Source: Herbidospora yilanensis (lineage in GTDB: Bacteria; Actinomycetota; Actinomycetes; Streptosporangiales; Streptosporangiaceae). From it: 64,000 nt of DNA. The stretch lies in assembly GCF_001570565.1 (NCBI RefSeq), contig NZ_BBXE01000023.1:1-64000 (forward strand). The letters are read 5' to 3'. Below, piece after piece: positions 1-64,000 of the stretch (positions are counted from its first letter, which is position 1; each line of letters opens with the position of its first letter). Position numbers and translations under genes: made by a program. Below the pieces are notes generated by a model. That model had not been told where the DNA came from and did no database searches. It saw only the letters and a list, made by a program, of their open reading frames with translations.

Positions 1-984
1 GCTCCACTTGAGCGTGTGGCCCGAGTAGGCGTGGTTGCCGTCCGGGTGCTTGCCGCTCGGGTAGCCGAAGACGTAGACCGACTGGCCGACCTTCTGGTTG
101 TACGCGAGGCCCTGGCCACCGACGTTGTCGCCGAGACGGCCAGCGTCCACGAACTTCCAGACGAAGTAGACGTAGACGTCGTCCTTCTCGCCCGGCTTGT
201 CCACGATCTTCCACTTGAACGTGTCACCCTTGAAGGTGTCCCAGCCCCAGTACTGGTCGTAGACCTCCTTGGAGACCTTCTGCCAGCCACCGAGGTCGTT
301 CCAGCCCTCGCCGCCCCCAGCGATGGGGGAAGGCGTCTTGCCGCCGAAGGCGGGGCCGTCGTGCGGGGCCTTCAGACCGTTGTACACGGTGACGAACGCG
401 TAGTTGCGGTCGCCGTCCTCGTACACGTCGAAGTCGTAGTGGGTGAAGGCCTGCTTACCCACGTAGATGCCCCACGGGGTCTTGCCCTGGTAGTAACCGG
501 GGACGAAGATCCAGTTGTTCAGGGTCGCCTTGTTGGACACGACGTCGTAGACGCAGTGGCCGGCGGTCGCGACAAGGTTCTTGTACGCGGCCTGAACGGA
601 GGTGGCGGTGCACCAGTGCGGCTCACCGTTCGCACCGGTGAAGAACACCTTGCCCGTGGTCTTGGGCAGGTTGACGTTCTTCGAGGTGCTGGTGACCTTC
701 TTCTCGTCACCGATGGCGGGAACGATCCCCGGCTTGGTGTCGGCGGTCGGGCCACCGGTCGAGACGTGCTTCCCGACGACCTGGGTCTCCACGTCGTAGG
801 GGGTCGCGCCCACGAGGTTGGCGGCCTTGTTGGCCGTCCAGTAGGCGACGATGTTCTGCGCCGCGATGCCGGTGGAGGCCAGCGGGGTGCTGGCGACGTC
901 ACCGGCGGCGGAAGCCGGCTGGGTGACGAGGGCGGAGGCCAGCAGGCCCGCCGCCACGCCACCGAGGGCGAGAGTGCGCTTCAT
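1..984 (-). CDS. Secreted trypsin/V8-like serine peptidase homologue, paralogue 1 (3' end outside window)
   Basis: 328 residues are visible from the ATG at 984, with AAGGAG 7 bases upstream; the gene runs off the left edge. Residues 1-27 are a Sec signal peptide (basic start, Leu/Ala core, cleavage near ASA-AG). The peptidase fold keeps the catalytic His143 in ATAGHC. The position of the catalytic Asp, just before YAFV, is Asn in DRNYAFV. The last visible residues are LKWS where paralogue 3 has KWC, so a conserved cysteine is missing. The serine nucleophile lies outside the window. It is the most downstream of five tandem paralogues and shares long near-identical blocks with paralogues 2 and 3. 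Secretion is clear; weak or absent protease activity is inference, and the substrate is unknown. Confidence 0.85.
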   Translation of the reverse strand, partial: MKRTLALGGVAAGLLASALVTQPASAAGDVASTPLASTGIAAQNIVAYWTANKAANLVGATPYDVETQVVGKHVSTGGPTADTKPGIVPAIGDEKKVTSTSKNVNLPKTTGKVFFTGANGEPHWCTATSVQAAYKNLVATAGHCVYDVVSNKATLNNWIFVPGYYQGKTPWGIYVGKQAFTHYDFDVYEDGDRNYAFVTVYNGLKAPHDGPAFGGKTPSPIAGGGEGWNDLGGWQKVSKEVYDQYWGWDTFKGDTFKWKIVDKPGEKDDVYVYFVWKFVDAGRLGDNVGGQGLAYNQKVGQSVYVFGYPSGKHPDGNHAYSGHTLKWS

Positions 985-1148
985 GGGGGAACTCCTTGGT
1001 CTGTACGTGGGCCGCATCTTGCGTCCCATGCGTCAGGAAAGGGATGAGTGGACCTTACAGCCGCGATCTTCGGTGACTGAAGTGATCCGTGAGTCTTGTT
1101 GATCACCCTGAGTGACGGAGATCTGTCCGTGATGTTGATGACCTGGTG

Positions 1149-1164
1149 TTGACAGATCTGTCAA
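1149..1164. promoter_or_regulatory. 16-bp perfect palindrome upstream of paralogue 1
   Basis: TTGACAGATCTGTCAA reads identically on both strands, 165 bases before the ATG at 984. Its core AGATCTGTC (1154-1162) recurs 35 bases closer to the gene at 1119-1127. A repeated palindromic core in a promoter region suggests an operator for a dimeric regulator, but I cannot name the regulator. The rest of the 985-1348 gap holds the CRP-like box and the terminator of the next gene and no convincing gene. Confidence 0.5.
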
Positions 1165-1259
1165 TGCGACCAAAGGGATGGAAGCGCAGCTCCGATGCCA
1201 TCGAGATGTGACCGGCGAATGGCGTAGGGAACCACAGGTTGCTGAGAAGACACTGGGAA

Positions 1260-1275
1260 TGTGATGCGAATCACA
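1260..1275. promoter_or_regulatory. CRP/GlxR-type binding site
   Basis: TGTGATGCGAATCACA matches the CRP-family consensus TGTGA-N6-TCACA with no mismatch; the flanking A and T extend the symmetry. It lies in the gap upstream of paralogue 1 (start 984). A second, longer copy lies upstream of paralogue 2 at 2695-2716, which supports a shared cAMP-CRP-type input to this protease cluster. Its distance from the start (276 bases) is large, so its role as activator or repressor is unknown. Confidence 0.6.
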
Positions 1276-1307
1276 TCGAATCAGTGGAACCGGTCGCGAA
1301 CGGCAAA

Positions 1308-1332
1308 GGGCCCGGTCCAATCGACCGGGCCC
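1308..1332 (-). terminator. Hairpin terminator after paralogue 2
   Basis: Arms GGGCCCGGT and ACCGGGCCC around a 7-base loop, 17 bases past the paralogue 2 stop codon. No long U-run follows on the minus strand. Confidence 0.6.
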
Positions 1333-1348
1333 TCGACCGTGGAGACGA

Positions 1349-2548
1349 CTACGCGATCGAGCCGCTCCACACGTTGGCGGCGGCCTTGTAGACGCCGTAG
1401 GTCTCGCCGTCGAAGTAGGCCGAGACGCTCGTGTCGATGCGCCTGTTGCCGTCGGTGTCGGACACCCCGCTGGTCAGGCCGTTCAGGTAGCCGAGGCGGC
1501 GGGCGCTCTTGTACTGCGACAACCACGCCGAGCCCAGCGAGCCCTGGCCGGTGAACGACGACTTCACGCCGATCAGCTCCTCGGCCTTCACGGCCGACGC
1601 CTTGGCCTTGAACGTCTTGCCGTAGCTCCACTTGAGCGTGTGGCCGGTGTAGGCGTGGTTGCCGTCCGGGTGGGAGCCGCTCGGGTAGCCGAAGACGTAG
1701 ACGTTCGTGCCGACCTTCTGGTTGTAGGCCAGGCCCTGGCCGCCGACGTTGTCGCCGAGGCGGCCGGCGTCGGTGAAGCGGATCACGTAGTACTTGCCCT
1801 TGATCGGGCCGGGCGAGCGGATGGCCTTGCTGTAGGTCTCCCACTCGGACTTGGAGACTTCCTTGGTGTTCTCGGTCCGCATCCACTTGGCGAACTCGCT
1901 GCCCTTGGCGGGCAGGCCCGACGCCGGGGCCTTGAGGCCGTTGTAGACGGTGACGAACGCGTAGTTGCGGTCGCCGTCCTCGTAGACGTCGAAGTCGTAG
2001 TGGGTGTAGGCGGTCTTGCCGACGTAGATGCCCCAGGGGGTCTTGCCCTGGTAGTAGCCGGGCACGAAGACCCAGTAGTCGAGGGTGGCCTTGTTGGTCA
2101 CCGTGTCGTAGACGCAGCTTCCGGCGGTGGCCACCAGGTTCTTGTACTTCGACTGCAGCGAGGTGGCGGTGCACCAGTGGGGCTTGCCGTCGCCGCCGCG
2201 GAAGAACACCTTGCCGGTGGTGCGGGGGAGGTTGACGTTCTTGGAGGAACCGCCCGACTTGGCCTCGTCGCCGATGGCGGGGACCGTTCCAGGCTTTCCG
2301 TCGGCCGCGGGGCCGCCGGTGGAGACGTGCTTGTTGACCTTGATGGTCGTCTCGGCGTTGTAGGGGGTCGAGCCGACCAGGTTGGCGTACCTGTTGGCGA
2401 ACCAGTAGGCGACGACGTTCTTGGCCGCGAGCGAGGTCTTGGCCAGAGGGTCGCTCGCCACGTCGCCGGCCGCCGAGGCGGGCTGGGCGACGAGGGCGGA
2501 GGCCAGCAGGCCGGCTGCCACACCGGAGAGGGCGAGGGTGCGCTTCAA
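1349..2548 (-). CDS. Secreted serine-peptidase-like protein, paralogue 2; all catalytic positions substituted (predicted pseudoprotease)
   Basis: I start at TTG 2548: GGAG lies 5 bases upstream and the signal peptide then aligns with paralogue 1 (MKRTLAL). An in-frame start at 2650 would add 34 residues before the signal peptide and is unlikely. The product is 399 residues with a Sec signal to about residue 27. At the catalytic His the sequence is ATAGSC (Ser144), at the catalytic Asp it is DRNYAFV (Asn195), and at the nucleophile it is GSLGS (Leu338) where paralogue 3 has GSSGS. Two cysteines kept in paralogue 3 are also Ser here (KWS 308, VKS 330). The cysteines around the His loop remain. 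Fold and export look intact, so this is not a decayed pseudogene. A binding, decoy or inhibitor role is inference. Confidence 0.85.
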   Translation of the reverse strand: MKRTLALSGVAAGLLASALVAQPASAAGDVASDPLAKTSLAAKNVVAYWFANRYANLVGSTPYNAETTIKVNKHVSTGGPAADGKPGTVPAIGDEAKSGGSSKNVNLPRTTGKVFFRGGDGKPHWCTATSLQSKYKNLVATAGSCVYDTVTNKATLDYWVFVPGYYQGKTPWGIYVGKTAYTHYDFDVYEDGDRNYAFVTVYNGLKAPASGLPAKGSEFAKWMRTENTKEVSKSEWETYSKAIRSPGPIKGKYYVIRFTDAGRLGDNVGGQGLAYNQKVGTNVYVFGYPSGSHPDGNHAYTGHTLKWSYGKTFKAKASAVKAEELIGVKSSFTGQGSLGSAWLSQYKSARRLGYLNGLTSGVSDTDGNRRIDTSVSAYFDGETYGVYKAAANVWSGSIA

Positions 2549-2694
2549 GGGTGCTCCATGCGTTGGTAAAGGGACCGTCAGGACGATATGCGGGATGTTC
2601 CGCGTGTCCAAAGCGGCTTCACCGGGCCTTTGGGGCCGTTGTGCACGCATCGTCGCAGGTGGGAACTTGACTGACGCCAGTCGGATCTTGGTCT

Positions 2695-2716
2695 AAATGT
2701 GACCCGAATCACATTT
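2695..2716. promoter_or_regulatory. CRP/GlxR-type binding site with perfect 8-base arms
   Basis: Arms AAATGTGA and TCACATTT are separated by six bases (CCCGAA), an ideal CRP-type box. It lies 147 bases upstream of the paralogue 2 start at 2548 and just past the terminator of paralogue 3. See also the copy at 1260-1275. Confidence 0.68.
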
Positions 2717-2765
2717 TTCCATGGCACCGAAATCCGTCTATGTACGTCTAATTCTCTCGCGCATG

Positions 2766-2797
2766 AAAAAAGGGCCCGGCCAGATGCGGCCGGGCCC
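2766..2797 (-). terminator. Intrinsic terminator after paralogue 3
   Basis: Minus-strand hairpin of perfect 10-base arms (GGGCCCGGCC with GGCCGGGCCC, 6-base loop) followed by six U residues, 10 bases after the stop codon of paralogue 3. Confidence 0.85.
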
Positions 2798-2806
2798 CTC
2801 GTCGTC

Positions 2807-4000
2807 CTAGGCGATCGAACCCGACCACAGGTTCGCCGCGTGCTTGTAGATGCCGTAGGTCTCTCCGTCGAAGTAGGGCGAGAGGCTGACGTCGATGCGG
2901 TCGTTGCCGTCGGTGTCGGACACCGCGGCGGTGACGCCGTTCAGGTAACCCTTGCGGCTGGTGTTGCTGTACTTGTACATCCAGGCCGAGCCCGACGAGC
3001 CCTCGCCGGTGAAGCTGCACTTGACGCCGAGCAGCTCCTCCGCCTTGATGGCCGGCGCGGAGGCCGGGAACGTGGTCCCGTAGCACCACTTCTGGGTCTG
3101 GCCCGTGTAGGCGTGGTTGCCGTCGGGGTGTGACCCGCTCGGGTAGCCGAAGACGTAGTCCTTCACGTTCCTCTTCTGGTTGTACGCGAAGCCCTGGCCG
3201 CCCACGTTGTCGCCCAGGCGGCCCGCGTCGACGAACTTCCAGATGTAGTACTTCGAGCCGACCTTCTTCGTGTACTTGTCGACGATCCACGGGTAGGTGC
3301 CGTAGGAGCGGTACTTGTCCCACTCGCTCTTGGAGACCTTCTTCCAGTCGCCGTCGAGCGGGCCGCCGTCGTGCGGGGCCTTCAGGCCGTTGTAGACGGT
3401 GACGAAGGCGTAGTTGCGGTCGAAGTCCTCGTAGACGTCGAAGTCGTAGTGGGTGAAGGCCTGCTTGCCGACGTAGATGCCGTAGGGGGTCTTGCCCTGG
3501 TAGTAGGCCGGGACGAACACCCAGTACTTCATCGTGGCGGCGTTCGACTCGGTGTCGTAGACGCAGTGCCCGGCGGTGGCGACCAGGTTCTTGTACTTCG
3601 ACTGGAGCGAGGTGGCGGTGCACCAGCGGGGGTTCTTGTCGGCGTCCAGGAAGAAGACCTTGCCGGTGGTGCGGGGCAGGTTGACGTTCTTGGACGAGGT
3701 GGAGCCCGCGCCGCCGATCGGGGAGACGAGGCCGGGCTTGCCGTCGGCGGACGGGCCGCCCTTCGACAGGTGCTTGGCGACGACCTTGGTCTCGACGTCG
3801 TAGGGGGTGGCGGCGTTCAGGTTGGCCTTCGACTGGCCGTACCAGAAGGCGACGACGTTCCAGGCGGCGATGCCGCTGCCGGCCAGCGGGTCGGACGCCT
3901 CGTCGGGAGTGGCGACGGCCGCGGACGGGACGGCCAGGGCCGCGCCGAGAAGGCCGGCGGTGGCGCCGAGGAGGGCGAGGTGCTTCGCTCGGGTTCGCAT
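2807..4000 (-). CDS. Secreted trypsin/V8-like serine peptidase homologue, paralogue 3
   Basis: 397 residues; AAGGAG sits 6 bases before the ATG. Signal peptide to about residue 30. His145 is present in ATAGHC and the nucleophile Ser336 in GEGSSGSAW, which resembles the GNSGS motif of V8-type (S1B) peptidases. The residue expected to be the catalytic Asp is Asn196 (DRNYAFV); paralogues 4 and 5 have Asp there. Cys306 (KWC) and Cys328 (VKC) are kept and probably pair. Two residues of the triad are therefore intact and the third is changed, so catalysis may be weak, or a nearby Asp may substitute (inference). It has its own terminator and a roughly 90-base upstream gap to paralogue 4. Confidence 0.88.
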   Translation of the reverse strand: MRTRAKHLALLGATAGLLGAALAVPSAAVATPDEASDPLAGSGIAAWNVVAFWYGQSKANLNAATPYDVETKVVAKHLSKGGPSADGKPGLVSPIGGAGSTSSKNVNLPRTTGKVFFLDADKNPRWCTATSLQSKYKNLVATAGHCVYDTESNAATMKYWVFVPAYYQGKTPYGIYVGKQAFTHYDFDVYEDFDRNYAFVTVYNGLKAPHDGGPLDGDWKKVSKSEWDKYRSYGTYPWIVDKYTKKVGSKYYIWKFVDAGRLGDNVGGQGFAYNQKRNVKDYVFGYPSGSHPDGNHAYTGQTQKWCYGTTFPASAPAIKAEELLGVKCSFTGEGSSGSAWMYKYSNTSRKGYLNGVTAAVSDTDGNDRIDVSLSPYFDGETYGIYKHAANLWSGSIA

Positions 4001-4091
4001 GGTGGTGCTCCTTCATTACAGAGGGTGTGCTGTGATGAAGGTAGGTTCGTGCGCTTTATCCCTGCTTTATTCGCGGTTGCAAGGCGCTTGC

Positions 4092-5204
4092 TCAGGCCGT
4101 GGCCTGCTTGGCGGCCTGCTGGTAGACCCGCGCGGTGATCGTGTTGAAGTAGGGGGAGGACGCCGCGTCGAGCTTGCCGTCGGCGTCGATGTTCCACGTC
4201 AGGCTGGTCACGCCGTTGAGGAACCCGGTCTTCTTCGCCGGATCCCAGCCGAGCACCCACGGGCCGCCGCTCGCGCCCGCCGTGAACGGGCACGGGTTCA
4301 GCAGGACGCCGTTCTCCAGGAGATAGGTGGGCGCCGTCGCGGCGGTGGCCCTGGTCGTGCCGGAACAGGACCGGACGACCTGGCCGTCGAAGGGGCGGCT
4401 GCCGTCGGGGTGGGCGCCGGCCGGGTAGCCGAACACCGACACCGGACGCGAGCGGCCCTTCGTCGAGGCGAACTGGAACGCGCCGACCTTGTCTTCGAGC
4501 CGGCCGCCCTGCACCCGCTGGTCGCCCTTCCAGGTGAAACCCCGGTAGACGGTCACGAAGGCGTAGTCGCGGTCGTAGTCGCCCGCGCCCGAGAAGTCTT
4601 CGTGCAGGTAGAGCGTGTGGCCGACGTAGATGCCCGCGTCGGTGGAGCCGCCCGCGTAGGACGGGATGAAGACCCAGTTCTCCACGGGCTTGTTCTGGCC
4701 CAGCGACCAGCCGCAGTGGCCGGCCGTGGCGACCAGGTTGCGGTTCTTGGAGTGGACGACCGAGCCGGAGCACCAGTACTCCTTGTCGCCCAGCTTGAAG
4801 AAGACCTTGCCGACCATCGGCTGCTGGGAGGGCGCGAGCGCGCGGGCCGAGGTCGTCGTCGTGCTCTGGCGGGAGAGCTCCGCCATCGAGGGGGCCTGCC
4901 GCGCCCCGGTGGCCGGCTTGGAGGCCGGGACGTAGGTGCTGGCCTCCTTCAGCCGCTCGGGCGTCCAGTAGGCGGCGACCTTCTGCATGTCTCCGCCGGT
5001 CGCCGCGAGGGGATAGGCCATGACGCCCTTGCCGAGGTGCCGCTCGGCCGGTGGCGCGGCCTCCTTGGCCGAGACCTCCATCAGGGGCGCCGTGGGCGGG
5101 GCCGCGATGGCGGGAACCGAGGTCGGCGTCCAGATCGAGAGGAGCGCGGCGGCACCCAGCGCGGCGGCGACGCCGCCCGCGGCAAGGGTGATCCGCCTGG
5201 TCAT
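4092..5204 (-). CDS. Secreted trypsin/V8-like serine peptidase, paralogue 4 (intact triad)
   Basis: I start at ATG 5204 (GAGAGG upstream), which places the signal/anchor segment at the N-terminus; a start at 5267 would add an unlikely hydrophilic stretch. 370 residues. An export segment (residues 8-25) is followed by a roughly 100-residue Ala/Pro/Thr-rich stretch that may be a propeptide. The catalytic domain has His163 (ATAGHC), Asp213 (DRDYAFV) and Ser312 (GASGGP), with cysteines at 145/164 and 280/305 positioned for disulfides. This is the canonical S1 chymotrypsin-like arrangement, so an active extracellular endopeptidase is likely. It is the most divergent of the five in sequence. No clear terminator follows. 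Confidence 0.9.
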   Translation of the reverse strand: MTRRITLAAGGVAAALGAAALLSIWTPTSVPAIAAPPTAPLMEVSAKEAAPPAERHLGKGVMAYPLAATGGDMQKVAAYWTPERLKEASTYVPASKPATGARQAPSMAELSRQSTTTTSARALAPSQQPMVGKVFFKLGDKEYWCSGSVVHSKNRNLVATAGHCGWSLGQNKPVENWVFIPSYAGGSTDAGIYVGHTLYLHEDFSGAGDYDRDYAFVTVYRGFTWKGDQRVQGGRLEDKVGAFQFASTKGRSRPVSVFGYPAGAHPDGSRPFDGQVVRSCSGTTRATAATAPTYLLENGVLLNPCPFTAGASGGPWVLGWDPAKKTGFLNGVTSLTWNIDADGKLDAASSPYFNTITARVYQQAAKQATA

Positions 5205-5261
5205 GGGGGCCTCTCGGGGGTCTCGTGACGGAGGTATCGATCGTAAGGGGTGATTTTTCCA

Positions 5262-5275
5262 GATCACCAGTGATC
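5262..5275. promoter_or_regulatory. Inverted repeat upstream of paralogue 4
   Basis: Arms GATCAC and GTGATC around a 2-base centre, 58 bases before the ATG at 5204. The arm is reminiscent of the CRP-type half site but the spacing is wrong for CRP. It is a plausible operator or promoter element only. Confidence 0.3.
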
Positions 5276-5378
5276 AGGCACAGGTTCTTGGCTGTCTCGT
5301 TATGAATTCGGGGGAACCGAACGGCCCTCTGACCCGTCCGAGTAGATCGGGCCGAAGCTACGGCCCGTGTAAAGGAAA

Positions 5379-5411
5379 GTGCCCGGGAGACGAAGAACGT
5401 CCCCCGGGCAC
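5379..5411 (-). terminator. Hairpin terminator after paralogue 5
   Basis: Arms GTGCCCGGG and CCCGGGCAC with a 15-base loop, 17 bases past the stop codon of paralogue 5. Confidence 0.6.
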
Positions 5412-5427
5412 CCGGTGCGAGGTCGTG

Positions 5428-6537
5428 TCACGCGGTCCAGCGGTTCGCCGCGACCTTGTAGACGTCGTAGGTCTCGCCGTTGAAGTAGGGCGAGGAGAGC
5501 CGGTCGTACCGGTCGTTGCCGTCGGTGTCCCAGGCGATGCTGTTGACGCCGTAGAGGTAGCCGGAACGGGTCTTGCTCTTGTAGTTCCAGAGCAGGGGGC
5601 CGCCGCTGGCGCCGGCGGTCATGCCGCACTTGATGCCGACGTGCTCCTGGACGTTGTACTTCGGCGCGGCCGGCATGGCGGCGGTCTGGCCGTAGCACCA
5701 CTTCATCGTCTTGCCGCTGAACGGACGGTCGCCGTCGGGGTGCGGGCCGGCCGGGTAGCCGAACGAGAAGACGTTGGTCTTGGTGCTGCGGTTCCAGGTG
5801 AAGCCCTGGCCGCCGACGTTGTCGCCGAGGCGGCCGACGGAGGTCTTGACGAGCTTGTACTTGCCGTCGACCTTCTCCCAGCTCGCCTTGTAGCCGGAGG
5901 CGACGTTGACGAACGCGTAGTCGTAGTCGTAGTCCTCCTTGACCACGAAGTCGTCGTGCGCCTGGTACCAGGTGGCCGGGTAGATGCCGTAGGGCGCCTT
6001 GCCGTTCCACGCCTGCGTGCCATCCCAGTACGACGGGATGAACACCCAGTTGTCGTAGAAGCGGTTGCTGGCCGGGTCGTACACGCAGTGGCCGGCGGTG
6101 GCCACGACGTTGCGGAACTTGCCCTGGATCGAGGTGCCGGAGCAGTACTTCCAGCTCTTCGGGTCGAGCGGGTTCTTGCCGGGCAGGGTGAAGAACACCC
6201 GGCCGACCGTGTTGGGCAGGTTGACCTGCTTGCTGGCGGGCGTGCCCGCCTTCTCGCCGCCGATCGGCGGGACCACACCGGCCTTGCCGTCGGGCTCGGG
6301 GGTGCTCGGACGGCCCGAGCCCTTCACCGCGTTGCCCAGCTCCTCGGTGCGGTCCTTCGCGGCGCGGAGCCGGTCGGGGGTCCAGAACTGCGCCGCGGCG
6401 GCGGCCGTGGTGGGGGCCGCCTTCTGGGTCACGTCACTGGGGGCCGTGGCCGTGGCCGACGAGGCGGTGCCCACGGCGCCGAACGCGACCAGCGCGCCGG
6501 CGACGGGGATGGAGAGACGTCGTGCTCGGGAGATCAT
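5428..6537 (-). CDS. Secreted trypsin/V8-like serine peptidase, paralogue 5 (intact triad)
   Basis: 369 residues; a Sec signal peptide (basic start, Val/Ala/Gly core) ends near residue 30. His150 (ATAGHC), Asp206 (YDYDYAFV) and Ser311 (GASGGP) form a complete triad, and KWC/IKC supply the C-terminal cysteine pair that paralogue 2 lacks. The stretch between residues 35 and 105 (FWTPDRLRAA onward) is probably a propeptide. Together with paralogue 4 it looks like the active ancestor-type form of the array. Extracellular proteolysis is the expected role; the specificity is not readable from sequence. Confidence 0.9.
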   Translation of the reverse strand: MISRARRLSIPVAGALVAFGAVGTASSATATAPSDVTQKAAPTTAAAAAQFWTPDRLRAAKDRTEELGNAVKGSGRPSTPEPDGKAGVVPPIGGEKAGTPASKQVNLPNTVGRVFFTLPGKNPLDPKSWKYCSGTSIQGKFRNVVATAGHCVYDPASNRFYDNWVFIPSYWDGTQAWNGKAPYGIYPATWYQAHDDFVVKEDYDYDYAFVNVASGYKASWEKVDGKYKLVKTSVGRLGDNVGGQGFTWNRSTKTNVFSFGYPAGPHPDGDRPFSGKTMKWCYGQTAAMPAAPKYNVQEHVGIKCGMTAGASGGPLLWNYKSKTRSGYLYGVNSIAWDTDGNDRYDRLSSPYFNGETYDVYKVAANRWTA

Positions 6538-6800
6538 CGAAGTCCTTTCCCTTGGGACGAATTGAGGGTGCGTCCCAAATACGTGGAAACAGCTCCGAAC
6601 GTTAATGACGCGATCGCGGTCAACGCCCTAGATATAACGAGAGGGCTGGGTCAATTGGCCTTACCGTTATTCATGCGCTGCCGTTATGAATGGCGTCCTC
6701 GCAGGTGATCCCTGGTTTGCCATTTCGGTTTACGTATTATTCGCGGCGGGTCTCAGTCCCTTTTGTCACTCTCGTAACAGGGATAGAGTAATGTTCTGCC

Positions 6801-7763
6801 ATGATCGCAGTAACGGCTTCGCAGACCGATCCGAACGACCCGCTGAAGGGTCTGACCGTGGGCGAGCGGCCCGAGCCCGCCGTCCCCGACGGCTGGACGA
6901 CGGTGACCGTCAGGGCCGCCTCGCTCAACCACCACGACCTGTTCACCCTGCGCGGGATCGGCATCAGCCCCGACCGGCTGCCGATGACGCTCGGCACGGA
7001 CGCGGCCGGGGTCGACGAGGCGGGCAACGAGGTGATCGTGCACTCGGTCATCGGCACGCCGGTCAACGGCGACGAGACCCTCGATCCCCGGCGGACGCTG
7101 CTCTCCGAGCTCCACCAGGGCACCTTCGCGGAGAAGGTCGTGGTGCCCAAGCGGAACCTGGTGCCCAAACCCGCGGCTCTCTCGTTCGAGCACGCCGCCT
7201 GCCTGCCGACGGCCTGGCTGACCGCCTACCGGATGTTGTTCGAGAAGTCCGGGCTGGAGCCCGGATCGACGGTCCTGGTCCAGGGCGCGGGTGGGGGCGT
7301 GTCGACCGCGCTGATCACCCTGGGCCGGGCCGCCGGCTATCGCGTCTGGGCGACGAGCCGGTCGGAGGCCAAGCGGGGCAAGGCGCTGGAACTGGGCGCC
7401 GACCAGGTGTTCGAGACCGGCGGACGGCTGCCCGAGCGGGTCGACGCCGTGATGGAGAGCGTGGGGGAGGCGACCTGGGACCACTCGATCTCGTCGCTGC
7501 GGCCCGGCGGCCGGGTGGTGATCTGCGGCGCGACCAGCGGCATGGTCGCCCCCACCAAACTGGCCCAGGTCTTCTTCCTGCAGAAGCAGATCATCGGCTC
7601 GACCATGGGCACCCGCGACCAACTGGGCAGACTCGCGGTCTTCCTGGAGCAGACGGGTGTGCGCCCGCTGGTCGACCGGGTGCTCCCGCTGACCGAGGCC
7701 CGCGAGGGCGTGGCGGCCATGGCCGGGGGCGACGTGTTCGGGAAGATCGTCTTCACTCCCTAG
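6801..7763 (+). CDS. Zinc-independent MDR-family quinone/alkenal oxidoreductase
   Basis: 320 residues from the ATG at 6801, preceded by a -10-like TAGAGT region. It is a medium-chain dehydrogenase/reductase: GroES-like N-terminal half with SLNHHDLFTLRG, then the Rossmann nucleotide-binding motif VQGAGGGVST near residue 155 and GGRVVICGATSG near residue 238. The catalytic-zinc His/Glu set (GHE) and the structural four-cysteine lobe of alcohol dehydrogenases are absent, so an NAD(P)H:quinone or enone reductase is more likely than an alcohol dehydrogenase. It stands alone on the plus strand, divergent from paralogue 5. Confidence 0.88.
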   Translation: MIAVTASQTDPNDPLKGLTVGERPEPAVPDGWTTVTVRAASLNHHDLFTLRGIGISPDRLPMTLGTDAAGVDEAGNEVIVHSVIGTPVNGDETLDPRRTLLSELHQGTFAEKVVVPKRNLVPKPAALSFEHAACLPTAWLTAYRMLFEKSGLEPGSTVLVQGAGGGVSTALITLGRAAGYRVWATSRSEAKRGKALELGADQVFETGGRLPERVDAVMESVGEATWDHSISSLRPGGRVVICGATSGMVAPTKLAQVFFLQKQIIGSTMGTRDQLGRLAVFLEQTGVRPLVDRVLPLTEAREGVAAMAGGDVFGKIVFTP

Positions 7764-7935
7764 GGCGGCCGGCCGACTCCCCGTGGCCGGGCGGTGCGGG
7801 CGCGGCCGGTCGGCGCCGGCCGCGGGGAGGTCCGGGGACGGCGGGCGGGGCCGGCCGGGCGGAGCCGTAACGGAACGACCGTGAACGGCGTGACGGGCCG
7901 CACCCGACGCACAGGTGAGCTCCACCCAGCGGAGA

Positions 7936-8694
7936 TCAGCCGTCGGGGTCGAGGATCGACCGCAGGCGGGTCGCCGTGTCGTCGAGGACCGCCTTGCAGG
8001 CCGCCAGGTCGTCGTCGCCGAGCCTGGTGTCGGCCGCCTCCGAGCGGACGGCGGCCACGAAATCGGCCAGATACTGGCCGAGTTCCGCGTCGTTGGCCGT
8101 GGCCCGCTCGTCGTCGACCGTGCCGTTCGGGGGCGCCGGGAATCCCGTCATGGCCCACGTGTCGGTCCAGATGCGCTGCCACTCGCCCTTCCAGCGTTCC
8201 GACTCCGCCTTCCACTGCTGCTTCTGGCGGGACCATTCCGCCTTCTGCCGGTCGCGCTGGCGCTTCCACTCCTCGCGTGTGTCGCGGGCCGAGCCGGTCG
8301 TCTCCTGGTTGATGTTTCGGGCCATCGTGGTCAGTTCGTGGCGCAGGGAGCGCACGGTCTGGCGGACGTCCTCTTTGACCTCGCGGGCGATGTCCTGGAC
8401 CGAGGCGGTGATCTCGCGTTCCAGGTCGGCGAGTTCGTCGAGGCGGGCGTTCAGTTCGGCGCGGCCCTTGTCGGTGAGGGTGAAGACCTTCTTGCCGTCG
8501 ACGACCTCGTGGGTGACCAGGCCCTCCTCCTCCAGCCGCGCCAGGCGCGGGTAGATCGTGCCGGGGGAGGGGGAGTAGACGCCGAGGAAGCGGTCTTGGA
8601 GCAGGCGGATGACCTCGTAGCCGTGGCGGGGGCTCTCCTCCAGCAGTTTGAGCAGGTAGAGCCGGAGCCTGCCGTGGCCGAAGACGGGACTCAT
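7936..8694 (-). CDS. PadR-family transcriptional regulator with long C-terminal coiled coil
   Basis: 252 residues. The first 80 form the PadR winged helix (YLLKLLEESPRHGYEVIRLL, SPGTIYPRLARLEEEGLV). Residues 85-170 are strongly charged and helical with a Trp/Lys/Arg/Glu/Gln-rich repeat region (EWKRQRDRQKAEW), longer than the usual PadR dimerisation helix; an acidic tail follows. Its ATG overlaps the stop of the DUF4097 gene by four bases (8691-8694), so the two are translationally coupled. It probably autoregulates the promoter at 9521-9561. Confidence 0.88.
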   Translation of the reverse strand: MSPVFGHGRLRLYLLKLLEESPRHGYEVIRLLQDRFLGVYSPSPGTIYPRLARLEEEGLVTHEVVDGKKVFTLTDKGRAELNARLDELADLEREITASVQDIAREVKEDVRQTVRSLRHELTTMARNINQETTGSARDTREEWKRQRDRQKAEWSRQKQQWKAESERWKGEWQRIWTDTWAMTGFPAPPNGTVDDERATANDAELGQYLADFVAAVRSEAADTRLGDDDLAACKAVLDDTATRLRSILDPDG

Positions 8695-9488
8695 TCTGTT
8701 TCCTTACTGAGCAGGGTCACGCCGCCCGAGACGGTGGTCGCGCTGAGCGTGGCCATGCCACCGCCGAGACGACCGGTGAGGGTCTTGGTGCCGGGGTGGC
8801 CGTTGTACGTGAGACCCGGGAAGGCGGACTCCAGATTGCCCGACATCGAGCGGAAGGTCACGTCGCTGTCGGTGGCGCGCGGGAGCCGCACCCAGATCGA
8901 GCCCGAGACCGTGTTGAGCGTGACGTGGCCGGTCGGGCCGAGGGTCAGGTCGGCGGTGATGGCGCCGCTCACGGTGTTGCCGCGCAGGCGCCTCGGCACC
9001 CCGTCGGCGACGGTCAGCTCGCCCGAGACGCTGGTGAACGCCAGGTCGCCGGCGAGGGCGCGGCTCTCGACCGAGCCCGAGACGGTCTCGGCGTGGACGT
9101 CGCCGCTCACGCCGTCGAGGATGATGTCGCCCGTCACGCTGCGCACCCGGGTCTGCGTCTCGAAGCCGGCGATCACCGCCCCCGCGGAGATCACCCCCGC
9201 CTCCACCCGGCACGTCTTGGGGACCGTCAGGGTGATCACGCAGCTCCGCCCGCCACCCGAGCGCAACCAGCCGAGCACGCCCTCCCAGGTGAGGTCGCCG
9301 TAGGTGACGGTGAGCCGGCCGCCCTCCTGCTCGACGACGAGGGGGACGCTGCCGATCTCGCTGATCTCCAGGCCGGGCGGGCCGTCACTGGCCAGCACCG
9401 CGAGGTGACCGGCCACGATGCGCACGCTCAACCGGTCGACCGGATCGAACGTGAGCTGGTCGGGTTTGTCGATGGTCCATCTCGGCAT
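8691..9488 (-). CDS. DUF4097-family beta-strand repeat protein
   Basis: 265 residues from the ATG at 9488. The second half consists of repeating short beta strands with alternating motif (SGDVHAETVSGSVESRALAGDLAFTSVSGEL is the pattern; residues about 120-260), typical of DUF4097/adhesin-like beta-helix proteins. No signal peptide is seen, so it is cytoplasmic or membrane-associated through partners. Such proteins often accompany PadR or anti-sigma regulators in actinomycetes; here it is the first gene of the operon with the PadR gene. The biochemical role is unknown. Confidence 0.82.
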   Translation of the reverse strand: MPRWTIDKPDQLTFDPVDRLSVRIVAGHLAVLASDGPPGLEISEIGSVPLVVEQEGGRLTVTYGDLTWEGVLGWLRSGGGRSCVITLTVPKTCRVEAGVISAGAVIAGFETQTRVRSVTGDIILDGVSGDVHAETVSGSVESRALAGDLAFTSVSGELTVADGVPRRLRGNTVSGAITADLTLGPTGHVTLNTVSGSIWVRLPRATDSDVTFRSMSGNLESAFPGLTYNGHPGTKTLTGRLGGGMATLSATTVSGGVTLLSKETE

Positions 9489-9520
9489 GACGCCGCCCCT
9501 TCCACGAACTGCCTACAGAC

Positions 9521-9561
9521 ACGATATGTCGCGTTCGTGGAAAGTCAAGATGTATCGCGTT
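9521..9561 (-). promoter_or_regulatory. Promoter with repeated operator for the DUF4097-padR operon
   Basis: Minus strand: -35 TTGACT (9548-9543), 16-base spacer, -10 TATCGT (9526-9521), 32 bases before the DUF4097 ATG. Two near-identical 12-mers, ATATGTCGCGTT (9524-9535) and ATGTATCGCGTT (9550-9561), lie 26 bases apart and bracket the -35 element. This is the layout of a repressor operator, most simply PadR autoregulation. Confidence 0.55.
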
Positions 9562-9737
9562 CAGTCCTCGTCGTCGTCGAGCCGGGCCAGCCAGGTCGCC
9601 AGGCGCTCGACCGGCGTCTCGAACTCGGGGTTGAGGTCGACGAACTCGCGCAGCCGCTCGGCCAGCCAGACCATCTGCACCTCCTCCTCGCCCCGGCGCT
9701 CGACCAGTTCCTCGATGCCCCTGTCGGTGAAGTACAT
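9561..9737 (-). CDS. Small conserved actinobacterial protein, DUF6104-like
   Basis: 58 residues from the ATG at 9737 with GGGAG upstream. It begins MYFTDRGIEELVERRGEEE and ends in an acidic DDDED tail. The layout and sequence resemble the DUF6104 small proteins of actinomycetes (from memory, not searched). It sits just downstream of kgd, after a hairpin, and its stop codon touches the operator of the next operon. Function unknown. Confidence 0.7.
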   Translation of the reverse strand: MYFTDRGIEELVERRGEEEVQMVWLAERLREFVDLNPEFETPVERLATWLARLDDDED

Positions 9738-9758
9738 GAAAGCTCCCGGAAACGGCGA

Positions 9759-9782
9759 GAGGCCCCCGCAGTGGAGGGCCTC
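9759..9782 (-). terminator. Weak hairpin between kgd and the DUF6104-like gene
   Basis: Arms GAGGCCC and GGGCCTC with a 10-base loop directly before the ribosome-binding site of the small downstream gene. It has no U-run, so partial read-through or a processing role is possible. Confidence 0.4.
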
Positions 9783-9802
9783 CCGCTGGGTTGTGACGTC
9801 GT

Positions 9803-12800
9803 CTAACCGAAGATCTCGGTGATGATGGTGTGGAGTTCGTCGTCGTGGGTGCTGTGGGAACCGGCGGCCGGCGAGGAGTTCGCCGCCCGCGAGACCCGCC
9901 GCAGCCGCCGGCCGTTGAGCACCTCGGGCCGCTCGGTCATCTTCAGCGCCAGGTAGGGCCACGGGCCCATGTTGACCGGTTCGTCCTGCGCCCACACGAG
10001 CTCGACGTCGTCGGCGTAGCGGGCCAGCTCGGCCTTCAGCGGCTGCTCGGGGAACGGGAAGAGCCGCTCCATCCGGAGGATCGCCGTGTCGGTGTGGCCG
10101 CCCTTGTCCCGTGCGGCGGCCAGATCGTAGTAGATCTTGCCGGAGCACAGGACGACCTTCCGGACGCCCGCCGGGTCGACGGTGGTGTCACCGAGCACCG
10201 GCTGGAAGGTGCCGGAGGTGAACTCCGCGGTCGCCGACGCCGCCGCCTTTTGGCGCAGCAGCGACTTGGGCGTGAACACGACCAGCGGCTTGCGCCGGTC
10301 GGACAACGACTGCCAGCGCAGCAGGTGGAAGTAGTTCGCCGGGGTCGTCGGCTGGGCCACGGTCATGTTGTCGAGCGCGCAGATCTGCAGGAAACGCTCG
10401 ATGCGGGCCGAGGAGTGGTCGGGACCCTGACCCTCGTAGCCGTGCGGCAGCAGCAGCACGACCGACGACCGCTGGCCCCACTTCTGCTCACCGGACGAGA
10501 TGAACTCGTCGATGATCGACTGGGCGCCGTTGACGAAGTCGCCGAACTGCGCCTCCCACATGACCAGCGCCTCGGGCCGGACCACGCTGTAGCCGTATTC
10601 GAAGCCCAGCGCCGCGAACTCGCTCAGCAGCGAGTCGTAGACGTAGAACTTCGTGACGCCCTCGTTGAACGCCTTCAGCGGGGTGTGGTCTTCGCCGGTG
10701 ACCCGGTCGACCAGCACCGCGTGGCGCTGGCCGAAGGTGCCGCGCCGCGAGTCCTGGCCTGCCAGGCGGACGGGGTGGCCGTCGAGCAGGAGCGAACCGA
10801 ACGCCAGCATCTCGCCGGTCGCCCAGTCGATCGCGTCCTCCTCGATCATCGCGCCGCGCCGCTGGAGCACCGGGTTGAGCCTCGGGTGGACGGTGAAGCC
10901 CTCGGGCAGCGTGAGCTGGGTGTCGATGACCCGCTTGACGGTCTCCTCGGAGATGGCCGTCTTGGTGTCGTCGTGGCTCCACACGATCAGCTCGTCGGTG
11001 GGCGGCTTGACGACCGCGCCCTCTTCGAGCGGCTTCTTGGCGGCGTCGCGGGTCTCGGTGAAGGCCCGCTCCAACTGCTCCTGGTAGTCGCGCAGCGCCT
11101 GCTCGGCGTCTTCGACCGTGATGTCGCCGCGGCCGATCAGGGCCTCGGTGTAGAGCTTGCGGGTGGAGCGCTTGGCGTCGATCAGGTCGTACATGAGCGG
11201 CTGGGTGAAGCTGGGGTTGTCCATCTCGTTGTGGCCCCGGCGCCGGTAGCAGATCATGTCGATCACGACGTCCTTGCGGAACGCCTGGCGGTATTCGTAG
11301 GCCAGCTTGCCGACCCGGACGACCGCCTCGGGGTCGTCGCCGTTCACGTGGAAGATCGGCGCCTGGATCATGCGCGCGACGTCGGTGGCGTAGACCGACG
11401 AACGCGAGGCCTCCGGGCTGGTGGTGAAGCCGACCTGGTTGTTGACCACGATGTGGACGGTGCCGCCGGTGCGGTAGCCGCGGAGCTGCGACAGGTGCAG
11501 CGTCTCGGCCACCACGCCCTGGCCCGCGAAGGCCGCGTCGCCGTGGACCAGCACCGGCAGGACGGTGAAGCCCTCGGGGCCCATCTCCAGCAGGTCCTGC
11601 TTGGCGCGCACGACGCCTTCGAGGACGGGGTCGACCGCTTCCAGGTGGGACGGGTTGGCGACGACCGACGCCTTGATGCGCTTGCCCGACGGCGACACGA
11701 AGTCGCCGTCGGCGCCCAGGTGGTATTTCACGTCGCCCGAGCCGTGGGCGCTGCGCGGGTCGAGGTTGCCCTCGAACTCGCCGAACACCTGGGCGTAGGA
11801 CTTGCCGACGATGTTGGCCAGCACGTTGAGACGGCCGCGGTGGGCCATGCCGATGACGACCTCGTCGAGCTGCTCGTCGGCCGCCGCCGCGATCACCGAG
11901 TCGAGCAGCGGGATCAGCGACTCGCCGCCTTCGAGGGAGAAGCGCTTCTGGCCGACGTACTTCGTCTGCAGGAAGGTCTCGAACGCCTCGGCGGTGTTGA
12001 GCCGCGCCAGCACGTGGAGCTGCTCGTCGCGGTCGGGCTTGGCGTGGGGCTTCTCGACCCGCGCCTGGATCCAGGCCCGCTCTTCGGGGTTCTGGATGTG
12101 CATGTACTCGATGCCGACCGTGCGGCAGTAGGAGTCGCGCAGCACCCCGAGGACCTCGCGCAGCGTCATCAGCGCCCGGCCGCCGAAACCGCCGGTCGGG
12201 AACTCGCGCTCCAGGTCCCACAGGGTGAGGCCGTGCTTGGTGATGTCGAGGTCGGGGTGCTTGCGCTGGCGGTATTCCAGCGGGTCGGTGTCGGCCATCA
12301 GGTGGCCGCGCACGCGGTAGGCGTGGATCAGCTCGATGACGCGGGCCGACTTGGCGACGTCGTCGTCGTGGGAGGCCGACACGTCGGCGGTCCAGCGGAC
12401 CGGCTCGTAGGGGATCCGCAGCGACTCGAAGATGTCGTCGTAGAAGCCGTCGGCGCCCAGCAGCAGCTGGTGGATGCGCCGCAGGAAGTCACCCGACTGC
12501 GCACCTTGGATGATGCGGTGGTCGTAGGTGCTGGTGAGCGTCATCACCTTGCTGATGGCCAGCCGCGAGAGCGTCTCGGCCGAGGCGCCCTGGTATTCGG
12601 CCGGGTATTCCATCGCGCCGACGCCGATGATCGTGCCCTGGCCGGGCATCAGGCGCGGCACCGAGTGGACCGTGCCGATGGTGCCGGGGTTGGTCAGCGA
12701 GATCGAGGTGCCCTGGAAGTCGTCGACGCCGAGCTTGCCGGAGCGCGCCTTGCGGACGATGTCTTCGTAGGCCATCCAGAAGTGCTGGAAGTCGAGCGTC

Positions 12801-13471
12801 TCGGCGGCCTTGATCGACGGCACCAGCAATTGGCGCGTTCCGTCGCTCTTCTGGACGTCGATCGCCAGCCCCAGCCCGACGTGCTCGGGCCGGACGATCG
12901 CCGGCTTGCCGTCGATCTGGCCGTAGGCGTAGTTCATCTCCGGCATGGCCTCAAGGGCCCGCACGATGGCGTAGCCGATGAGGTGGGTGAAGGAGATCTT
13001 GCCACCGCGCCCGCGGGAGAGGTGGTTGTTGATCACGATCCGGTTGTCGATCAGCAGCTTGGCCGGCACGGCCCGCACGCTCGTCGCGGTCGGGATCGCC
13101 AGCGACGCCTCCATGTTGAGGGCGGTGCGGGCGGCGGCGCCGCGCAGCTTCTCCTCGACCGCGCCGACGGGCGCCTTGGGCGCCTCTGCCTTGGCGGCGG
13201 GCTTGGCTGCGGCGGGGGCCTTCTTCTCAGGCACGGGGGCCTTCGGCGGCTGCGGAGGCGCGGCCGGTGCTGCGGGTGTGGGAGCGGCGGCCGGCGTCGC
13301 GTCGCCCGGCGGGGCGACCTTGCCCTGCCCGTTGTAATCCGCGAAGAAGTGCCACCAGGCCTTGTCAACCGACTCGGGGTCCTGAAGGTACTTTTGGTAC
13401 AGCTCGTCGACAAGCCATTCGTTCTGTCCGAAGCTTGCCAGCGGGTTTGTCCGCGACGACTCAGACGACAC
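9803..13471 (-). CDS. kgd: Multifunctional 2-oxoglutarate dehydrogenase E1 / decarboxylase with succinyltransferase domain
   Basis: I choose GTG 13471, which begins at [14 protein letters not shown] like other actinobacterial KGD proteins (1222 residues); an in-frame GTG at 13606 would add 45 poorly conserved residues. Order: N-terminal binding segment [13 protein letters not shown] (res 18-30), Ala/Pro linker (52-105), E2-type succinyltransferase domain (115-340, with the catalytic histidine in [11 protein letters not shown], His318), then the thiamine-diphosphate E1 part ([11 protein letters not shown] near 541, [11 protein letters not shown] further on). The fused E2o-E1o layout replaces a separate SucB and is an actinobacterial hallmark. 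It feeds the TCA cycle or 2-oxoglutarate decarboxylation. It stands alone with no other TCA gene nearby. Confidence 0.95.
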
Positions 13472-13690
13472 GGCGGAAATCGCCCTCTTCCGCAGATCGG
13501 CGTTGATGTAAAGGAACCTGTCCAAGGCTACTCGTCCAGCCAGGTGACGAGAGCCGTCCGGCGCGTGGCTCCCGCTTATGCTCCCAGGACTGTCCGAACT
13601 GGTCACGCACGGGTAGCCCTCCAGGATGGTAGAGGCACCCTCACCGGCTGGTCAGGGCGAGGTCCCCTTTTCGTCATATTGGTCGTAATT

Positions 13691-14332
13691 CTAGCTGATT
13701 GTGCGACTTGAAGTTCGGACATCAGGGCTGATCAAGTGCAGCAACGTGACCAGTTCCTCGCCTGCTGCGGCCAGTTCCGCCATGGTCATGGGGGCCAGTC
13801 GTTCGAGGATGAAAATCGCGTCGACCGTTTCCTCGGTGATGCGGGTGCGGACGCCCTGACGCCAGTTCCACCGCCGGCAGGTCACCCCCGCGTCGTCGCG
13901 CCAGATCACCTCGCCCTGCTCGGGCTCGCCCAGCGCCTCGTCGGACTTCTCGTCCCCGGCGGCGCGGACCAGCCGGGCCGGGCCCTCGTAGCGGCGCAGG
14001 TCCTCGCCGCCGATGGGGAGCGTGTGGCGCACCGACACGGAGTTGTAGGCGTCGACGACCAGGTTGATCTCGGGCAGCGGCATGCGGCGGATCAGGGCGT
14101 CGACCGACGGGCGGGTGCGGGACGGCTTGGCGCCGAACGCGCGGTAGGCGTCGCGCCAGGACTCGATCTTCTTGTCGTCGAGCGGCGCGGCCCGCTCGGC
14201 CGCCTTGGCCAGCCACTTCCTCGACCGGTCGTCGGAGGGGCCGTTGACGAAGCCGGTGGCCTCGATGAGGAGGGCGGCGAAGTCGGGCCGGAGCGCGCGG
14301 ACCGCGTCGTCGACGTGGATGTCGTTCAGCAC
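13691..14332 (-). CDS. B3/4 (phenylalanyl-tRNA synthetase beta-like) domain protein
   Basis: 213 residues from GTG 14332. A longer in-frame start at 14434 lies inside the GH9 terminator hairpin and is rejected. The sequence has the B3/4 signature of free-standing COG3382-type proteins: RRMPLPEINLVVDAYNSVSVRHTLPIGGEDL. These resemble the editing/binding fold of PheT and may act on misacylated tRNA or amino acids, but the role of the stand-alone form is not established. No Shine-Dalgarno is visible; a leaderless start is possible. Convergent or divergent neighbours do not suggest an operon. Confidence 0.75.
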   Translation of the reverse strand: MLNDIHVDDAVRALRPDFAALLIEATGFVNGPSDDRSRKWLAKAAERAAPLDDKKIESWRDAYRAFGAKPSRTRPSVDALIRRMPLPEINLVVDAYNSVSVRHTLPIGGEDLRRYEGPARLVRAAGDEKSDEALGEPEQGEVIWRDDAGVTCRRWNWRQGVRTRITEETVDAIFILERLAPMTMAELAAAGEELVTLLHLISPDVRTSSRTIS

Positions 14333-14407
14333 GGAGAAAGAGTAGAGCGAGACACGGACGGCCGGAGGCCGGGCGTGTCCCGCGTTGTGAACGTGCCTGA
14401 AAGACCG

Positions 14408-14441
14408 GGCCCGTGGCTCCCCCGGAAGAGCCACGGGCCCG
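14408..14441 (-). terminator. Strong hairpin terminator after the GH9 gene
   Basis: Perfect 13-base arms GGGCCCGTGGCTC and GAGCCACGGGCCC around an 8-base loop, 10 bases past the GH9 stop. Confidence 0.75.
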
Positions 14442-14450
14442 GGGGTCGGC

Positions 14451-16988
14451 TTAGGCGCAGGCCTTGCCGTTCAGGAGGAACAGGTCCGGCACGGGGTTGG
14501 CGCCCGGGGCGCCGACGCCGTTGAAGCCGAAGGTGATCGACGAGCCGGGGTGGATCTTCTTGTTGTGGGACAGGTTCTTCGCGGTCAGGGTCGCGCCCGA
14601 CTGCGAGTAGTCGGCGTTCCAGCCGTGGTCGAGCTTCTGCCCGCCCAGGAACGACCACTTCAGGTTCCAGCCGTCGATCGCGGCGGCACCGGTGTTCTTG
14701 ATCGTCACCTGGGTCGAGAAGCCGGTCGGCCACGTGCCGTGGATCTGGTAGGTCACCTCACACGAGCCGGGAGCCGTCACCGAGCCGTCGCCCTGGTCGG
14801 CGATGAAGGCCGAGATCCACGACAGCGGGGCGTTCCAGTTGATCGTCAGCTCGTTGGTCGCCCACGACTCGATGTGGTCGATGTAGCAGAACTGCGGCTT
14901 GCAGCCCTGGAGGTTGGCCTGCGCGATCGGGTCCTGGATGGCCGAGTTCGGGCCGCCCGCCAGGGTGCCCCGGGGCGGGTTGGGCAGGTCGGGGTTGAGC
15001 TGGTTGGCGTACCAGCGGGAGTGCTGGTTGCGGGAGTTGACCTCGCCGTAGCCCGTCACGTAGGAGATGTTGAGGGCGTTGCGGCCGAGGATGTAGTCGA
15101 TGCCCTCCAGGACTCCGTCGAGGTACTTCTTCTGGCCGGAGATGTCGTACGCCGCCGCCATCACGACCATGTTGTTCAGGACGAGGTTGTTGGAGCCCCA
15201 GTCGAAGTCGGGCGGGTTGTAGGGCAGGCCGTACGGGTGTGCGTCGAGGGTGGCGAGGTACTTGTCGGCGCCTTCCAGGACCGAGGCGCGGACCGCCGCG
15301 CGGCCGGGCAGGTTGTTGGGCACCGTGGCCAGGTCGAGGCGGCCGAGCTGCGCCGTCGAGCCCCAGTCGAAGCCGCGCTCGCGCCACACGTCGGACGTGT
15401 GCAGCGGCGAGTTCAGCACGGCGTCCCGGAAGACCGCCTCGCCGGTGGTGATGTAGAGCTCGGCGGCGGCCCAGTAGAACTCGTCGGTCACGTTGTCGTC
15501 GTTGTAGGCGCCGCCGCCCACGCCGTCGTTGGGGGAGGCGTAGATCGCCGGGTTGGCCTTGGCGGCCGTCCAGGCCTTGCGGGCGGCGGCCAGGTTCTTG
15601 GCCGCGAACGCCGCGTCGTAGGGCGCGAACAGGCGGGCGGCCTGGGCGGCGGTGGCGGCGAGGTTCAGCGTGGCGGCCGTGGAGACCGGGTGGAGCTCAC
15701 GGGCCTGCGGGTCGAGGTGCGGCATCAGCGGCAGGCCGGTCCACGCGGCGTCGTGGATCTTGTGGTGGGCCATGCCGTCGGGGCGCTGCATCTTGAGCAG
15801 GAACTCCTGCTCCCAGCGGGCCTCGTCGAGGATGTCGGGCACGGCGTCGCCGCTCTCCGGGATCGCCAGCGAGCCGATGCTCTTGGCGGTGGCGGCGTTC
15901 TTGGTGCGCTCGAACTCGCTCATGAGCTGCCAGGCGGAGACGCCGCCGTTGACGACGTACTTGCCGTGGTCGCCGGCGTCGTACCAGCCGCCCGAGACGT
16001 CGAGCGAGTAGTCGCACACGCCGGGCTGGCAGGGGACGTTCGTGTCGCCCTGGTTGGGCGCCACGCCGACGTGCCCGGCCGGGCGGCCGTAGCCGGGGCG
16101 CAGCGTGTCGTCGATCGCGATGCCGCTGCGCTGGGTGTAGTAGAACTTCAGCGCGTCCAGCTTGAGCTGGGCGTAGGCGTTCGCCGAGATGTCGAAGGGG
16201 CGGCTGGTGTCGCCGTCGGCGGTCAGGGTGTAACCCTCGCCGGCGGTCGTGTAGGCGCCGAAGTCGATGCTGTGCACGTTCTGGCCGGAGCTTCCGTCGA
16301 CGCCGCGCGGGGTCGTCGAGCCGTTCGCCACGACGGTGCCGCCCTCGTTCTTGAGCTGCCAGGCGACGGCCTCGGTCGCGTCGGTCACGACGGTGGCGTT
16401 CTTGGGGCCGTTGGGCAGGTAGGCCACCTGGTTGACGCGCACCCGGGGGCCGGTGTCGGGCTCGTAGACCTCGGGCTCGGCGCCGCCGCGCAGCGACACG
16501 TCGTCGAGGCAGAAGCGCCACGGGGTCGCGCTGCCGCCGAGCTGGAAGGCGATCTGGGCGTTGGGCAGGCTGGTGGGCGCGGTGAAGGTGAACTCGTAGG
16601 AGTTGCCCGACACGCTCAGCTCGGGGTTGGCCGCGAAGAACTGCGTCCAGGGGTCGACCGGGAGCTGGATCAGCGCCCGGCCCACGCGCGAGGGCGTGGC
16701 CGAGGCGAAGAAGCGGTAGGCGTAGGTCTCACCGGCGACCAGCGGGATGCCGTCGAGGCCGATGATCGCGTCCCACGGGTTGGTGGTCGAGCCGGGGATG
16801 TCGGCGCACAGACGGCCGTCCTCCAGTTCGACGGTGACGTTGCCGGTGTTCCACCAGGGCGCGGTGGAGGTCTCGAACGTCCCGTTGGGGATCTGCTCGG
16901 GGCCCTCGTCGGCGTACGCGGTGGTGACCGGTAACAGGAACAGGGCCGCCGCGGCGAGCACGGCGGTGAGGCGGGAGGGTCGCGTCAA
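14451..16988 (-). CDS. Secreted GH9 endoglucanase with CBM4/9, Ig-like and CBM2 modules
   Basis: I start at TTG 16988 (GAGG 6 bases upstream), giving 845 residues and a clean Sec signal ([17 protein letters not shown]). Order: CBM4/9-like module (about 30-180), CelD-type Ig domain ([16 protein letters not shown] onward, about 190-290), GH9 catalytic domain with DAGD ([14 protein letters not shown], about 330) and the acid Glu in [12 protein letters not shown] near residue 720, then a C-terminal family 2 CBM with its terminal cysteine pair. It cleaves beta-1,4-glucan outside the cell. A CebR/CelR box lies just before the start, so cello-oligosaccharides probably induce it. Confidence 0.93.
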
Positions 16989-17006
16989 AATGCACCTCGT
17001 CAGATA

Positions 17007-17020
17007 TGGGAGCGCTCCCA
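17007..17020. promoter_or_regulatory. CebR/CelR operator upstream of the GH9 cellulase
   Basis: TGGGAGCGCTCCCA is the exact 14-bp palindrome known for the LacI-family cellulose regulators CebR (Streptomyces) and CelR (Thermobifida). It lies 18 bases before the GH9 start codon, where bound repressor would block transcription. Confidence 0.85.
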
Positions 17021-17151
17021 TGGCTCAGATGCACCCGATGTTTCCAATGGGTTTCATCGAGGGTCAAGAATCGCAGGTCGGCGCTGGTGGGCGACCTGCC
17101 GTGCGTCCGGAATGTCCGGTGAAACTTTCAGCCACTAGAATCTTGTTCGGT

Positions 17152-18204
17152 ATGTCGGACACAATCGACCCCGTGAGAAGACCAACCGAACCGGCCAGTC
17201 CCGCCCAGCACGCCGCCTGGCTGGCCGGTCGCCTCCCCGAGGTCGAACGCGTCCGCCCCGGCCTCTGGTCGATCCCCGTGCCGCTGCCGAACACCCCGCT
17301 GCGCTACGTGCTCGTCTACGCCCTCGAACTGCCCGGCGGCGTGGCGCTGATCGACGCGGGCTGGAACACCGAGGAGGCGTACACGGCCCTGACGGCGGGA
17401 CTCAAGACGGCGGGTTACGAGATCGCCGACGTCCGGGCGGTCCTGGTCACCCACATGCACCCCGACCACTACGGCCTGGCCGGCCGGGTCAGGGAGGACT
17501 CGGGCGCCTGGATCGGCCTGCACCCCGCCGACGCCCGGCTGCTGCGCGGCCGGTACGAGGACACCGAGGACCTGTCGAAGCGGGAACTCGCGCTGCTGCT
17601 GCGCAGCGGCGTCCCGGCGGAGAAGGCCCGCGAGCTGGCGGGCGCCTCGATGGCGATCCGCCGGTTCGTCTCGGCCGGCGCCCCCGACCGGCTCATCGAG
17701 GACGGGACCCGGCTCGACCTGCCGGGCTGGGACCTGACCGCGATCTGGACGCCGGGCCACTCGCCCGGCCATCTGTGCTTCGCCGGCGACGGGCTGCTGT
17801 TCTCGGGCGACCACGTGCTGGCCAAGATCACCCCGATGGTCGCCTTCCATCCGCAGTCGGCGCCCGACCCGCTCGCCGACTACCTCGACGCCCTGCGCGC
17901 GGTGGGCCGCCTCGACGTCGAGGAGGTCCTGCCCGCCCACGAGTACCGCTTCCCCGACCTGCCCGGCCGCGTCGAACACGTGATCTCCCACCACCACGAC
18001 CGGCTGGCCGAGATCGAGCGGGTGGTGACCGCCGAGCCGGGCCTGACGTGCTGGCAGATCGCGACCCGGCTGACCTGGTCGCGGCCCTGGGAGTCGATCC
18101 GGGGCTTCCAGCTCCGGGCCGCCAACAACGAGACGCTCGCCCATCTGATCTACCTGGAGGCGAAAGCCCGGCTACGCCGGGAAGATAACCTATATTACAA
18201 GTAG
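17152..18204 (+). CDS. Metallo-beta-lactamase-fold hydrolase
   Basis: 350 residues from ATG 17152. A -10 TAGAAT at 17136-17141 sits about 10 bases before the ATG and no Shine-Dalgarno is present, so the transcript is probably leaderless. The MBL metal motif is THMHPDHYG (about residue 103), with later ligands in TPGHSPGHLCF, SGDHVL and AHEYRF. The C-terminal 90 residues (AEIERVVTAEPGLTCWQIATRL) form a winged-helix-like tail typical of the actinobacterial/LACTB2-like subgroup. The substrate is unknown; thioester or lactone hydrolysis is common in this group. Confidence 0.88.
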   Translation: MSDTIDPVRRPTEPASPAQHAAWLAGRLPEVERVRPGLWSIPVPLPNTPLRYVLVYALELPGGVALIDAGWNTEEAYTALTAGLKTAGYEIADVRAVLVTHMHPDHYGLAGRVREDSGAWIGLHPADARLLRGRYEDTEDLSKRELALLLRSGVPAEKARELAGASMAIRRFVSAGAPDRLIEDGTRLDLPGWDLTAIWTPGHSPGHLCFAGDGLLFSGDHVLAKITPMVAFHPQSAPDPLADYLDALRAVGRLDVEEVLPAHEYRFPDLPGRVEHVISHHHDRLAEIERVVTAEPGLTCWQIATRLTWSRPWESIRGFQLRAANNETLAHLIYLEAKARLRREDNLYYK

Positions 18205-18227
18205 GGAATAAGTGCTACATTCGTGCC

Positions 18228-18308
18228 ATGAGCCTGGAGTACCCCGGCGACGTCTTCTGGTACGACCTCCCCGACGACGAGGCCGAAGAATACGAGGAGG
18301 ACGTCTGA
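18228..18308 (+). CDS. Acidic 26-residue micropeptide coupled to the FMN reductase gene
   Basis: ATG 18228 to TGA 18306-18308, too short for standard calling. It begins MSLEYPGDVFWYDL and ends in an Asp/Glu-rich run; almost every third codon base is G or C, as in real genes here. A -10 TACATT (18216-18221) lies 6 bases before the ATG, which suggests a leaderless transcript. Its stop overlaps the next start (TGATG), and the ribosome-binding site of that gene (GAGGAGG) is inside this peptide's codons. Translation coupling is therefore likely. No signal peptide. Function unknown. Confidence 0.6.
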   Translation: MSLEYPGDVFWYDLPDDEAEEYEEDV

Positions 18309-18808
18309 TGGGCAGCATCGTGACCCTGGTCGGCAACCCCCGCGGCGGATCGCGCACGGCGGCCGTGGCCGTCCGCGCCGCCGAGGCGGCCCTCGGGTCG
18401 GCCGGCGACGTGGTCGACCTCGCCGGTCTGGCCCCCCACCTGTTCGCGCCCCAGCCCGTCGCGGCCGTCGAGGTGGCGCTCGACCTCGTCAAGGACGCCG
18501 ATGTGCTGGTGGTGGCGAGCCCGACGTACAAGGGCACCTACACCGGGCTCCTCAAGGCCTTCCTCGACCGCCTGCCGCCCAGGGCGCTGGCGGGCAAGCA
18601 CGCGCTGCCGCTTCTGGTGATGGGCGGCGCCCAGCACGCCCTGGCGGTGGAGGTGCACTTCCGGCCGCTGCTGGTCGAGCTGGGCGCGATCGTGCCGACG
18701 CCGGGGCTGGCGGTGCTGGAGAGCCAGATCGCCGAGCTCCGCGACTTGGACGCCGTGCTCAAGTCGTGGGCCGGGCAACTCGCGGGCCAGCTCCCCGCCC
18801 GGGTCTAG
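18308..18808 (+). CDS. NADPH-dependent FMN reductase (flavodoxin fold)
   Basis: 166 residues from ATG 18308, overlapping the micropeptide stop by one base. Flavin-phosphate loop GNPRGGSRTAAVA at the N-terminus, then ASPTYKGTYTGLLKAFLDRLP and LLVMGGAQHAL, the SsuE/MsuE-type pattern. It supplies reduced FMN to a two-component monooxygenase or reduces quinones/metals. No monooxygenase partner is adjacent. Its stop codon overlaps the stop of the convergent dehydrogenase gene. Confidence 0.9.
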   Translation: MGSIVTLVGNPRGGSRTAAVAVRAAEAALGSAGDVVDLAGLAPHLFAPQPVAAVEVALDLVKDADVLVVASPTYKGTYTGLLKAFLDRLPPRALAGKHALPLLVMGGAQHALAVEVHFRPLLVELGAIVPTPGLAVLESQIAELRDLDAVLKSWAGQLAGQLPARV

Positions 18809-19854
18809 GCCAGCCGGGCCGTGCCCCGGCCCGTCACCATCGGCAGGTCGAGGATGGTGCGGATGCCCGGGTCGGCCAGCACCACGGCGCGGATCGTGTT
18901 GACCGCGTGGGCCGCGGCCCCCGCCAGCCCGTGGTCGACCTCGTTGAGGTTCACCACGATCGTCGGCCGTCCCTCGATGTGGATCGAGAAGCCCGGCTCG
19001 GCCCAGCGCGGCACCTTGTCGGCGTCGGCCTTGTAGACGCACTCGACGGTCATGAAGGGCCGCCCGCGCACGAGGCCGGAGAAGACCCAGCGCGAGGCCG
19101 CCACCGTGCCCTGGCGGACCAGGCCCGAGGCGATCTCGAAGTCGTCGGCGGCGAGCTCGAACTCGTCCATCTCCTCGATCTCGTCGAGCTCGACGCCGAG
19201 CGCCGCCGAGACGAGCTGCACGCTCTCGGTGAACAGGGCCCGCTGAAAGGCCCGGAACGGGCGCACCGCCGTCACGTAGTCTTTCGGCGTGCGGGCGAAG
19301 CCGATCAGGTCGGTCACGATGTGGTGGGACGGGTGACCGCGGTAGTCGGAGGTCTCGCGCACGTAGATGTGGTCGAGCCGCGACGACAACCCCGTGAGCG
19401 TGAGGGGGAGCACGTCGCTCACGAAACCGGGGTTGATGCCGGTGCCGTGGAGTGTGGTGCCGCCCTCGCGGCAGGCCTTCTCGATGCGGTCGACGACCCC
19501 CGTGCCGTAGGCCATGGGGTAGACGAAACCGGTCGTCGTGATGACGTTCTTGCCCGAGGCGAGCAGCTTGCAGATCATGTCGACGTCGTGGCCGTGGTCG
19601 CCGCCGAAGAAGGTCGCCGGCAACGGCATGTGCAGCACGCAGTCGGCGTCGAGCGCCAGGATGGCGTCGACGTCGTCGGTGCAGGTCACTCCCGTTTCGG
19701 GGAGACCGACGAGCGGACCGGCGTCCATGCCGATCTTGTCGGGGTCGTAGACCAGAACTCCGGCGAGCTCGAACTCGGGACGCTCGACAACACCGCGAAG
19801 CGCGTATCCCCCCACGGCGCCGGTGGCCCACTGAACCACACGGAGAGTGCGCAT
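18805..19854 (-). CDS. DapB-like NAD(P)H-dependent amine/hydroxy-acid dehydrogenase family protein
   Basis: 349 residues. A Rossmann fold opens with VVQWATGAVGGYALRGV, followed by the DapB-like middle segment (ITTTGFVYPMAYGTGVVDRI, GTGINPGFVSDVLPL). The family includes the 2,4-diaminopentanoate dehydrogenase-like enzymes and many actinobacterial proteins labelled dihydrodipicolinate reductase, but the length and C-terminal domain differ from true DapB. Substrate not predictable. It is divergent from the SDR at 19996, with which it shares a 141-base promoter gap. Confidence 0.8.
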   Translation of the reverse strand: MRTLRVVQWATGAVGGYALRGVVERPEFELAGVLVYDPDKIGMDAGPLVGLPETGVTCTDDVDAILALDADCVLHMPLPATFFGGDHGHDVDMICKLLASGKNVITTTGFVYPMAYGTGVVDRIEKACREGGTTLHGTGINPGFVSDVLPLTLTGLSSRLDHIYVRETSDYRGHPSHHIVTDLIGFARTPKDYVTAVRPFRAFQRALFTESVQLVSAALGVELDEIEEMDEFELAADDFEIASGLVRQGTVAASRWVFSGLVRGRPFMTVECVYKADADKVPRWAEPGFSIHIEGRPTIVVNLNEVDHGLAGAAAHAVNTIRAVVLADPGIRTILDLPMVTGRGTARLA

Positions 19855-19995
19855 TGAGCGGCCTCCAGCCCAGGGGTGTGCGACGGCGGCGAAACCATAT
19901 CAGAAACTCACTCATCCGATCACTGTCCGCTACGTCCCGTTTGGTATCGTGCGCTAGACCAGAATTTTGTTCTCCTTGGAAGGGTGTGAGCGAGA

Positions 19996-20907
19996 ATGCC
20001 GGATGATCTCCTCAGGTTCGACGGGCGGGTCGCCGTCGTCACCGGCGCCGGGCACGGCCTCGGCCGGTCGCACGCGCTGCTGCTCGCCGAGCGCGGGGCC
20101 AAGGTCGTCGTCAACGACCTCGGCGGGGCGCTCGACGGCACCGGGGCCTCCGCCGGACCGGCCGCCGAGGTGGCCGAGCTGATCGTCAAGAACGGCGGCG
20201 AGGCCGTCGCCAACGGTGACAACGTGGCCACGCCCGAAGGGGCCGAGGCGATCGTCCGGCAGGCGGTCGAGACCTTCGGGCAACTCGACATCGTGGTCAA
20301 CAACGCCGGGATCCTGCGCGACCGGTCCCTCGGGAAGATCACCGTCGAGGACTTCGACGCGGTGCTCGCGGTGCACGTGCGCGGGTCCTTCCTCGTCACC
20401 CGGGCCGCCTATCCGCACATGAAGGAACGCGGGTACGGCCGGGTGGTCAACACCTCCTCGCCCGCCGGGCTGTTCGGGAACTTCGGGCAGGCCAACTACT
20501 CCACGGCCAAGATGGGGCTCGTCGGGCTGACCAAGTCGACCGCGATCGAGGGCGCCCGGTCGGGCATCACCGCCAACGCCATCGCCCCCATCGCCTGGAC
20601 GCGGATGACCGAGTCGCTGCTGCCGCCCGAGTTCGAGGCCAGGTTCGGGCCCGAGACCATCAGCCCCCTGGTGGCCTATCTGGTCCACGAGAGCTGCGCC
20701 ACGAGCGGCGAGGTGTTCTCCGTGGGCGCCGGGCGGGTGGCGCGGGTGTTCGTGGCCGAAGGGCCGGGCTGGCACGCCGACGGCGACCTCACCGTCGAGG
20801 GGATCGCGGCCAACTGGGACGCCGTCCTGGCCGAGCAGCCCTACCTCCAGCCGACCGAGATCGGCAAGCAGGCGACCGCCTCGTTGCAGGCGATGCTCAA
20901 GCCGTAG
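19996..20907 (+). CDS. SDR-family oxidoreductase (MFE-2/3-hydroxyacyl-CoA dehydrogenase-like)
   Basis: 303 residues. Cofactor loop TGAGHGLGRSHA (TGxxxGxG), NNAG at about 95, catalytic Ser in NTSSPAG and Tyr/Lys in YSTAK. The extended loop after the first strand (NDLGGALDGTG) and the C-terminal extension match the dehydrogenase domain of peroxisomal-type multifunctional enzymes, acting on 3-hydroxyacyl-CoA. The motif AGAATTTTGTTC-like element at 19961-19972 precedes it and also occurs before the MBL gene. It ends in a strong bidirectional terminator. Confidence 0.88.
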   Translation: MPDDLLRFDGRVAVVTGAGHGLGRSHALLLAERGAKVVVNDLGGALDGTGASAGPAAEVAELIVKNGGEAVANGDNVATPEGAEAIVRQAVETFGQLDIVVNNAGILRDRSLGKITVEDFDAVLAVHVRGSFLVTRAAYPHMKERGYGRVVNTSSPAGLFGNFGQANYSTAKMGLVGLTKSTAIEGARSGITANAIAPIAWTRMTESLLPPEFEARFGPETISPLVAYLVHESCATSGEVFSVGAGRVARVFVAEGPGWHADGDLTVEGIAANWDAVLAEQPYLQPTEIGKQATASLQAMLKP

Positions 20908-20914
20908 AAACCCG

Positions 20915-20952
20915 GCAGGGCCCGGCGTGGGGGGGAACACGCCGGGCCCTGC
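20915..20952. terminator. Bidirectional terminator between convergent genes
   Basis: Perfect 15-base arms GCAGGGCCCGGCGTG and CACGCCGGGCCCTGC around an 8-base loop, between the stop of the SDR (20907) and the stop of the ThuA protein gene (20973). Confidence 0.85.
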
Positions 20953-20972
20953 GGTGTTTCTGAGGGGTGGTT

Positions 20973-21760
20973 CTAGTTGCCGTACACCTCGAACTCCCAG
21001 AGCGAGTAGCCCCAGGCCGTGCCGCGGGCCGTGCCGTTGATCCGGACGTAGCGGGCGCTGGAGTTCAGCCCCGTGTGGTCGTCGACGCCGCCGTTCTCAC
21101 CGGTCACCGTCTTGATCGTCGTCCAGGTCGTGCCGTTGGGCGAGGTCTGGATCTGGTAGCCGCTTCCGTAGGCGGCCTCCCAGCTCAGTCTCACCCTGCT
21201 GACGGCGTAGGTCTGGCCGAGGTCGACCTGGATCCACTGCGGGTCGGAGAACGCGCTCGACCAGCGGGTGGTGGCCGATCCGTCGACCGCCGCCGCGGGG
21301 GTGTAGGCCGCCTCCTGGCTGGAGGCGGTCGCCGTCTTGTTCAGGGCGACGTTGGTGGCGGGCGGCGGGTCGGTGGGGCCGCTGCCGCCGTACACCTCGA
21401 ACTCCCAGAGCGAGTAGCCCCACGCGGTGGCGCGGGTCGTCCCGGTGATGCGGACGTAACGGCCGGTGGCGCTCAGGCCCGTGTGGTCGTCGACGCCGCC
21501 GTTCTCACCGGTCACGGTCTTGACCGTCGTCCACGTGGAGTTGTTCGTCGAGGTCGCGATCGTGTACGCCGACCCGTAGGCCGCCTCCCAGCTCAGCCTG
21601 ACCCGGTTGATGGTGTAGGAGGCCCCGAGGTCGACCGTGATCGACTGCGGGTCGGAGAAGGCGCTGGCCCACCGGGTGGTGGCGCTGCCGTCGACCGCGG
21701 CCGAACCCGGATAGGTGGCCGCCTCGGTGCTGGTCACCACGACCGGCTTGTTCAGCGCCA
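20973..21760 (-). repeat. Tandem duplication encoding two F5/8 type C domains
   Basis: The 3' end of the ThuA protein gene contains two near-identical blocks: both start GCCGTACACCTCGAACTCCC on the plus strand (20980 and 21389) and encode NxALNKxxxxxS...YGSxYxIxTSxNxxTWTT...YGYSLWEFEVYG. Recent internal duplication is the simplest explanation. Confidence 0.8.
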
Positions 21761-24700
21761 GGTTGTTGCTCGGCGGCGTCACGGTGCCGGTGCCGAAGGT
21801 GAAGTCGTCCAGGTCGAACAGGCCGCCGCCGGTCGCGCCCTTGAACACCAGGTAGAGCTGGCCGGTGCCCGTCGGCGGGTTGGTGATCGGGACGGTGACG
21901 TCCTGGAAGGTGGCGTACCCGCCGGTGGCCGGGACGGTGACCGTGGCCACGAGCGTGCCCGTCGGCGAGCCGGTCCGCACCTCCAGCGTGTTGCCGCCGG
22001 CCACCGCGCCGACCCGGGCCGTGAACGTGGTCGCCCCGCTCAGGTTGTACGGGGTGAACGCGATCCAGTCGTTGTTGTCGATGTAGCCGACCGCCGCGCC
22101 GCCGTGCGGAGCCGCGCCGGTCACCACCTGCACGCCGTTCTGCGACGAGAAGTGCTCGGCCTGGCGCAGCCTCGGCTGGAGCTGGGCCTGGGTGTGCGTG
22201 GTCAGGCCGCCGTTGTCGGTGTACTCGGCGTCGATGACGCCGTAGATGTTCGCGGCGGAGTCGTGCTCACCGTCGGTCGTCGTCTGCAGCACGCCCGAGC
22301 AGCCGTTCGCGCTGGTCATCGGGTGGCCGTGCGAGTCGTGGCCGAGGATGAAGCTGACCTTGACCCGCGAGCAGGCGATCGTGCCGTCCTCCGGGTCGGT
22401 GACGGTCACCGTGAACGGGATCGCGTCGCCGAAGGAGAACAGGCCGCCGTTGACGGGCGTGTTCACCACCACCGTCGGCGCGGTGTTGCCGACCGTGATC
22501 ACCGTCGAGGCCGACGACGACTTCCCGGTCGAGTCGCGCACCGTCAGCGTGGGGTTGTAGGTGCCGTTGGCGGTGTAGGTGTAGCTCGGGTTCGCCGCCG
22601 TCGAGTCGGTGCTGCCGTTGCCGTCGAAGTCCCAGGCCAGCGTGATCGGGTCGCCGTCGGGGTCGACGGTGCCGGCCGAGGAGAAGGCGACCGTCAGCGG
22701 CGCGGGGCCGCTGGTGCGGCTGGGGGTGATCACGGCCTTGGGCGCGTGGCCGTCGGCGGCGTACTCGATCCGGTAGAGGGCCGAGTTGCCGTCGCCGTTG
22801 AACCAGCCGGTGCCGTAGTCGAGGACGTAGAGCGCGCCGTTCTTGCCGAACTCCATGTCCATGACCTGGGTGCCCGACCACGGGAACGGGTTGATCGTCA
22901 GCCACTGCCCGGCCGAGTCGGGCACGATGTTCTTGATCCAGCGGCGGCCGAACTCACCGGCGAAGAAGGTCCCGTCGTAGTAGCGGGGGAACTTCACCGT
23001 GGAGGTCGAGGCCGCGTCGTAGCGGTAGACCGGGCCGCCCATCGGCGACAGGCCGCCGCCGGTGAACTCCGGCGGGGTCGAGCCGGTGTAGGGGATCCAG
23101 CCGCGCTGCGACGGCGGGAGGGTCGTGATGCCGGTGTTGTTCGGCGAGTTGTTGGTCGGGCCGCCGGCGCAGTTGTACTTCGCGCCCGAGGGGCCCGACG
23201 GGAAGGTGTACTCGTTGTACGCGTCGTTGAACGCCGAGCAGTAAGGCCAGCCGTAGAAGCCGGGGCCGGTGATGCGGTCGAAGGAGACCTGGCCGGCCGG
23301 GCCGCGGTTCGGGTCGGCGGTGCCCGCGTCGGGACCGTAGTCGCCCAGGTAGACGACCCCGGTCGCCTTGTCGACGCTCATCCGGAACGGGTTGCGGAAG
23401 CCCATGGCGTAGATCTCGGGCCTGGTGTTCGCGGTGCCCGGGGCGAACATGTTGCCCGCCGGGATCGTGTACGCCGGAGAGCCCGACGCCGTCGGCTTGA
23501 CGCGCAGCACCTTGCCGCGCAGGTCGTTGCTGTTGGCGCTGGTGCGCTGGGCGTCGTAGGCCGGGTTGCGGCCCGACCGCTCGTCGATCGGCGCGAAGCC
23601 GGCCGAGTCGAACGGGTTGGTGTCGTCACCGGTCGACAGATAGAGGTTGCCGGCCGCGTCGAAGTCCATGTCGCCGCCCACGTGGCAGCACATGCCGCGG
23701 CTGGTCGGCACGTCCAGCACGGTCCGCTCGGACGCGGGGTCGAGCGTGTTGTCGGACCTGACGGTGAACCGGGACAGGCGGTTCACCCCGTTGAAGGGGG
23801 CGAAGTCGGCGGCGGTGCCGGTCGAGGGGGCGTCACCTCCGGGGGTCGACAGCGGCGGCGCGTAGAACAGGTAGATCCACCGGTTGGTGGCGTACCCGGG
23901 GTCGACCGCGACGCCCTGCAGGCCCTCCTCGTCGTGGGTGTAGACGGGGATGGTGGCGGCGACCTTGGTGTTGCCGGCCGCGTCGGTGTAGCGGACCGTG
24001 CCGGTGCGGGCGGTGTGGAAGACGCCGCCGTCGGGGGTGACCGACAGGCTCATCGGCTCGCCGACCTCGGCGACGCCCTTGGCCAGCTCGATCTGCTGGA
24101 AGTTGCCCGTCACCGTGGCGCCGCAGTCGGCCGCCGCGAAGCCGGCCGCGGTGCGGATGCCGCCGAGCAGGTGGTTGCGGAAGTTGGCGTCGCCGTAGGA
24201 GGCGTCGGTGTGTCCCATGCCGGTGTACCAGGAGCGGCCGCCCGCGTAGTCCTGGCACCACGAGATCGGGTGGTCGATGCCCATGCCGCCACCGGAGTAG
24301 GTGGTCTCGTCGAGGGTGGCCAGCACGTGGACCTTGCCGCGCGGGTTGGCGCGGTAGCTGTACCACTCGTCGTACCGGCTCCAGCGCTGCGGCAGGTGCG
24401 CGGTGGAGGGGTGCACCCGGTCGGAGACCCGCACGGTCGCGGTCTGCTCGGCGGGGTGCTGCTGGAAGTAGGCGCCGACGAGGTTGCCGTACCAGGCCCA
24501 GTCGTATTCGGTGTCGGCGGCGGCGTGGACGCCGGCGTAGCCGCCGCCCGCCGCGATGTAGCGCTCGAAGGCGGCCTGCTGGGTGGCGTTGAGCACGTCG
24601 CCGGTGGTGGAGAGCCAGATGACCGCCTGGAAGCGGGCCAGGTTGGCGTCGGTGAACTGGGCCGCGTCCTCGGTCGTCTCGACCGTGAAGTTGTTGGCGG

Positions 24701-24872
24701 CGCCGAGTTGCTGGATGGCGGTGATGCCGGGGCCGATGGAGCCGTGCCGGAAGCCGGCGGTCTTGGAGAAGACCAGGACGCTGAAGTCCGCCGCGTGAGC
24801 CGGAGGGGTGGTGACGACCACGCCCGCCAGCACCAATAAGGCGCTTAGGACGACACGGATGAAGGGGCGCAC
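20973..24872 (-). CDS. Giant secreted ThuA / glucose-sorbosone dehydrogenase / PKD / CBM6-like / double discoidin protein
   Basis: 1299 residues from GTG 24872 (AAAGGAA upstream), with a Sec signal ending at PPAHAAD. Order: ThuA trehalose-utilisation-type domain (about 28-240, TAGFRHGSIGPGITA), soluble PQQ-type glucose/sorbosone dehydrogenase beta-propeller (about 265-680, NRLSRFTV, GMCCHVGGDMDFD, MGFRNPFRM), PKD domain (about 700-795, LAWDFDGNG), a bacterial Ig-like segment, a CBM6/35-like module (905-1035, RQAEHFSS), then two F5/8 type C (discoidin) domains (1050-1165, 1180-1299) that are near repeats. It probably binds a polysaccharide and oxidises sugar at the cell exterior. Divergent-side neighbours (ROK, ABC importer) suggest shared sugar use. 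Confidence 0.88.
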   Translation of the reverse strand: MRPFIRVVLSALLVLAGVVVTTPPAHAADFSVLVFSKTAGFRHGSIGPGITAIQQLGAANNFTVETTEDAAQFTDANLARFQAVIWLSTTGDVLNATQQAAFERYIAAGGGYAGVHAAADTEYDWAWYGNLVGAYFQQHPAEQTATVRVSDRVHPSTAHLPQRWSRYDEWYSYRANPRGKVHVLATLDETTYSGGGMGIDHPISWCQDYAGGRSWYTGMGHTDASYGDANFRNHLLGGIRTAAGFAAADCGATVTGNFQQIELAKGVAEVGEPMSLSVTPDGGVFHTARTGTVRYTDAAGNTKVAATIPVYTHDEEGLQGVAVDPGYATNRWIYLFYAPPLSTPGGDAPSTGTAADFAPFNGVNRLSRFTVRSDNTLDPASERTVLDVPTSRGMCCHVGGDMDFDAAGNLYLSTGDDTNPFDSAGFAPIDERSGRNPAYDAQRTSANSNDLRGKVLRVKPTASGSPAYTIPAGNMFAPGTANTRPEIYAMGFRNPFRMSVDKATGVVYLGDYGPDAGTADPNRGPAGQVSFDRITGPGFYGWPYCSAFNDAYNEYTFPSGPSGAKYNCAGGPTNNSPNNTGITTLPPSQRGWIPYTGSTPPEFTGGGLSPMGGPVYRYDAASTSTVKFPRYYDGTFFAGEFGRRWIKNIVPDSAGQWLTINPFPWSGTQVMDMEFGKNGALYVLDYGTGWFNGDGNSALYRIEYAADGHAPKAVITPSRTSGPAPLTVAFSSAGTVDPDGDPITLAWDFDGNGSTDSTAANPSYTYTANGTYNPTLTVRDSTGKSSSASTVITVGNTAPTVVVNTPVNGGLFSFGDAIPFTVTVTDPEDGTIACSRVKVSFILGHDSHGHPMTSANGCSGVLQTTTDGEHDSAANIYGVIDAEYTDNGGLTTHTQAQLQPRLRQAEHFSSQNGVQVVTGAAPHGGAAVGYIDNNDWIAFTPYNLSGATTFTARVGAVAGGNTLEVRTGSPTGTLVATVTVPATGGYATFQDVTVPITNPPTGTGQLYLVFKGATGGGLFDLDDFTFGTGTVTPPSNNLALNKPVVVTSTEAATYPGSAAVDGSATTRWASAFSDPQSITVDLGASYTINRVRLSWEAAYGSAYTIATSTNNSTWTTVKTVTGENGGVDDHTGLSATGRYVRITGTTRATAWGYSLWEFEVYGGSGPTDPPPATNVALNKTATASSQEAAYTPAAAVDGSATTRWSSAFSDPQWIQVDLGQTYAVSRVRLSWEAAYGSGYQIQTSPNGTTWTTIKTVTGENGGVDDHTGLNSSARYVRINGTARGTAWGYSLWEFEVYGN

Positions 24873-24925
24873 GGGGCGTTCCTTTCGGAGGGGGTGCCGG
24901 AACGCGTGCGCCGAACGCGTCAGAG

Positions 24926-24939
24926 GGGAAGCGCTCTCA
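24926..24939. promoter_or_regulatory. Putative LacI/ROK-type operator, imperfect copy
   Basis: GGGAAGCGCTCTCA, 54 bases upstream of the ThuA protein start, shares AGCGCTCTCA with the palindrome at 25020-25031. The centre AGCGCT is common to LacI-type operators such as the CebR box at 17007. Confidence 0.45.
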
Positions 24940-25019
24940 CCGGTGGGTCAGCGTGCCACCGCTGACCGGATCGAGTGGGACCCGCCCGTAATGTTGCTGC
25001 CTTGTCACGAGTCAGTCAA

Positions 25020-25031
25020 GAGAGCGCTCTC
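25020..25031. promoter_or_regulatory. Palindromic operator GAGAGCGCTCTC
   Basis: A perfect 12-bp palindrome overlapping the stop codon of the ROK gene, 148 bases upstream of the ThuA protein start. With the half copy at 24926-24939 it brackets the ThuA promoter, so a sugar-responsive repressor (LacI or the ROK protein itself) probably acts here. Confidence 0.5.
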
Positions 25032-26214
25032 AGGATGAGACGACCAGATCCACCGCTTCCGGGGACAGGACGTGCTCTATGACCATGACGGCCGCGCCGA
25101 TGATGCCCGCCCGATCACCGAGCTCGGTGGCCCGTATGCTCAGGTGTTGCGTCGCCAGCGGGAGCGATCGGCTGTAGATCACCTCTCGCACCCCGGCCAG
25201 GATGTGCTCCCCGGCCTCGGCCATGTCTCCACCGATCACTATCACCGACGGATTGAAGAAGTTCACGATCGACGCCAGGACGTCGCCGATCTCGCGCCCG
25301 GCCTGCCGTGCGAACTGCACGGCCATCGTGTTGCCCTGCCGCACCAGGTTGACCACGTCGCGGCTGCCGTGGGCCTCGACCCCGGCCGCGTCGAGCTGGT
25401 TGGCGATGGCAGCGCCGCTGGCCACCGCTTCCAGACAACCGCTGTTGCCACACCGGCACACAACCTCGTCGCTCGCGGTCACCCTGATGTGGCCGATGTC
25501 GCCGGCCGCTCCCTGAGCGCCGCGATGGAGCCGCCGCTCGGAGATGATGCCGCACCCGATGCCGGTGCCGATCTTGACGAACACCAGGTGCTCGACGTCG
25601 CGCCTGGCCGCCCAGTGTTCGCCCAGAGCCATGATGTTGACGTCGTTGTCGACCAGAACCGGCGCGCCCAGACGAGATCCCAGCCAGTCAGGCACTGGGA
25701 ACCCGTCCCACCCCGGCATTATCGGGGGGTTCACGGGACGGCCGCTGGAATGGGAGACCGGCCCGGGAAGGCCGACGCCCACGCCGCAGAGCTCGCCGCC
25801 GGTGTCGACGAGCAGTTCTTTCAGCGTCACCACCAGCCAGCCGAGGACCTCTTCGGGCCCTCGGTCGATCGGCAGGTCGACCCTGCGCTCGGCCAGGACG
25901 GTCGAGGCGAGGTCGGTCACCGCCACTCGTGCGTGGGTCGCCCCGAGATCGGCCGCCGCGACGACCCGGGCGCCCCGGTTGAAGGTGAAGGCGGTCGCGG
26001 GCCGCCCTCCTGAGGAGATCGCGTCGTCGGCGGGCACGATCCATTGATGCGAGAGCAGCGCGTCGAGCCGCTGCGAAACTGTGGATCTGGCGAGACCCGT
26101 GAGCTGCACGAGTTCGGCCCGAGTGCGGGCCTGGCCGTCACGAAGGATCGAGAGCAGCGCTCCCGCCCCGGTGACCGAGCCGCTGGACTCGCTCAGCATC
26201 CCCTGAGTCAACAT
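25030..26214 (-). CDS. ROK-family transcriptional regulator
   Basis: 394 residues. N-terminal winged helix (RTRAELVQLTGLARSTVSQRLDALL), then the ROK sugar-kinase-like domain: AADLGATHARVAV, VDNDVNIMALGEHW, GIGCGIISERRLHRGAQGAAGDIGH, and the zinc-binding CRCGNSGCLEAVAS (about 270-283). Such proteins repress carbohydrate operons and bind a sugar or sugar phosphate in the kinase-like pocket. It is divergent from the ABC operon at 26317, the expected target, and upstream of the ThuA protein gene on the same strand. Confidence 0.92.
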   Translation of the reverse strand: MLTQGMLSESSGSVTGAGALLSILRDGQARTRAELVQLTGLARSTVSQRLDALLSHQWIVPADDAISSGGRPATAFTFNRGARVVAAADLGATHARVAVTDLASTVLAERRVDLPIDRGPEEVLGWLVVTLKELLVDTGGELCGVGVGLPGPVSHSSGRPVNPPIMPGWDGFPVPDWLGSRLGAPVLVDNDVNIMALGEHWAARRDVEHLVFVKIGTGIGCGIISERRLHRGAQGAAGDIGHIRVTASDEVVCRCGNSGCLEAVASGAAIANQLDAAGVEAHGSRDVVNLVRQGNTMAVQFARQAGREIGDVLASIVNFFNPSVIVIGGDMAEAGEHILAGVREVIYSRSLPLATQHLSIRATELGDRAGIIGAAVMVIEHVLSPEAVDLVVSS

Positions 26215-26316
26215 CGCCTCCCTTCACCGCATCCGATGATTCCAGATCTCATTATGACATCAGGACACCCACTTTTGCTTGACCGTCAGCATAAGTCGTC
26301 CTTAGCATCCGGAAAC

Positions 26317-27864
26317 ATGGAGGACATAAGCCGGGAGCAGTCGGAAACCCCGTCGTTGCTCGCAATGCGGGACATCGTCAAGCAGTTCCCCGGCGTGCGT
26401 GCACTCGACGGGGTGGACCTCGACGTCCGCGCCGGAGAGGTCCACTGTCTATTGGGACAGAACGGGGCCGGGAAGTCGACCCTCATCAAGGTGCTCGCGG
26501 GCGCCCACCAGCCGGACTCCGGCGAGGTGCTGATGAACGGCGAACCGGTGAAACTGACGACACCGACGGCCGCTATGAAGCTGGGCGTCGCCACGATCTA
26601 TCAGGAACTCGACCTCGTCGACGGCCTCAGCGTCGCCGAGAACGTGTTCCTCGGGCACGAGCACGCCACGATGGGATTCACCCGCCGGGGCGCCACCAAC
26701 GCCGCCACCAGGAAGATCCTCGAACGACTCGGGCACGGCGAGATCCGCCCGACGACCGAAGTGGGCCGCCTCTCCCCGGCCGGCAAGCAGGTCGTCTCCA
26801 TGGCGCGGGCGCTGTCGCACGACGCGCGGATCATCGTCATGGACGAGCCCTCGGCCGCGCTGGCGCACGACGAGGTGAGCAACCTCTTCCGGATCATCCG
26901 GGAGGTGACCGCCCAGGGCGTCGCCGTCATCTACATCTCCCACCGCCTGGAGGAGATCCGGGAGATCGGCGACCGGGTGACCGTGCTGAAGGACGGCCGC
27001 ACCGTCGCGGTCGGCCTGCCCGCGAAGGACACCCCCACGAACAAGGTCGTGTCGCTGATGACCGGCCGCAACGTCGAATACGTGTTCCCGCCGCGCCCTG
27101 ACGGCGGCTTCGGGGACGAGATCCTCACGATCGAGAACTGCTCGGTGGCCGGCATGGTCCGCGACGTGTCGTTCTCGGTCCGCGCCGGCGAGATCGTCGG
27201 TCTCGCGGGACTCGTCGGCTCCGGCCGCTCCGAGATCATCGAGGCCGTGTACGGCGCCCGGAAGTTCTCCGGGAAGATCACGCTGAACGGCAAGGCCGTC
27301 AAGCCCGGGAACACCACCCGCACCGTCGGGCTCGGCATGGGGCTGGCCCCCGAGGAGCGCAAGGCCCAGGGCCTCCTCCTCGGCCAGAGCGTCGCCCGCA
27401 ACATCACCTTGGCGAGCATGGAGCGTTACTCCACCTTCGGCTGGATCAACCGGAAGAAGGAGGCGGAGGAGGCCGCGCACCTGGTGAAGGCGCTCGACAT
27501 CCGCCCGCCCGACCCCAACCGCATCATCAAGACCCTCTCCGGCGGCAACCAGCAGAAGGCGGTCATCGGCCGCTGGCTGGTCGGAGAAGGCCGGAAGCTA
27601 CTGCTGCTCGATGAGCCGACCCGCGGTGTCGACGTCGGCGCGCGCGCCGAGATCTACGCCCTCATCCGCAAGCTGGCCGACGAAGGCGTCGGTGTGCTGC
27701 TGGTCTCCAGCGAGGTCCCCGAGGTGCTCGGGCTCTCCGACCGCGTGCTGGTGATCCGCGAAGGCCGCATCGTCCGAGAGGCCGGCGCCGGGGAGCTCGA
27801 TGAGCACACCGTGCTGGACCTCGTCATGGACGCCCACCCGGTGTCCGCCCCCTCCCACGACTGA
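26317..27864 (+). CDS. Sugar ABC transporter ATP-binding protein, duplicated NBD (RbsA/MglA type)
   Basis: I start at ATG 26317; the in-frame upstream region crosses the ROK promoter. 515 residues with two nucleotide-binding domains. NBD1 has Walker A GQNGAGKST (about 48) and Walker B IIVMDEPSAAL. NBD2 has the degenerate Walker A GLVGSGRSE (about 300), intact signature LSGGNQQKAVIGRW and LLLLDEPTRGVDVG. NBD1's signature is LSPAGKQ in place of LSGGQ. One polypeptide therefore powers a CUT2-class (ribose/galactose/inositol type) importer with the permease and binding protein downstream. Confidence 0.94.
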   Translation: MEDISREQSETPSLLAMRDIVKQFPGVRALDGVDLDVRAGEVHCLLGQNGAGKSTLIKVLAGAHQPDSGEVLMNGEPVKLTTPTAAMKLGVATIYQELDLVDGLSVAENVFLGHEHATMGFTRRGATNAATRKILERLGHGEIRPTTEVGRLSPAGKQVVSMARALSHDARIIVMDEPSAALAHDEVSNLFRIIREVTAQGVAVIYISHRLEEIREIGDRVTVLKDGRTVAVGLPAKDTPTNKVVSLMTGRNVEYVFPPRPDGGFGDEILTIENCSVAGMVRDVSFSVRAGEIVGLAGLVGSGRSEIIEAVYGARKFSGKITLNGKAVKPGNTTRTVGLGMGLAPEERKAQGLLLGQSVARNITLASMERYSTFGWINRKKEAEEAAHLVKALDIRPPDPNRIIKTLSGGNQQKAVIGRWLVGEGRKLLLLDEPTRGVDVGARAEIYALIRKLADEGVGVLLVSSEVPEVLGLSDRVLVIREGRIVREAGAGELDEHTVLDLVMDAHPVSAPSHD

Positions 27865-27883
27865 TCGAGCAGGAGCCCGTTCC

Positions 27884-28936
27884 ATGACAGAGGTGAATCC
27901 GCAACAGGTGTCCGCACCCAAGGCGGACGAAACCGCCCCGGCGAAGGCCCACGCGGCCACCGCCAAGCCCTCAGGCGGAGGCGGTCTTCGACTAGGCAGG
28001 ATCGGCGAGATCCCGCACATCGGCCTCGTGCTGGCCCTGGTCATCCTGGGCGCAGTCGGCCTCGTCACCGTGCCGGACGCGTTCGCCACCAGTTCCAACA
28101 TGGTGTCGATCCTGGCCCTGGCCGCGACCATCGGCGTCATCACCGTCGGCGCGACGTTCGTCATCATCGGCGGCGGCATCGACCTGTCGGTCGGCGCGGT
28201 GATGGCCCTGGCCTCCGTATGGGCCACCACGCTGGCGACCCAGGCCTACGGGCCGTGGGTGATGATGATCTGCGCCGTTCTCGTAGGAACCGGAGCCGGA
28301 CTGCTCAACGGCTTCCTGATCTCGTACGGGCGGATGGTGCCCTTCATCGCCACGCTGGCGATGCTGGTGGCCGCCCGTGGTCTGGCCCAGCGCATGTCCG
28401 ACCGCAAGACCCAGCTCGTCGGCCCGGACAACCAGTTGATCGTCGACCTGTCGACGACCCGCGTCCTCGGCCTGCCGCTGCTCGTCTACATCTTCGCCGT
28501 GGTCGTCATCATCGGCTGGCTGATCCTCAACCGCACCACCTTCGGCCGCCGCACCTACGCCGTCGGCGGCAACCCCGAGGCCGCCCGGCTGGCCGGCATC
28601 AACGTGCGACGCCACACGATGATGCTCTACGCCCTGTCCGGGTTCTGCTGCGGCATCGCCGCGATCCTCATCATGGCGCGCACCACGACCGGGTCGTCCA
28701 CCCACGGCGACCTGTACGAACTGGACGCGATCGCCGCGGTCATCATCGGCGGCACGCTTCTGACCGGTGGGCGGGGCACGATCGTGGGCGCCATCCTCGG
28801 TCTGCTGATCTTCACCGTGATCACCAACCTCTTCATCCTGAATGGGCTGAACACCAGTGACCAGCTCATCGCCAAGGGTCTGATCATCGTGGCCGCCGTT
28901 CTCCTTCAGCGGCGCAGCCTCAACGCAAGTACATAG
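27884..28936 (+). CDS. Sugar ABC transporter permease (RbsC type)
   Basis: 350 residues from ATG 27884, 19 bases after the ATPase gene. A roughly 40-residue polar N-terminus is followed by about nine to ten hydrophobic segments, typical of CUT2 permeases; motifs include GGGIDLSVGAVMALASV and GRRTYAVGGNPEAARLAGINV, the EAA-like coupling loop, and IIGGTLLTGGRGTIVGAILG near the C-terminus. It forms the membrane channel with the ATPase and the lipoprotein. Confidence 0.94.
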   Translation: MTEVNPQQVSAPKADETAPAKAHAATAKPSGGGGLRLGRIGEIPHIGLVLALVILGAVGLVTVPDAFATSSNMVSILALAATIGVITVGATFVIIGGGIDLSVGAVMALASVWATTLATQAYGPWVMMICAVLVGTGAGLLNGFLISYGRMVPFIATLAMLVAARGLAQRMSDRKTQLVGPDNQLIVDLSTTRVLGLPLLVYIFAVVVIIGWLILNRTTFGRRTYAVGGNPEAARLAGINVRRHTMMLYALSGFCCGIAAILIMARTTTGSSTHGDLYELDAIAAVIIGGTLLTGGRGTIVGAILGLLIFTVITNLFILNGLNTSDQLIAKGLIIVAAVLLQRRSLNAST

Positions 28937-29026
28937 CAAGTTCTCACCCCCTGCTGGGCCGCGGCATCCGTACCGCCGTGGCCCGGATACCTCACTGCCG
29001 GAAATAACTCTCCAAGGGAGAACAAC

Positions 29027-30094
29027 ATGACCCAGACCCCGGGTCGCCGCGGATTCCTCCTCGGCGGTGCCGTCATCGGCGCCGGTGCGCTCGTTTCGGC
29101 CTGCACCAGCAACGAGCCCGCCGCGGCTCCGGCGGCCACCACGGCCGCCGCCGCCCCCGCGCCGGCCCCGGCCGGCGGGAACGACGCCCCCGGCGACAAG
29201 GTCGTCATCGGCTTCTCGGCCCCCGCCGCCGACCACGGCTGGATCGCGGCCATCGCCAAGAACGCCGCCGACGCCGCCAAGCAGTACTCCGATGTCGAGT
29301 TCAAGGCCGTCGAGCCGACCAACGACATCAACCAGCAGATCTCCGCCGTCGAGACGCTGATCGCCGCCAAGGTCAACGTCATCGTCATGCTGCCGAACGA
29401 CGGCGCGCAGCTGAACCAGATCGCCCGCACGGCCACCGACGCCGGCATCCCGGTCGTCAACCTCGACCGCGTGTTCCCGGACAAGCTGTCGTACCGGACC
29501 TGGATCGGCGGCGACAACTACGGCATGGGCGTGGCCGCCGGCCACTTCATCGGCAAGCGCCTCAAGGACGCCGGGACCTCCAACCCGGTCATCCTGGAGA
29601 TCCAGGGCATCGCCACGCTGCCCCTGACCCAGGACCGCAGCAAGGGCTTCGAGGACGCCCTCAAGAGCTACGGCTTCTCGGTGACCGCCAAGCAGGACGC
29701 GCAGTTCACCGTCGAGTCGGGCACCGAGGTCGCCGCCAACCTGCTCCAGGCGCACCCGAAGATCGACGCCATCTGGAACCACGACGACGACCAGGGCATC
29801 GGCGTGCTGGCCGCCATCAAGGAGGCCAACCGCTCCGAGTTCTTCATGGTCGGCGGCGCCGGTTCGGCCAACGCCATGCGTGACATCCAGGCCGACTCGG
29901 GCGTCCTCAAGGCGACGGTCACCTACTCGCCCACCATGGCGGCCTCCGCGATCAAGCTCGCCCGCCTGATCGCGCAGGGCAAGGGCATGAGCGACCTTCT
30001 GGAGCACCAGGTCCCGCAGTCCATCACCTTGGCCTCCGAGACCATCACGAAGGAGAACGCCGCCGAGTACCTGCCGCTGGGCTTCGAGTCGTGA
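29027..30094 (+). CDS. Sugar ABC transporter substrate-binding lipoprotein (Tat-type)
   Basis: 355 residues. The N-terminus has a twin-arginine motif (GRRGFLLGG) and a lipobox (LVSAC, Cys near residue 26), so export as a folded lipoprotein is likely. An Ala/Pro linker precedes a type I periplasmic-binding fold (KVVIGFSAPAADHGWIAAIAKNA, LDRVFPDK, GGDNYGMGVAAGHFIGKRL, WNHDDDQGIGVLAAI). The pattern resembles ribose/inositol-binding proteins; the ligand is unknown. Its stop overlaps the following GTG start (GTGA). Confidence 0.93.
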   Translation: MTQTPGRRGFLLGGAVIGAGALVSACTSNEPAAAPAATTAAAAPAPAPAGGNDAPGDKVVIGFSAPAADHGWIAAIAKNAADAAKQYSDVEFKAVEPTNDINQQISAVETLIAAKVNVIVMLPNDGAQLNQIARTATDAGIPVVNLDRVFPDKLSYRTWIGGDNYGMGVAAGHFIGKRLKDAGTSNPVILEIQGIATLPLTQDRSKGFEDALKSYGFSVTAKQDAQFTVESGTEVAANLLQAHPKIDAIWNHDDDQGIGVLAAIKEANRSEFFMVGGAGSANAMRDIQADSGVLKATVTYSPTMAASAIKLARLIAQGKGMSDLLEHQVPQSITLASETITKENAAEYLPLGFES

Positions 30095-31254
30095 AGCCGG
30101 TCATCGGGGTTGGCATGGTTGGGTACGCGTTCATGGGACGCGTGCACTCCCAGGCCTGGCGCAGCGTCGGTGCGTTCTTCGACCTGCCGGTCAAGCCGTC
30201 CATGGCGGTCCTGTCCGGCCGGTCGCGGGCGAACACCGAGGCGGCCGCCGAGTCCATGGGCTGGGCGTCCGTCGAGACGGACTGGAAGGAACTCGTCAAG
30301 CGCGACGACGTGCACCTGGTCGACATCTGCACGCCCGGTGACTCGCACGCCGAGATCGCCATCGCCGCACTTGAGGCGGGCAAGCACGTGCTGTGCGAGA
30401 AGCCCCTGGCCAACACCGTCGAGGAGGCGGAGGCCATGGCCGCCGCCGCCCGCGCGGCCGCGGCCCGGGGTGTGCGCAGCATGGTGGCCTTCAACTACCG
30501 GCGTGTCCCCGCCGTCGCGCTGGCCCGCCAGCTCGTCGCCGAGGGTCGTCTCGGGACCATCCGTCACGTACGCGCCCAGTACCTCCAGGACTGGATCGTC
30601 GACCCCGATTTCCCGCTCGTCTGGCGTCTGCAGAAGGACAAGGCCGGATCGGGTGCGCTCGGTGACATCGGCGCGCACATCATCGACACCGCGCAGTTCA
30701 TCCTCGGAGAGCACCTGACGGGCGTCTCGGCCATCACCGAGACGTTCATCAAGGAGCGGCCCCTCGCCGACGCCTCCGCCGGGCTCTCCGCCCAGGGCGG
30801 CGCCGAGATGGGCCAGGTCACCGTGGACGACGCCGCGATCTTCACCGGCCGCTTCGGCGGCGGCGCCATCGCCTCCTTCGAGGCCACGCGCTTCGCCACC
30901 GGCCGCAAGAACGCGCTGCGCATCGAGGTCAACGGATCGCTCGGCAGCATCTCGTTCGACTTCGAGTCGCTCAACGAGTTGTGGTTCCACGACCACACGC
31001 TGGCCGCGGAGGAAGGTGGATTCCGGCGGGTGCTCGTCACCGAGGCCGGTCACCCCTACGCGGGCGCGTGGTGGCCCCCGGGCCACGGACTCGGCTACGA
31101 GAACACGTTCACCCACGAGGTGAAGGACTTCCTGGAGGCCATCTCGGCCGGGGCGGACCCCACGCCCTCGTTCGACGACGGACTCCAAGTGCAGAAGGTG
31201 CTCGACGCGGTCGAGCGCAGCGCCGGCGACGACAGCCGCTGGACGACTGTCTAA
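30091..31254 (+). CDS. Gfo/Idh/MocA-family NAD(P)-dependent oxidoreductase
   Basis: 387 residues from GTG 30091, four-base overlap with the binding-protein gene. Rossmann fold GVGMVGYAFMGRVHSQAW, then HVLCEKPLANTVEEAEAM (the family's EKP motif) and a C-terminal catalytic alpha/beta domain (GALGDIGAHIIDTAQFILGE, with the Asp/His pair). Members oxidise sugars or inositols, often at C3 to a keto-sugar (ThuB-like). Position inside the importer operon suggests it acts on the imported sugar. Confidence 0.92.
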   Translation: MKPVIGVGMVGYAFMGRVHSQAWRSVGAFFDLPVKPSMAVLSGRSRANTEAAAESMGWASVETDWKELVKRDDVHLVDICTPGDSHAEIAIAALEAGKHVLCEKPLANTVEEAEAMAAAARAAAARGVRSMVAFNYRRVPAVALARQLVAEGRLGTIRHVRAQYLQDWIVDPDFPLVWRLQKDKAGSGALGDIGAHIIDTAQFILGEHLTGVSAITETFIKERPLADASAGLSAQGGAEMGQVTVDDAAIFTGRFGGGAIASFEATRFATGRKNALRIEVNGSLGSISFDFESLNELWFHDHTLAAEEGGFRRVLVTEAGHPYAGAWWPPGHGLGYENTFTHEVKDFLEAISAGADPTPSFDDGLQVQKVLDAVERSAGDDSRWTTV

Positions 31255-31292
31255 GACCACGCACACCTTTTCGGGGGGACCGGGGTTCCCGG

Positions 31293-31387
31293 CCGCCCGG
31301 AACGCGACCGGCACGGTCGCGTGTACGCCGTCGCGCCGAGGCGACGTACACGTGAGTGCCACCCGAGCCGTTTCGCGTTCCGGGCGG
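31293..31387 (+). other. Long structured intergenic element
   Basis: Perfect 15-base outer arms (31293-31307 CCGCCCGGAACGCGA, 31373-31387 its complement) enclose a second stem GTGTAC/GTACAC plus GTCGC/GCGAC (31321-31351) with loop GCCGAG. The element fills the gap between the oxidoreductase and the isomerase and ends 44 bases before the isomerase ATG. It could be an mRNA-stability element, attenuator or processing site; no known riboswitch core is recognised. Confidence 0.55.
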
Positions 31388-31431
31388 AAGGGGCAGGCCC
31401 CATCCCAGGAGACTGACGGAGACTGACGACG

Positions 31432-32436
31432 ATGACGCGACCGATCACCCTCTTCACCGGCCAGTGGGCCGACCTGCCCTTCGAGGAGGTCTGCCGCCTC
31501 GCCTCCGAATGGGGCTACGAAGGCCTCGAGATCGCCACGTGGGGCGACCACCTGGAGATCGACAAGGCCCTCAGCGACCCCGGGTACGTCAAGCGCAAGC
31601 TGGAGACCCTGGAGAAGTACAACCTCAAGGTCTGGACGATCTCCAACCACCTGATCAGCCAGGCCATCTGCGACCACCCGATCGACGAGCGGCACAAGGG
31701 CATCCTGCCCGCCCGCCTGTGGTCCGACGACGCCGAGCAGGTCCGCCGCAACGCGGCCGAGGAGACCAAGAACACCGCCCGCGTCGCCGCCCTCCTGGGC
31801 GCCAACACCGTGGTCGGCTTCACCGGCTCCTCGATCTGGCACACCGTGGCCATGTTCCCGCCGGCCAGCCAGGCCATGATCGACCGTGGCTACGAGGACT
31901 TCGCCGAGCGTTTCAACCCCATCCTCGACGTGTTCGAGCAGGAGGGTGTGCGCTTCGCCCACGAGGTGCACCCGAGCGAGATCGCCTACGACTACCACAC
32001 GACGGTCAAGACCCTGGAGGCCATCGGCCACCGGGCCTCCTTCGGCCTCAACTGGGACCCGTCGCACATGGTGTGGCAGCAGCTCGACCCGGCCGGCTTC
32101 ATCCTCGACTTCGCCGACCGGATCTACCACGTCGACTGCAAGGACGCCAAGGTTCGCATCGGCGACGGCCGCCGCGGCATCCTGTCGTCGCACCTGGCGT
32201 GGGCCGACCCCAAGCGCGGCTGGGACTTCGTCTCCACCGGCCGCGGCGACGTGCCGTGGGAGGACTGCTTCCGCGCCCTCAACCACATCGGCTACGACGG
32301 CCCCATCTCCATCGAGTGGGAGGACGCCGGCATGGACCGCCTCATGGGCGCGCCCGAGGCCCTGGCGTACATCTCCAAGCTCAACGCGATCACCCCGCCG
32401 GCCGCGGCGTTCGACGCCGCGTTCAGCTCCGAGTGA
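31432..32436 (+). CDS. Sugar phosphate isomerase/epimerase (xylose-isomerase-like TIM barrel)
   Basis: 334 residues. AP-endonuclease-2-type TIM barrel: [79 protein letters not shown] and [15 protein letters not shown] supply the usual Glu/Asp/His metal ligands. It is the last gene of the sugar operon and ends in a clear intrinsic terminator. It probably isomerises, epimerises or cleaves the keto-product of the neighbouring dehydrogenase; some relatives are now known as 3-keto-glycoside lyases (inference). Confidence 0.9.
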
Positions 32437-32447
32437 TCATTTAGACG

Positions 32448-32494
32448 AGGCAGGTCTGCGTTTCCGAGGTCAGGGGCGCAGGCCTGCCTTTTTG
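32448..32494 (+). terminator. Intrinsic terminator after the sugar operon
   Basis: Arms AGGCAGG/CCTGCCT extended by CTGCG/CGCAG, followed by five T, starting 12 bases after the isomerase stop. Confidence 0.8.
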
Positions 32495-32506
32495 CCTGTC
32501 TGATTG

Positions 32507-32607
32507 CCGCGCCTCCGGCGCGGCGGCTCGGCCGCCTTCATGTCCGGGCCTTCCCTCGTCGCTCCGGCTCGCTGCGCTCACCTGCGCTCCTCAGTCCAGG
32601 CCCGGAC
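32507..32607. repeat. Dispersed palindromic repeat, copy A
   Basis: A CCGCGCC-TCC-GGCGCGG hairpin is followed by a block with terminal inverted repeats GTCCGGGCCT (32542-32551) and AGGCCCGGAC (32598-32607). The inside (TTCCCTCGTCGCTCCGG, CTGCGCTCCTCAGTCCAGG) recurs almost exactly at 43258-43324. It lies between a terminator and the end of a convergent gene and resembles a REP/MITE-type element. Confidence 0.7.
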
Positions 32608-32655
32608 GCGGCCTCGCACTTCCCCCATACGACTATGTGCTCACCGCATTGTCGG

Positions 32656-33330
32656 TCAGTGTGTTCGCGTCTCCCAGACCGGCTCCTGGGGCTCGTCGTT
32701 GTGCACGATGATGTCGACGTGGTCGGTCGGGCGGACCGTGGTGAAGTAGAGCTGCTGGGCGGGGATGTAACGCTCGCGCCAGCGGCGTTCGACTTCGGCG
32801 CGTGATGACACCCGGCTCTCCCGGATCACGGCACGGTCCACGGTCTTCTCAAGCGCGGTCGACACGAAGACGCGCAGGTCCCACCTGTCGATCAGCTCCG
32901 GGCGCATGAGGAAGACGCCGTCGAAGACCAGCACGGCGTCGGGGGCGGCGGTCGCGGTCGGCGGGGACGACACGGTGTCCTCCGTGTGGTCGTAGACCGC
33001 GTGTCGATAGTTTCGATCTCCGCCCGGGCCGAGCGGATCGAGTAGAACCCGGTTCAGCGCATCGTGGTCGTGGGTGTCGAAGTAGCAGCCTTCGGCCGAG
33101 TATTCACCGCGCGGATAGCGCCGTGCCCGGGGGAAGAGGAAATCGTCGATCGTCGCACGGATGACGTCGCGGCCCTGGTCGCGCAAGACGGCGGCCAGCT
33201 CGTCGGCGAGAGTGGTCTTGCCGGCGGCGGGCGGTCCGTCGATGGCGACCCGTGTCGGGTGTGCGACCGTGATGGACCCGACGGCCTCAGCCAGGCGGCT
33301 GAGCACCTCGTCGCGGGTGCCTTGATCCAC
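32656..33330 (-). CDS. Uridine kinase-like P-loop nucleoside kinase
   Basis: 224 residues. Walker A AIDGPPAAGKTTLADEL, DDFLFPRARRYPRGEYSAEG and HDHDALNRVLLDPLGPGG are typical of actinobacterial uridine-kinase-family proteins; VLVFDGVFLMRPEL supplies Walker B. It would phosphorylate a nucleoside or related small molecule using ATP. No pyrimidine-salvage partner is nearby. Its stop codon faces the repeat copy A. Confidence 0.85.
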   Translation of the reverse strand: MDQGTRDEVLSRLAEAVGSITVAHPTRVAIDGPPAAGKTTLADELAAVLRDQGRDVIRATIDDFLFPRARRYPRGEYSAEGCYFDTHDHDALNRVLLDPLGPGGDRNYRHAVYDHTEDTVSSPPTATAAPDAVLVFDGVFLMRPELIDRWDLRVFVSTALEKTVDRAVIRESRVSSRAEVERRWRERYIPAQQLYFTTVRPTDHVDIIVHNDEPQEPVWETRTH

Positions 33331-33581
33331 GCCTTGTCCCGTCCTCTTCTCGCGAAAAGTCGCCGTGTCGAGCCGACCTTATGCGCGGCGCCTCCTTCGC
33401 TCACCACTCCCCGCGTGTGTGATGAGTCAAGACCACGCGGGCGGCGGAACGCCGCCATTTTCCCGGCCGGGCATGCGGCCCGGGAAGCGACACGTCGAAT
33501 CCGTGCTGCCGGCGTCGATGACCCACGGGTCCGCCCGCGTGAATGCGGTGTGCATTCGTCCAGGCCCGCGACCATGGAGTC

Positions 33582-34409
33582 ATGGACACTCATGTGACTC
33601 TCAACACCGGCCACTCCATGCCCCTCGTCGGGCTCGGCACTTATCCCCTCCACGGCCGGCGGGCCACCGAGGCCGTGCTCACCGCCGTCGACGCCGGGTA
33701 TCGGCTGCTGGACACCGCCGCCAGTTATGGGAACGAGGCGGCCGTGGGGGCGGGGGTGCGCGAGTCGGGGTTGCCGCGTAAGGACCTCTTCGTCACCACC
33801 AAGCTTCGGGGTGAGGACCATGGGGCCGCCAAGGCGCGGGCCGCGCTTGAGGGCTCGCTGGAGCGCCTCGGGCTCGACTATGTCGACCTCTACCTCATCC
33901 ACTGGCCGTTGCCCCGGCTGGGGCTCTACGTCGAGACCTATGCCGCGCTGCTCGAACTGGCGCGGGAGGGGCTGATCCGGTCGGTCGGGGTGTCGAACTT
34001 CACGCCTGAGCACCTGCACGCCGTGGTGAAGGAGACCGGGGTGCAGCCGGCGGTGAACCAGCGGCAGGTGTCGCCCACCCATGCTCAGGTCGCCCTCGTG
34101 GAGGCCACGAAGGGCGACCCGACCGTGATCCAGGCTTGGAGCCCGCTGGAGCGCAATACCGGGATCCTGGAGCATCCCGTGATCGTCGACATCGCCCGGC
34201 GGGTCGGGGTGAAGCCGTCGCAGGTGGTGTTGCGGTGGCTGCTCGATCGGGGGATCGCCGTGGTGCCCAAGTCGGGGGACCCCGGGCGGCAGCGGGAGAA
34301 CATCGACGTCTTCGGGTTCCACCTCGACGCGGGCGACGTCGACGCGATCACCGCTCTCGACACGGGGGAGCCGGTCAGGCTCGACCCGGAGACCTGGGAG
34401 GAGTTCTAG
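33582..34409 (+). CDS. Aldo/keto reductase
   Basis: 275 residues from ATG 33582 (the upstream in-frame ATG at 33543 lacks homology). AKR barrel with the catalytic tetrad in LLDTAASYGNE (Asp, Tyr), VTTKLRG (Lys) and YLIHWPLP (His). C-terminal VVLRWLLDRGIAVVPKSGDPGRQREN matches the NADPH-binding region of the 2,5-diketo-gluconate reductase group. Cytosolic NADPH-dependent reduction of aldehydes/ketones is expected. Its stop overlaps the stop of the convergent SnoaL-like gene. Confidence 0.9.
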   Translation: MDTHVTLNTGHSMPLVGLGTYPLHGRRATEAVLTAVDAGYRLLDTAASYGNEAAVGAGVRESGLPRKDLFVTTKLRGEDHGAAKARAALEGSLERLGLDYVDLYLIHWPLPRLGLYVETYAALLELAREGLIRSVGVSNFTPEHLHAVVKETGVQPAVNQRQVSPTHAQVALVEATKGDPTVIQAWSPLERNTGILEHPVIVDIARRVGVKPSQVVLRWLLDRGIAVVPKSGDPGRQRENIDVFGFHLDAGDVDAITALDTGEPVRLDPETWEEF

Positions 34410-34792
34410 ATCGTCGTCACCACCGAGCCCTGGGCCGAGTAGAGGGGCGCCAGGTCGACGAAGATGCGGTAGTCGGTGATCAGGCCGTCGTCGCCGCGGG
34501 TCCAGATGGAGACGGCCACCACGCTGACCTCGCTGTCGTCGAGCCGGGTGTAGGTCACCTCGGTCTCGGCGACGGTGTCGGCCCCGGCCGTCCAGGCGCG
34601 GACGATCCGGTGCCGCAGGCCGCCGATGGTGGAGAAGAACCCGCGTAACCCGGCGGCGATCGCCTCGCGGCCCGTGTTGGGGTCGGCGTTGCCGAACCTC
34701 AGCGTGCCGTCCTCGGCGAACAGCCGCACGAACGCGTCGGGGTCGAACGCGTCGACAACGTCGAAGACGCGCCGCGCCTCATCGTCGGACAT
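34406..34792 (-). CDS. NTF2/SnoaL-like protein
   Basis: 128 residues with the SnoaL-like polyketide-cyclase/NTF2 cone fold signature: FDPDAFVRLFAEDGTLRFGNADPNTGREAIAAGLRGFF in overall pattern, with VAETEVTYTRLDDSEVSVVAVSIWTRGDDGLITDYRIFVD at the C-terminus (residues about 75-115). Such proteins bind small hydrophobic ligands or catalyse isomerisation/cyclisation. No biosynthetic cluster is visible. Confidence 0.8.
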   Translation of the reverse strand: MSDDEARRVFDVVDAFDPDAFVRLFAEDGTLRFGNADPNTGREAIAAGLRGFFSTIGGLRHRIVRAWTAGADTVAETEVTYTRLDDSEVSVVAVSIWTRGDDGLITDYRIFVDLAPLYSAQGSVVTTI

Positions 34793-34877
34793 ACCGATCC
34801 TCCCTCACGTGATCACTGGCACTGAGGGGGACGATACGGGGGGATATGCCCGGTGAACCCTGTCGCAGAGGTGGGTT

Positions 34878-35288
34878 TCACGATCCCCCGGACGCCCACC
34901 GCTCCCAGTCGCCGGGCGGCCGGTTCCGCATCTCGGTCCAGAGGGCCCTGGCCTCGGCGGGCTCGGTCCGCAGCACCCCGGCCAGCCGTTCCGCGTTGCC
35001 GCCCGAGGCCATGAAGGCGCGGATGGTGGCGGTCCGGATGGCGTCCAGGCGCGACCGGAGACGGTCGGCGTGCCACAACGCGCTCGCCCAGTCTCCCTGG
35101 ACGGGCGCGGGAGAGCCCGGATCGCGGGAGTTGGCCCCGGTCCGGAGCATTCCCAGGGCCCAGAGATGACTGTCGAAGGCCTCTGCCATCAGCTGCGGCA
35201 CATTCTGCATGGCCTCGGCCTCGGCGGCGGTCAGCCGGATGGTGATCTCCAGGCCGCCGTCGTCGGCGGGCCGGGTGGACATGGTCAT
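34878..35288 (-). CDS. Hypothetical protein, 136 residues
   Basis: I start at ATG 35288 (GGAGA five bases upstream). No family is recognised. The N-terminal half begins as a short beta segment (GGLEITIRLTAAEAEAMQ) and the C-terminal half is helical with RLRSRLDAIRTATIRAFMASGG, then TEPAEARALWTEMRNRPPGDW. No signal peptide or membrane segment. It is divergent from the GNAT gene across the hairpin at 35348-35377. Confidence 0.55.
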   Translation of the reverse strand: MTMSTRPADDGGLEITIRLTAAEAEAMQNVPQLMAEAFDSHLWALGMLRTGANSRDPGSPAPVQGDWASALWHADRLRSRLDAIRTATIRAFMASGGNAERLAGVLRTEPAEARALWTEMRNRPPGDWERWASGGS

Positions 35289-35347
35289 CGCTTCTCCAGT
35301 GAACATGTGCAGGTATGTGCTGGGGCGATATACTTCGAGCATTATCT

Positions 35348-35377
35348 GCCTCCCCGGTGCGCCGGGGAGGCTTTTTT
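35348..35377 (+). terminator. Intrinsic terminator/attenuator in the leader of the GNAT gene
   Basis: Perfect 10-base arms GCCTCCCCGG and CCGGGGAGGC, tetraloop TGCG, then six T on the plus strand. No plus-strand gene ends before it. A -10-like TATACT sits only about 15 bases upstream (35329-35334), and the GNAT ribosome-binding site follows 8 bases after the T-run. The layout suggests a leader attenuator or a tiny terminated RNA. Confidence 0.65.
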
Positions 35378-35396
35378 CATGCCCTCAGGAGCCCCC

Positions 35397-35879
35397 GTGC
35401 ACGTCCGCCCCGCCACCGCCGCCGACCGGCTCACGGTCGAGCGCCTCTGGCTGATGTTCCGCCATGACATGTCCGAGTTCGCCGGTGTCGTCCCCAACCC
35501 CGACGGCACCTTCCGCAGCGAACGCGTCGAGGCCGCCTTCACCGACGCCGACTGGGCGCCCTATCTGATCGAGCGAGAACGGGCCCCGCTCGGCTTCGCC
35601 TTCGTCCGGGCGCTCAGCGGGCCGGTCCGCGTGCTGAACAGCTTCTTCGTCGTCCGCGCGGCCCGCCGCTCCGGCATCGGCCTGCGGGCCGTGGCCGACG
35701 TCGTCGACCGGCACCCGGGTGCCTGGGAGGTCGCCTTCCAGGACGTCAACCTGCCCGCCGTCGGCTTCTGGCGCCGCGCCGCCACGACGGTCGCCGGGCA
35801 GGCCTGGACGGAGGAGCGGCGGCCGGTGCCGGGGCGGGCGGACCTGCCGCCCGACGTCTGGATCTCTTTCACGGTCTAG
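35397..35879 (+). CDS. GNAT-family N-acetyltransferase
   Basis: 160 residues from GTG 35397, chosen because AGGAG lies 5 bases upstream; the ATG at 35379 is within the terminator tract. It begins HVRPATAADRLTVERLW like GNAT proteins, with RALSGPVRVLNSFFVVRAARRSGIGLRAVADVV giving the acetyl-CoA-binding motif A (about 75-105). Acceptor substrate unknown. Its stop abuts the convergent PIN toxin gene. Confidence 0.8.
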   Translation: MHVRPATAADRLTVERLWLMFRHDMSEFAGVVPNPDGTFRSERVEAAFTDADWAPYLIERERAPLGFAFVRALSGPVRVLNSFFVVRAARRSGIGLRAVADVVDRHPGAWEVAFQDVNLPAVGFWRRAATTVAGQAWTEERRPVPGRADLPPDVWISFTV

Positions 35880-36307
35880 GCGTCGGGATCGGCGACCTCG
35901 ATGGTGTGCAGGGGGTGGTCGAGGGCTGCCGAGCAGGCGCGCCAGATGCTCGCGTCCATGGTGAGGATCGGGCAGACGGAGGTGTTGGCGATGGCGGCCA
36001 CCTGGGCGTCCCACGGCTCCAGGCCGGTCGCGATGAGCATGTCGACGAGGTCGGTCGCCTGGTCGACGCCGTCGAGCGGCGCGACGATCACCTGGCCGAA
36101 GCCCGACAGGCCGGCGAGGAGGGCCTGCGCCTCGGGTGCGCCGCGGTGGTCGCGCAGTGCCCCCGCCATGGCGAGGACCGGCACCACCATCGGCTGGCCT
36201 GATCGGTCGAAGTCCTGGATCAGGCCGATCAGGTCGCTGTCGCCGCGCACGATCTCGCTCAGCACCCCGGTGTCGAGGACGTAGGGCGTGGGGGTGTGGT
36301 CACTCAC
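35876..36307 (-). CDS. PIN-domain toxin (VapC-like ribonuclease)
   Basis: 143 residues; start ATG 36307 overlaps the antitoxin stop by four bases. PIN acidic residues are visible: Asp in VLDTGVLSEI (about 12), Glu nearby, Asp in EPWDAQVAAIA (about 100) and Asp in ILTMDASIW (about 118). VapC-type toxins cleave RNA (tRNA or rRNA) with Mg2+. The antitoxin-first order, overlap and small size support a type II pair. Confidence 0.85.
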   Translation of the reverse strand: MSDHTPTPYVLDTGVLSEIVRGDSDLIGLIQDFDRSGQPMVVPVLAMAGALRDHRGAPEAQALLAGLSGFGQVIVAPLDGVDQATDLVDMLIATGLEPWDAQVAAIANTSVCPILTMDASIWRACSAALDHPLHTIEVADPDA

Positions 36308-36561
36308 TCGGCGGAGAACCCCTGTTCGCGGGCCTGGCGGTCTACATGGGCACGCAGCCGGGCGACTCGATCGGGGTCGGCGGAGGCGGCGCGGCGCCGG
36401 AGGAGGGCCAGTCCGTGGAGCTCGCGGCGGCGCTGCGCGAGCAGCGCCGCGTTGAACGCGTCGGAGACCGATCCGGCCCGTCCGTCGTGGACGAGTTGTT
36501 CGGCGTAGTCGGCCACACCGGGATCCACCGTGATGGTGATGCGTCGCTTGGTGTCGCTCAT
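36304..36561 (-). CDS. Ribbon-helix-helix antitoxin partner of the PIN toxin
   Basis: 85 residues from ATG 36561 (alternative start 36573). The first 45 residues fit a CopG/RHH DNA-binding domain (KRRITITVDPGVADYAEQL, GSVSDAFNAALL), and the Arg-rich tail (QRRRELHGLALLRRRAA) should wrap the toxin. It likely autoregulates the pair by binding its own promoter. Confidence 0.8.
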   Translation of the reverse strand: MSDTKRRITITVDPGVADYAEQLVHDGRAGSVSDAFNAALLAQRRRELHGLALLRRRAASADPDRVARLRAHVDRQAREQGFSAE

Positions 36562-36589
36562 ACCCGGGATCATACCGACGGGACGGCGG

Positions 36590-37672
36590 TTACAGCAGGA
36601 CGATCTGCCGCAGGACCTCGCCGCTCCGCAGGGCCGTCACCGCGTCGTTCAGGTCGGTGAGCTGGATGCGGGAGCTGATCATGCTCTCCAGGTCGAGCTT
36701 GCCCGCCTTGTAGAGCCCCGCGAAGAACGGGAAGTCACGGCGGACGTCGCTGCCCCCGTACAGGGAGCTGAGGAGGTTCTTGCCGTCGAACAGGAGGCTG
36801 AAGGCGTTCAAGGGCACCATGTCGTCCATCGCCCCGGCGCCCACCACGATCACGTCGCCGCCGCGCCGGGTCGCCTGCCAGGCGGTCATGATGGCCTGGG
36901 ACTTGCCGACGACCTCGAAGCCGTAGTCGAAGCCCTGGCCGCCGGTCAGGGTGCCGATGGCGTCCATGAGCTGGTCGGGGGTGCAGGCGTGGGTGGCGCC
37001 GACCTTCTTGGCCAATTCGTGCTTCGACTCCAGGGGGTCGATCGCCAGGATCGTGGTCGCTCCCGAGATGCGGGCGCCCTGGATCACCGACAGGCCCACG
37101 CCGCCGCAGCCGACCACGGCCACCGACGTGCCGGGGCGGACCTTGGCCGTGTTGAGGGCGGCGCCGACGCCGGTGGTGATGCCGCAGCCGATCAGGGCGG
37201 CCATCTCGAACGGGACGTCCGCGTCGACCTTGATGGCGCCGCCGGCGGGGACCACGATCTCCTCGGCCCACGTGCCGCAACCGGCCATGCCGAAGGCGGG
37301 CTTGTCGCCGTCGAACTTGAAGCCGGGCTCGGTGAAGCCGCGGACGACCGAGGTCATGCACAGGTGCGGCTGCCCGTGGGAGCAGCTCGCGCACGACCCG
37401 CACGCCGGGGTCCAGTTGATGATCACGTGGTCCCCGGGCGCGACGCTCGTCACGTGGTCGCCGACCTCGACGACCTCTCCGGCCCCTTCGTGGCCCGGCA
37501 CCAGGGGCGCGGGCTGGGGGAGCACCCCAGATACGGCCGACAGGTCGGAGTGGCAGACGCCGGTCGCCCTGATCCGGACCCGGACGTCCGACGGGCCGAC
37601 CGGGATGAGGGTCAGGTCGTCGCGGATGTCGAGCTTGTCCGCGCCGATGGTGTGCAGCAGAGCGCCGCGCAT
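36590..37672 (-). CDS. Zinc-dependent (NDMA-type) alcohol dehydrogenase
   Basis: 360 residues. Catalytic-zinc motif GHEGAGEVVEVGDHV (about 60), first Cys in GVCHSDL, structural zinc lobe CGSCASCSHGQPHLC (about 90-105), and the NAD loop VVGCGGVGLSVIQGA (about 185). The sequence pattern matches actinobacterial NDMA-dependent/tightly-bound-NADH alcohol dehydrogenases. It is the last gene of an operon with the ferredoxin and PPOX genes, so it may feed electrons or process an alcohol produced by a monooxygenase. Confidence 0.9.
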   Translation of the reverse strand: MRGALLHTIGADKLDIRDDLTLIPVGPSDVRVRIRATGVCHSDLSAVSGVLPQPAPLVPGHEGAGEVVEVGDHVTSVAPGDHVIINWTPACGSCASCSHGQPHLCMTSVVRGFTEPGFKFDGDKPAFGMAGCGTWAEEIVVPAGGAIKVDADVPFEMAALIGCGITTGVGAALNTAKVRPGTSVAVVGCGGVGLSVIQGARISGATTILAIDPLESKHELAKKVGATHACTPDQLMDAIGTLTGGQGFDYGFEVVGKSQAIMTAWQATRRGGDVIVVGAGAMDDMVPLNAFSLLFDGKNLLSSLYGGSDVRRDFPFFAGLYKAGKLDLESMISSRIQLTDLNDAVTALRSGEVLRQIVLL

Positions 37673-37690
37673 GGGAACCTCCGGTGGTTT

Positions 37691-37888
37691 TTACTCTTCT
37701 TCGAGCGAAAGTGCCGCCTTCGGGCATGACCGGACGGCGTGCCTGACCCGGTCGAGCATGCCGGCGGGGGGTTCTTCCAGCAGAACGTGCAGGTTGTCGT
37801 CGTCGTCGAGGTCGAACACCTCGGGGGCCAGGCCCACGCAGACCCCGTTGGCCTCACAGACGAGGTAGTCGACAATGACCTTCGGCAT
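37691..37888 (-). CDS. 3Fe-4S ferredoxin
   Basis: 65 residues from ATG 37888 with GGGAG upstream. Cysteines in CEANGVC and RSCPKAA leave three cluster ligands plus Pro, the pattern of the single [3Fe-4S] ferredoxins that serve actinobacterial cytochromes P450. The centre is acidic (DLDDDDN). It overlaps the PPOX stop by one base and is co-transcribed with the alcohol dehydrogenase. The nearest P450 is at 43923 and shares a KstR-like site. Confidence 0.9.
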   Translation of the reverse strand: MPKVIVDYLVCEANGVCVGLAPEVFDLDDDDNLHVLLEEPPAGMLDRVRHAVRSCPKAALSLEEE

Positions 37889-38340
37889 CAGGAGCTCCCG
37901 TGCAGTTTGCGGTGATCCCAGGAGACTACGCGCCCCGGCTCCACGATGTAGGCGACGCGCTTGCGTCCGGTCATCTCCACGAACGGGCGCATCGGTTCCG
38001 GGTCCTGGCCGGTCATCCTGGCCGTGACGCGCATGCCGGCGTCCATGACGTCGTCGTAGGGGAGCGCGGTGCCGTAGATCGTCGCGCCGCGCAGGTCGCC
38101 GTAGTCGTCGCCCACTTCGACCAGGCAGGTCACCCGGGGATCGCGCTCGATGTTGCGGGACTTCTGCGCCTTGGCGTAGGTCCAGAAGATCAGCCTGCCG
38201 TCGTCGGACAACCCGTAGAACATGGTCACCAGGTGGGGCGTGCCGTCTTGGTTGATCGTGGCGAGCTGGAGTTTGCGGCCCTCTTTCAGCAGGGTGGCCA
38301 CCTCTTCGCCGGTCATCACGATCCGCGCGCGCTGGTTCAC
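37888..38340 (-). CDS. PPOX-class flavin/F420-binding split-barrel protein
   Basis: 150 residues from GTG 38340, which gives the family-typical opening NQRARIVMTGEEVATLL; an in-frame start at 38364 overlaps the KstR-like site. Split-barrel signature KLQLATINQDGTPHLVTMFYGL and IERDPRVTCLVEVGDDY. Family members reduce or oxidise small molecules with FMN or F420. It is the first gene of the PPOX-ferredoxin-ADH operon. Confidence 0.85.
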   Translation of the reverse strand: MNQRARIVMTGEEVATLLKEGRKLQLATINQDGTPHLVTMFYGLSDDGRLIFWTYAKAQKSRNIERDPRVTCLVEVGDDYGDLRGATIYGTALPYDDVMDAGMRVTARMTGQDPEPMRPFVEMTGRKRVAYIVEPGRVVSWDHRKLHGSS

Positions 38341-38349
38341 GACCAGAAG

Positions 38350-38363
38350 TAGAACACGTTGCA
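38350..38363. promoter_or_regulatory. KstR-like operator A
   Basis: TAGAACACGTTGCA fits TNNAACNNGTTNNA, the motif described for mycobacterial KstR (TetR family, lipid/sterol catabolism). It lies 10 bases upstream of the PPOX start and 30 bases before the divergent methyltransferase. Confidence 0.5.
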
Positions 38364-38392
38364 CCTAACGGGACAAGGGTAGTCTCGGGCGG

Positions 38393-39022
38393 GTGACACA
38401 CCATCCGATGCCGGCATCATTGCGGCACACCGCCGAGCGGGCCAAGGGATTCATGCCCCCCGACGAGGGCCTGGCTCTCTACGAACTCGGTTGCCTGTAC
38501 GGCTCCCGCGGCCCCATGGCCGAGATCGGCTCCTACTGCGGCAAGTCGGCCGTCTACCTGGGCGCCGCCGCCCGCGAGGCCGGCACGGTGGTGTTCACGG
38601 TCGACCACCACCGGGGTTCGCAGGAGATCCAGCCCGGCTGGGCCCACCACGACCCCACGCTGGTCGACCCCCGGTTCGGCCGCATGGACTCGCTGCCCTT
38701 CTTCCGCACCACCATCGCCACGGCCGGCCTCGAAGACGTCGTGATCGCGGTCGTCGGCGCGTCGGCGACCGTGGCGGCCCACTGGCACACCCCGCTCGGC
38801 CTGCTGTTCGTCGACGGCGGCCACTCCGAAGACCCGGTCACCCGCGACTACGAGGGCTGGGCGCCCCACGTGGTGCCGGGGGGTGTGCTGATCTTCCACG
38901 ACATCTATCCCGACCCGGCCGACGGCGGGCAGGCGCCGTACCGGATCTACAAGAGAGCCCTCGAAGAGGGCTTCAAGGAGGTCCGGGTGACCGGCTCGCT
39001 CCGGGCCCTGGAGAAGGTCTAG
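38393..39022 (+). CDS. Class I SAM-dependent methyltransferase (Methyltransf_24-like)
   Basis: 209 residues from GTG 38393. SAM site GPMAEIGSYCGKSAVYLGAAA (about 40-60), acidic VDHHRGSQE, and LGLLFVDGGHSEDPVTRDYEGW with GGVLIFHDIYPDP, the metal-binding O-methyltransferase-like pattern. It opens the glycan-type cluster (38.4-43.2 kb). Acceptor unknown, perhaps a sugar hydroxyl. Confidence 0.8.
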   Translation: MTHHPMPASLRHTAERAKGFMPPDEGLALYELGCLYGSRGPMAEIGSYCGKSAVYLGAAAREAGTVVFTVDHHRGSQEIQPGWAHHDPTLVDPRFGRMDSLPFFRTTIATAGLEDVVIAVVGASATVAAHWHTPLGLLFVDGGHSEDPVTRDYEGWAPHVVPGGVLIFHDIYPDPADGGQAPYRIYKRALEEGFKEVRVTGSLRALEKV

Positions 39023-40071
39023 GCGGGCGAGGCCGCCCGCTGGCAGCCGCAGTCGGCCGAGGCCCGGTCTTCGGCGAAGCCGCCCGCGTCGCGGAAGACG
39101 CCGTTGGCCGGGGTGGTGCGCGACAACGCGTCGGCGGCCAGGATCACCGCGGCCGCCGTGTACGCCGACCGCTCGTTCGGGAAGTGGCGCTCGTTCACGA
39201 ACTGCCAGCCCGTCCAGTAGCCGCCGTCGGGGTGCCGCAGGTGCTGCATCTCGGTGAAGACCTTCAGGGCCCGGTCGTCGTCGCCGACCGCGTCGAGGGT
39301 CAGCACCAGCTCGCACGACTCCGCGCCCGTCACCCACGGCTGGTCGGAGACGCAGCGGATGCCGAGGCCGGCCACCGCGAAGCGGTCCCAGTCGTCGTCG
39401 AGGCGGCGCAGCGCCCGCTCGCCGCGCAGCGCGCCGCCGAGCACGGGGTAGTACCAGTCCATCGAGAAGCGGCTCTTGTCGGCGAATGCCTCGGGGTGCT
39501 CACGCAGGACGTGGCCCAGCCGGTCGGCCGCCAGCTCCCAGCCGGGCTGGGGGTCGCCGAGGCGCTCGGCCAGGCGCACCCCGCAGCGCAGGCCCTGGTA
39601 GACCGACGAGCAGCCGGTCAGCAGCGCGTAGGAGTCGGGGGCCGCCTCCCAGACGATCTCGCCGCGCCGGGTCTGCAGGCCGGTGACGAAGTCGAGGGCC
39701 CGGCCGACCGTCGGCCACATCTCCCGGGCGAACGCCTCGTCGCCGGTGATCAGCAGGTCGTGCCAGACCCCCACGGCCACGTAGGCGGCGTGGTTGGACT
39801 CGCCCCGGTCTTCGAGCGGCTCGCCGTTCAGCACCTTCATCGGCCACGAGCCGTCGGGCCGCTGGTGCCGCCTGATCCACTCCCAGCCCCGCGACGACGC
39901 CTCGCGCAGGCCGGCCGCCGTCATCGCCATCAGGCACTCGACGTGGTTCCACGCGTCGACGTGCCCCTCGGGCCACGGCACGCCCCCGTCGGGGAGCTGC
40001 ACGGCGGCGATGCTGGCTGCGGTGGCGGCGATGTCGTCGCCGGTCACGACCCCCGGCACCGCCGGGATCAT
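39019..40071 (-). CDS. Prenyltransferase/squalene-cyclase-like alpha/alpha-toroid protein
   Basis: 350 residues from ATG 40071; the stop overlaps the methyltransferase stop. Repeated motifs of the alpha/alpha toroid are visible (QLPDGGVPWPEGHVDAWNH, RHQRPDGSWPMKV, YWTGWQFVN), as in squalene-cyclase, prenyltransferase and six-hairpin glycosidase folds. The DxDD cyclase motif is absent, so true terpene cyclisation is unlikely; six-hairpin glycosidase activity on a glycan is an alternative. It is translationally coupled (ATGA overlap) to the upstream methyltransferase at 40068. Confidence 0.7.
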   Translation of the reverse strand: MIPAVPGVVTGDDIAATAASIAAVQLPDGGVPWPEGHVDAWNHVECLMAMTAAGLREASSRGWEWIRRHQRPDGSWPMKVLNGEPLEDRGESNHAAYVAVGVWHDLLITGDEAFAREMWPTVGRALDFVTGLQTRRGEIVWEAAPDSYALLTGCSSVYQGLRCGVRLAERLGDPQPGWELAADRLGHVLREHPEAFADKSRFSMDWYYPVLGGALRGERALRRLDDDWDRFAVAGLGIRCVSDQPWVTGAESCELVLTLDAVGDDDRALKVFTEMQHLRHPDGGYWTGWQFVNERHFPNERSAYTAAAVILAADALSRTTPANGVFRDAGGFAEDRASADCGCQRAASPA

Positions 40072-40781
40072 GCGGGCTTCCGGGCGTAGAGGACCACGCT
40101 CTTGCCGATCACCGGGTTGAGGATCTGCTCGGCGATCCGGGTGACGGCGGGCCGCTTCATGATGTCCCACACCAGCAGCTCGTGGTAGGCCTTGGCGATC
40201 GGGTGGTCATTGTTGTCGACCCCGACCGCGCACTTGATCCACCAGTAGGGCGTGTGCAGCCCGTGGGCGTGGTGGTGGTCGCCGATCTCCAGGCCCGACG
40301 ACTTCAGCTTGGCCGACAACTCGGCGAGGGTGTAGATCCGGATGTGCCCGCCGGGAGCGGTGTGGTAGGCCTCCGAGAGCGCCCAGCAGACGCGCTCGGG
40401 CAGGAACGCCGGCACCGTCACGGCCAGCAGCCCGCCCGGCTTCAGCACCCGGACGATCTCCTTCATCGCCGCCATGTCCTCGGGGATGTGCTCCAGGACC
40501 TCCGACGCGATCACGCGGTCGAACGACCCGTCGGGGAACGGCATGTCGAGCGCGGTCCCGACGACGGTCTCGCCCGTGGCGCCGTAGGGGACCTCGCCCT
40601 CCTTGTCCATGGCCGCGAACATCGCCGCCACCGACTCCATCTCGGCCGGGTCGAGGTCGAAGGCGACCACGTCGGCGCCCCGTCGCAGCACCTCGAAGGC
40701 GTGCCGGCCGCCACCTGCGCCCAGGTCGAGCACACGGTCTCCGGGCCCGACGGGCAGCCGGGCGAAATCGACGGTCAGCAT
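40068..40781 (-). CDS. Class I SAM-dependent methyltransferase
   Basis: 237 residues. Motif I RVLDLGAGGGRHAFEVLRRG, FDLDPAEME, and post-motif FDRVIASEVLEHIPEDMAAMKEIVRVLKPGGLLAVTVP. The closest style is the small-molecule/glycolipid methyltransferases next to glycosyltransferases. It lies 20 bases after the GT4 gene and is coupled to the toroid gene downstream. Confidence 0.88.
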   Translation of the reverse strand: MLTVDFARLPVGPGDRVLDLGAGGGRHAFEVLRRGADVVAFDLDPAEMESVAAMFAAMDKEGEVPYGATGETVVGTALDMPFPDGSFDRVIASEVLEHIPEDMAAMKEIVRVLKPGGLLAVTVPAFLPERVCWALSEAYHTAPGGHIRIYTLAELSAKLKSSGLEIGDHHHAHGLHTPYWWIKCAVGVDNNDHPIAKAYHELLVWDIMKRPAVTRIAEQILNPVIGKSVVLYARKPA

Positions 40782-40801
40782 CTCCTGGGGAACCCTTCGG
40801 G

Positions 40802-42028
40802 TCAGCGCGCGGCGATGGCCTCGCGGTAGGCCTCAACGGTCTTGCGGGCCACGACGGGCCACGCGTAACGCTCCATGACACGGTCGTAGCCGCGCTGTCC
40901 GTACTCCTCCCGCAGCTCGGGGGAGTCGATCAGGCGGCGCAGCGTGGCCGCGAGCTCCTCGGGGTCGCCCGGGGCCACCTGGACCGCGGCGTCGCCGACC
41001 ACTTCGGGCAGGGCGCCGGTCCGGGACGCCACCAGCGGGGTCCCGCACGCCATGTGCTCCACGGCGGGGAGCGAGAAGCCCTCGTACAACGACGGGACGA
41101 CGGAGATCTCGGAGGTGGCGATCAGCTCACCGAGCTCGTCGTCGGAGATGCCGTGGACGAACCGCACCCGGTCGTGCAGCGACAACTCGGCCACGAGCTG
41201 CTCGGTCGGGCCGCCGGGGGTGGGCTTGCTGACGACGGTCAGGTTCACGTCGCGTTCGGTGGAGAGCTTGGCGACCGCGCGCAGGAGCGTCGCGACCCCC
41301 TTCATCGGGGAGTCGGCGCTGGCCACCGCCACGATCGAGCCCTTGCGCCTGGGCAACTCGGGGCGGGGGTGGAAGAACCGGGTGTCCACACCGAGCGGGA
41401 TCAGGCGCAGGTTCGACTGCGGGACGCGGAAGTCACGGTGGATGTCGGCCACCGACGACTCGCTGACCGTGAGGATCGGCTTGAGCCGCGCGGCGACGTA
41501 TGCCTGCATGCGGACGAAGCCGTACCAGCGCCGTTTGGAGAACTTCATCCAGCCCTCGGCCGCCGCCAGCTCGATCCGCCGGTCGACGCTGATGGGATGG
41601 TGGATCGTGCCGACCACCGGGAAGTGCTTCTGGATGCCCAGCACGCCGTATCCGAGCGTCTGGTTGTCCTGTACGACGTCGAAGTCGCCGATCCGCGCCT
41701 TGAGCTCCCGGTAGGCCCGCAGGCTGAAGGTCAGCGGCTCGGGGAAACCGGCCGTCCACATCGTGCCGACTTCGAGGAGGTCGATCCAGTCGCGGTATTC
41801 GCCCGGTTTGGGGGTCCGAAAGGGGTCTTCGTCGCGGTAGAGGTCGAGACTCGGCACCTTGTTGAGGATCACGCCCTCGTCGAGCTCCGGATAGGGCTGA
41901 CCGGAGAACACCTCGACGTGGTGCCCCATCGCCACGAGTTCGCGGGTGATGTGGCGGAGATACACCCCCTGACCGCCGCAGGTGGGTTTGCTGCGATAGG
42001 ACAGCAGTGCGACGCGCAGCCTCTCCAC
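40802..42028 (-). CDS. Family 4 glycosyltransferase (GT-B)
   Basis: 408 residues. GT-B fold: the N-terminal half has THHPIS-like IHHPISVDRR and nucleotide-binding GGQGVYLRHI (about 18-27); the C-terminal half has the EX7E motif in EGFSLPAVEHMACGTPLVA (about 320) and GALPEVVGDAA. It transfers a sugar from NDP-sugar to a lipid or glycan acceptor in the cytoplasm. First gene of a three-gene minus-strand operon with the methyltransferase and toroid genes. Confidence 0.9.
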   Translation of the reverse strand: MERLRVALLSYRSKPTCGGQGVYLRHITRELVAMGHHVEVFSGQPYPELDEGVILNKVPSLDLYRDEDPFRTPKPGEYRDWIDLLEVGTMWTAGFPEPLTFSLRAYRELKARIGDFDVVQDNQTLGYGVLGIQKHFPVVGTIHHPISVDRRIELAAAEGWMKFSKRRWYGFVRMQAYVAARLKPILTVSESSVADIHRDFRVPQSNLRLIPLGVDTRFFHPRPELPRRKGSIVAVASADSPMKGVATLLRAVAKLSTERDVNLTVVSKPTPGGPTEQLVAELSLHDRVRFVHGISDDELGELIATSEISVVPSLYEGFSLPAVEHMACGTPLVASRTGALPEVVGDAAVQVAPGDPEELAATLRRLIDSPELREEYGQRGYDRVMERYAWPVVARKTVEAYREAIAAR

Positions 42029-42101
42029 CCCGAAGCACCCCTTTCCGCCCCTGTGGGGGCACCTGAGATGACCTTAGCCTAGGCGGGTGGAATGCCGTTC
42101 G

Positions 42102-42117
42102 GTGGAACGTGTTCTAC
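42102..42117. promoter_or_regulatory. KstR-like operator B
   Basis: GTGGAACGTGTTCTAC contains TGGAACGTGTTCTA, which fits TNNAACNNGTTNNA. It lies in the 153-base divergent gap between the GT4 gene and the GDP-mannose dehydratase gene. Confidence 0.5.
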
Positions 42118-42181
42118 GAATGCGGCCCGGTCAGGGCCTTCGGGGTACATTCGCCTACAAAGTTCGCGTACGGAGGAGGAC

Positions 42182-43177
42182 GTGTTGGCCAGACGCGCGT
42201 TGATCACGGGCATCACCGGTCAGGACGGCTCCTATCTCGCCGAACACCTGCTCTCCGAGGGCTACGAGGTGTGGGGCCTGGTCCGCGGCCAGTCCAACCC
42301 GCGCGTCGCCCGGCTGCCGAAGGACATCCACCTCGTCCGCGGCGACCTGCTCGACCAGGGGTCGCTCATCTCGGCCGTCGAGAAGGTCCGCCCCGACGAG
42401 GTCTACAACCTGGGCGCCATCTCGTTCGTGCCCATGTCGTGGGAGCAGGCCGAACTCACGGCCGAGGTGACCGGCATGGGCGTGCTGCGCATGCTGGAGG
42501 CCATCCGCGTCTGCTCCTCGCGCGGCGGCGAGATCCGCTTCTACCAGGCGTCGTCGTCGGAGATGTTCGGCCAGGTCCGCGAGACCCCGCAGACCGAGGT
42601 CACGCCCTTCCACCCGCGCTCGCCCTACGGCGTGGCCAAGGCCTACGGGCACTTCCTCACCCAGAACTACCGCGAGTCCTACGGCATGTACGCCGTCTCC
42701 GGCATCCTGTTCAACCACGAGTCGCCCCGCCGGGGAGCCGAGTTCGTGACCCGCAAGGTGTCGCTCGGAGTGGCCCGGATCAAACTGGGCCTGGCCACCG
42801 AACTGCGGCTGGGAAACCTGGAGGCCCGGCGCGACTGGGGCTTCGCGGGCGACTACGTGCGGGCCATGCACCTGATGCTCCAGGCCGGCAAGCCGGAGGA
42901 CTACGTCATCGGCACCGGCCGCACCCAGTCGGTGCGCGAACTCGCCGAGGCGGCCTTCTCCGCGGCCGGCCTCGACTGGGAGCGGTACGTCATCGCCGAC
43001 CAGGCGCTGCACCGGCCGGCCGAGGTCGACCTGTTGTGCGCGGACCCGAAGAAGGCGCGTACGCAGCTCGGGTGGGAACCGACCGTTCCGTTCGAGGAAC
43101 TGATCGCGATGATGGTCGAGTCGGACCTGCGCCTGCTGAGCGAGGGCGGCGACCTCCAGGACTCCTCCTGGCCCTGA
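42182..43177 (+). CDS. gmd: GDP-mannose 4,6-dehydratase
   Basis: 331 residues from GTG 42182 (GGAGGAG five bases upstream). Extended SDR: NAD loop ITGITGQDGSYLAEHLL, SSSEMFGQ with the catalytic Ser/Glu, YGVAKAYGH (Tyr-x3-Lys), NHESPRRGAEFVTRKV and RRDWGFAGDYV. It converts GDP-mannose to GDP-4-keto-6-deoxymannose, precursor of 6-deoxy sugars such as GDP-rhamnose or GDP-fucose. Located in the glycan cluster; no reductase/epimerase partner is in the window. Confidence 0.93.
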   Translation: MLARRALITGITGQDGSYLAEHLLSEGYEVWGLVRGQSNPRVARLPKDIHLVRGDLLDQGSLISAVEKVRPDEVYNLGAISFVPMSWEQAELTAEVTGMGVLRMLEAIRVCSSRGGEIRFYQASSSEMFGQVRETPQTEVTPFHPRSPYGVAKAYGHFLTQNYRESYGMYAVSGILFNHESPRRGAEFVTRKVSLGVARIKLGLATELRLGNLEARRDWGFAGDYVRAMHLMLQAGKPEDYVIGTGRTQSVRELAEAAFSAAGLDWERYVIADQALHRPAEVDLLCADPKKARTQLGWEPTVPFEELIAMMVESDLRLLSEGGDLQDSSWP

Positions 43178-43183
43178 TATCCG

Positions 43184-43324
43184 CCGCGCCTCCGGCGCGG
43201 CGGGCTTGGCCCTGTTTGATGGCCGCGCCTCCGGCTCGGCGGGCTTGGCCGCTTTCAGTCCGGGCCTTCCCTCGTCGCTCCGGTTCGCTTCGCTCTCCTG
43301 CGCTCCTCAGTCCAGGTCCCGGAC
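43184..43324. repeat. Dispersed palindromic repeat, copy B
   Basis: Two CCGCGCC-TCC hairpins (43184-43200 and about 43223-43239), then the same inner block as copy A at 32542-32607 bounded by GTCCGGGCCT (43258-43267) and AGGTCCCGGAC (43314-43324). The copies differ by a few substitutions and one inserted T. It sits just after the gmd stop. Confidence 0.7.
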
Positions 43325-43438
43325 GCGGCCAAGCCACGACTGGTCGGCCTCACGAGCGACTTTGGCTCTCGTCGACGGACTTGGCGCGTCGGAGGGGAAA
43401 CGCCGGACCAGGGTCCTTGGCGTCGCTACTTTCTGTGC

Positions 43439-43882
43439 ATGATCAAGTACCTTGTGTCGCTGGCGATGTTCGGTTCGGCCTTTCTCGCTTCGCCCGCGCA
43501 CGCCCAGACCGGTGCCTGTGGAGTGGAGGCCGACACCCGTAAAGGTGTGTCGAGCGTGCTCTGGCGGTTGTGCCTGGAGGACGGCGACTGGCCGCACGGC
43601 GCCCTCACCTCGCACTGCCGGACCGCCGTTCCTTTCTGGACGCTGACCCCCTGCTCGGTCAGGGGACGGTTCGAGATCCGCAGGGACGGCGACCTCGTCG
43701 CGTCGGGGCCCTTCGACGCGCGCAGCGACCTGAACGGCCACACCTCCCTGGACCAGATCTTCACCTTCCGCTGCGAGGGCCCCGGCGTCTACACCTACGC
43801 GGTCACCGAGGCCACGTACACCTTCCCGACGCTTGCCGCCGTGGCGCTCCCCGGCGGCTTCGTCGCCCGGACCGCCTGCTGA
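43439..43882 (+). CDS. Small secreted cysteine-containing hypothetical protein
   Basis: 147 residues; Sec signal MIKYLVSLAMFGSAFLASPA with cleavage near AHAQ. The mature part has six to seven cysteines (GACG, RLCL, SHCR, TPCS, FRCE, ACterm), implying a disulfide-stabilised extracellular domain, with RFEIRRDGDLVASGPF and FTFRCEGPGVYTYAVTEAT suggesting beta-sandwich strands. No family recognised. Confidence 0.65.
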   Translation: MIKYLVSLAMFGSAFLASPAHAQTGACGVEADTRKGVSSVLWRLCLEDGDWPHGALTSHCRTAVPFWTLTPCSVRGRFEIRRDGDLVASGPFDARSDLNGHTSLDQIFTFRCEGPGVYTYAVTEATYTFPTLAAVALPGGFVARTAC

Positions 43883-43922
43883 CGGAGAAGGTGCGGGGCC
43901 GGGCGGCCGGCCCCGTGTCGGT

Positions 43923-45125
43923 TCAGAGGGAGACCGGCAGGTCCTTGATGCCGTTGATGAAGTAGGAGCGCAGGCGGCGGGCCTCGCCGGCCTGCTGGAT
44001 CTTCGGGACGCGCTCCGACAGGACTTCGAACAGCACTCGGAGTTCCATCTTGGCCAGGTGGTTGCCGAGGCAGAAGTGGGCGCCGCCGCCGCCGAAGCCG
44101 AGCTGGGGGTTGGGGTCTCTGGTCACGTCGAAGACCTCCGGGTCGGCGAAGACCTCCTCGTCGCGGTTGGCGCCCGCGTAGAAGATGACGACCTTGTCGC
44201 CCTCCTTGATCTGCTGGCCGCGCACTTCCATGTCCTGGGTGGCCGTGCGCCGGAACAGGTTGACGGGCGAGACCCACCGCACGATCTCGTCGGCGGCCGT
44301 CTTCGCCACCGACTGGTCGGCGACGAGTTTGGCCCACTCGTCGGGGTTCTCGAAGAGGGCCAGCATGCCGCCCGAGGCGGCGTTGCGGGTGGTCTCGTTG
44401 CCGGCGACCACGAGGAGCAGGACGAACAGGTCGAACTCCTCCACGCTCAGCTCCTCGCCGTCGTCGCCGGGCTGGAGCAACTTGGTCACCAGGTCGTCGC
44501 GGGGGTCGTCGCGGCGGGCCTCGGCGAGCCGGTTGGCGTACGCGTAGACCTCCATCGGCGCCATCTGGCCCTCTTCGGGGCTGGCCGAGTAGTCGGGGTC
44601 GTCCATGCCGATCATGCGGTTGGACCACTCGAACAACTTGGCCCGGTCTTCCACCGGCGCGCCGAGGAGCTCGCAGATGACGTACAGCGGCAGGGGAGCG
44701 GCGATGTCGCGGACGAAGTCGACGCTCGGCTTCGCCTGGGCCTCGTCGATGAGCTCGTGGCAGATGTCGCGGATGTGGTCTTCCAGCTTGGAGATGGCGC
44801 GCGGGGTGAAGCCCCGGTTGACGAGCGAGCGGCGGCGGGTGTGCTCCGGCGGGTCCTGGTTCAGCATCATCAGCCGCTGGAGTTCGAGCTCCGCCTCGCC
44901 CGGCTCGGGGAAGAGCGACAACCGCCGGTGGGACGAGAACAGGTCGCTGCGCCGTGACACGTGCACCACGTCGGCGTGCTTGGTCAGCGCCCAGAAGGGC
45001 GGCCAGCCCTCCATCTGACCACCCTGGTGCCGGAACACCGGGGCGTTGGCCCGCAACCAGGCGAATTGGTCGTGGGGGGCGCCGGAGGCCGCGTACCGAT
45101 CCATGTCGACGAGGTCGATGTGCAT
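43923..45125 (-). CDS. Cytochrome P450
   Basis: 400 residues. I-helix AGNETTRNAASGG (about 240), K-helix ExxR in ADEIVRW with the Arg later, and the haem-binding loop FGGGGAHFCLGNHLAKMELR with the Cys ligand near residue 343. The pattern resembles CYP124/125/142-type fatty-acid or sterol hydroxylases. A KstR-like operator (45174-45189) lies 49 bases before the start. Electrons probably come from a 3Fe-4S ferredoxin such as 37691-37888. The stop is followed by the convergent secreted-protein gene. Confidence 0.93.
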   Translation of the reverse strand: MHIDLVDMDRYAASGAPHDQFAWLRANAPVFRHQGGQMEGWPPFWALTKHADVVHVSRRSDLFSSHRRLSLFPEPGEAELELQRLMMLNQDPPEHTRRRSLVNRGFTPRAISKLEDHIRDICHELIDEAQAKPSVDFVRDIAAPLPLYVICELLGAPVEDRAKLFEWSNRMIGMDDPDYSASPEEGQMAPMEVYAYANRLAEARRDDPRDDLVTKLLQPGDDGEELSVEEFDLFVLLLVVAGNETTRNAASGGMLALFENPDEWAKLVADQSVAKTAADEIVRWVSPVNLFRRTATQDMEVRGQQIKEGDKVVIFYAGANRDEEVFADPEVFDVTRDPNPQLGFGGGGAHFCLGNHLAKMELRVLFEVLSERVPKIQQAGEARRLRSYFINGIKDLPVSL

Positions 45126-45173
45126 CTGATCACCCGATCATCGTTGCGCTGGGAATCCGCCTCAAGACGAGGC

Positions 45174-45189
45174 CTGGAACGTGTTCCAG
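45174..45189. promoter_or_regulatory. KstR-like operator C
   Basis: CTGGAACGTGTTCCAG: arms CTGGAAC/GTTCCAG around GT, fitting TNNAACNNGTTNNA, 49 bases upstream of the P450 ATG at 45125. Confidence 0.65.
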
Positions 45190-45216
45190 CCAAGCACGTT
45201 TCGAGGCCGAACAGGT

Positions 45217-45225
45217 CATCCGATG
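45217..45225. promoter_or_regulatory. Fucose-operon operator, copy 1
   Basis: CATCCGATG palindrome, 72 bases before the FAH-family start; a -35-like TTGACA follows at 45233-45238. The same CATC-N-GATG core recurs at 45274-45284. Confidence 0.45.
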
Positions 45226-45273
45226 TCTGAGCTTGACAGGGAGGCGGGCATGGCATCAGGCTTCCTCATGCAA

Positions 45274-45284
45274 ACATCGGATGT
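45274..45284. promoter_or_regulatory. Fucose-operon operator, copy 2
   Basis: ACATCGGATGT, 13 bases before the GTG start at 45297 and overlapping the expected start of transcription. The short spaced palindrome is of the kind bound by GntR/FadR-type regulators; no such regulator gene is in the window. Confidence 0.5.
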
Positions 45285-45296
45285 ATAGGGGGAGTC

Positions 45297-46151
45297 GTGA
45301 GGCTGCTTCGAGTAGGTGGAAAAGGCGCGGAACGCCCGGCCGTGCTCACAGACGACGAGCGGCTGCTCGACCTGGGCGAATTCCTCAACGGAGCCGATTT
45401 CACCCCGGACTTCTTCGCCTCCGGCGGCCTCGACCGGGTCCGTGCGGCAGTCGCCGGCCACCCCCTTCCGGAGCTCGACCAGGACGGTCTGCGCATCGGT
45501 CCGCCCATCGCGCGGCCCGGAAAGATCGTATGCATTGGACTGAACTACCGCGACCACGCGGAGGAGTCCGGCGCCGCCGCTCCGACCGAGCCGGTGGTCT
45601 TCATGAAGGCTCCCAACACAGTCGTCGGACCTTTCGACGAGGTCCTTGTTCCGCGTGCCAGCGTCAAGACCGACTGGGAAGTCGAACTGGCCATCGTGAT
45701 CGGTTCGACCTGCCGATACCTCGGCTCGCACGAGGAGGCGCTCGCGGCCGTCGCCGGCTACACCGTCTCCAACGACGTCTCCGAGCGCGAGTTCCAGCTT
45801 GAGCGCGGCGGTCAGTGGGACAAGGGCAAGTCCTGCGAGACCTTCCAGCCGCTCGGCCCGTGGCTCGTCACGGCCGACGAGGTCGCCGACCCCCAGGCGC
45901 TCGGGCTGCGCCTCTGGGTCAACGGCGACCTGAAGCAGGACGGCGACACCAAGAACATGATCTTCGGCGTGGCCGAGATCGTGCGTTACCTCAGCCAGTT
46001 CATGGTCCTCGAACCCGGGGACGTGATCAACACCGGCACACCCGCCGGGGTCGCCCTGAGCGGCCTGCATCCCTACCTGAAGGAAGGCGACGTCATGGAG
46101 CTCGAGATCGACGGTCTCGGCCGGCAGCGGCAGACGGTGGGTCAGGCGTGA
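45297..46151 (+). CDS. FAH-family hydrolase, predicted 2,4-diketo-3-deoxy-L-fuconate hydrolase
   Basis: 284 residues from GTG 45297. FAH-fold signature: [42 protein letters not shown] (Glu/Asp metal ligands) and [14 protein letters not shown] near the C-terminus. First gene of a tight five-gene operon (overlaps or gaps of 2-4 bases) whose other members complete the non-phosphorylating L-fucose pathway; in it this enzyme cleaves the diketo acid to pyruvate and L-lactate. The pathway role is from context, the fold is directly seen. Confidence 0.88.
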
Positions 46152-47461
46152 CCTCCGCAGCGTCGATCCACCCGTCGATCCACCCGCCCATCCAGTCGTT
46201 CCAGACCTTCGACATCCGGTTCCCGACGTCCCTGGAGCTCGACGGCTCCGACGCGATGAACCCCGACCCCGACTACTCGGCCGCCTACGTCGTGTTGTCC
46301 GACGGGGAGTGCGAGGGCCACGGCTTCGCGTTCACCATCGGCCGGGGCAACGACATCCAGACCGCCGCCATCCGCGCGCTGGAGCCCTATGTGCTCGGCC
46401 GCGACGTCGGCGACCTCGGCGCCCTCTACAAGGAGATGGTGTACGACAGCCAGCTCCGCTGGCTGGGCCCCGAGAAGGGCGTCATGCACATGGCGATCAG
46501 CGCGGTCGTCAACGCCCTGTGGGACCTGAAGGCCAAGCGCGAGGGCAAGCCCCTGTGGCGGCTGCTCGCCGAGATGTCGCCCGAGGAACTCGTCGGCCTG
46601 GTCGACTTCCGCTACATCGGCGACGAGCTCACCCCCGAGGAGGCGCTGGAGATCCTGCGCCGCGCCGAGCCCGGCCGCGCCGAGCGGATCGAGAAGCTGC
46701 TGGAGACCGGCTACCCGGCGTACACGACCTCGCCGGGCTGGCTCGGCTACGACGACGAGAAGCTGCGCCGCCTCTGCAAGGAGGCGCTCGACGACGGCTT
46801 CAGGCAGATCAAGCTGAAGGTCGGCGCCGACCTCGACGACGACGTGCGCCGCATGCGCATCGCCCGCGAGGTCTGCGGCGAGGGCTTCCCGATCGCCATC
46901 GACGCCAACCAGCGCTGGGACGTCGGCGCGGCGATCCACTGGGTCAAGGAGCTCAGCCCCTACTCGCCCCACTGGGTCGAGGAGCCGACCAGCCCCGACG
47001 ACGTGCTCGGCCACGCCACCATCGCGCGCGCCATCGCGCCGATCCCCGTGGCCACCGGCGAGCACGTCCAGAACCGGGTCATCTTCAAGCAGTTGCTGCA
47101 GACGCGCGCGATCTCCTACCTTCAGCTCGACGCCGCGCGAGTGGCGGGTGTCAACGAGAACATCGCGATCCTGCTGCTGGCCGCCAAGTTCGGCGTGCCG
47201 GTCTGCCCGCACGCCGGCGGCGTCGGCCTGTGCGAGCTGGTGCAGCACCTGTCGATGTTCGACTATGTGTCGGTGACCGGAACCATGGAGAACCGCGTCA
47301 TCGAGTACGTCGACCATCTGCACGAACACTTCACCGACCCGGTCGTCGTCGAGAACGGCGTCTACCGGGCACCGGTCGCACCGGGGTTCAGCGCCGAGAT
47401 GCGACCCGAGTCGATCGCGGCCCACGTGTTCCCCGACGGGCCGGTCTGGAGAGAGTCATGA
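46148..47461 (+). CDS. L-fuconate dehydratase-like enolase-superfamily enzyme
   Basis: 437 residues from GTG 46148 (GTGA overlap). Mandelate-racemase/enolase fold: the catalytic pair IKLKVGAD (Lys-x-Lys), metal ligands [20 protein letters not shown] and VATGEHVQN, and the base His in [10 protein letters not shown]-terminal capping domain [26 protein letters not shown] matches fuconate dehydratases. It removes water from L-fuconate to 2-keto-3-deoxy-L-fuconate. Confidence 0.93.
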
Positions 47462-48204
47462 CCGAGTTCGAGGGCCTCAAGGCCCTGGTCACCGGTGGGG
47501 GCCAGGGCATCGGCCTGGCCATCGCCACGTTGCTGACCGAGCGCGGCGCCCGCGTCGCCTGCCTCGACCTCAACCCGCCCGGTGACCCCTTCGTCGGCGT
47601 CAAGGCCGACGTGTCCGACGACTCGTCGGTCCGCGCGGCCGTCGCGTCCGCCGCCGAGCAACTCGGCGGCCTCGACATCGTCGTCAACAACGCCGGGATC
47701 GGCGCGGCCGGCACGGTCGCCGACAACGACGACGCCGAATGGTTGCGGGTGTACGACGTCAACGTCGTCGGCATGGTCCGGGTCACCCGGGCCGCCCTGC
47801 CGCACCTGCGCGAGTCGGCCCACGCCGCGATCGTCAACACCTGCTCGATCGCGGCCACGGCCGGGCTGCCCCAGCGGGCGCTCTACAGCGCGACGAAGGG
47901 CGCCGTCTACTCGCTGACGCTGGCGATGGCGGCTGACCACGTACAGGACGGAATCCGGGTCAACTGCGTCAACCCGGGCACCGCCGACACCCCGTGGGTC
48001 GGCCGGCTGCTCGACGCCGCCGCCGACCCGGCCGCCGAGCGGGCCGCCCTGAACGCCCGTCAGCCGATGGGCCGCCTGGTCTCCGCCGAGGAGGTCGCCC
48101 ACGCGGTGGCCTACCTGGCCGGCCCGTTCGCGTCGGCCACCACCGGCACCTCGCTGGCGGTCGACGGCGGCATGCAGGGCCTGCGCCTGCGGCCGAGGAG
48201 CTGA
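47458..48204 (+). CDS. SDR, predicted 2-keto-3-deoxy-L-fuconate dehydrogenase
   Basis: 248 residues; ATG 47458 overlaps the dehydratase stop (ATGA). [21 protein letters not shown], catalytic Ser in NTCSIAAT and [11 protein letters not shown] (Tyr-x3-Lys). Classical SDR; operon position points to oxidation of 2-keto-3-deoxy-L-fuconate to the 2,4-diketo acid. L-fucose dehydrogenase is an alternative role. Confidence 0.9.
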
Positions 48205-48207
48205 GGC

Positions 48208-49464
48208 GTGCAGCGCATCGCCCTGCGCACCCGGCTCAAGCCCGGCAGCGAGGCCGCCTACGACACCGAGCACGCGCGGCTGCTGCCGGGCCTCGACCGG
48301 GCGATGCGCGAAGCGGGCGCCCGGGTGTGGCGGATCTGGCGCGACGGCCTCGACCTGTTCCACTACGTCGAGGTCGTCGACTACGCCGACTTCCAGGCGC
48401 GACTGGCCGGCAACCCGATCAACCAAGCCTGGCAGAAACAGATGAACCGCCACCTTGACGGCGATTTCGACCCCTCCGCCGGGCCTCTCCGCAAGGTGTG
48501 GGAGATGTCGGGGGCTGTACGTCCGAGGGCTCCGTTCTCTACGGTTTTCGGCGTGACGACGACCTACGGCTTAGGTGCCGCCCCGATAGGCAACCTCTTC
48601 ACCGCGCTCACCGACGACGAGGCGTCGGCGACGGTCGAGGCCGCGTGGGACGCGGGGATCCGCTACTTCGACACCGCGCCCCACTACGGGCTCGGCCTGT
48701 CGGAGCGCCGGCTCGGCCGGGTGCTGGCCGCCAAGCCCCGCGGCGAGTTCGTGCTCTCCACGAAGGTGGGCCGGCTGCTCGTGCCTGCCGACGGCGTCGG
48801 CAAGGACGACCAGGGCTTCGACGTGCCGAGGAGCCACACGCGGGCCTGGGACTTCTCCCGCGACGGCGTGTTGCGCTCGCTGGAGGAGTCGCTCGAACGG
48901 CTCGGCCTCGACTCCGTCGACGTCGCCCTCATCCACGACCCCGACCATCACTGGGCGCAGGCCGTCGGCGAGGCGTTCCCCGCCCTGGCCGAACTCCGCG
49001 ACCAGGGCGTCGTCAAGGCCGTCGGCGTCGGCATGAACCAGTGGCCGATGCTGGCCGACTTCGTGCGCGAGACCGACATCGACACCGTCCTGCTGGCCGG
49101 CCGCTACACGCTGCTCGACCAGTCGGCCGGGGCCGAACTGCTCCCGCTGTGCGTCCGGCGCGGCGTGTCGGTGATCGCCGGAGGCGTCTTCAACAGCGGC
49201 CTGCTGGCCCGCCACGACCTCGCCGGGGGCACGTTCAACTACGCGCCCGCCCCCGACGACGTCCTCGCCCGCGCCCGGGAGATCGCCGCCCTGTGCGAGA
49301 AGCACGGCGTGACCCTGCCGCAGGCCGCCATGGCGTTCCCGCTGCGTCACCCGGCGGTGACGACGGTCGTCATGGGCATGAGATCCGTGCAGGAGGTTCG
49401 GGGGAACATGGAACTGGCCGCCCGGCCCGTTCCCGAGGCTCTGTGGGAGGAGCTGGGGTTCTGA
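48208..49464 (+). CDS. Fusion of sugar mutarotase (RhaM-like) and aldo/keto-reductase L-fucose dehydrogenase
   Basis: 418 residues, one uninterrupted reading frame. Residues 1-100 are a complete RhaM-type mutarotase (RIALRTRLKPGSEAAYDTEH, MREAGARVWRIWRDG, WQKQMNRHLDG, RKVWEM). Residues 120-418 are a D-threo-aldose-1-dehydrogenase/L-fucose-dehydrogenase AKR with GLGAAPIGNLFTALTDDEA and catalytic Asp155, Tyr160, Lys186 and His243 (YFDTAPHYG, LSTKVG, LIHDPD). A 20-residue linker joins them. An internal start (GTG near residue 116, or ATG near 100) cannot be excluded but has no good ribosome-binding site. The fusion would feed the right anomer straight into oxidation to L-fuconolactone. Confidence 0.85.
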   Translation: MQRIALRTRLKPGSEAAYDTEHARLLPGLDRAMREAGARVWRIWRDGLDLFHYVEVVDYADFQARLAGNPINQAWQKQMNRHLDGDFDPSAGPLRKVWEMSGAVRPRAPFSTVFGVTTTYGLGAAPIGNLFTALTDDEASATVEAAWDAGIRYFDTAPHYGLGLSERRLGRVLAAKPRGEFVLSTKVGRLLVPADGVGKDDQGFDVPRSHTRAWDFSRDGVLRSLEESLERLGLDSVDVALIHDPDHHWAQAVGEAFPALAELRDQGVVKAVGVGMNQWPMLADFVRETDIDTVLLAGRYTLLDQSAGAELLPLCVRRGVSVIAGGVFNSGLLARHDLAGGTFNYAPAPDDVLARAREIAALCEKHGVTLPQAAMAFPLRHPAVTTVVMGMRSVQEVRGNMELAARPVPEALWEELGF

Positions 49465-49466
49465 CC

Positions 49467-50303
49467 ATGATCGACGCGCATCACCACCTCTGGGACCCGT
49501 CCCGCCGCGACTACCCGTGGATGTCCGGCGCGGCGCTCACGCCGATCAGGCGCCCCTACGGCCTGCCGGAGCTGCGGGCCGCCACCAGCGCCACCGGCAC
49601 CGTGCTCGTGCAGACCGTCTCCTCGGTCGAGGAGACCCGCGAGTTCCTGCGGACGGCGCTGGAGTCCGACGGCCTGATCAAGGGCGTCGTCGGCTGGGTC
49701 GACCTGACCGCCCCCGACGTCGCCGACGTCCTCGCCGAACTGCGGGAGGGCCCCGGAGGCGACCTGCTGGTCGGCGTCCGCCACCAGGTGCAGGACGAGC
49801 CCGACGACGATTGGCTCACCCGCCCCGACGTCGTGCGCGGCCTGCACGCCGTCGCCTCGGCCGGGCTCGCCTACGACCTGCTGGTGCTCGTCCACCAGTT
49901 GAAGGCGGCCCGCCAGGTCGTGGCCGACCTGCCCGACGCCCGGTTCGTGCTCGACCACGCCGCCAAGCCGCCCGTGGCCAGCGGGCTGATGGAGCCGTGG
50001 GCGACCGGGATCGAGGGCCTGGCCGACTTCGACAACGTGACGTGCAAGATCTCCGGCCTGGTGACGGAGGCGAGCTGGACCGACTGGACCCCCGGTCAGC
50101 TCCAGCCCTATGTGGAGCACGTCCTTGAATATTTCGGCGCGGAAAGGGTCATGTTCGGCTCAGACTGGCCCGTCTGCCTCCTTGCCGCGACGTATGGCGA
50201 GGTAGTGGAGACAACTAAGGATTTCACCAGTGGGCTGAGCGGAGACGAACAGTCGTACATATACGAATCGACGGCGCAGAAGGTTTATCGCCTGACGCCA
50301 TAA
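49467..50303 (+). CDS. Amidohydrolase, predicted L-fuconolactonase
   Basis: 278 residues from ATG 49467, two bases after the fusion gene. COG3618-type metal hydrolase: MIDAHHHLWDPSRRDYPWM, FVLDHAAKPPV and the C-terminal RVMFGSDWPVC. Enzymes of this family in fucose operons open L-fuconolactone to L-fuconate, which completes the pathway together with the four genes upstream. Confidence 0.9.
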   Translation: MIDAHHHLWDPSRRDYPWMSGAALTPIRRPYGLPELRAATSATGTVLVQTVSSVEETREFLRTALESDGLIKGVVGWVDLTAPDVADVLAELREGPGGDLLVGVRHQVQDEPDDDWLTRPDVVRGLHAVASAGLAYDLLVLVHQLKAARQVVADLPDARFVLDHAAKPPVASGLMEPWATGIEGLADFDNVTCKISGLVTEASWTDWTPGQLQPYVEHVLEYFGAERVMFGSDWPVCLLAATYGEVVETTKDFTSGLSGDEQSYIYESTAQKVYRLTP

Positions 50304-50337
50304 GCGGTTTTCCACAGAAGAACCGACGGTCGCCGGA

Positions 50338-50362
50338 GCGGGTGGCGAGAGATCGCCCCCGC
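50338..50362 (+). terminator. Hairpin after the fucose operon
   Basis: GCGGG(T)GGCGA-GAGA-TCGCCCCCGC, one bulge, 35 bases past the last stop; a second short hairpin CCCCT/AGGGG with TTT follows at 50362-50378. This is the last chromosomal feature before the putative element edge. Confidence 0.55.
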
Positions 50363-50467
50363 CCCTGGTCAGGGGGTTTATCTGTGCTCTGACCTGCGGA
50401 AATAGCTGGCGGTGTCGGTTCGGGGTGTCTCACTGGTGCTCACTGAGACTCGCCATCGCTGAGTGTT

Positions 50468-50554
50468 CACGGGCCATACACGGGCCAAATGCCGCGCACG
50501 TTTGCCCACTACAGAGGGTGTTATGGCCCATGATCACGGGCCATAACACCCTCT
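50468..50554. repeat. Palindrome and CACGGGCCATA repeats at the element's left edge
   Basis: Perfect 17-base arms AGAGGGTGTTATGGCCC (50513-50529) and GGGCCATAACACCCTCT (50538-50554) flank an 8-base loop. CACGGGCCATA occurs directly at about 50468 and 50535, a variant CACGGGCCAAA at about 50479, and its inverse is in the left arm. The 50304-50664 gap holds this and the terminator, and no gene. Integrase/Xis arm sites, an operator or a transfer origin are all possible. Confidence 0.6.
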
Positions 50555-50664
50555 CTGTACGCGTGGGGTCAGACATCCGATCTCTGGAGGTTGAACTCCT
50601 CCTGGTTCACCGGGCTTGCCGGAGACAGACTGGAGAGCAACCCGACAACGACGGAGGTTGTCTC

Positions 50665-51036
50665 ATGGGCGGGCAATCTGGTGCGGTTCTAGAGGTCCAT
50701 GGCGACTTAGCGGGTTGGTACGCGGTCGTTCACATCACGGGAGAGTTCGGGCAGGTCGGCGATCCTCACGCTCGTCTTCGTCAGGTGATGGCGGATCTAC
50801 CGATGCCGGAGCCGCCATATCTGGTTCTCGACCTGGCGGGTGTGGTGTCGTGGGACGGCTCGGGTCTCGGCGCGATGCTGTCGAGCGTGAAGGACGTGCG
50901 GGAGTCCGGTGGCTGTGTCGCGGTCGCGCGGGCTCCGTCTGATCTGGTAGCACACTGCCGGCGGGTTGGGCTGAACCGCGTGTTCGAATGTCACGCGACG
51001 GTTGAGTCGGCGGTCACGGCACTACGTCCGACGTAA
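50665..51036 (+). CDS. STAS-domain anti-sigma factor antagonist
   Basis: 123 residues from ATG 50665 (GGAGG 8 bases upstream). STAS fold with YLVLDLAGVVSWDGSGLGAMLSSVKDV; the Ser in WDGSGLG corresponds to the phosphorylated Ser of SpoIIAA. C-terminal helix matches the family. In partner switching the unphosphorylated form releases a sigma factor from its anti-sigma kinase. The HATPase protein at 53383 in the same element is a plausible partner. Confidence 0.85.
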   Translation: MGGQSGAVLEVHGDLAGWYAVVHITGEFGQVGDPHARLRQVMADLPMPEPPYLVLDLAGVVSWDGSGLGAMLSSVKDVRESGGCVAVARAPSDLVAHCRRVGLNRVFECHATVESAVTALRPT

Positions 51037-51256
51037 GGGCGGCGCGTCTCTGCGCTTTCGGCTTGTGCCACTCCGGCGCCGCCCCCGCTGGCTGCCCTCT
51101 CCGGGACTATCAGGCGGCGGTCAGTCAAGGACGGCTTCGCGTGCTCCCTTGCCCGGTGACCTTCCTCGCGCGCTGGTTGTCCTACGGGTACAGCCGCCCT
51201 TGACGGAACCCGGCTGACCCGGACAATCGGGCGGCGGGTGCAGAGCCGTCCGATGC

Positions 51257-51877
51257 CTACGGCCCTAGCCGGATATGAGCGAGCTCATGCCAGTTCCACG
51301 CATCTTCCGATCCCTCTTGGAAGACGAGGCTGACGTTTCCTACAGTCACAATGGCCTCTGGAAGGCTTTTCCCCAGAGCCTCGATAATGGGGGCTGCCGG
51401 CATGTCTGCCGCGCTGTATGCGACCGTTACATGAGGAATCCAGGGCTGCGCCAGAACACCACGCTTTCCGGAGGCGGAGAATGTCACCTCTTGAAGAGCT
51501 GTAATGAGGGGTTCAAGCCGGCTCGCAGGATGCGCTTCGATGGCAATTGCTTCAGGGTGATACAGAACTCGCTCGAACGCCAAAGTGATCGGTGTCATCG
51601 ACGCAAAAGCGCTGGTGGCGTTGGACGCCATGACCTGGGTCTGTTCCACGGTGAACTCATCTGCCGGACCACAGAAGAGCAGGGTCAGGTGCACATATTT
51701 ATGCGGCGTCAGATCGAGTCCGGAGATTCCTGAGATACGTCGATGAGCTTCACTGGTGAGCCTGTCGATCTGAGTATTTCCGCTCAGGAGCATGTGCCAA
51801 TACAACTGCCCTTTGCCGGCCGTATAGGTTTTCCGGCGCTCCCAGCGGTTGACCATGTTCTCCGGCATAGGGCTCAT
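51257..51877 (-). CDS. 2H phosphoesterase (2'-5' RNA ligase-like)
   Basis: 206 residues. Two His-x-Thr/Ser motifs of the 2H fold: HLTLLFCG (about 63) and HVTVAYS (about 147). The fold acts on cyclic or 2'-5' phosphodiesters of RNA or nucleotides. It lies 11 bases after the XRE regulator gene, on the same strand, and codon third positions are less GC-rich than the chromosome, a sign of recent transfer. No active partner enzyme is seen; nucleotide-signal degradation is a possible role. Confidence 0.8.
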   Translation of the reverse strand: MSPMPENMVNRWERRKTYTAGKGQLYWHMLLSGNTQIDRLTSEAHRRISGISGLDLTPHKYVHLTLLFCGPADEFTVEQTQVMASNATSAFASMTPITLAFERVLYHPEAIAIEAHPASRLEPLITALQEVTFSASGKRGVLAQPWIPHVTVAYSAADMPAAPIIEALGKSLPEAIVTVGNVSLVFQEGSEDAWNWHELAHIRLGP

Positions 51878-51888
51878 CTTGTTCTCTC

Positions 51889-53112
51889 CTAAGCGGACAA
51901 GGCGCGGGAGTTGAAGTCCTCGATCTGCCTTGTGAGCGTTGTCGCGATTTCCGAGTTCTGATACTGGCGGTCCTTCAGGCGCTCTCTCAACTCAACTAGA
52001 TAGTTGGTGACGGTCGCCATACGCATCTCGGGTTCCATCTCCATGACGGGGGTGATCTGTTCTGCCGCTGCGGCCAGGTCGCCCATCATCACGAAAGCGT
52101 TCGCCGCTCCGAGGCGGATCTGTGCCCATGTCGGCCGGGCGAAGGGCGCTCCCGACGCCCATGCCTCCTCGGCTTTCGAGGCTGCCTTGATCGCCGATCT
52201 GGCTTCGCCCAACTGGAGGGCGACGGCCAGTTCGAACAGAGCTTGGCGCGGTCGGGGGCACGACCAGGGATATAGACCGGAGTCCTGGTCGATCCTCTCG
52301 GCTGCGTCGTCCGCCCGCTGCAACGCATCGCGAGCCCGTTCGGCATCGCCGACGATTCCGGCTGCGTTCGCCTCCTGGCATGCCAACAGGATTCGCAGAG
52401 GCGTAGCCGGGCTGCACTCGTATCCGCGCCGGGCGATATCGGCGGACGCGAGATAGTTGCCACGCCACCTTTCGGTTTTAGCCTGGGCGCTCAAACTCGC
52501 CGCGACGCTTATCCCGGCCTCTTCGGCACATAAGGTGGCGGTGATTCCGTGGACGATTGCGGAGCGGTTGTCATGGAGATCGCCCAATAGAATGCATGAT
52601 TGCGCAAGAACTTGAGCTTCGATTCTCAGTAGTTCGCGGACTTCCCTCGGGCGCTGCTTTCCCGTCGTGAGTAGGCGCTGAATCTTCATGTTCAGGCCGT
52701 TGACGTCTCTCAGGAGTTGGGCAGGCGGAACTTTCGTGTGTTCTTCCGCGAATAGGTTCGCCGTATGTTCGAGCATCGAGATGGTTGAGCTACCGACGTT
52801 CGTTTGCTCAATCCACGCGGCGAAAGATGTGATGTCCTGGCCCGCCGATATCTCGGCATGGAGATCTCGACTGAAGAGATCATTATCCCGTACCGCCTGG
52901 AGCTCGCCTTTCTCGGACGCCTTTTGCAGGGCGACTAACCGCCCTCCGGCATTCAACGCCTTGTCGAGTGATGCCGCTACTTGTGCACTGGGCGCACGCC
53001 GCCCTGATTGAAGATCCGCGATATGGCCGTAGGAGACATTGGCGAGAGTCGCGAGTCTACGGAGCGGGATCTTTCCGCGTATGCGCTGTAATGCCGCACC
53101 GAATGTCTCCAA
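51889..53112 (-). CDS. XRE-family regulator with TPR-like sensor half
   Basis: 407 residues from TTG 53112, chosen since AGGAG lies 8 bases upstream and the HTH then starts at the N-terminus (FGAALQRIRGKIPLRRLATLANVSYGHIADLQSGRRAPSA). A longer in-frame ATG at 53193 would cover the repeat array at 53142-53185. Residues 75-405 are helical repeats (KAERARDAL-type pairs, e.g. GDAERARDALQRADDAAERI) as in peptide- or ligand-sensing TPR regulators. It probably binds the adjacent repeats and controls the 2H gene. Confidence 0.8.
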   Translation of the reverse strand: METFGAALQRIRGKIPLRRLATLANVSYGHIADLQSGRRAPSAQVAASLDKALNAGGRLVALQKASEKGELQAVRDNDLFSRDLHAEISAGQDITSFAAWIEQTNVGSSTISMLEHTANLFAEEHTKVPPAQLLRDVNGLNMKIQRLLTTGKQRPREVRELLRIEAQVLAQSCILLGDLHDNRSAIVHGITATLCAEEAGISVAASLSAQAKTERWRGNYLASADIARRGYECSPATPLRILLACQEANAAGIVGDAERARDALQRADDAAERIDQDSGLYPWSCPRPRQALFELAVALQLGEARSAIKAASKAEEAWASGAPFARPTWAQIRLGAANAFVMMGDLAAAAEQITPVMEMEPEMRMATVTNYLVELRERLKDRQYQNSEIATTLTRQIEDFNSRALSA

Positions 53113-53141
53113 GTCGGGGTCTCCTGATCTCGGGTCGGTGA

Positions 53142-53185
53142 TGCGTTCGCATAGGCGCGAACACGGGTGCGAACAGCTGCGAACA
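53142..53185. repeat. Iterated TGCGAACA sites upstream of the XRE gene
   Basis: Direct copies at 53156-53163 (CGCGAACA), 53168-53175 and 53178-53185 (TGCGAACA) spaced 12 and 10 bases, plus an inverted copy in TGCGTTCGCA (53142-53151). Ten-base spacing places them on one helix face, and a minus-strand -10-like TATATG overlaps the array edge. Confidence 0.65.
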
Positions 53186-53382
53186 AGTCGCATATAGAAA
53201 CTCGCTTCCGAGTCTAGACATGCTTGCTGGCAGATCTGAAGGAAGCGGCGGAATGTCCTCGTCGCCAGAAATGCGAGGAAGCGCCCCCGGTCTCATGGCC
53301 TGGTGGACGCCGACAAGTAGCGGGTCCGGCTGGCGTTGCGAGCGACCAGCCGAACCCTTGACCAGGAGGGTCTTCCTGATCC

Positions 53383-53922
53383 ATGGCACACGATAGGGCT
53401 ACGAGACAGGTTCAGCGAGATGGTCTAGAAGACATCTTCTTACCCGGTATCGGACCGGAGAATGGGGAGACGTTCGGGGCGGCGGGGTCCCTCGGGGCTG
53501 TGACACGGCGGTTCTACCGCTTGCGGGCGTTGCCGGAGTCGGTGTCGTCGGCGCGGGCGTACGTTCAGGTTCGGATGGCGATGTACGGGCGGCCTGACCT
53601 GCTGGACACGGCGCAGCTCGTTGCCAGTGAGCTGGTGTCCAACGCGGTCAAGGCGACGGCGGCGCGTTGCGCGAGCCTGGAGATGTGGGGCGGATCGCCG
53701 GTGCCGGTGGTCGGTCTGAGCGTGTACCCGATGTTCGACCGGGTGGTCACAGAGGTGTGGGACTGCTCGCCCGAACCTCCCAGGCTGGTGGAGGTAGACG
53801 ACAACTCCGAGAGCGGGCGGGGCCTGTTCCTGGTGCACATGCTGTCCGGGGGCCTGTGGGGTTACCGGCGTCCGCGTACCGGCGGCAAAGTCGTCTACGC
53901 CACCATCGGGGCGGAGCTGTGA
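53383..53922 (+). CDS. ATP-binding protein, anti-sigma regulatory kinase type (HATPase_c_2)
   Basis: 179 residues; ATG 53383. GHKL-type ATP site: N-box ASELVSNAVKAT (about 80), EVWDCSPEPP and GRGLFLVHML (about 148), ending GGKVVYATI. The first 40 residues are non-conserved. Stand-alone HATPase proteins of this kind act as anti-sigma factors or their regulators in actinomycetes. Its stop overlaps the GTG start of the next gene (GTGA). Confidence 0.88.
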   Translation: MAHDRATRQVQRDGLEDIFLPGIGPENGETFGAAGSLGAVTRRFYRLRALPESVSSARAYVQVRMAMYGRPDLLDTAQLVASELVSNAVKATAARCASLEMWGGSPVPVVGLSVYPMFDRVVTEVWDCSPEPPRLVEVDDNSESGRGLFLVHMLSGGLWGYRRPRTGGKVVYATIGAEL

Positions 53923-54299
53923 GCGGGCGGGGAGAGATCACGCTTGCGGGCGGGCCGGATGATGCGGCGGACTTGCGGGCGCTGGAACGGCTGCTCATTG
54001 CGAGATCCTTCTCCACGGTCTTCATCCCGGACATGTCCGAGACGGCTGCCGCGCGGGCTGCGACTCCGGGCCTGCTGGTACTCACCCGGGATCGGCGAGA
54101 GGTGGCCCGGGTCTACATGGGGCCGCGTAGCGGGGCGTACATGGTCCAGCTCTTGATGGGGCCGGGTTCGGATGCCGCACGGGTGCTGCCGGTGATGGGT
54201 GCCGGACGGGCGGCGGCCAGGATCGCGGGCGGCTCTGGTGTCGCGGGGCTTCTGGCCGGTACCTCGTCGGAAGGCGGGGTGAGCGATGTCGCCGAGTAG
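53919..54299 (+). CDS. Hypothetical protein, 126 residues
   Basis: Starts at GTG 53919 overlapping the HATPase stop. It is an alpha/beta small protein with ARSFSTVFIPDMSETAAARAATPGLLVL (residues about 32-60) and DRREVARVYMGPRSGAYMVQLLMGPG; no family recognised. Translational coupling suggests it works with the HATPase protein. Confidence 0.6.
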   Translation: MSGRGEITLAGGPDDAADLRALERLLIARSFSTVFIPDMSETAAARAATPGLLVLTRDRREVARVYMGPRSGAYMVQLLMGPGSDAARVLPVMGAGRAAARIAGGSGVAGLLAGTSSEGGVSDVAE

Positions 54300-54732
54300 G
54301 GCGCTTACCGGGCTGCGTCGCCGGTCGTGGGATCTGCGGGAGGCGGCGTTTCGCCTGTGGGAACGCACCTTGTGGGTGTGGGAGCGGAAAGCCGTGGAGG
54401 CGGCGGAGACGGGGATTGAGGGCCTGTCGATGCTGCTCGACGATCGCGGGATCTATGAGCTGTTCTACGAAGAGCCGGGGATGATCGAGATCTGCCGGTC
54501 GTCGGACAGGCGGCCGGGCGCGTGGGCGAAGTACAGCGCCCGGACCGGGCTGTACTTCGTGGGGGCGATTCATGGCCCGATCGCTGTGGCCTCGGACAGG
54601 TATGAGGCGGCGCAGTTGGTTCCGGGGTATGGGCCGACGTCGTTGACGGCGCTGTGCTGGTCGCCGGAGTGGGATCGGTTCCTGGAAGAGGTCGAGGACG
54701 TTCGTGACCAGATGTACGGCGGTGAGGAATGA
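54286..54732 (+). CDS. Hypothetical protein, 148 residues
   Basis: ATG 54286 overlaps the previous gene by 14 bases. Charged helical N-terminus with Trp-rich RLWERTLWVWERKAVEAAE; later IYELFYEEPGMIEICR and GLYFVGAIHGPIAVASDRYEAAQLVPGYG. No signal peptide, motif or recognised family. Operon position ties it to the two genes upstream. Confidence 0.6.
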   Translation: MSPSRALTGLRRRSWDLREAAFRLWERTLWVWERKAVEAAETGIEGLSMLLDDRGIYELFYEEPGMIEICRSSDRRPGAWAKYSARTGLYFVGAIHGPIAVASDRYEAAQLVPGYGPTSLTALCWSPEWDRFLEEVEDVRDQMYGGEE

Positions 54733-54969
54733 GGGCGGGCTGAGGCGGCTGCTGGGCCGGTGGTCTCTCTCCTCGGGTGCTGGTGCGGTGACCTGAGGGG
54801 GTGAGCGGGCTGTTCGCGTGTGTCCCCCGTACGCGTGGATGGTGCTGGTCTGGTGGCGAGGGGGCGGGGTGGGTCGTAGCGCGTCCGGTGCGCTCCCTGC
54901 CCCGCCTTCGTTTCTGTGTGGATCACGGGATGAGTCGTCGGTTCTCCCGTCGTGGCAGGCGGTGGTGCG

Positions 54970-55173
54970 GTGAGGCTTTCGGAGCTGGCGGAGAGGTACG
55001 GGCGGCGGTGGGACATCACCGGCAGCGACGTTGAGGGGTGGACGGCGGTGCGTCGTCAGCTCGTTCGGCAAGAGGCGTTGGATCGCGGGCTGTCCAACGT
55101 CCGGTGTGGCAACACGTTGGCGGACTTGGCCGTGCGGTTGAAGGAAGAGGAGGAGTCGGAGTGGAAGAGGTGA
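54970..55173 (+). CDS. Small hypothetical protein, 67 residues
   Basis: I start at GTG 54970; an in-frame start at 54952 is possible. It begins RLSELAERYGRRWDITGSDVEG and ends in an acidic/basic tail (KEEEESEWKR). The N-terminal pattern recalls short HTH-like or coiled modules. Function unknown. The 54733-54969 gap before it holds no convincing gene. Confidence 0.45.
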   Translation: MRLSELAERYGRRWDITGSDVEGWTAVRRQLVRQEALDRGLSNVRCGNTLADLAVRLKEEEESEWKR

Positions 55174-55236
55174 GGCGGTGTATCTGGTGATGGTGGTACG
55201 GGCCTTGACCTTGCTGGGAGTGGCAGGGCCGGCGGA

Positions 55237-55602
55237 ATGACCGCAGGTCACCCCGTAAGGGCGAGCGTTGAGCGAGTTCGGCCGGCGCTGTCGCGGGCCG
55301 CCCTGATGATCTTGGAGATAGCTGTGGGTGTGGAGGGTTTCCGTAACGTGTCGGCGGCGACGTTGCGTGTGCTGCGGGAGCTGGAATCGGCTCGTGGGCC
55401 GGTGTACGGGTCGGTTCTCGAAGCTGTCTGGGATGGGGGAGATAACGTCTATCCGCTCTTGAAGCGGCTGACGGATAGAGGGTGGCTCGTCAGTGAGCGG
55501 GATCGGCCTCCTGGTCGGCGTCGTCGCCTGTACCGGCTGACCACTGAGGGTCGGCGGGCGACGTTGGAGCTGCTGGCCGTGTATGAGACGGCGGGGCCAT
55601 AG
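55237..55602 (+). CDS. Winged-helix (PadR/MarR-like) protein
   Basis: 121 residues. Winged-helix pattern: [68 protein letters not shown] (residues about 40-108), with the PadR-like wing YRLTTEGR. A likely DNA-binding regulator of the element. It is followed by a shorter paralogue. Confidence 0.75.
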   Translation: MTAGHPVRASVERVRPALSRAALMILEIAVGVEGFRNVSAATLRVLRELESARGPVYGSVLEAVWDGGDNVYPLLKRLTDRGWLVSERDRPPGRRRRLYRLTTEGRRATLELLAVYETAGP

Positions 55603-55604
55603 CG

Positions 55605-55868
55605 ATGATCAACGAGGAACTCGTGACGGTGAGGAGATTGCGGCAGGTGTCGCCTGCGACGTTGCGTGTGGTGCGGGCGGTCATGTCGGATTCGTTGGCG
55701 GCTGTGGACGGGTACGGGCTGGCGGAGACCTGTCGCATGGAGAAGGCGCGTATTTGTCGGGTCTTGTGTCGGCTGACGCCCGATGGGCGGTCAGTGGCGT
55801 TGGCGGTGTTGTGGCAGCACGGGGAAGGGTGCGGGAACCGGGTCCCGGAACGGCTGCCTGAGGTGTGA
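55605..55868 (+). CDS. Short divergent paralogue of the winged-helix protein
   Basis: 87 residues, two bases after the previous gene. SPATLRVVRAVMSDSLAAVDGYGLAE aligns with SAATLRVLRELESARGPVYGSVLE of its neighbour, but the recognition helix region and wing are shortened (ICRVLCRLTPDGRSVALAVLW). It may be a decaying duplicate or a dominant-negative partner. Confidence 0.5.
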   Translation: MINEELVTVRRLRQVSPATLRVVRAVMSDSLAAVDGYGLAETCRMEKARICRVLCRLTPDGRSVALAVLWQHGEGCGNRVPERLPEV

Positions 55869-56146
55869 CGGGTCTGGCCGGGGACCTGAGGTGTTCGGCA
55901 ACCTCTCGCGGCCCCGTACATCCCGTACAGTCCGGAACGTTCCGTATGCCCCTCGCGCCCGATTCGATGGCTTCCCTGCCGGGTGCTAGGTCTGGCGTTC
56001 GGCAGTGGGTTCACGGAGGGTGCAGGCGTCTTGAAGGCATCGGACGCCTGTACTCCCGCGATCTTTCCCGCAGCCCATGAACGCGCTACGTAGCCAAATG
56101 CAACGCTCCGTGTAGCCGCGGAAGGGTGCGCCGCGCCGTGTGTTGA

Positions 56147-56539
56147 TCATGTGTCCGAGCGCTCTGACCGTTGTGGTGTGGGGCGGCCGGAGTTGTCTCC
56201 TTGAAGGAGTCGGCCGTTTGCGAACTCGGCCGTGATGGGGTGTTCGCTCCAGTCGATCACCTCGTCCGCCTCGCGCAGTAGCCATGCGCTCTGTTGCTGG
56301 GCGAGGGGTTCCGTGCCGGGGATCGGGGGGCGCAGGTAGGCGAGATAGGAGGCGGCCCCTTGGAGATCTTCTGTGGGGTCCTCCTTCTTGGTTCGGCCCG
56401 GTCTTGTGGGTATCGGCCGCCATCCTGCTTCCCTGGCTGCCGCGATGAGTCGTTCGGGATCGAAGACGTGGAGTTCCTGAAGGTGGACGATTCTGATCAC
56501 ATGGCCGGGTAGGTCGGCTCTGCGGGCGTCGTAGTCCAT
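56147..56539 (-). CDS. Hypothetical protein, 130 residues
   Basis: I choose ATG 56539; a -10-like CATACT about 7 bases upstream suggests a leaderless transcript (alternative ATG 56563). It contains PGHVIRIVHLQELHVFDPERLIAAAREAGW and AWLLREADEVIDWSEHPITAEFANGR. No recognised family. The 55869-56146 gap before it on the plus strand holds the palindrome GGAACGTTCC (about 55940) and no gene. Confidence 0.5.
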   Translation of the reverse strand: MDYDARRADLPGHVIRIVHLQELHVFDPERLIAAAREAGWRPIPTRPGRTKKEDPTEDLQGAASYLAYLRPPIPGTEPLAQQQSAWLLREADEVIDWSEHPITAEFANGRLLQGDNSGRPTPQRSERSDT

Positions 56540-56752
56540 GGGGTCAGTATGGCTTTGGATCATGTGTTGGTGGCCTGGACGAGTGGGCGGCTTGCCGCTC
56601 CTCGCCGGGACCGGCCGGAGGCCGCATGCCCGGCGAGGGGAGGGCGGCGTTCTGCCGCCCGCGCGGCCGTCAGGCCGCGCCTTGACATCTATAAGAACAA
56701 TTCGGCAGTGGCGCGGAGGCGTCCAAGATCGATTAGGGCCTGGCGGTAATGT

Positions 56753-57988
56753 CTACGATCTCGTGGCATCACTCCGTGTTGTTGCGTCGAGGATCTGGTC
56801 AGGGGTCCTTCCTCGCACGTTCTGGAGGTTCGCGTGGGTCAGGTCCGCGTCGGTGAGATCCGCGCCGGTTAGGTTCGCATCGGTCAGGTTCGCGTCGGTG
56901 AAGTCCGCGCCGGTCAGGTTCGCGCCGGTCAGGTCCGTGCCTGCCTGGTACTGACCTGCTATGTACGCGCCGTTCAGGTACGCGCCGTTCAGTTTCGCGC
57001 GGTTCAGGAATGCTCCGTTCAATTTCGCGCCTACCAGGGTGGCTCTGGTCAGGTCCGCGCTGAACAGTCTCGCCTCGGTCAGGTCCGCGCTGAACATTTG
57101 CGCGTCGGTCAGGTCGGCACTGGCCATGTGGGCACCGTTCAAGAATGCGTCGTTCAGGTCCGCATCGGTCAGGTGGGCTCGGGCTAGGTTCGCGCGTTTC
57201 AGGGATGCGCCGGTCAGGACCGCGTTTGCCAAGTGGGCGTAGATCAAAATCGCGCCGTTAAGGTTCGCGCCGGCCAGATTCGCGCCTGCTAAGTGGGCGC
57301 CGGTCAGATCCGCGCCGGTCAGGTTTGCGCCTGCCAAGTTCGCGCCTGCTAAGTAGGCGCCGGTTAGGTCTGCGCCGGTCATGTTGGATCGCGTGATGAC
57401 GGTGAGTGCGGCTTGGATGTCGGGTGGTGGCTTCTTGTGCGACGGGGCTTCATCCGTGGGGGTGTCCTCGTCCTCTTGCGAGTCGGCGGGGGTGTCCTCG
57501 TCTTGGTGGGAGTTAGCGGGGGTGCGCTCTTGGGAGTGGATGCGGATGAAGGCGGTGAGGACTTCTTGGACGGTGCTGTGGTCGCGCTGGGAGTCGTGGG
57601 CGATGCGTTCTAGGGCGTAGATGCCGCCGAGTCGGATGTCGAGTTTCTCGTCTCCGAGTTGTTGGATGGCTTTGGTGTATCGGTCGGTAACTTGGCCTTG
57701 CTCGGTGAGCGCGAGTGCGTTTCGGGCTGTCTGTGCGTTGCGGGCGGTGTAGTAGACCGCTATGAGCGCGATGATGCCGGTGGCGATGGCGAGGGCTCGT
57801 CCGCGTACGGCGTCGACGGCGGTGGCGAGGTCTTTGGGTTCCAGGGTGCCAACGCGGTCCAGGTCGAGAATCCAGCGTGCACCCGGTCCCATGATCCAGA
57901 AGAGTGCGCAGAAGAATACGGTCGCCGGAAGAATGAGGCTTAGGCGTCGTGCGTACTCGCGATACCGGGCAGACGCAGTGCGGGGCAT
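56753..57988 (-). CDS. Membrane-anchored pentapeptide-repeat protein
   Basis: 411 residues. Two transmembrane helices (LILPATVFFCALFWIM, about 18-33; ATGIIALIAVYYTA, about 68-82) are followed by the DRYTKAIQQLGDEKLDIRLGGIYALERIA element common in Streptomyces proteins, an acidic linker, then about 38 pentapeptide repeats of the A(D/N)LxG type (about 205-395) forming a right-handed quadrilateral beta-helix. The coding DNA is correspondingly repetitive (56810-57380). Role unknown; the beta-helix mimics DNA in some homologues and anchors partners in others. Confidence 0.88.
   Translation of the reverse strand: MPRTASARYREYARRLSLILPATVFFCALFWIMGPGARWILDLDRVGTLEPKDLATAVDAVRGRALAIATGIIALIAVYYTARNAQTARNALALTEQGQVTDRYTKAIQQLGDEKLDIRLGGIYALERIAHDSQRDHSTVQEVLTAFIRIHSQERTPANSHQDEDTPADSQEDEDTPTDEAPSHKKPPPDIQAALTVITRSNMTGADLTGAYLAGANLAGANLTGADLTGAHLAGANLAGANLNGAILIYAHLANAVLTGASLKRANLARAHLTDADLNDAFLNGAHMASADLTDAQMFSADLTEARLFSADLTRATLVGAKLNGAFLNRAKLNGAYLNGAYIAGQYQAGTDLTGANLTGADFTDANLTDANLTGADLTDADLTHANLQNVRGRTPDQILDATTRSDATRS
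56810..57390 (-). repeat. Tandem 15-bp coding repeats of the pentapeptide-repeat gene
   Basis: About 38 degenerate units of GACCTGACCGGCGCGAAC-type sequence (plus strand: GTTCGCGCCGGTCAGGTC) encode the pentapeptide beta-helix. Many units are near identical, so copy number may change by slippage. Confidence 0.75.
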
Positions 57989-58492
57989 GCGCAGGATCGT
58001 AGGGCTTTAGTTCGTTCGCCCGGAACGGTGAGTATGGCTGTCTTTATGGTAATCATGCCGTGTGGTTGTGACGGGCGTCCCGGAGCTGGCGGCGCTGGGC
58101 GTGCGGGATGCACCATGGGGGCTGGAGCGCGTTGACTTGTTCCGTGTCGTTGCCGGATGAGGTACGCGTGACCGGTCCGAACGATGTGGGTCCTGCCAGA
58201 GACAGAACTGCGAGAGACAGAAGAGGAGGGTTGATCACCAATGTCATACGTGTCATATGCGCTGTTCAGCTCGCCTCCGTGCGCTCCTCGCACGCGGGGC
58301 CGTTCGACGTGGGCGGGATAATAACAGCGGATTCCTGATTTGGGAATACCTGATTGATGCCGTCCGGTTATGGCGGGATCCGTCGCCCTTCTCGGGCCGT
58401 TTACTGGTCACAAGCCCGCCGAGTCAGATCACTTGTCAAGGACGGTAATCCGGCTCGGGCGGGGACCAGCTATCGAGGAGGCTGATGCCAAA
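57989..58492. promoter_or_regulatory. Intergenic region upstream of the transfer genes, with direct repeats
   Basis: No firm gene. TGTCATA occurs at 58242-58248 and 58251-58257, and CCTGATT at 58334-58340 and 58349-58355 inside ATTCC-N6-GGAAT. A 26-codon frame 58241-58321 (MSYVSYALFSS..., GAGGAGGG 10 bases upstream) is possible but weakly supported. The layout fits a regulatory region facing the transfer operon. Confidence 0.35.
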
Positions 58493-58912
58493 TTGATTAG
58501 GGGCCCCATCCCCGTGCACCACGCGTTCGTGTTTCCCAGCGGTGCCTTTCTCTCCGGAGAGGTCACCCCGGTACTCGATTTCGATGCGAGTACCAAGGAT
58601 CGTCCCGTCCAGCAGCGCGACAAGGTCACCGGTGAGCTGGTGTGGTCGGTCGCGGTGACCAATGTGAGTCCGGATGTCCGTGCGGCGGATAAGACGGTGA
58701 GCGTGAAGATCGTGGCGGCGGTCGCTCCGGAGATGCCTCCGGTGCCACCCGCCATGGCAAGTCTCGGCTTGCCGTTCGTTCCGGTCGAGTTCGTGGATCT
58801 TGCGGTGACTCCGTATGTGAACTCGGCGAACAATCGCCTGGCGTATTCGTTCCGGGCTCGCGGGTTCCGCCCTTTGGCGGTATCCCGCTCGCAAGAGACC
58901 AGCAGGGGATGA
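58493..58912 (+). CDS. AICE-type conserved hypothetical protein
   Basis: 139 residues from TTG 58493 (GAGGAGG 11 bases upstream); an in-frame ATG at 58370 is also possible. Core: VFPSGAFLSGEVTPVLDFDASTKDRPVQQRD, then KVTGELVWSVAVTNVSPDVRAADKTVSVKIVA and VEFVDLAVTPYVNSANNRLAYSFRARGF, a pattern seen next to tra genes of Streptomyces-type integrative plasmids. Biochemical role unknown. Context: immediately before the traB region. Confidence 0.55.
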   Translation: MIRGPIPVHHAFVFPSGAFLSGEVTPVLDFDASTKDRPVQQRDKVTGELVWSVAVTNVSPDVRAADKTVSVKIVAAVAPEMPPVPPAMASLGLPFVPVEFVDLAVTPYVNSANNRLAYSFRARGFRPLAVSRSQETSRG

Positions 58913-59270
58913 TCCTGCTGAGGACCTGAGGGTCATGATTCAGGGCCGGTAGAGCCGGTGCCTGCTGCGGCGCTGTAGCCGCCGATCATTCAACACGCCT
59001 GAGTCCCCGTGACCCGTCAGCGGTCGGGGACCTGCCCCGGCATGCCGGGCTGCCCGTTGGAGCTTGGAACCTCCCCCGTGTGGTCCGGCATGCCCGCAAG
59101 GGGCCTGCGTTTTGCCCTGTTCCCCCGATTCGACGCCTGAGGGCTGGCCGGTGCTTGGTGGCGCTGGCCGGTCCTCGGGTTTTGGCACCGCTGGTGTGAG
59201 CGGCTCTCGCTGCTAGGCGCGGGCTGCGGTGTGGGGTGCGGGGTCCTCATGGTCTGAATGGGGGTGTCCC
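58913..59270. promoter_or_regulatory. Palindrome-rich gap upstream of traB
   Basis: Contains a hairpin GTCCCCGTGACC/GGTCGGGGAC (59003-59031), the perfect 14-bp palindrome CCCGGCATGCCGGG (59036-59049), a second CCGGCATGCC (59085-59094) and CTGGCCGGT twice (about 59145-59175). No gene is seen. Candidate operator or clt-like transfer locus for TraB. Confidence 0.4.
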
Positions 59271-60701
59271 ATGATCTTCCGTAAGCTCCCTGGTCAGGAA
59301 ATCGTCGGCGTCGTCTCTACCCGTCCTGACACCACGGTCGTGTTCGCTCCGACCGTCGTCCGCACGCCCGTGATCGTCACCGTTTTCGTGTGGCTGTGGC
59401 GGCTGCTGGCCGGTTCGGTCCGCATGTTCTGGCGTCATCCGGTCGCCTGCGCGGTCCCGATCGTCACGGGCTGGCTGTGGTCGTTCGGCGCATGGCAACT
59501 GGTCGCGTTCATGGCGGCCGATCTGTCGGCCATCGCAGGCCTGGTCGCCTGGGCCTACCCTCACGCCTTCGGCCGGTGGGTCGGCTGGCCGCTGGTCGCC
59601 TGGTGGCGGTGGGTGTGGGTCTACCGGCGCAAGTGGCAATCCGTGATGGTCATGTCCGGTCTCGCCGGGAACTTCGGCGGGCGGCTGTATCTCCCCGACC
59701 TGGTGCGGGTGCGCTGCGATGCCCGCTGCGATGTCGTCCGGGTGCGGATGCTCGCCGGTCAGGCGGTCGAGCAGTTCACCGACCATGCGCCGAACCTGGC
59801 GCATGGCTTCGGCGCTGCGCGGGTGCGGATCACCTCCCCGAAACCCGGCTGGGTGACGCTGACCGTTCCGCGCGCCGATGTGTTGGCGCGGGTGATTCCG
59901 GCGATGCCGATTCCGGCTCGGCCGTGGGTGGGTCCGGTGGAGATCGGGTTATCCGAGGACGGCTTGGTGTTCCGTCTCCAGGTTCACGGGACCCATGTGC
60001 TGATCGCTGGGGCGACCGGTTCGGGTAAGGGGTCGTGGCTGTGGTCCATCATCAGGGGCCTGCTTCCGGCCTGCGCGGCGGGCATCGCGCAGGTGTGGGG
60101 CCTGGACCCCAAGCTCATGGAACTGAGCTTCGGCCGTGAACTGTTCGACCAGTACGCGGGAACTCCTGAGCAGTGCGCGGACCTGCTGGAACAGGCCGTG
60201 GCACTCATGCAGGAGCGGGCACACCGGTACGCGGGAGTACGCCGCAACCACGTCCCGACCTTGGACGACCCGTTCGTCCTGGTGGTCGTTGATGAGGTGG
60301 CGTTCCTGACCGCTTACCAGCCGGACAAGGCGTTACGTCTGCGGATCTCGGCGGCGCTGGCCACGCTCACCACACAGGGGCGCGCGGTCGGTATCGCGGT
60401 CGTGGCGGCGCTTCAGGACCCGCGCAAGGAGGTTCTGAACATCCGGAACCTGTTCCCGGACAAGGTGGCGCTTCGGCTGGATGAGCCGGGTCAGGTCGAC
60501 ATGGTTCTGGGCGACGGTGCTCGGGATCGGGGCGCGGTGGCGGATCAGATTCCGCGTGATCCGGATGACCCTTCGGTGGGTGCGGGTGAGGCGTATGTGC
60601 GGCTGGAGAACAGCACAGATCCGGTTCGGATGCGCGCCGCGTACGTGTCGGATGCCGATATTCGGCAGATGGCGGCCTGGTTCGGGGGTCGCTCGTGGTG
60701 A
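59271..60701 (+). CDS. traSA: FtsK/SpoIIIE-type DNA translocase, TraB/TraSA
   Basis: 476 residues from ATG 59271. The N-terminus has several hydrophobic segments (VFVWLWRLLAGSVRMF, WQLVAFMAADLSAIAGLVAW), then the ATPase: Walker A GATGSGKGS (about 250), Walker B VLVVVDEVAFL, and ALQDPRKEVLNIRNLFPDKVALRL. In actinomycete integrative elements this protein pumps double-stranded DNA between hyphae. The stop overlaps the repSA start (GTGA). The recognition sequence for its C-terminal winged helix may lie in the upstream palindrome region. Confidence 0.93.
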   Translation: MIFRKLPGQEIVGVVSTRPDTTVVFAPTVVRTPVIVTVFVWLWRLLAGSVRMFWRHPVACAVPIVTGWLWSFGAWQLVAFMAADLSAIAGLVAWAYPHAFGRWVGWPLVAWWRWVWVYRRKWQSVMVMSGLAGNFGGRLYLPDLVRVRCDARCDVVRVRMLAGQAVEQFTDHAPNLAHGFGAARVRITSPKPGWVTLTVPRADVLARVIPAMPIPARPWVGPVEIGLSEDGLVFRLQVHGTHVLIAGATGSGKGSWLWSIIRGLLPACAAGIAQVWGLDPKLMELSFGRELFDQYAGTPEQCADLLEQAVALMQERAHRYAGVRRNHVPTLDDPFVLVVVDEVAFLTAYQPDKALRLRISAALATLTTQGRAVGIAVVAALQDPRKEVLNIRNLFPDKVALRLDEPGQVDMVLGDGARDRGAVADQIPRDPDDPSVGAGEAYVRLENSTDPVRMRAAYVSDADIRQMAAWFGGRSW

Positions 60702-62536
60702 CCTCGGATGGTACGGCGGGCGGTTCAGGGGCGTCCGGTGAGCTGAGGCCGGCGGATGCCGTTGGCACCCGTAGGGCGACCGGCAGGGAGTCTGCCGGCG
60801 TCAGCGCCCCCGCGTCGGACCTGGGATCAGGCCTGGGGTCGGGCCTGGTCAGTATGGCTGCGGTGAAGGCCTCGGGGCTGGTGTCCCGTGAGGTTGCCGA
60901 ACAACTGGCGGTGGCGAACGGGGTGTGTATCCGTCCTATCCCGATGCGTCGTCAAGACACGGTGACGGGTGTGGTGGACACGGTGGATCTGCCGTGTGGT
61001 TCGTGGCGGGAGAGCTGGTGTCCTCCGTGTGCGAAGCGGGCTCGTCAGGTGCGGATGGCGCAGTGCCGTGAGGGCTGGCACATGGAGTCTGAGCCGCTGG
61101 TCGAGTACACGCGAGGCGAGTATCGGAGCTACTTGCATGACCTTCGGGAGCAGGCTCAAGGCTGGCGTGATGACGCTGAGGCGTCCGGTGAGGACACTAC
61201 CGATTTCGATCTGGCTCTAGCAGACCTGGATACCGAGATCGGCGCGTTGGTGCCGGTGAGCCGAGCGACGGCGGACGTGGCCGACCAGGAGGACGCGGGC
61301 GACGACGGGGCCTCGGCTGAGGTGGGGCCGGATCGGCGTTCGCGGTCGACGCGGCGGCGGGATGACGCGGCGAACCTCCCCCGACGTCAGCAGGTGTCCG
61401 GAACGTTAGGGCGGGTCTATGAGGGGCGGGACGGTAAGGGGTTCCGTCCGAGCATGTTCCTGACTTTGACCCTGCCCTCCTACGGCCGGGTGTCGAACGG
61501 TGTGCCGGTCGATCCGGACAGGTACGACTACAGGCGGGCGGCTCGGGATGCGCTGCACTTCGGCAAGCTCGTCGACAGGTTCGTGCAGAACCTCCGCCGG
61601 GTGGCGGGCTGGGATGTGCAGTACTTCGCGGCGGTGGAGCCGCAACGGCGTCTGACTCCTCACCTGCATATGGCCATTCGGGGGACGTTGCCCCGGTCGG
61701 TGGTGCGTCAGGTGGTGGAGGCGACCTATCACCAGGTGTGGTGGCCTTCGGTCGATCGGGTGGTGTTCGGTGAAGGGGATGCCGAACCGGTCTGGTCGGA
61801 GGGTCACGGCTACGTGCATCCGGGCACGGGGGAGGTGCTGGCGTCCTGGGATGAGGCGTTGGACGCCCTGGATGATGGCGGCTCGGCGGACGGCGGGCAC
61901 GGGGAGCCGTTGCATGTGGCGCGGTTCGGCTCGCAGATGGACATGCAAGGCGTGCTGGCTGGTACCTCGGATGCGGATCAGCGGGTCAGGTACCTGACGA
62001 AATATCTGACCAAGAGCCTGTCCTGGGATGCGGTCCTGAAGGCGGACGATGCGGGTTCGTCGGGTCGGGCGGCGCATGTGGCGCGGTTGGCGGAGGCGCT
62101 GCGGTGGGAGCCGTGTAGTCCAGAGTGTGCGAACTGGCTGCGGTACGGGGTTCAACCGCGTAAGGCGAAGTCGGGATTGCGCCCGGGATGGTGCAGGAAG
62201 AAGGCGCACAGTCCCGATCGGATGGGCTACGGCGGTCGCCGGGTATTGGTGTCGCGCAAGTGGTCCGGGAAGACCCTGGCAGGTCACAAGGCGGATCGGC
62301 GGGCGTGGGCGCTGGCGGCGGCCGGGCTGGACCCGGAAGAAGAGGCGCGGGAGCCGGGCCGTTACGTATGGCGTCGTCTGAGTGCGTCCGACCCTGCGCT
62401 GGAGCCGGTGGCCGTGCGGCTGTTGCGGCTGGTGGCTGTCCGTCAGGCGGCTCGGGCGGCGCGGGAAGGTCCACCCGATGGCGGGCCTGATGACGTGGGG
62501 AAGGCACCCGGCCCGGACACAGGGCGGGATGCCTGA
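60698..62536 (+). CDS. repSA: RepSA-like rolling-circle replication initiator
   Basis: 612 residues from GTG 60698, overlapping the traB stop; a later ATG at 60854 is also possible. Rolling-circle features: HxH motif in PHLHMAIRG (about 325), Tyr motif YLTKYLTKS (about 430), and zinc-like Cys pairs CPPCAKRARQ (about 110) and CSPECANW. The 180-230 acidic stretch is a linker. It nicks the double-strand origin so the excised element can replicate before transfer. Confidence 0.92.
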   Translation: MTSDGTAGGSGASGELRPADAVGTRRATGRESAGVSAPASDLGSGLGSGLVSMAAVKASGLVSREVAEQLAVANGVCIRPIPMRRQDTVTGVVDTVDLPCGSWRESWCPPCAKRARQVRMAQCREGWHMESEPLVEYTRGEYRSYLHDLREQAQGWRDDAEASGEDTTDFDLALADLDTEIGALVPVSRATADVADQEDAGDDGASAEVGPDRRSRSTRRRDDAANLPRRQQVSGTLGRVYEGRDGKGFRPSMFLTLTLPSYGRVSNGVPVDPDRYDYRRAARDALHFGKLVDRFVQNLRRVAGWDVQYFAAVEPQRRLTPHLHMAIRGTLPRSVVRQVVEATYHQVWWPSVDRVVFGEGDAEPVWSEGHGYVHPGTGEVLASWDEALDALDDGGSADGGHGEPLHVARFGSQMDMQGVLAGTSDADQRVRYLTKYLTKSLSWDAVLKADDAGSSGRAAHVARLAEALRWEPCSPECANWLRYGVQPRKAKSGLRPGWCRKKAHSPDRMGYGGRRVLVSRKWSGKTLAGHKADRRAWALAAAGLDPEEEAREPGRYVWRRLSASDPALEPVAVRLLRLVAVRQAARAAREGPPDGGPDDVGKAPGPDTGRDA

Positions 62537-63122
62537 TGGGCGCTGAACGCCCACTACGGAGGGAGCCGGAGCAGGCAAGACCGGCCGCGAAGACGAACTT
62601 GGGCTCCTCGGGTGCTCGCTGTGTACCGATGGGTGAGAGAGGTTGCCCGTTCCGGTCTGGTCGTTGCGCGTCGGTGGGTGGAGGCGCGGGGAAGCGGCGC
62701 CTGCCCCTGATAGATCGTGCCGAAGGCTTCATTCGCTCTTGGGGCGTCGGCGTGGGTGTCACGTGGTCGGTGGCAAGCGATCACGGCGGCGGGGGTGGGT
62801 GGGCGGGTCGCGGCGGCGGCGAACAGAGTCCCATCCCACTAGTTGATCTTGCTGGGGGACGTGCGGTCTCGTCGGCGGGAGCGTGGCCGGCGGCTGGCGT
62901 CGGCGAGAAGGGCGCGGATGCCCGAAATGAATTACAGAGATCACTCAATCGACTCCATTATGTAATTCTCGATAAGCGGGCGACGGAACGGCCTGAAATG
63001 CTCCTGGCGGCTCGGTGGATATCCCGCCGGGAAAATGAGGTAAAGGCACTCGGGCGGAATTTCTTCCTTGTCGGCTCCGACTGGACGGTTCCGGCCCCCT
63101 CGTCGAGTGTGGGGGGGTGTGA
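62537..63122. promoter_or_regulatory. Gap between repSA and xis
   Basis: No supported gene (a 208-residue frame across it is rejected). A GGGCG-N5-CGCCC hairpin sits at 62539-62553. An AT-rich island with arms GAATTACA (62929-62936) and TGTAATTC (62961-62968) contrasts with the GC-rich surroundings. It may be the replication origin, integrase/Xis arm sites, or the xis-int promoter. Confidence 0.4.
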
Positions 63123-63317
63123 ATGGCCAACGATCACGCTAGTGATGACTTTCTCACCATAGCCGACTGTCGCCGCATCCTGCGGGTTCCCCGAAGCACT
63201 TTCTATCGGTGGTTGGCTTCCGGAAAGGGTCCGAAGTCCTATCGTCTGCCCAATGGAGAAAGGCGTATAAACCGCAACGACTGGGTAAAATGGCTAGAGG
63301 GACAAAAGCTCGACTAG
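63123..63317 (+). CDS. xis: Excisionase (Xis), helix-turn-helix
   Basis: 64 residues from ATG 63123. MerR/excisionase-type HTH: FLTIADCRRILRVPRSTFYRWLASGKGPKSYRLPNGERRINRNDWVKWL, the AlpA/BldC-like pattern. It bends DNA at the attachment site so the integrase excises the element. It is followed 16 bases later by the integrase gene. Confidence 0.9.
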   Translation: MANDHASDDFLTIADCRRILRVPRSTFYRWLASGKGPKSYRLPNGERRINRNDWVKWLEGQKLD

Positions 63318-63333
63318 GTGGAGGTGGTGGAAA

Positions 63334-64000
63334 ATGGAAACGTCGCTCGACATTCAGTTCTGGAAAATCCGGAAACGTGAGGGAAGGAAAAAGCCGTATG
63401 AGCTGCGCTGGCGAGTCGGCACACAGGAACACTCCCGTTCGTTCCTGACAAAGGTCCTGGCGCAGACCCATCAGGCGAAGCTCATCGCTGCGACAAGCGT
63501 CGTGGGCGAAGCGTGGGATGTGGCCACAGGCGAACCGGTCTCGTGGGGCCGCAAGCAAGCAACCTGGTTCGACCACGCGACGGCGTTGGCGGCTCGCGAA
63601 TGGGAGGGGGCGGCGGCCAACACGCGCAAGCAGTTGGCCATGTCCCTCGTCGCGATCACGCTCGCCATGGTGGAGACCTCGACCAAAGCGCGGCGGACCC
63701 GGCCTACGGAGAGGTCGCTGCGTACTGCCCTACGTGACTGGGCCTTTCGCCCGACTGCCCGTGGTGCGGACCAGCCCGAAGAGATCTCGGTGGCGCTGGA
63801 ATGGCTGAGCGCGAACAGTCGGCCGGTCGCCTGCCTGGCTGAGGATGACCACCTGCGGTCGGTGCTGGCGGCGCTGGGGCGTAAGACCGATGGCGGGGCC
63901 ATCAGCGCCACGTCCATGCGAGTGCGGCGGGGGATCCTGTACAGGGCTCTGGACTACGCGGTGGAACGCAAGTTGATCAACATCAACCCGTTGCCGGGTA
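63334..64000 (+). CDS. int: Tyrosine recombinase (phage-type integrase), N-terminal part
   Basis: Starts at ATG 63334 (GGAGGTGGTGG upstream) and runs off the window; 222 residues are visible. N-terminal arm-binding segment FWKIRKRE, then the SAM-like core-binding domain (AWDVATGEP onward, WEGAAANTRKQLAMSL, RALDYAVERKLININPL). The catalytic Arg/His/Tyr are beyond the edge. Codon use is slightly lower in GC at the start. Family from context and domain order. Confidence 0.85.
   Translation, partial: METSLDIQFWKIRKREGRKKPYELRWRVGTQEHSRSFLTKVLAQTHQAKLIAATSVVGEAWDVATGEPVSWGRKQATWFDHATALAAREWEGAAANTRKQLAMSLVAITLAMVETSTKARRTRPTERSLRTALRDWAFRPTARGADQPEEISVALEWLSANSRPVACLAEDDHLRSVLAALGRKTDGGAISATSMRVRRGILYRALDYAVERKLININPLPG

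Follow-up and report, generated by a model that had tools for sequence, protein, structure and literature searches.

A maintained S1-fold pseudoprotease in a tandem protease array of Herbidospora yilanensis and its relatives in the Streptosporangiaceae

The locus and its gene array

The DNA analysed here (the window, 64,000 nucleotides in length) is the start of a contig (C23) of the 7.85 Mb genome of Herbidospora yilanensis, a member of a genus of soil actinomycetes. The window carries five S1-type genes lying head to tail on the minus strand (P1 to P5; Table 1), the first of which is truncated by the contig end. These five paralogues belong to a larger array, in the alignment of which tandem duplication is plain: other copies in the same genome are located on contig C53 (four), on C15 and C25 (two long ones) and, more distant in sequence, on C18 and C21. 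In six other Herbidospora species the array is whole and comprises 10 or 11 genes, with the catalytic Ser missing from 6 of 10 or 7 of 11 of them. The catalytic Asp position of P3 is occupied by Asn in four of the seven Herbidospora species and by Asp in the other three, with His, Ser and the Cys pair kept; judged from this alignment, P3 is possibly a protease losing its activity at present. The final gene of the array (L021:2734-3873, minus strand) and its orthologues carry Asp where the catalytic Ser would be in all seven species, keep His, Asp and both Cys pairs, and possess a perfect copy of the palindromic box described below about 100 bases upstream; similar Ser-to-Asp genes with the box are found in Nonomuraea.

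P2, the subject of this study, opens with a TTG codon preceded by GGAG, a start conserved in all seven Herbidospora orthologues, and its product has the two-barrel chymotrypsin-like (S1/PA-clan) fold. The predicted model, with a mean pLDDT of 69.8, has medium confidence overall and is weak in the region of the Ser loop; of its 399 residues, those up to 393 are covered by the S1-fold alignment, and order is predicted for the interdomain loop. Pfam searches returned no family for P2 or P3 at E-values up to 1, the cut-offs of Trypsin (PF00089) and Trypsin_2 (PF13365) not being reached, and no NCBIfam family was found for P2; P4 and P5 score over the curated cut-off of PF00089. Residues 364-372 of P2 (DTDGNRRID; window 1433-1459) bear what we take to be a likeness to a calcium-binding loop, and several of them are conserved across the family. 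The terminator with which P2 had been credited could correspond to a strong hairpin directly after the stop codon (-35.1 kcal/mol, z -6.7), but the U tail is short and a consensus terminator scan of positions 900-6900 found no match, although two hairpins fold well.

Table 1. Features of the protease array in the window.
Feature	Position	Strand	Description
P1	1..984	-	His and Asn at the His and Asp positions; contig end precedes the Ser position
Box upstream of P1	1260..1275		CRP/GlxR-type palindrome
Hairpin after P2 stop	1300..1340	-	Strong hairpin, possible terminator, weak U tail
P2	1349..2548	-	S1-fold pseudoprotease with signal peptide, 399 aa, TTG start
P2 codon 338	1535..1537	-	Leu at catalytic Ser position; Leu in 7/7 orthologues
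P2 codon 330	1559..1561	-	Ser at second cysteine of lost pair; identical in 7/7
P2 codon 308	1625..1627	-	Ser at first cysteine of lost pair; identical in 7/7
P2 enlarged interdomain loop	1775..1933	-	Residues 206-258; variable across the Ser-less clade
P2 codon 195	1964..1966	-	AAC, Asn at catalytic Asp position; identical in 7/7 orthologues
P2 codon 144	2117..2119	-	AGC, Ser at catalytic His position; identical in 7/7 orthologues
P2 pro-region-like segment	2246..2464	-	Residues 29-101; predicted helix 39-58
P2 signal peptide	2465..2548	-	Putative, Sec-type, about residues 1-28; from N-terminal sequences
Box upstream of P2	2698..2713		CRP/GlxR-type palindrome TGTGA-N6-TCACA; perfect in 7/7 orthologues
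P3	2807..4000	-	His and Ser retained, Asn at the Asp position, Cys pair present; no box
P4	4092..5201	-	Intact His/Asp/Ser triad in 7/7 species; no box
P5	5428..6537	-	Intact His/Asp/Ser triad in 7/7 species; no box

Replaced catalytic residues and maintenance of the gene

A preliminary description of this DNA had placed Ser144, Asn195 and Leu338 of P2 at the His, Asp and Ser positions of the triad and had noted that both cysteines of one pair (308 and 330) became Ser. Both observations are borne out by the alignment of the paralogues and by profile alignment to the solved S1 proteases 3wy8 and 3cp7, the two sources from which equivalence of positions was taken, and none of the seven orthologues possesses the His-Asp-Ser triad of an active S1 peptidase. 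A one-residue insertion before the catalytic Ser position renders the register ambiguous there, such that Ser337 could slide onto it. Ser337 was rejected as an alternative nucleophile: because it is Ala in one P2 orthologue and in many paralogues, it is unlikely to be essential.

Orthologues of P2 are present in all seven Herbidospora genomes searched, the six others being 93-97% identical to it and free of stops. Across their alignment 45 of the 399 positions vary, and all five replacements are among the invariant ones. By simple pairwise methods, dN/dS amounts to 0.044 for P2 (YN00, 21 pairs) versus 0.040 for the intact P5 (6 sequences, 15 pairs); for the mature part it is 0.169 versus 0.146 with NG86 (7 sequences) and 0.018 (14 of 21 pairs usable) and 0.027 (3 of 21) with YN00, the absolute values of the two methods differing at this G+C content and only the comparison between genes being used. 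Synonymous divergence is low in residues 102-205 of P2 (dS of 0.086 versus 0.126-0.197 in the other regions). The signature of decay, dN/dS near 1 with premature stops, was looked for between species: dN/dS lies far below 1 and all seven orthologues are stop-free, and pseudogene decay was rejected. The earlier view of P2 as a maintained pseudoprotease rather than a product of random decay is upheld by these stop-free orthologues, the fixed replacements and the P5-like dN/dS. P2 combines a protease fold with replaced catalytic residues and a gene kept by selection, and is a pseudoprotease.

The Ser-less clade and the likely succession of losses

A set of 220 homologues was drawn from 307 open frames, of which many were shadow frames or fragments. 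To be included, a protein had to possess the two Cys of the first pair, some residue aligned with the catalytic Ser and, where His is expected, an acceptable one; three doubtful fragments were excluded by hand. Since the loci were chosen by similarity to P2, the frequencies are not estimates for the family at large, and the Ser-less set may look better conserved than it would in a fair sample: 60 proteins have the intact triad (HDS) with the second Cys pair and 14 have it without the pair, 110 lack the pair and carry Leu, Ile, Val or Ala in place of Ser, 31 have Asp in that place, and 5 keep Ser but lost Asp or His. The nucleophile position is Leu or Ile in 108 of the 110 Ser-less proteins, though few independent events underlie this figure.

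Nine of the 14 HDS proteins devoid of the Cys pair, joined by one protein that keeps it, are sister to the Ser-less clade (joint node support 0.93); four others (L098:2947-4407, L109:1325-2626, L104:3351-4589 and L079:3106-4155) branch elsewhere outside that clade. Because the sister group keeps the triad, mostly without the disulfide, the disulfide was probably lost before the catalytic Ser. The coordinated loss of triad and disulfide proposed at first is contradicted by the 14 of 220 homologues that have one without the other, and was dropped in favour of stepwise loss on the strength of the tree and the triad counts. The triad appears to have decayed with Ser mostly first, changes of Asp and His following mostly later and repeatedly; the minimum under parsimony is 7 changes at Ser (scored as present or absent), 13 at Asp, 8 at His, and 7 of the Cys pair. 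SNL forms such as P2 arose in Herbidospora and separately in Microtetraspora loci, and SDL, RDL, NNL and QNI are further forms among the homologues. Exceptions to the Ser-first order are P3, with its mixture of Asp and Asn and its retained Ser, and one QSS protein. The last of the 14 HDS proteins devoid of the Cys pair, L115:2607-4136 (plus strand), is nested inside the Ser-less clade and has Ser at the catalytic position but no box; reversion, a retained Ser or recombination are possible origins.

The best 80 of 268 matches come from Herbidospora, Sphaerimonospora, Acrocarpospora, Microtetraspora, Microbispora, Planotetraspora, Nonomuraea and another Streptosporangiaceae bacterium, the Nonomuraea matches being of the Ser-to-Asp type; the Ser-less clade itself spans several genera. 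In a sample of Streptosporangiaceae, 109 of 120 genomes hold some homologue at E-values up to 1e-3. At 1e-20, matches were found in 92 of 200 genomes of a sample of the order, in which every genome listed, matching or not, is of Streptosporangiaceae.

A CRP/GlxR-type box accompanies loss of the catalytic Ser

Approximately 150 bases upstream of the P2 start lies the perfect palindrome TGTGACCCGAATCACA, and the TGTGA-N6-TCACA pattern of CRP/GlxR regulon operators likewise precedes the six orthologues. Two sites with 0-1 mismatch to this pattern occur in the window, both perfect and located upstream of P1 and P2; their number alone is unremarkable, because 0.93 sites are expected by chance and two or more were obtained in 19 of 100 shuffles. 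Within Herbidospora, a site is found within 400 bases upstream of 55 of 60 Ser-less genes versus 0 of 29 genes with Ser, and in other genera the box precedes 62 of 78 Ser-less genes versus 11 of 38 with Ser; these counts exclude fifteen genes with fewer than 300 bases upstream, are not independent samples, and depend on start codons assigned by rule, such that some upstream windows may be shifted. Of the five Ser-less Herbidospora genes without a box, three are of the SNL type and have short intergenic gaps, and two are distant HDD genes; nine of the 11 boxed Ser-bearing genes of other genera lack the Cys pair, two having it. A further 137 named loci, for the most part from the genera already covered and with starts assigned by a rough rule, were reduced by 15 repeats, 4 gapped sequences and 14 that lacked upstream sequence; in the remainder the box precedes 47 of 57 Ser-less versus 9 of 47 Ser-bearing genes.

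When both traits were simulated to evolve independently on a tree of 309 sequences, the observed association was reached in 3 of 2000 simulations, and in 0 of 2000 when the box alone was simulated; the association of the box with Ser loss exceeds what shared ancestry predicts. Since the box also precedes those 11 Ser-bearing genes of other genera, it appears to mark a lineage before catalysis was lost. The CRP-type box earlier ascribed to P2 as its own is thus present and perfect, but it marks a lineage rather than P2 alone, and intact-triad relatives in other genera share it. The boxes of P1 (upstream region at window 985-1275) and of other array genes lie far from the start codon, some 100-290 bases away, and a conserved stretch around CCCTTTCCTGACG-ATGGGACGC is seen shortly before the start.

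The source genome holds 17 perfect sites, six of which precede Ser-less family members and one P1; the ten others have putative targets near them, among others sugar transporters, an NlpC/P60 protein, a CAP-domain protein and a response regulator. The genome also encodes proteins that match HTH_Crp_2 above its cut-off and can be regarded as candidate regulators only. As given for Corynebacterium in the relevant part of PMC3972247, the GlxR consensus is TGTGA-N2-TA-N2-TCACA; its central TA is shared by 32 of 49 perfect boxes in Herbidospora and 31 of 60 in other genera, whereas the box of P2 has CG in the centre and its binding by such a regulator is putative.

The interdomain loop

Measured between the barrels (residues 203-262), the interdomain loop has a median length of 70 aa in Ser-less proteins (46-240) versus 17 aa in intact ones (5-63). 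As HDS proteins without the Cys pair (50 aa, 39-154, n=14) and Ser-to-Asp proteins (38 aa, 0-180, n=31) already have longer loops, enlargement appears to have begun before Ser loss and not to be tied to it. Within the Ser-less set, the mean top frequency is 0.36 in the loop versus 0.88 and 0.83 in the framework.

Between species, the loop of P2 is not fast-evolving (NG86 dN/dS of 0.30 in the loop and 0.15 in the framework, no gaps). The corresponding pairs are 0.35 and 0.08 for HDD_end, 0.27 and 0.13 for the long QNI paralogue, 0.20 and 0.13 for P3, 0.14 and 0.24 for P4, 0.09 and 0.15 for P5, and 1.31 and 0.25 for the intact-triad HDS_end, where the loop has only 11 codons. Two pseudoprotease loops are fast, that of the long HNL paralogue (1.13 and 0.16) and that of the group next to P2 (0.99 and 0.27), and both have raised dS and gaps too. 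This pattern points to recombination in addition to selection; the two ratios may owe something to recombination, imperfect orthology or alignment error, and strict orthology is uncertain for the group next to P2. The long HNL paralogue (L022, L058, L060, L062, L064, L066, L068) carries an insert of about 160 aa in this loop; its dN/dS is near 1 and its similarity from species to species is patchy, which suggests segment exchange. In the inserts of the long paralogues a Pfam search found no domain that scored above its cut-off; a single weak hit to a Cas9 domain, below threshold, was taken as chance.

Possible functions

We consider it more likely than not that P2 is one member of an old S1-fold pseudoprotease family, equipped with signal peptides and expanded within the Streptosporangiaceae, and that it acts as a secreted, non-catalytic binding scaffold under CRP/GlxR-type, presumably cAMP-responsive, control. 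P2 would fold like a trypsin-type protease, but with none of the three catalytic residues left and a bulky aliphatic side chain at the nucleophile position it should be unable to work by the normal mechanism. Outside the cell, its conserved two-barrel framework would hold the enlarged interdomain loop, which differs between paralogues and might thereby give specificity, and the operator, absent from the adjoining intact protease genes, would separate the control of P2 from theirs. More tentatively, the dead fold may serve throughout the Streptosporangiaceae as a display scaffold: a co-regulated repertoire of secreted binders, built on a conserved framework with a loop that diversifies and recombines and directed at partners that change (competitors, phages, or the secreted proteins of rivals), for which CRP/GlxR recruitment came first and catalysis was shed later, more than once. 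We regard this broader picture as conceivable rather than likely.

Alternatively, P2 could be a decoy that soaks up the secreted protease inhibitors of other bacteria and so protects the intact P4 and P5, with which it shares array and fold; many framework positions are indeed conserved in both the Ser-less and the intact sets. However, the prevalence of Leu or Ile rather than a small residue at the nucleophile position renders this unlikely, as such a bulky side chain should disturb substrate-like inhibitors, and decoy and protected enzymes would be under different control, the intact genes of the array having no box. A decoy or inhibitor role directed at P4 and P5 is at this stage speculative. 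An UmbA-like role, in which the dead cleft holds a partner peptide and builds a larger secreted complex, has a model in UmbA of Streptomyces coelicolor, which lacks a full triad and binds the UmbB N-terminus uncleaved, according to the portion of PMC11062931 concerned; it too seems improbable for P2, which ends right after the S1 fold and leaves no room for a lectin domain. It is very unlikely that P2 is an enzyme with a moved nucleophile or other chemistry: Ser340 would be one candidate, with a weighted frequency of 1.00 in the Ser-less set versus 0.13 in the intact set, but it also occurs in relatives with the normal Ser, base and acid are both gone in P2, and the alternative, Ser337, is not constant among orthologues. 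Finally, that P2 and its like are decaying duplicates of a tandem array, kept by chance or gene conversion, agrees with the plain tandem duplication and with the low dS of residues 102-205, such as homogenisation or codon constraint would give, but is scarcely credible given seven stop-free orthologues with the same five replacements, P5-like dN/dS and a Ser-less clade spanning several genera.

Comparison with known systems

The solved S1 serine proteases Anisep of Arthrobacter nicotinovorans (3wy8) and AL20 (3cp7) possess the triad residues and the four Cys, unlike P2, and have no insertion matching its enlarged interdomain loop. The scabies mite inactivated protease paralogues (SMIPPs) belong to an animal parasite and an unrelated setting; their structure 3h7o is 13% identical to P2, with a Z score tied with those of many active S1 proteases. 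They provide a precedent for a dead trypsin fold used for binding, as the relevant part of PMC5427104 relates. The Clavibacter Chp/Pat-1 proteins were rejected as a parallel, substitution of the catalytic Ser abolishing their function according to the passage in PMC11290698.

Compared by description, UmbA of S. coelicolor resembles P2 as an actinobacterial trypsin fold without a full triad. In the section of PMC11062931 that concerns it, its trypsin-like domain binds the N-terminus of UmbB and does not cleave it, two such domains were tested and had no activity, and S. coelicolor has six paralogues. UmbA also carries C-terminal lectin domains and works with UmbB and UmbC, as the same section states, whereas P2 is without an extra domain, its S1 fold reaching residue 393. 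A search of the genome for the ALF repeats of UmbC gave no match, the control being likewise silent. MamO of magnetotactic bacteria is a trypsin-like protein that lost catalysis and gained binding, and pseudoproteases arose independently in three taxa; unlike P2 it has kinship with Deg proteases, a transporter domain and metal binding, and a tandem array is not mentioned in the portion of PMC4794232 describing it.

No printed description of the present family was found among the matches listed from open-licence PMC papers. Such proteins may currently be labelled serine proteases in proteomic studies; in Microbispora, a proteomic study found function-unknown proteins to be over-represented at 90 h and modelled them as alkaline serine proteases, as a peptidase or as a trypsin-like protein, as stated in the pertinent part of PMC4709908. 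The Microbispora proteins ETK32012.1, ETK32013.1 and ETK31048.1, over-represented at that time, are candidate members of the present family. The bacterial trypsin-like pseudoproteases UmbA and MamO are, as far as those accounts go (PMC11062931, PMC4794232), subunits of toxin particles or single proteins. The array family described here is large; proteins without the catalytic Ser are more numerous in it than intact ones, the losses can be ordered by comparison between genera, and a missing Ser is accompanied by a different control element. Two questions become testable with it: whether enzyme activity is lost only after regulation has changed, and which role a dead protease plays outside the bacterial cell once it has been retained.
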